Shown: piece after piece, positions 1 to 11,854 of the stretch
Numbering within the stretch: position 1 is the stretch's first letter
Layout of the letters: each line of letters opens with the position of its first letter
From: Hyphomicrobiales bacterium
GTDB taxonomy: Bacteria > Pseudomonadota > Alphaproteobacteria > Rhizobiales > Xanthobacteraceae
Length of the DNA: 11,854 nt
Reading direction: 5' to 3'
Assembly (NCBI GenBank): GCA_017304505.1
Contig: JAFKKQ010000345.1
Coordinates: forward strand, 1-11,854
Translations under genes and position numbers: made by a program
The notes under the pieces: generated by a model
What the model saw: the letters and a program-made list of their open reading frames with translations, nothing else
The model's database searches: none
What the model was told of the DNA's origin: nothing

Positions 1-474
1 GTTTTGCAAGAAGATGTGACGTACACGCGTTACGCCGACGACCTGACTTTTTCCGCAAGACGTACGGGGTTTTTGAATCATGTTGAGAAGTTTCTCAGGG
101 AGGCGGTTGTCAACACTAAGTCGCCGCGGCTCGCGATAAACGAGGAAAAAACCGTCCTGGCCACTCGCAAGTACAAGCGGATGGTAACCGGCTTGATATT
201 GACTAACGACTGCAAGGTATCGATCGGTTATGCACGGAAGCGTGCAATACGTGCGGCTTTGAATAACGAGAAATACGGTCGTCTTTCTTTACAGCAGCGA
301 ATGCATTTGGCGGGGCTGTTGGCATTCGTTAATGACGTCGAGCCTGAGTTCTTGATGAAGTTGAAGACCAAGTACGGCGACGACCTAATTAATGGACTTA
401 AGAATCTTAGGGTTTCCAAAGCTGACCAGATGCTCCGAACGCGTCCGGCGGCCTATTTTGATGAGCATGAATAA
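1..474 (+). CDS. Retron-type reverse transcriptase, C-terminal fragment (5' end outside window)
   Basis: The frame is open from base 1, so this is the last 157 codons of a longer gene. An RNA-directed DNA polymerase of this type copies a structured RNA into DNA. Visible motifs are the catalytic box YADD (fragment residues 11-14) within a TRYADDLTFSA context, the palm/thumb stretch INEEKT at about 46-51, and VTGL at 62-65, preceded by KYKR. A VTG motif after the YADD palm is characteristic of retron reverse transcriptases. The C-terminal stretch LAGLLAFVNDVEPEF also fits the retron-type thumb. The first 240 bases are about 51% GC by hand count, well below the neighbouring genes, suggesting horizontal acquisition. 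The msr-msd RNA and the effector gene, normally upstream or fused, are not in the window. It could instead belong to another bacterial RT class (DRT/Abi-like); group II intron origin is less likely because no maturase or HNH domain follows. RT assignment is firm, retron subtype moderately so. Confidence 0.85.
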   Translation, partial: VLQEDVTYTRYADDLTFSARRTGFLNHVEKFLREAVVNTKSPRLAINEEKTVLATRKYKRMVTGLILTNDCKVSIGYARKRAIRAALNNEKYGRLSLQQRMHLAGLLAFVNDVEPEFLMKLKTKYGDDLINGLKNLRVSKADQMLRTRPAAYFDEHE

Positions 475-478
475 GTTT

Positions 479-508
479 AAGGCCGGGCTTTCGCCCGGCC
501 TTCGTTTT
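479..508 (+). terminator. Rho-independent terminator after the reverse transcriptase
   Basis: A perfect 10-bp stem (AAGGCCGGGC at 479-488 with GCCCGGCCTT at 493-502) closes a TTTC tetraloop and is followed by CGTTTT. It begins four bases after the RT stop codon. The position and the T-run suit an intrinsic terminator for the RT transcript. The stem could also act on the opposite strand against read-through from the thiamine operon. Confidence 0.8.
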
Positions 509-557
509 CTGATGAATCCCTTGGGTCAAGCTCAGGCATGACGTCGGCATATAAGGC

Positions 558-592
558 AAGGGCGCTGCGGTGAGGCAGCGCCCTTCTGTTTT
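558..592. terminator. Hairpin between convergent RT and thiC, likely bidirectional terminator
   Basis: An 11-bp perfect inverted repeat (AAGGGCGCTGC at 558-568, GCAGCGCCCTT at 575-585) surrounds a six-base loop. On the + strand it is followed by CTGTTTTG; on the - strand only by a weak run (GCCTTAT). It lies 55 bases beyond the thiC stop codon, so it is the best candidate for the end of the thiOSGEC transcript. Termination on the - strand is inferred from position, because the T-tract there is poor. Confidence 0.6.
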
Positions 593-640
593 GCGGCTGT
601 GCGGCCCACGCCCCTTCTTCTCAGTCGGGACGTGCCACTG

Positions 641-2730
<2,090 letters not shown>

Positions 2731-2738
2731 CATCGAAC

Positions 2739-3266
2739 TCAAGCAGCCTTCGCGGGTAGTCCAAGCCAGTCGCGCACGCGCGCGTCCGGATTGGGGTTTT
2801 GGGTGACGTCGCTGACGACGGCGATGGAATTCGCGCCGGCGGCGAAAATGTCCTTGGCGTGTTCGAGCTTGATGCCGCCGATGGCGACCAGCGGGATCGC
2901 GCCGATGCGGCGCTTCCATTCAGTGATGCGGGCGATGCCCTGCGGCGCGAAGCGCATCGACTTCAGCGTCGTCGTGAAGATCGGGCCCAGCGCCACGTAA
3001 TCCGGTGCATGGCGCAGCGCGTTATCCAGCTCGGCGTCGTCGTGGGTGGAAAGGCCGAGCGTCAGCCCCGCGGCGCGGATCGCCTTCACGTCGGCATCCG
3101 CGAGGTCTTCCTGGCCGAGATGCACATGCTGCGCGCCGGCCTCGATGGCCGCGCGCCAGTGGTCGTTGACCACGAGCCTGGTCGCGGTGCCCTTCGTCGC
3201 CGCCAGCGCCTCGCGCACCAGCGCGAGCGCATCGGCGGCGTTCAGGTTCTTGGCGCGAAGCTGCAC
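2739..3266 (-). CDS. thiE: Thiamine-phosphate synthase ThiE, N-terminally truncated
   Basis: ThiE couples HMP pyrophosphate with the thiazole phosphate carboxylate to give thiamine phosphate. The family order is clear: VQLRAK at the start, VVNDHW (Asn34 and Asp35, the pyrophosphate/Mg region), HVHLGQEDL, LGLSTHD, YVALGPIFTT and PLVAIGGI, all parts of the TIM barrel. At 175 residues from the GTG at 3264-3266 it is short; homologues are typically about 200-215 residues and begin with a strand like YPIVDSA before VQLR. In frame upstream there are only four codons (P V G T) before the thiG TGA stop at 3279-3281, with no ATG. I looked in the other two frames for the missing part and did not see it. 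The first barrel strand therefore appears deleted, and activity is doubtful unless this is an assembly fault. Any translation probably depends on reinitiation after thiG. Confidence 0.9.
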   Translation of the reverse strand: MQLRAKNLNAADALALVREALAATKGTATRLVVNDHWRAAIEAGAQHVHLGQEDLADADVKAIRAAGLTLGLSTHDDAELDNALRHAPDYVALGPIFTTTLKSMRFAPQGIARITEWKRRIGAIPLVAIGGIKLEHAKDIFAAGANSIAVVSDVTQNPNPDARVRDWLGLPAKAA

Positions 3267-3278
3267 CGTGCCGACGGG

Positions 3279-4061
3279 TCAGGATACGGCATGCCAGAAC
3301 GGTGTCCCGACGACAGGGGTTGAGGGGGAGGCGAAGTCGCGCGCGTCCATCAGTCCGGCCTCGTAGCCGACGCGGCCGGCCTCGACGGCGAGGCGGAAGG
3401 CGCCCGCCATCGCCACCGGGTCGGCGGCCTTGGCGACGGCGGTGTTGAGCAGCACGGCGTCGTAGCCGAGTTCGAGGGCCTGCGCGGCGTGCGAGGGCGC
3501 GCCGAGGCCCGCATCCACCACCAGCGCGATGTCCGGCAGCCGACGGCGCAGCAGCTTCAGCGCGTCGCGGTTGACGATGCCGCGCGCGCTGCCGATCGGC
3601 GCGGCCCACGGCATCACCACGCGGCAGCCGGCATCGACCAGCTTCATCGCCACGCCAAGGTCGTCGGTGCAATAGGGATACACCTCGAAGCCGTCCTTGA
3701 TCAGGATCGCGGCGGCCTCGACCAGGCCGATCACATCCGGCTGCAGCGTCTCGTCGTCGGCGATCACCTCGAGCTTGATGCGCGGCGTGTGGAACAGTTC
3801 GCGCGCCAGCTTCGCGGTGGTCACGGCCTCGCGCACGCTCTTGCAGCCGGCGGTGTTCGGCAGCACGGCGATACCGAGTTCATGGATCAGCGACCAGAAC
3901 GCATCGCCGGTCTTGCCGCCCGCCATTTCGCGGCGCACCGAGACGGTGACGATCTGCGCGCCCGAGGCGCGGATCGCCTGCTGCATGATCGCCGGCGACG
4001 GGTAGAGGGCAGTGCCGATCAGCAGCCGGGAGGAGAATTCGGTATCGTAGAATTTCACCAT
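3279..4061 (-). CDS. thiG: Thiazole synthase ThiG
   Basis: ThiG condenses deoxyxylulose 5-phosphate, the dehydroglycine produced by ThiO, and sulfur delivered by ThiS thiocarboxylate to make the thiazole phosphate of thiamine. The 260-residue protein is full length for the family. It shows [13 protein letters not shown] at the start, [16 protein letters not shown], and the Schiff-base lysine in IKLEVIAD (Lys96). Phosphate-binding and barrel motifs follow: [39 protein letters not shown] and the tail [14 protein letters not shown]. The start ATG has a GGCGGAG ribosome site and lies 16 bases after the thiS stop, so it is translated from the same message. Its TGA stop is in the same frame as the shortened thiE that follows. 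Confidence 0.97.
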
Positions 4062-4077
4062 TGCACTCCGCCTTGCC

Positions 4078-4275
4078 TCAGCCGCCTTGCCTTGGCGTGA
4101 GAATTTCCACGCAGTCGCCGTCCTTCAACGGCGCCGACGCCCAGCGGGCGCGTGGCACCACGTCGTAGTTCACCGCGACCGCAAGCTGCTTGCTCTCGTA
4201 TTCGAGTTCATCGAGCAGCGCCTCGATATGCGCGGCGTTCGTTTCTCGCTGCTCGCCATTGACGATCACAAGCAT
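4078..4275 (-). CDS. thiS: Sulfur carrier protein ThiS
   Basis: ThiS is a small ubiquitin-fold protein whose C-terminal glycine is adenylated and converted to a thiocarboxylate, the sulfur donor for ThiG. The 65-residue product has the expected length, begins MLVIVNGE, has the conserved [11 protein letters not shown] segment, continues DGDCVEIL, and ends in the required Gly-Gly. Its ATG overlaps the last 10 bases of thiO, indicating translational coupling. The adenylating partner (ThiF or MoeB-like) is not in the window. Confidence 0.94.
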
Positions 4276-5312
4276 CGCATCACCTGGTTATCGACCTCGC
4301 CGCGCTGGACATAGGCGGCGGTCAGCTCGGCCAGTGCCGGCGCGAGCAGGAAACCGTGACGATAAAGCCCGTTCACGGTGATGGTTTGTCCCTTGATGTC
4401 GATACGCGGCAGGTTGTCGGGGAAGGCGGGGCGGAGCCCCGCGCCGATCTCGACGATGCGCGCCTCGCCGAACGCCGGATGCACGGCATAGGCCGCGCTC
4501 AAAAGCTCCAGCGCCGAGCGGACGCTGACGCCGCGATCCTCGCTCTCGATCGAGGTCGCGCCGATCATGAAAATATTGTCTTCGCGTGGAATGATGTAGA
4601 GCGGCCAGCGTGGATGCAAAAGCCGCACGGGGCGCGACAGCGCGATCTCGTCGGTCTCGACGATGATCATCTCGCCCTTGACGCCGCGCAGGTCCGGCGC
4701 GACATCGCGCGCGGCAATCCCGCGGCAATCGACGACCAGATGGTTGGCGTCGCCGATCTCGTGCTCGTTGTGGAAGCGAATCTCGATGCCCAGCGCTTCG
4801 AGCCGGGCGCGCAACTTCGGCAGCACCCGGCGCGGCTCCACATGGCCTTCGTCCTTGAAGAACAGCGCATCCTGGAACCGGCCTTCGAGAATGGGCTCAA
4901 GCTTGGCGATCTCGCGGCCCGACAGCCGCTTGTGGCCGCCGGACAACCGGGCGAAGCGCTCGAAATCGGCGCGGTCGCGCGGGTGGGCCACGACCAGCGA
5001 GCCGTTGAACGGCGTATCGGGAAGCTCCTCGCGCCACAGATCGAGCGAGCGCGCGCCAAGGCGGGTGATGACCGGCTCCGACGATTCGCCTTCGCACCAG
5101 GGCGCGAGCATCCCGCCGGCGAAATGGCTGGTGGCCTGCGTCATCGACACATCGCCGCGCTCGAAAACCGTGACGCGGCGGCCGGCCTTGGCCAGCGCGA
5201 GCGCCTGCCACGTGCCGGCGATGCCGGCGCCGATCACATGCGCTATTGCACCGCGCGCCGCCTTGGTTGGCGCAGCCGCAGTCTCGCGTGTGGATGAACC
5301 GTTCTGAAGCAT
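4266..5312 (-). CDS. thiO: Glycine oxidase ThiO (FAD-dependent)
   Basis: ThiO oxidises glycine to the imine used by ThiG in thiazole formation. The 348-residue product has the FAD-binding Rossmann motif GAGIAG at about residues 28-33, an acidic end of the second strand (VTVFERGD), the D-amino-acid-oxidase-type segment SHFAGGMLAPW, and the C-terminal flavin-contact region GLRPAFPDNLPRI with NGLYRHGFLLAPALAE. I chose the ATG at 5310-5312. Upstream in-frame codons run to 5444 but translate the riboswitch and cannot be coding. AAGGGA (5318-5323) sits five bases before this ATG and is the 3' end of the TPP aptamer. It is the first gene of the operon, and its stop overlaps thiS. Confidence 0.94.
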   Translation of the reverse strand: MLQNGSSTRETAAAPTKAARGAIAHVIGAGIAGTWQALALAKAGRRVTVFERGDVSMTQATSHFAGGMLAPWCEGESSEPVITRLGARSLDLWREELPDTPFNGSLVVAHPRDRADFERFARLSGGHKRLSGREIAKLEPILEGRFQDALFFKDEGHVEPRRVLPKLRARLEALGIEIRFHNEHEIGDANHLVVDCRGIAARDVAPDLRGVKGEMIIVETDEIALSRPVRLLHPRWPLYIIPREDNIFMIGATSIESEDRGVSVRSALELLSAAYAVHPAFGEARIVEIGAGLRPAFPDNLPRIDIKGQTITVNGLYRHGFLLAPALAELTAAYVQRGEVDNQVMRCL

Positions 5313-5316
5313 CCCT

Positions 5317-5403
5317 GTCCCTTCGCCGGCATGACCCGGATCAGGTTCAAAGGGTCGCCGCCTTCGCGGCCTCTCAGCTCCGTTTTGGAGCACCCCTCGG
5401 AAC
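5317..5403 (-). ncRNA. TPP riboswitch (THI box)
   Basis: The - strand carries the conserved THI-box words in order: GAGGGGTGC at the 5' side, CTGAGA (5372-5377), ACCCTTTGAACCTGATC (AACCTGATC at 5339-5347), CCGGGTCATGCCGG, and GCGAAGGGA at the 3' end (5318-5326). The closing P1 helix can be drawn as GUUCC (5399-5403) with GGGAC (5317-5321). The 3' strand of P1 contains the thiO Shine-Dalgarno (AAGGGA), and only five bases separate the aptamer from the ATG. There is no room for a separate terminator hairpin, so thiamine pyrophosphate binding most likely blocks ribosome access. Regulation mode is inferred from layout; the aptamer identity is secure. Confidence 0.95.
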
Positions 5404-5409
5404 GCCTCT

Positions 5410-5437
5410 AATTTAGGCTCGTGGGCCGAAGTGTCAA
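5410..5437 (-). promoter_or_regulatory. Candidate sigma70-type promoter for thiOSGEC
   Basis: Read on the - strand, TTGACA (5432-5437) is followed after 16 bases by TAAATT (5410-5415). The implied start of transcription, around 5403, coincides with the first base of the TPP aptamer. This agreement between promoter and leader supports the call. The -10 box is imperfect and the spacing is one base short of ideal. Confidence 0.6.
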
Positions 5438-5484
5438 CGCACACCGCCGCATGGCGTCGCTGCTGTACGCAACGATGCTGTGCG

Positions 5485-5525
5485 GAAAACGCATCGGGCG
5501 CGGAGCTTTCGCGCCGCGCCCGATG
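5485..5525 (-). terminator. Rho-independent terminator of the OmpA-family gene
   Basis: A 12-bp perfect inverted repeat (CATCGGGCGCGG at 5492-5503 and its complement at 5514-5525) with a 10-base loop is followed on the - strand by CGTTTTCC. It lies 20 bases after the stop of the OmpA-domain gene and upstream of the thi promoter, so it separates the two transcription units. Confidence 0.8.
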
Positions 5526-5545
5526 TTTCCGCCGTATCCGGCCGC

Positions 5546-7213
5546 CTATCGTGGCGGCGCCGCGCCGGCCTGCTGTTCGATCAGCGGCGTGATGCGCCGC
5601 ACCGCGACGCGGCGATTGGCGCGCTCCGGCCCACCGGTCTGCACCTTCAGATATTGCTCGCCGTAGCCCTGCGTCACCAGATTCTCGGGTGGAACCTGGA
5701 ACTGTTCGGTCAGCGCCACCGCCACCGCTTCGGCGCGGCGATCCGACAGCGACAGGTTGTCCTCATCGTTGCCGACGGCGTCGGTGTGGCCTTCGATCAT
5801 GAACACTTCGCTCGGGTTGCGTTGGATCGTGTTGTTGAGCGCGCGCGCGATCACCGCGAGCCGGTCGACCTGATCGGGCGTGAGCTGCCATGAGCCGGTG
5901 TCGAAGTTGATATCGAGATCGACACGCGGCATGCGATCGCGAATCGCCGCGCTGTAGCGGACCTGGTCGAGCGTGTAGCGCTCGGGGAGCGCTTCCACCG
6001 GCGGGGCCGTGAACGCACCGTAAATGGTGTCATATCCCGCGTCATCGGCATCGACGATGTAGTGGTTGCGCGGGATACGGATCACCGGCGGCGGCAGCGC
6101 GATGAAGAAATTGCCGGCGCGCGGCCTGCTGTAGTCGTTGTTGATGATGATGACGTCACGGCCGTCGCGATCGCGGCGCATGCGCCGCAGCAGGCGTCCG
6201 TTGTCGTCAATGACGTTGATGATGCGCACGCCGTTGGGCCGCTCGACGATCGTCTCGCGATGGCCGCCACGCCGTTCGACACGGACATCGCGCGAGCCGA
6301 TGGCGAAGCGGTTGGCGTCGTCGTGGCGGATGATGGTCCGGTTGTCCTGGCGGATGATGGTGCGGTCGCCCTCGCGGATGAACGTGCGATTGCCTTCCCG
6401 CGTCTCCTTTCGCTCCTGGCGAAGCTGGTCGATCTTCGGCGCGGGCGATTGTCCGTCGCGGCGGATGAACTCACGCGCGTCTCGCGGCCGCGGCGGCTGG
6501 CCCTGCGGGGTCATCATCGCCGGATTGGGGCCGCGCATGGCCGGTCCGCCCGGCGGCTGTTGGCCGGCCGCCGGCGGCGCCCCGCGCTGCGGCTGCACCG
6601 TCGAGGGGGCGATTTGCGGCTGCGGCTGCCGGGCGGCAGGACCGTTGGGAGGTCCGCGGCGCTCTTGCGTGGCGGGCGCGTTCGGCGGCTCACGCCGTTC
6701 CTGCGCGGCAGGTGGCGGCGGGCGCCGTCCGGGCGGCTGTGCGGTCGGAGGCGTGGCTTGCGGTTGTTGCGGGCGCGCGGCCGGGGCTTGCGTCGGATGC
6801 GCCGGCGGCTGCGGGCGCTGCACGGCCGGAGCCTGAGGGCGCTGCATGGCGGGCGGTTGGCGGCGTTCCTGCACCGCAGGGCCGCGTGGCGGCTGAGCCG
6901 TCGGGCGTTGCGGTTGCGCGGCGGGCGCGTGCGGCGGGCGCGGTTGAGCAGCCGGAGCAGGCGGCTTCGGCGGAGCGGGCCTCGCTGCGGGCGCGTGTTG
7001 CGGCTTGGGCGCCTCGTGCCCAGGCCCGCGCGGCGGCTGGCGCCGGCGCTGATCCGCGTTGTCGGCCGGTGCGGCTTGCGCCATGCGGAAGACGCCCTCG
7101 GTTGCCGTCGCTGCATGGCTTGTCGAGGACACCGATGCGACGGTCAGCAACGCGGTGCCGGCGAGCAGAAGCGACGTGACGGCCGTCGGGGCGATACGAT
7201 GGCGCGAACTCAT
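5546..7213 (-). CDS. OmpA-family protein with long proline-rich linker
   Basis: Probably an outer-membrane or periplasmic protein that binds peptidoglycan. From the ATG at 7211-7213 it has 555 residues. A signal peptide ends near SHA (about residue 34). A low-complexity region rich in Pro, Ala, Gln and Arg (about 55-260) has recurrent PPA/QP/QERR units. A charged segment near 270-310 contains repeated (D/N)RTIIR units. The C-terminal OmpA domain (about 431-545) contains EGHTDAVG with Asp478 and LSDRRAEAV with Arg493; their 15-residue spacing matches the Asp/Arg pair that contacts diaminopimelate in OmpA proteins. This start is preferred over the in-frame ATG at 7238-7240 because GGAGAA precedes it at a workable distance, while nothing precedes the other. 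No beta-barrel domain is seen. The specific role is unknown. Confidence 0.9.
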   Translation of the reverse strand: MSSRHRIAPTAVTSLLLAGTALLTVASVSSTSHAATATEGVFRMAQAAPADNADQRRRQPPRGPGHEAPKPQHAPAARPAPPKPPAPAAQPRPPHAPAAQPQRPTAQPPRGPAVQERRQPPAMQRPQAPAVQRPQPPAHPTQAPAARPQQPQATPPTAQPPGRRPPPPAAQERREPPNAPATQERRGPPNGPAARQPQPQIAPSTVQPQRGAPPAAGQQPPGGPAMRGPNPAMMTPQGQPPRPRDAREFIRRDGQSPAPKIDQLRQERKETREGNRTFIREGDRTIIRQDNRTIIRHDDANRFAIGSRDVRVERRGGHRETIVERPNGVRIINVIDDNGRLLRRMRRDRDGRDVIIINNDYSRPRAGNFFIALPPPVIRIPRNHYIVDADDAGYDTIYGAFTAPPVEALPERYTLDQVRYSAAIRDRMPRVDLDINFDTGSWQLTPDQVDRLAVIARALNNTIQRNPSEVFMIEGHTDAVGNDEDNLSLSDRRAEAVAVALTEQFQVPPENLVTQGYGEQYLKVQTGGPERANRRVAVRRITPLIEQQAGAAPPR

Positions 7214-7345
7214 GATTTGGCGTTCTCCGTTCTGGCGCATTGGCGCTGTAGCGCGCGCGTGTAACGTGCCCGGTTGAACTTGGCGATTTCGTGACTGCGC
7301 GTGGGTTTGTTTCGGCGCGCCGATGAACGGACGTTTATCGAACGC

Positions 7346-8938
7346 TCATTGTTGCAACGCGATCTTGCGCACCAATGCTCGTGCGCTGCCGTCCGCTTCG
7401 GCAATGACGCGCAGTGTTGTCGAATCGAATTCGACATCGACCAGCCGCAGATCGTTGACCGCGGCTTCGACCTCCACGCCGTCGACCGGCTTCTGGAAAT
7501 CCGCGATCGCGTCCTGGATGCTCTTGCGCGCGCTCGCTGCGAACGGCTTGAGATCGATCACCGCGTTCTGCGCCAGCGCGTCCTGCAGATAAGGGATCGC
7601 GGCGCGCGCGGCCGTGCCGAGCAGGCCGAACGCCGCCTGCGATTGCACGTCGAGCGAGATGTCGGTCAGCCGCATGATCTGCTGCGCCTGATCGAGCTTG
7701 GGCTTGCCCCAGATGTGAACCGTCGCCTCCGCGCCCAGGCCGAACCAGCTTCTGTTTTCTTTCGCCTGCACGCGCAGCGAGATCAAAAGCCGGTCGCCCG
7801 ACGCCGAGACTTTTGCCGCCAGCACCGTGACCTTGCCCGGTGCGTCGCCGCTCTCGGGGAAGGTTCGGCCCTTGAGTTGTTGCTCCAGGACGCGATTCAA
7901 TTCGGTGAACGGCACATCGATCGGCACCGCGATGCTGACCTTGCCCTGATCGGTCTGCTGCAGCGTCAGATCGAGTTTTGCGGGAAACGGACACTCGGGC
8001 TTGGTCTGTTGGGGCACGATACGCGTCTCGGCCTGCACGCCCAGTGTCAGGATCACCCAATCCGGCACGATGCGCGGCTGCGCCGCGAACGCCTTGGTCG
8101 GCCGTACCTCGAGCCACAGGTTCGGCGCGCCGGCGGCGGCCTGGCCGAGCCGGATCGAGCGGCACATCTGCATCCATTGCTTGCGCGCGGCCGTCTCAAG
8201 CGTGCGGTCGTCGCGCAGGCGGACCGAAAGCTTGCTGATCTGCTCGCCCACGGTTTTGTCGAGCAGCGGCTTCACCTCGTTCGACACGTTAAGCTTGATG
8301 CCGGCGATGGTCATGCCGCCGTCGGCCAGCGAGACGTTGCCGGTCAGGTTGGGCTCGATCCGCCAGTTCTGCAGCAGCGACGGATGCGAGGTCACCGAGA
8401 CGTTGCCGCGGATATCGGCGCGCTGGTCGAGCGCGCGCGTGGTGAGCTTTTCCACGCCGCGGCCGAGCTTGTTGCCGAGAAGTCCGGTGATCGTGCCGGC
8501 GAGACGGCCGGATTGGTCGGCGACCTGGCCGGTGGCGCGAAGCGCGCCGTTGAGCGTCGTCGCGATGTTCAAGCCTGACGCCACGCTGGAGACGACAATC
8601 GGGCCGCGCGAGATGCTCCAGCCGATGTCGGCCTTGCCCAGCAGATCGGCGAGCGGGTTCTCGTTCTTGCCGTCGAGGCCGCGCGGGGCATTCGCTTCCA
8701 TCACGTCGCGGATGGCGAGATCGGCGACCGCCACCGGCGCGACGATGACCGAGTTGCGGGTCACCGGCTGCAGCGGCGCCAGGGCGGCCAGCGCCGGACG
8801 GCTCTCATCGAGTGGATTCTGGGGAAAGAACCGGTCGAGCGCCCAAAGCGTGCCGCCGAAGAACACGGCGACGACGGCAACACTGAACAGGATGGTGCGA
8901 AACGACAGGTGGAATGGCAGCGTTGTTCTCCCCTTCAA
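7346..8938 (-). CDS. DUF4403 family protein, membrane-anchored
   Basis: The 530-residue product has one N-terminal hydrophobic segment (about residues 14-34, FRTILFSVAVVAVFFGG...). A long periplasmic-type portion rich in beta-forming sequence follows. Segments such as RGPIVVSSVASGLNI, LLQNWRIEPNLTGNVSLADG and the C-terminal VDLEVEAAVNDLR-like region fit the DUF4403 family of unknown function, whose members carry repeated lipid-transfer-like halves. I recognise the family by overall pattern, not by a diagnostic motif. The start is a TTG at 8936-8938, with CGGAG four bases before it. No better start is visible upstream and the next GTG falls inside the membrane segment. The OmpA-domain gene follows after 132 bases, so a shared envelope role is possible but unproven. 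Confidence 0.8.
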   Translation of the reverse strand: MKGRTTLPFHLSFRTILFSVAVVAVFFGGTLWALDRFFPQNPLDESRPALAALAPLQPVTRNSVIVAPVAVADLAIRDVMEANAPRGLDGKNENPLADLLGKADIGWSISRGPIVVSSVASGLNIATTLNGALRATGQVADQSGRLAGTITGLLGNKLGRGVEKLTTRALDQRADIRGNVSVTSHPSLLQNWRIEPNLTGNVSLADGGMTIAGIKLNVSNEVKPLLDKTVGEQISKLSVRLRDDRTLETAARKQWMQMCRSIRLGQAAAGAPNLWLEVRPTKAFAAQPRIVPDWVILTLGVQAETRIVPQQTKPECPFPAKLDLTLQQTDQGKVSIAVPIDVPFTELNRVLEQQLKGRTFPESGDAPGKVTVLAAKVSASGDRLLISLRVQAKENRSWFGLGAEATVHIWGKPKLDQAQQIMRLTDISLDVQSQAAFGLLGTAARAAIPYLQDALAQNAVIDLKPFAASARKSIQDAIADFQKPVDGVEVEAAVNDLRLVDVEFDSTTLRVIAEADGSARALVRKIALQQ

Positions 8939-9024
8939 CGTTCTCCGATTTTAGTCCGCACGCCGTCGCGGTGCCAGCGTTCAAGTTTCAATGCAGACCC
9001 GACAAAGCGCCGCATGAGGACGGC

Positions 9025-9064
9025 GCGATGTCTGGTGCGATGACTGATGCGATGTCTGGTGCGA
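9025..9064. repeat. Degenerate 12-bp tandem repeat in intergenic region
   Basis: A 16-base word GCGATGTCTGGTGCGA occurs at 9025-9040 and again at 9049-9064, separated by the related TGACTGAT. The block reads as about three degenerate 12-base units (GCGATGTCTGGT, GCGATGACTGAT, GCGATGTCTGGT). It lies between the dehydrogenase stop and the DUF4403 start and is not inside any gene I accept. A protein-binding or slippage-derived origin is possible. Confidence 0.7.
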
Positions 9065-9081
9065 GGTTTTGGGGTAACCGG

Positions 9082-10002
9082 TTAAGGCTGTCCCATGCGG
9101 TAAAGCTTGACCGCGGCGTAGACGGCCTCGCTCGCCGGCGTCGGCACGCCGAGTTCTTTGCCGAGCGACACCACCTTGCCGGTGAGCCAGTCGAGCTCGA
9201 GCCGGTTGCCGGCTTCGAGGTCGTGGAACATCGACGCCTTCATGCCGGGAGGCGCGTTCTCGGAGAACGTCATGCGGTCGTCGATCCAATCGTCCGGCAC
9301 CTTCGCGCCGGACTTCTGGCCGACGGCGAGGCATTCCGTCATCAGCTTGCGGTAGAAGGCGCGGGTGTCGGGATCGGCCAGGATCTTGCCGAGCGGCTGC
9401 CGCGTCATGCAATTCGCGCCGGCGAGCGACGACAGGAAGATGAATTTCTGCCAGCGCTCGCGGTTCATGTCGTCCTGGAGCTGCACGTCGACGTTGGCAG
9501 CCTTTGCTGCTTCGGCAAACGCTGCGAGCTTGGCGTCGGGCTTGCCGTCGATACGACCGCAGCGAAGCGTCGCAAACTTGCTGGTGTGACGAACCACGCC
9601 CGGTCCGCCGAGCACGCTCGCGATGTAGGCCGTGCCGCCGACCGTCTGGTCCTTGCCGAGGATTCCCGACACGCGCTCGTAACTGTCGACGCCGTTTTGC
9701 AGCGTGATGACGCGCGTGTCCGGCCCGACCAGGGGCTTCGCCAGCTCGGCCGCGGCCTCGGTGTCCCAGAGCTTGACGGCAAACAGCACGATATCGACCG
9801 GGCCGACGTCCTTGGGATCCGACGTGGCGTTGACGTTTTTGAGGTGTACGTCGCCGTGGACGCTCTCGATCGTGAGTCCGTTCTTGCGCAGCGCCTCGAG
9901 GTTGGCGCGGCGCGCGATCAAGGCCACGTCGTGCCCCGCTTGCGCCATCCGCCCGCCGAAGTAGGCGCCGACGGCGCCCGCTGCCATTGCTGCAATTCGC
10001 AT
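9082..10002 (-). CDS. Ketopantoate reductase family (ApbA/PanE-like) dehydrogenase
   Basis: The family reduces 2-dehydropantoate to pantoate with NADPH in pantothenate synthesis, although many paralogues act on other substrates. The 306-residue product starts MRIAAMAAGAVGAYFGG, a Rossmann nucleotide motif in which the first Gly of GxGxxG is Ala. Asn103 in LQNGVD and Lys186 in RERWQKF align with Asn98 and Lys176 of E. coli PanE, and Glu269 in RLELDW with Glu256. However, the two pantoate-side Asn (Asn180, Asn184 in E. coli) correspond to Leu190 and Ala194 here. The fold and hydride-transfer residues are therefore kept while the substrate pocket differs, so I do not assign panE. The ribosome site is weak (GGTGA). 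It stands apart from its neighbours by 143 and about 100 bases. Confidence 0.87.
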   Translation of the reverse strand: MRIAAMAAGAVGAYFGGRMAQAGHDVALIARRANLEALRKNGLTIESVHGDVHLKNVNATSDPKDVGPVDIVLFAVKLWDTEAAAELAKPLVGPDTRVITLQNGVDSYERVSGILGKDQTVGGTAYIASVLGGPGVVRHTSKFATLRCGRIDGKPDAKLAAFAEAAKAANVDVQLQDDMNRERWQKFIFLSSLAGANCMTRQPLGKILADPDTRAFYRKLMTECLAVGQKSGAKVPDDWIDDRMTFSENAPPGMKASMFHDLEAGNRLELDWLTGKVVSLGKELGVPTPASEAVYAAVKLYRMGQP

Positions 10003-10041
10003 CGTGTGTCACCCGGTTGATGTTTCGGAGCCGGGTTTATC

Positions 10042-10080
10042 GAAAGCGAAGGGGCGAGGTCCAGTGGCCTCGCCCCAAAA
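10042..10080 (-). terminator. Probable terminator of the L,D-transpeptidase gene
   Basis: GGGGCGAGG (10051-10059) and CCTCGCCCC (10068-10076) form a perfect 9-bp stem with an eight-base loop, 25 bases after the transpeptidase stop. On the - strand it is followed by TTCGCTTTC, an interrupted T-run. On the + strand AAAA follows, which does not suit termination in that direction. Confidence 0.6.
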
Positions 10081-10100
10081 TCGCACGACCGATGCCGGGA

Positions 10101-10997
10101 TCAGTACAGGCGCGATGCCGCAGAGCCGTGGGCGAGCGGGCGGCCCGCCGTGTTGGGCACCGTCATCGCCGCCGGCCGCGGCGCGTCGTTTTCCGAGATG
10201 TGTTCATGAGTTCGCGAGCGCGTACGCGCCACCTCGGGGTTGCGATGTCCGTTCATCGGCAGCACCACGACCTTCGCGCCGACGGACACGCGATTGAACA
10301 GGTCGATCACGTTTTCGTTGGTCAGCCGGATGCAGCCCGACGACACGCGCTTGCCGATGGTGCTCGGATCGTTGGTGCCGTGGATGCGATAGAGCGAGTT
10401 GCCGAGATACATCGCGCGCGCGCCGAGCGGATTGCCAGGGCCGCCGGCCATCATGCGCGGCAGGTACGGCTGGCGCGCAATCATCTCCGCCGGCGGATGC
10501 CAGTCCGGCCACTCCTGCTTGCGCGCGACGTGCTCGACGCCCGCCCAGGTGAAGCCCTCGCGTCCGACGCCGATGCCGTAACGGATCGCGCGGTCGTTTC
10601 CGAGTATGTAATAGAGATAGGTGTGCGGCGTATCGATGATGATCGTGCCGGGCTTCTCGTTGCTGTGATAGGCGACAACCTGGCGACGGAAGCGCTCGGG
10701 CACCACGGCGGACGAGTTGTCCGGCGCGGCGCGGTAATCCTGCCGGTAATCCTGCCGATAATCCTGCCGATAATCCTGCCGATAATCCTGCATGGTGCGC
10801 CCGTCAGGCATCGCCTCGGGCCCATTGCCGCGCGGCATCACCATCGGCGGTCCGAAGCCGGGGAAGGGCTGATCGATGTAGACATCCGGATAATCGGCGT
10901 CCTCGTCGACACCGAGTGGCGCCGCATAGGCAGCCGTGGACAGAATCGTGACGGCCAACGCCGCGGTGGCGAGATGCCAATGACCAATTCGGAACAT
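10101..10997 (-). CDS. L,D-transpeptidase (YkuD domain), secreted
   Basis: YkuD enzymes form 3-3 peptidoglycan cross-links or attach proteins to peptidoglycan in the periplasm. The 298-residue product starts with a signal peptide (MFRIGHWHLATAALAV..., cleavage near AYA, residue 25). Next come an acidic/proline stretch and a DYRQ repeat (about 71-88). The YkuD domain follows, with IIIDTPHTYLYY, GIGVGREGF and the active-site pair His206 (RIHGTND) and Cys222 (SSGCIR); the 16-residue spacing is normal. The tail after about residue 250 is basic and polar. The ATG at 10995-10997 is preceded by GGGAGAG; an upstream in-frame start at 11030 would put 11 extra residues before the signal peptide and has no ribosome site. 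The active-site variant SSGC (instead of SHGC) is familiar in alphaproteobacterial members. It is 70 bases downstream of trmO. Confidence 0.93.
   Translation of the reverse strand: MFRIGHWHLATAALAVTILSTAAYAAPLGVDEDADYPDVYIDQPFPGFGPPMVMPRGNGPEAMPDGRTMQDYRQDYRQDYRQDYRQDYRAAPDNSSAVVPERFRRQVVAYHSNEKPGTIIIDTPHTYLYYILGNDRAIRYGIGVGREGFTWAGVEHVARKQEWPDWHPPAEMIARQPYLPRMMAGGPGNPLGARAMYLGNSLYRIHGTNDPSTIGKRVSSGCIRLTNENVIDLFNRVSVGAKVVVLPMNGHRNPEVARTRSRTHEHISENDAPRPAAMTVPNTAGRPLAHGSAASRLY
10732..10791 (-). repeat. Five 12-bp tandem repeats inside the transpeptidase gene
   Basis: Five consecutive 12-base units lie in frame: CGGTAATCCTGC twice, then CGATAATCCTGC three times (+ strand). On the coding strand they give a repeating Gln-Asp-Tyr-Arg, between the signal peptide and the catalytic domain. 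Near identity, with only one position varying, suggests recent expansion by slippage; copy number may vary between strains. Confidence 0.95.
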
Positions 10998-11067
10998 GGG
11001 GTACTCTCCCGACGCCCACCTCACCCACATTGCATCTATAACGAGCCAGAGGGGCGGCGGTTCCCGG

Positions 11068-11598
11068 TCAACGCCGGTCGGCGTGCCAGCCGACGCGGGC
11101 GTCGGCGATGGAATCTGTGGAGGAGAAATAAGGCTTGATGTCGACGAGCGGTGTGCCGTCGAGGCAATCGAGCCCGACCACGTGGAGGGTCGAGCCCTCC
11201 ACCTTGCGCAACTCCACCACGCTCAACGCAATCGGGTTGGGCCGCACCGGCGACCGCAGCGAGAAGGTCGGCTTGCCGGAGCCGTATTGCGCCGGGACCT
11301 GGACCACGAGATCGCGCCGCGCCCGGTCCATCCAGTAGAGCACAATCAGGTGAGAGCAGGTTTCGACGCCGGGCAGCGCCTGTTGCCAGCGCGGGTCCAC
11401 CTCGATGGTGCAGACGGTGCCGGACTCGCGGGCCTGGCGGGCGTTCTTGGGGCACTCGCTGCGGGTTTTCCACGGCGTGCGGATGCGGCCGATGAAATAA
11501 AGCTGGGCGTCGAAATGGTCCGGCAGCGCGACGGCCACTTCGCCGTCGCGGATGCCGGAGGCCGGATCGTTCGATTGGGATGTCGTATCGGATGTCAT
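11068..11598 (-). CDS. trmO: tRNA (N6-threonylcarbamoyladenosine(37)-N6)-methyltransferase TrmO (TsaA/YaeB family)
   Basis: TrmO uses S-adenosylmethionine to methylate t6A37 in certain threonine tRNAs, giving m6t6A. The 176-residue product shows the family motifs in order: FIGRIRTPW (35-43), CPKNARQ (49-55), LIVLYWMDRARRD (84-96), LRSPVRPNPIALSVVEL (114-130) and CLDGTPLVDIKPY (145-157). It lacks the longer C-terminal extension of the E. coli protein (about 235 residues), which is usual for short alphaproteobacterial forms. The ATG at 11596-11598 has AAGG about ten bases upstream. Function is inferred from the family; the older name is VirR/TsaA. Confidence 0.9.
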   Translation of the reverse strand: MTSDTTSQSNDPASGIRDGEVAVALPDHFDAQLYFIGRIRTPWKTRSECPKNARQARESGTVCTIEVDPRWQQALPGVETCSHLIVLYWMDRARRDLVVQVPAQYGSGKPTFSLRSPVRPNPIALSVVELRKVEGSTLHVVGLDCLDGTPLVDIKPYFSSTDSIADARVGWHADRR

Positions 11599-11737
11599 GA
11601 CCGCGTACCTTAGGCGAAAGCGACCGTTCGGCCCAAGGTCGTTCGAGTGAGATTGCCCGGCCCAACGATCGCGCGACCCTGCACATTTCCGGCGGCACCA
11701 CCTGAACGTGCTCGCGGTATGTCTATTCCCTCATAGA

Positions 11738-11767
11738 TTGATTTTATCACAATATTAACGTTAGAGT
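11738..11767 (+). promoter_or_regulatory. Possible promoter in AT-rich stretch
   Basis: Bases from about 11725 to 11775 are distinctly AT-rich compared with the rest of the window. TTGATT (11738-11743) and TAGAGT (11762-11767), 18 bases apart, could be -35 and -10 elements of a + strand promoter for the gene entering at the right edge. The match is weak and the implied leader would be very short. Confidence 0.28.
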
Positions 11768-11770
11768 TGT

Positions 11771-11790
11771 ATTGCCAAGAGCATGGCAAT
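11771..11790. repeat. Inverted repeat over the start codon of the right-edge gene
   Basis: ATTGCCA (11771-11777) and TGGCAAT (11784-11790) are perfect complements around a six-base AGAGCA centre, which holds the weak ribosome site and the A of the ATG. It could be an RNA hairpin limiting translation or an operator for a dimeric regulator. The symmetry is seen directly; the role is inferred. Confidence 0.5.
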
Positions 11791-11854
11791 CGCTGGTTTC
11801 CATGCTGTCCTCGTGCCCGTCGCCGGCCTGCTGCTGTTTCTTTCCGTGGCCGGT
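11783..11854 (+). CDS. Start of a possible secreted or membrane protein (cut by window end)
   Basis: An ATG at 11783-11785 opens a frame that stays open to the end of the window (24 codons). The translation MAIAGFHAVLVPVAGLLLFL is a hydrophobic segment like a signal peptide or first membrane helix. A weak AAGAG ribosome site lies just before it, and an AT-rich promoter-like stretch lies upstream. The gene would be divergent from trmO. Too little is present to name it, and it may not be the true start. Confidence 0.4.
   Translation, partial: MAIAGFHAVLVPVAGLLLFLSVAG

What the first reader, a model, noticed from the sequence alone, without database searches (positions are those of the whole stretch)
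1..508. Retron-like reverse transcriptase tail in low-GC DNA next to the thiamine operon
The fragment has YADD and VTGL motifs typical of retron reverse transcriptases. Its GC content (about 51% over 240 bases counted) is visibly lower than the neighbouring DNA, and a strong terminator follows at once. Retrons are anti-phage systems with an RNA gene upstream and a toxic effector. Nothing that looks like an effector follows the RT here, so any partner must be upstream or fused to the N-terminus.
Basis: partly seen in the sequence, partly recalled or inferred. Interest (0 to 1): 0.7.

Follow-up and report, generated by a model that had tools for sequence, protein, structure and literature searches.

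The report
Truncated type II-A retron beside thiC
The contig starts inside the reverse transcriptase of an ordinary anti-phage retron of a known type (II-A); its toxic partner and RNA gene are not in the assembly, and the place it sits in, the end of the thiamine gene thiC, may be a recurrent landing site for such genes.

Summary
Window 1-474 encodes the last 157 residues (a little under half) of a retron reverse transcriptase, in 49% GC DNA against 67% for the rest, followed by a strong terminator (479-502). The window is the whole contig C315 of a fragmented bin, so the upstream part is cut off. The fragment scores best with type II-A RTs (PADLOC RT_II-A 154.5 bits, RT_I-A 132.4; NCBIfam St85), and a tree puts it in a supported clade with nine II-A RTs. 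All nine have the NDT-like effector upstream; the eight with sequence further upstream have a structured msr-msd RNA before it. No effector after the RT is what type II-A predicts. It is a new member of a known kind. Two side findings are less ordinary, and only partly followed up: (1) the 3' flank of thiC is variable in this bacterial family; it holds another II-A retron fragment, NACHT and PDC-S36 proteins, and in two genomes duplicated thiC tails around inserted genes; (2) in 15 of the 21 retron loci compared, the a2 strand of the RNA lies on or beside a likely effector start codon, unlike in six viral-contig loci.

The parts
1..474 (+). C-terminal 157 residues of a type II-A (St85-family) retron reverse transcriptase; 5' part cut by the contig end. 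Residue 1 matches about residue 174 of most relatives.
31..42 (+). YADD catalytic motif of the RT
184..192 (+). Invariant in an alignment of 19 sequences, the window included, but absent in L015.
479..502 (+). Intrinsic terminator directly after the RT stop codon
558..585 (+). Second terminator-like hairpin between the RT and thiC
641..2497 (-). thiC, whose 3' end faces the RT; neighbour and possible insertion site, not part of the retron

Best explanation
Window 1-474 is the end of a type II-A retron operon laid out as msr-msd RNA, NDT-like effector, RT, terminator, lying downstream of thiC. Shown here: the RT type, the terminator, and the order of the operon in its clade. Inferred from the family: the RT copies the msd part of the RNA into msDNA; RT, RNA and msDNA hold the NDT effector inactive; phage infection frees it and the cell stops growing or dies. 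About 1.6 kb of upstream DNA (RT N-terminus, effector, RNA) is inferred to be missing from the assembly, perhaps because the retron is not in every strain of the sampled population.
For: PADLOC RT_II-A 1e-45 (154.5 bits) over RT_I-A 4.9e-39 (132.4); NCBIfam retron St85 RT 2.7e-36; nine PDB sequences match, seven of them named as retron RTs, best 22et (6.2e-25). Tree of 35 RT tails: window in a clade of 10 rows, the other 9 all II-A, support 97/97. NDT_II-A effector upstream in 9 of 9 of these: overlapping or abutting the RT start, or 26 bases before it in L010. RNA with covariation: 24 of 45 pairs changed on both sides, 87.4% of cells paired against 74.5% in shuffles, 0 of 500 as high, all slid versions lower (the structure was derived from the same eight sequences). 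The RNA model built from these eight then found 13 of 15 other II-A loci with upstream sequence.
Against: Effector, RT N-terminus and RNA are not seen in this genome, so an orphan RT tail cannot be excluded. PADLOC separates II-A from I-A by only 22 bits on this fragment. The II-A label is not one clade in the tree (3 changes). The RNA model missed L017 and L031.
Confidence: 0.92

Rival explanations
1. A type I-A (Septu-type, PtuA/PtuB) retron RT, close kin of II-A.
For: RT_I-A scores 132.4 bits; a chain named Retron I-A Ec78 is among the best solved-structure matches.
Against: In the 16 tree rows labelled I-A a 528-573 aa ORF starts between 37 bases before and 5 bases after the RT end; here a terminator follows and no same-strand gene. 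The window's II-A clade has 97/97 support.
Confidence: 0.04
2. A dead remnant: only the RT tail survives and the rest was lost by deletion.
For: No effector, RNA or RT N-terminus found elsewhere in the bin. One relative, G1084, has an effector match with a TGA, so decaying copies may exist.
Against: The frame is open to the very first base of the contig, keeps YADD and VTG, and aligns with relatives over its length; the terminator is intact. The contig end, not a junction with other DNA, cuts the gene.
Confidence: 0.1
3. A chimeric contig: an RT end from another organism joined to thiC by the assembler.
For: GC steps from 49% to 67% at the junction; 1-640 matches nothing in the thiC loci of relatives; no read data.
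Against: The thiC flank of G020 holds another II-A retron fragment, and flanks of other relatives hold other low-GC genes; GC tends to be low near thiC.
Confidence: 0.04

Closest known systems
Retron-Sen2 (St85), type II-A; NCBIfam retron_St85_RT NF038233 and STM3845_fam effector NF038232
   Same: RT family; in relatives the same effector family upstream and an msr-msd RNA before it
   Different: Here only the RT tail is assembled; its NCBIfam score (125 bits) is below the full-length cut-off (235); three full-length relatives pass at 337-340 bits
Retron type I-A (Ec78)
   Same: Close RT kin; [quoted passage not shown]
   Different: Loci labelled I-A have a gene right after the RT; here a terminator follows
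Group II intron, DRT2, DRT3a, DRT4 reverse transcriptases
   Same: RT palm domain
   Different: Scores of the three full-length relatives 23-54 bits against cut-offs of 200-450; the fragment itself matches only the group II model of these, at 15.1 bits

Membership tests
Type II-A retron (St85 family) | RT of the II-A / St85 profile | tested here: met
   Best of 44 PADLOC families, 1e-45; best NCBIfam, 2.7e-36, below the full-length cut-off, as a fragment would be; tree clade 97/97
Type II-A retron (St85 family) | YADD and VTG motifs | tested here: met
   Window 31-42 and 184-192. VTG is in 8 of the 9 clade relatives, not in L015
Type II-A retron (St85 family) | NAxxH (region X) motif in the RT N-terminal half | not testable with these tools
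   That half is cut off; present in 9 of 9 clade relatives. Label recalled.
Type II-A retron (St85 family) | NDT effector gene next to the RT | tested here: inconclusive
   Upstream DNA not assembled; not found elsewhere in the bin. Present in 9 of 9 clade relatives
Type II-A retron (St85 family) | msr-msd RNA with a1/a2 repeats | tested here: inconclusive
   Upstream DNA not assembled; model R1 finds nothing in the bin (150 of 192 candidates scored). Present in the 8 clade relatives with sequence, which are the ones the model was built from
Type II-A retron (St85 family) | msDNA made; phage defence | not testable with these tools
   Needs experiment
Type I-A retron | PtuA-like ATPase gene directly after the RT | tested here: not met
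   Terminator at 479-502, next gene thiC on the other strand
Group II intron RT | Group II RT/maturase profile | tested here: not met
   15.1 bits against a cut-off of 300

The most novel reading that the evidence does not exclude
The 3' end of thiC is a landing site for small defence cassettes in this bacterial family: an incoming cassette carries its own thiC tail and leaves a duplicated tail behind. The type II-A retrons of this bacterial class, some of which land there, tie toxin to antidote in cis: the a1:a2 stem that the RNA needs for reverse transcription also covers the start of the toxic effector gene, so a transcript folded as retron RNA cannot be translated into toxin.
Probability: 0.3. 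Interest if true: 0.6.

Novelty: new member of a known kind. Interest (0 to 1): 0.3.

Why it matters
As a retron it adds one truncated member to a populous group: 2065 protein clusters match the full-length RT of its relative L018 at E <= 1e-40 (these may include I-A RTs). The wider value is in two testable leads: the thiC flank as a place to look for unknown defence genes in this family, and an RNA fold that may lock toxin translation in many type II-A retrons.

Tried and rejected
Type I-A and group II intron readings were tested and rejected; DRT RTs score far below cut-off in the full-length relatives. Rfam at gathering score found a TPP riboswitch in the window and tRNAs in L002 and L003, no retron RNA. 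The viral-contig scan with the effector as query found nothing. A first alignment of ten RNAs misplaced a1 and a2 and was replaced by one of eight trimmed RNAs, dropping L016 and L134; L017 was never aligned. The model then found L016 and L134 but not L017 or L031. A thiC-plus-hotspot literature search was useless because thic matched thick. The search of the fragment itself only admits proteins of 0.55-1.75 times its length, so its many 150 aa hits that begin at one internal Met are no evidence for split RTs. Of 80 viral loci only L018-L043 (26) were examined; L044-L097 (54, at most 34% identity) were dropped, as were L006, L007, L013, L014 from genome searches, and from the tree L034, whose RT runs off its record. 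In the tree, II-A labels of L021, L022, L025, L031, L032, L036, L037 and all 16 I-A labels rest on gene position and reading the ORF, not on a profile search. Hotspot frequency was not measured against other chromosomal places: only 10 proteins from 7 of 18 flanks were scanned with profiles, and I picked them because they lay near thiC and looked foreign or defence-like. In one search, 16 of 259 genomes with a thiC tail (of 296 searched) show more than one match, but only G015 and G018 were shown to be duplications; G017 looks like one alignment split in two; G912, a weak case, shows a single match; the other 13 were not looked at.

Full report
What is there. Bases 1-474 are the open 3' end of a gene for 157 residues of a reverse transcriptase, ended by TAA and a strong terminator at 479-502. 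GC is 49.2% against 66.6% for 641-11854, and codon-position GC is 53/36/60 against 62/43/93 in thiC, so the gene is foreign in composition. The window is the entire contig C315 of a bin of 550 contigs, given as 79% complete. The first window residue corresponds to about residue 174 of most relatives (YADD is residue 11 here and 182-187 in eight of nine clade relatives; 200 in L015, whose start is uncertain), so a little more than half of the protein is missing.

Which reverse transcriptase. Pfam gives only a weak RVT_1 match, below its cut-off. The specific libraries agree: PADLOC RT_II-A first of 44 families (154.5 bits; RT_I-A 132.4), NCBIfam retron St85 RT (125.4 bits; cut-off 235 for a full protein), and nine PDB sequences, seven of them named as retron RTs and two only as RNA-directed DNA polymerase. 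In a tree of 35 RT tails (window, 18 II-A, 16 I-A) the window falls in a clade of ten whose other nine are all II-A, support 97/97. II-A as a whole is not one clade there (3 changes), and L017 and L011 sit on long branches.

The missing half, as read in relatives. In Rhizobium chutanense, R. wenxiniae and Rhizobium sp. RU33A (L002-L004, 57-58% identical) the RT starts inside the end of a 314-315 aa gene, which is the NDT_II-A effector of PADLOC (7.9e-70, 7.5e-68, 1.5e-69) and the St85 effector of NCBIfam, above its cut-off. The six further members of the clade have it too: 9 of 9. Right before the effector of L002-L004 lies a hairpin with 27-base arms. Eight such RNAs, aligned, give a structure of 45 pairs in which 24 change on both sides, with every measure above all 500 shuffles and above all slid versions; as the structure comes from the same alignment, this leans in its favour. 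The model built from those eight found the RNA in 13 of 15 other II-A loci with upstream sequence (misses L017, L031), including G020; L036 and L037 among the 13 are near copies. Among the 17 thiC flanks without a known NDT gene it gave one chance-level match (E 0.93, L137).

Is the rest of the retron in the same bin. It was not found. The effector, a full-length RT (only the window's own tail) and the RNA gave nothing else. The effector searches have positive controls: the L003 query found 3 of 385 class genomes and the L018 query 6 of 391 family genomes, down to 27% identity. The genome-wide RNA search had no such control in the same tool. No other contig carries the first 21 bases of the window with up to one mismatch. 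The simplest account is loss in assembly or binning.

How it most likely works. From PMC12548924 (abstract and passages read): in retrons the RT, the RNA and the RT-DNA together hold a toxic effector until phage infection releases it. PMC8989520 (passages read) says that the accessory proteins of Eco1, Eco9 and Sen2 (St85) are predicted to have an N-terminal NDT-like and a C-terminal DNA-binding domain. I infer the same for this operon. No functional step was shown for this copy.

The place. In 29 thiC loci of relatives, some of which end inside or just after thiC, DNA similarity to the window stops at thiC; bases 1-640 match none. Downstream of thiC, 18 relatives were fetched for up to 15.7 kb. 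GC averages 0.606 and 0.622 in the first two kilobases and 0.649-0.658 further out (the 15 of 18 flanks that reach 8 kb); the lowest of the first eight kilobases is one of the first two in 8 of 15. Profile scans of 10 hand-picked proteins from 7 flanks gave: a second II-A retron in G020 (NDT_II-A 2.1e-39; RNA model E 0.00023, 0.000013), read away from thiC, the opposite way to the window, and cut by the end of its contig; PDC-S36 in G001 (1.6e-108); a NACHT protein at 45% GC in G008, without a PADLOC match; zeta-toxin-like AAA proteins in G005 and G018; an ORC-CDC6-like ATPase in G018; TPR repeats in G006; nothing for three of the ten. In the same genus a conserved gene lies 1.6-4.3 kb from thiC in four of five long flanks (G001, G004, G007, G008; not G006). 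Most telling, the thiC tail is duplicated in direct orientation around inserted genes: 542 bases at 92% identity in G015, and about 58 codons in G018 between the ATPase and the zeta-like gene. G912 showed a weak third case (50% over 44 residues) that one search does not bear out. The five other family genomes with the effector have it on another contig or at least 250 kb from thiC, so thiC is one site among several: 2 of 7 family genomes known here to carry II-A retron genes.

The start-codon overlap. In one search I compared 21 loci in which the model found the RNA. In 15 of them (L002, L003, L004, L009, L010, L011, L015, L016, L019, L134, L146-L149, L151) a possible effector start lies between 4 bases before and 8 bases after the last base of a2. 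In L009, L010, L011, L019 and L147 the start codon itself is inside the a1:a2 helix. In the six others, viral contigs whose hosts I did not check (L021, L022, L025, L032, L036, L037), the nearest ATG or GTG is 53-68 bases away in five, and L037 has only TTG candidates at 23 and 47; TTG also occurs at 34 in L022 and 23 in L036. By eye a terminator stands between in L021, L022, L025, L032, L036 and L037. Start codons are inferred, some frames are open further upstream (L019, L134, L151), the pairing that the script found in L016 is not the expected one, that in L148 is only 5 pairs, and L146 offers only TTG nearby.

Literature. Searches list no paper that presents thiC as a retron site or a2 over an effector start; I saw listings and, for a few, passages. 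PMC10121019 and PMC12629846 (word look-ups) do not contain thiC. PMC5704556 (passages) names ThiC among thi genes in a figure legend on B. fragilis CRISPR neighbourhoods; I did not follow that. PMC12548924 and PMC8989520 were read in passages.

Verdict. A partial, ordinary type II-A retron in an interesting place.

Noticed in passing
Downstream of thiC in relatives: L128, L130, L132, L134, L138, L140 (G001, G005, G008, G020, G018, G015): The thiC 3' flank is variable and tends to low GC; it holds a second II-A retron fragment (G020), PDC-S36, NACHT and zeta-like genes, and duplicated thiC tails around inserts in G015 and G018.
   Followed up: partly
L002, L003, L004, L009, L010, L011, L015, L016, L019, L134, L146-L149, L151: The a2 strand of the retron RNA overlaps or abuts a likely effector start codon in these 15 of 21 loci compared, unlike in six viral-contig loci.
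   Followed up: partly
window 5301-5407 (-) and 641-5444 (-): TPP riboswitch ahead of a DAO-family oxidoreductase of the ThiO kind, a 65 aa ThiS-like ORF at 4078-4275, ThiG, ThiE and ThiC: a complete-looking thiamine operon. The names ThiO and ThiS are recalled.
   Followed up: partly
window 10735-10791: 12-base tandem repeat (4.8 copies, 97% match) that gives a repeated DYRQ run in a YkuD L,D-transpeptidase.
   Followed up: no
L148 (G1084): Type II-A effector match with one in-frame TGA beside an open RT frame: a possibly decaying retron.
   Followed up: no
L002 6098-6184 and 10677-10763: Two tRNA matches of equal score flank the retron region of Rhizobium chutanense, as one would expect of an island inserted at a tRNA gene.
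   Followed up: no
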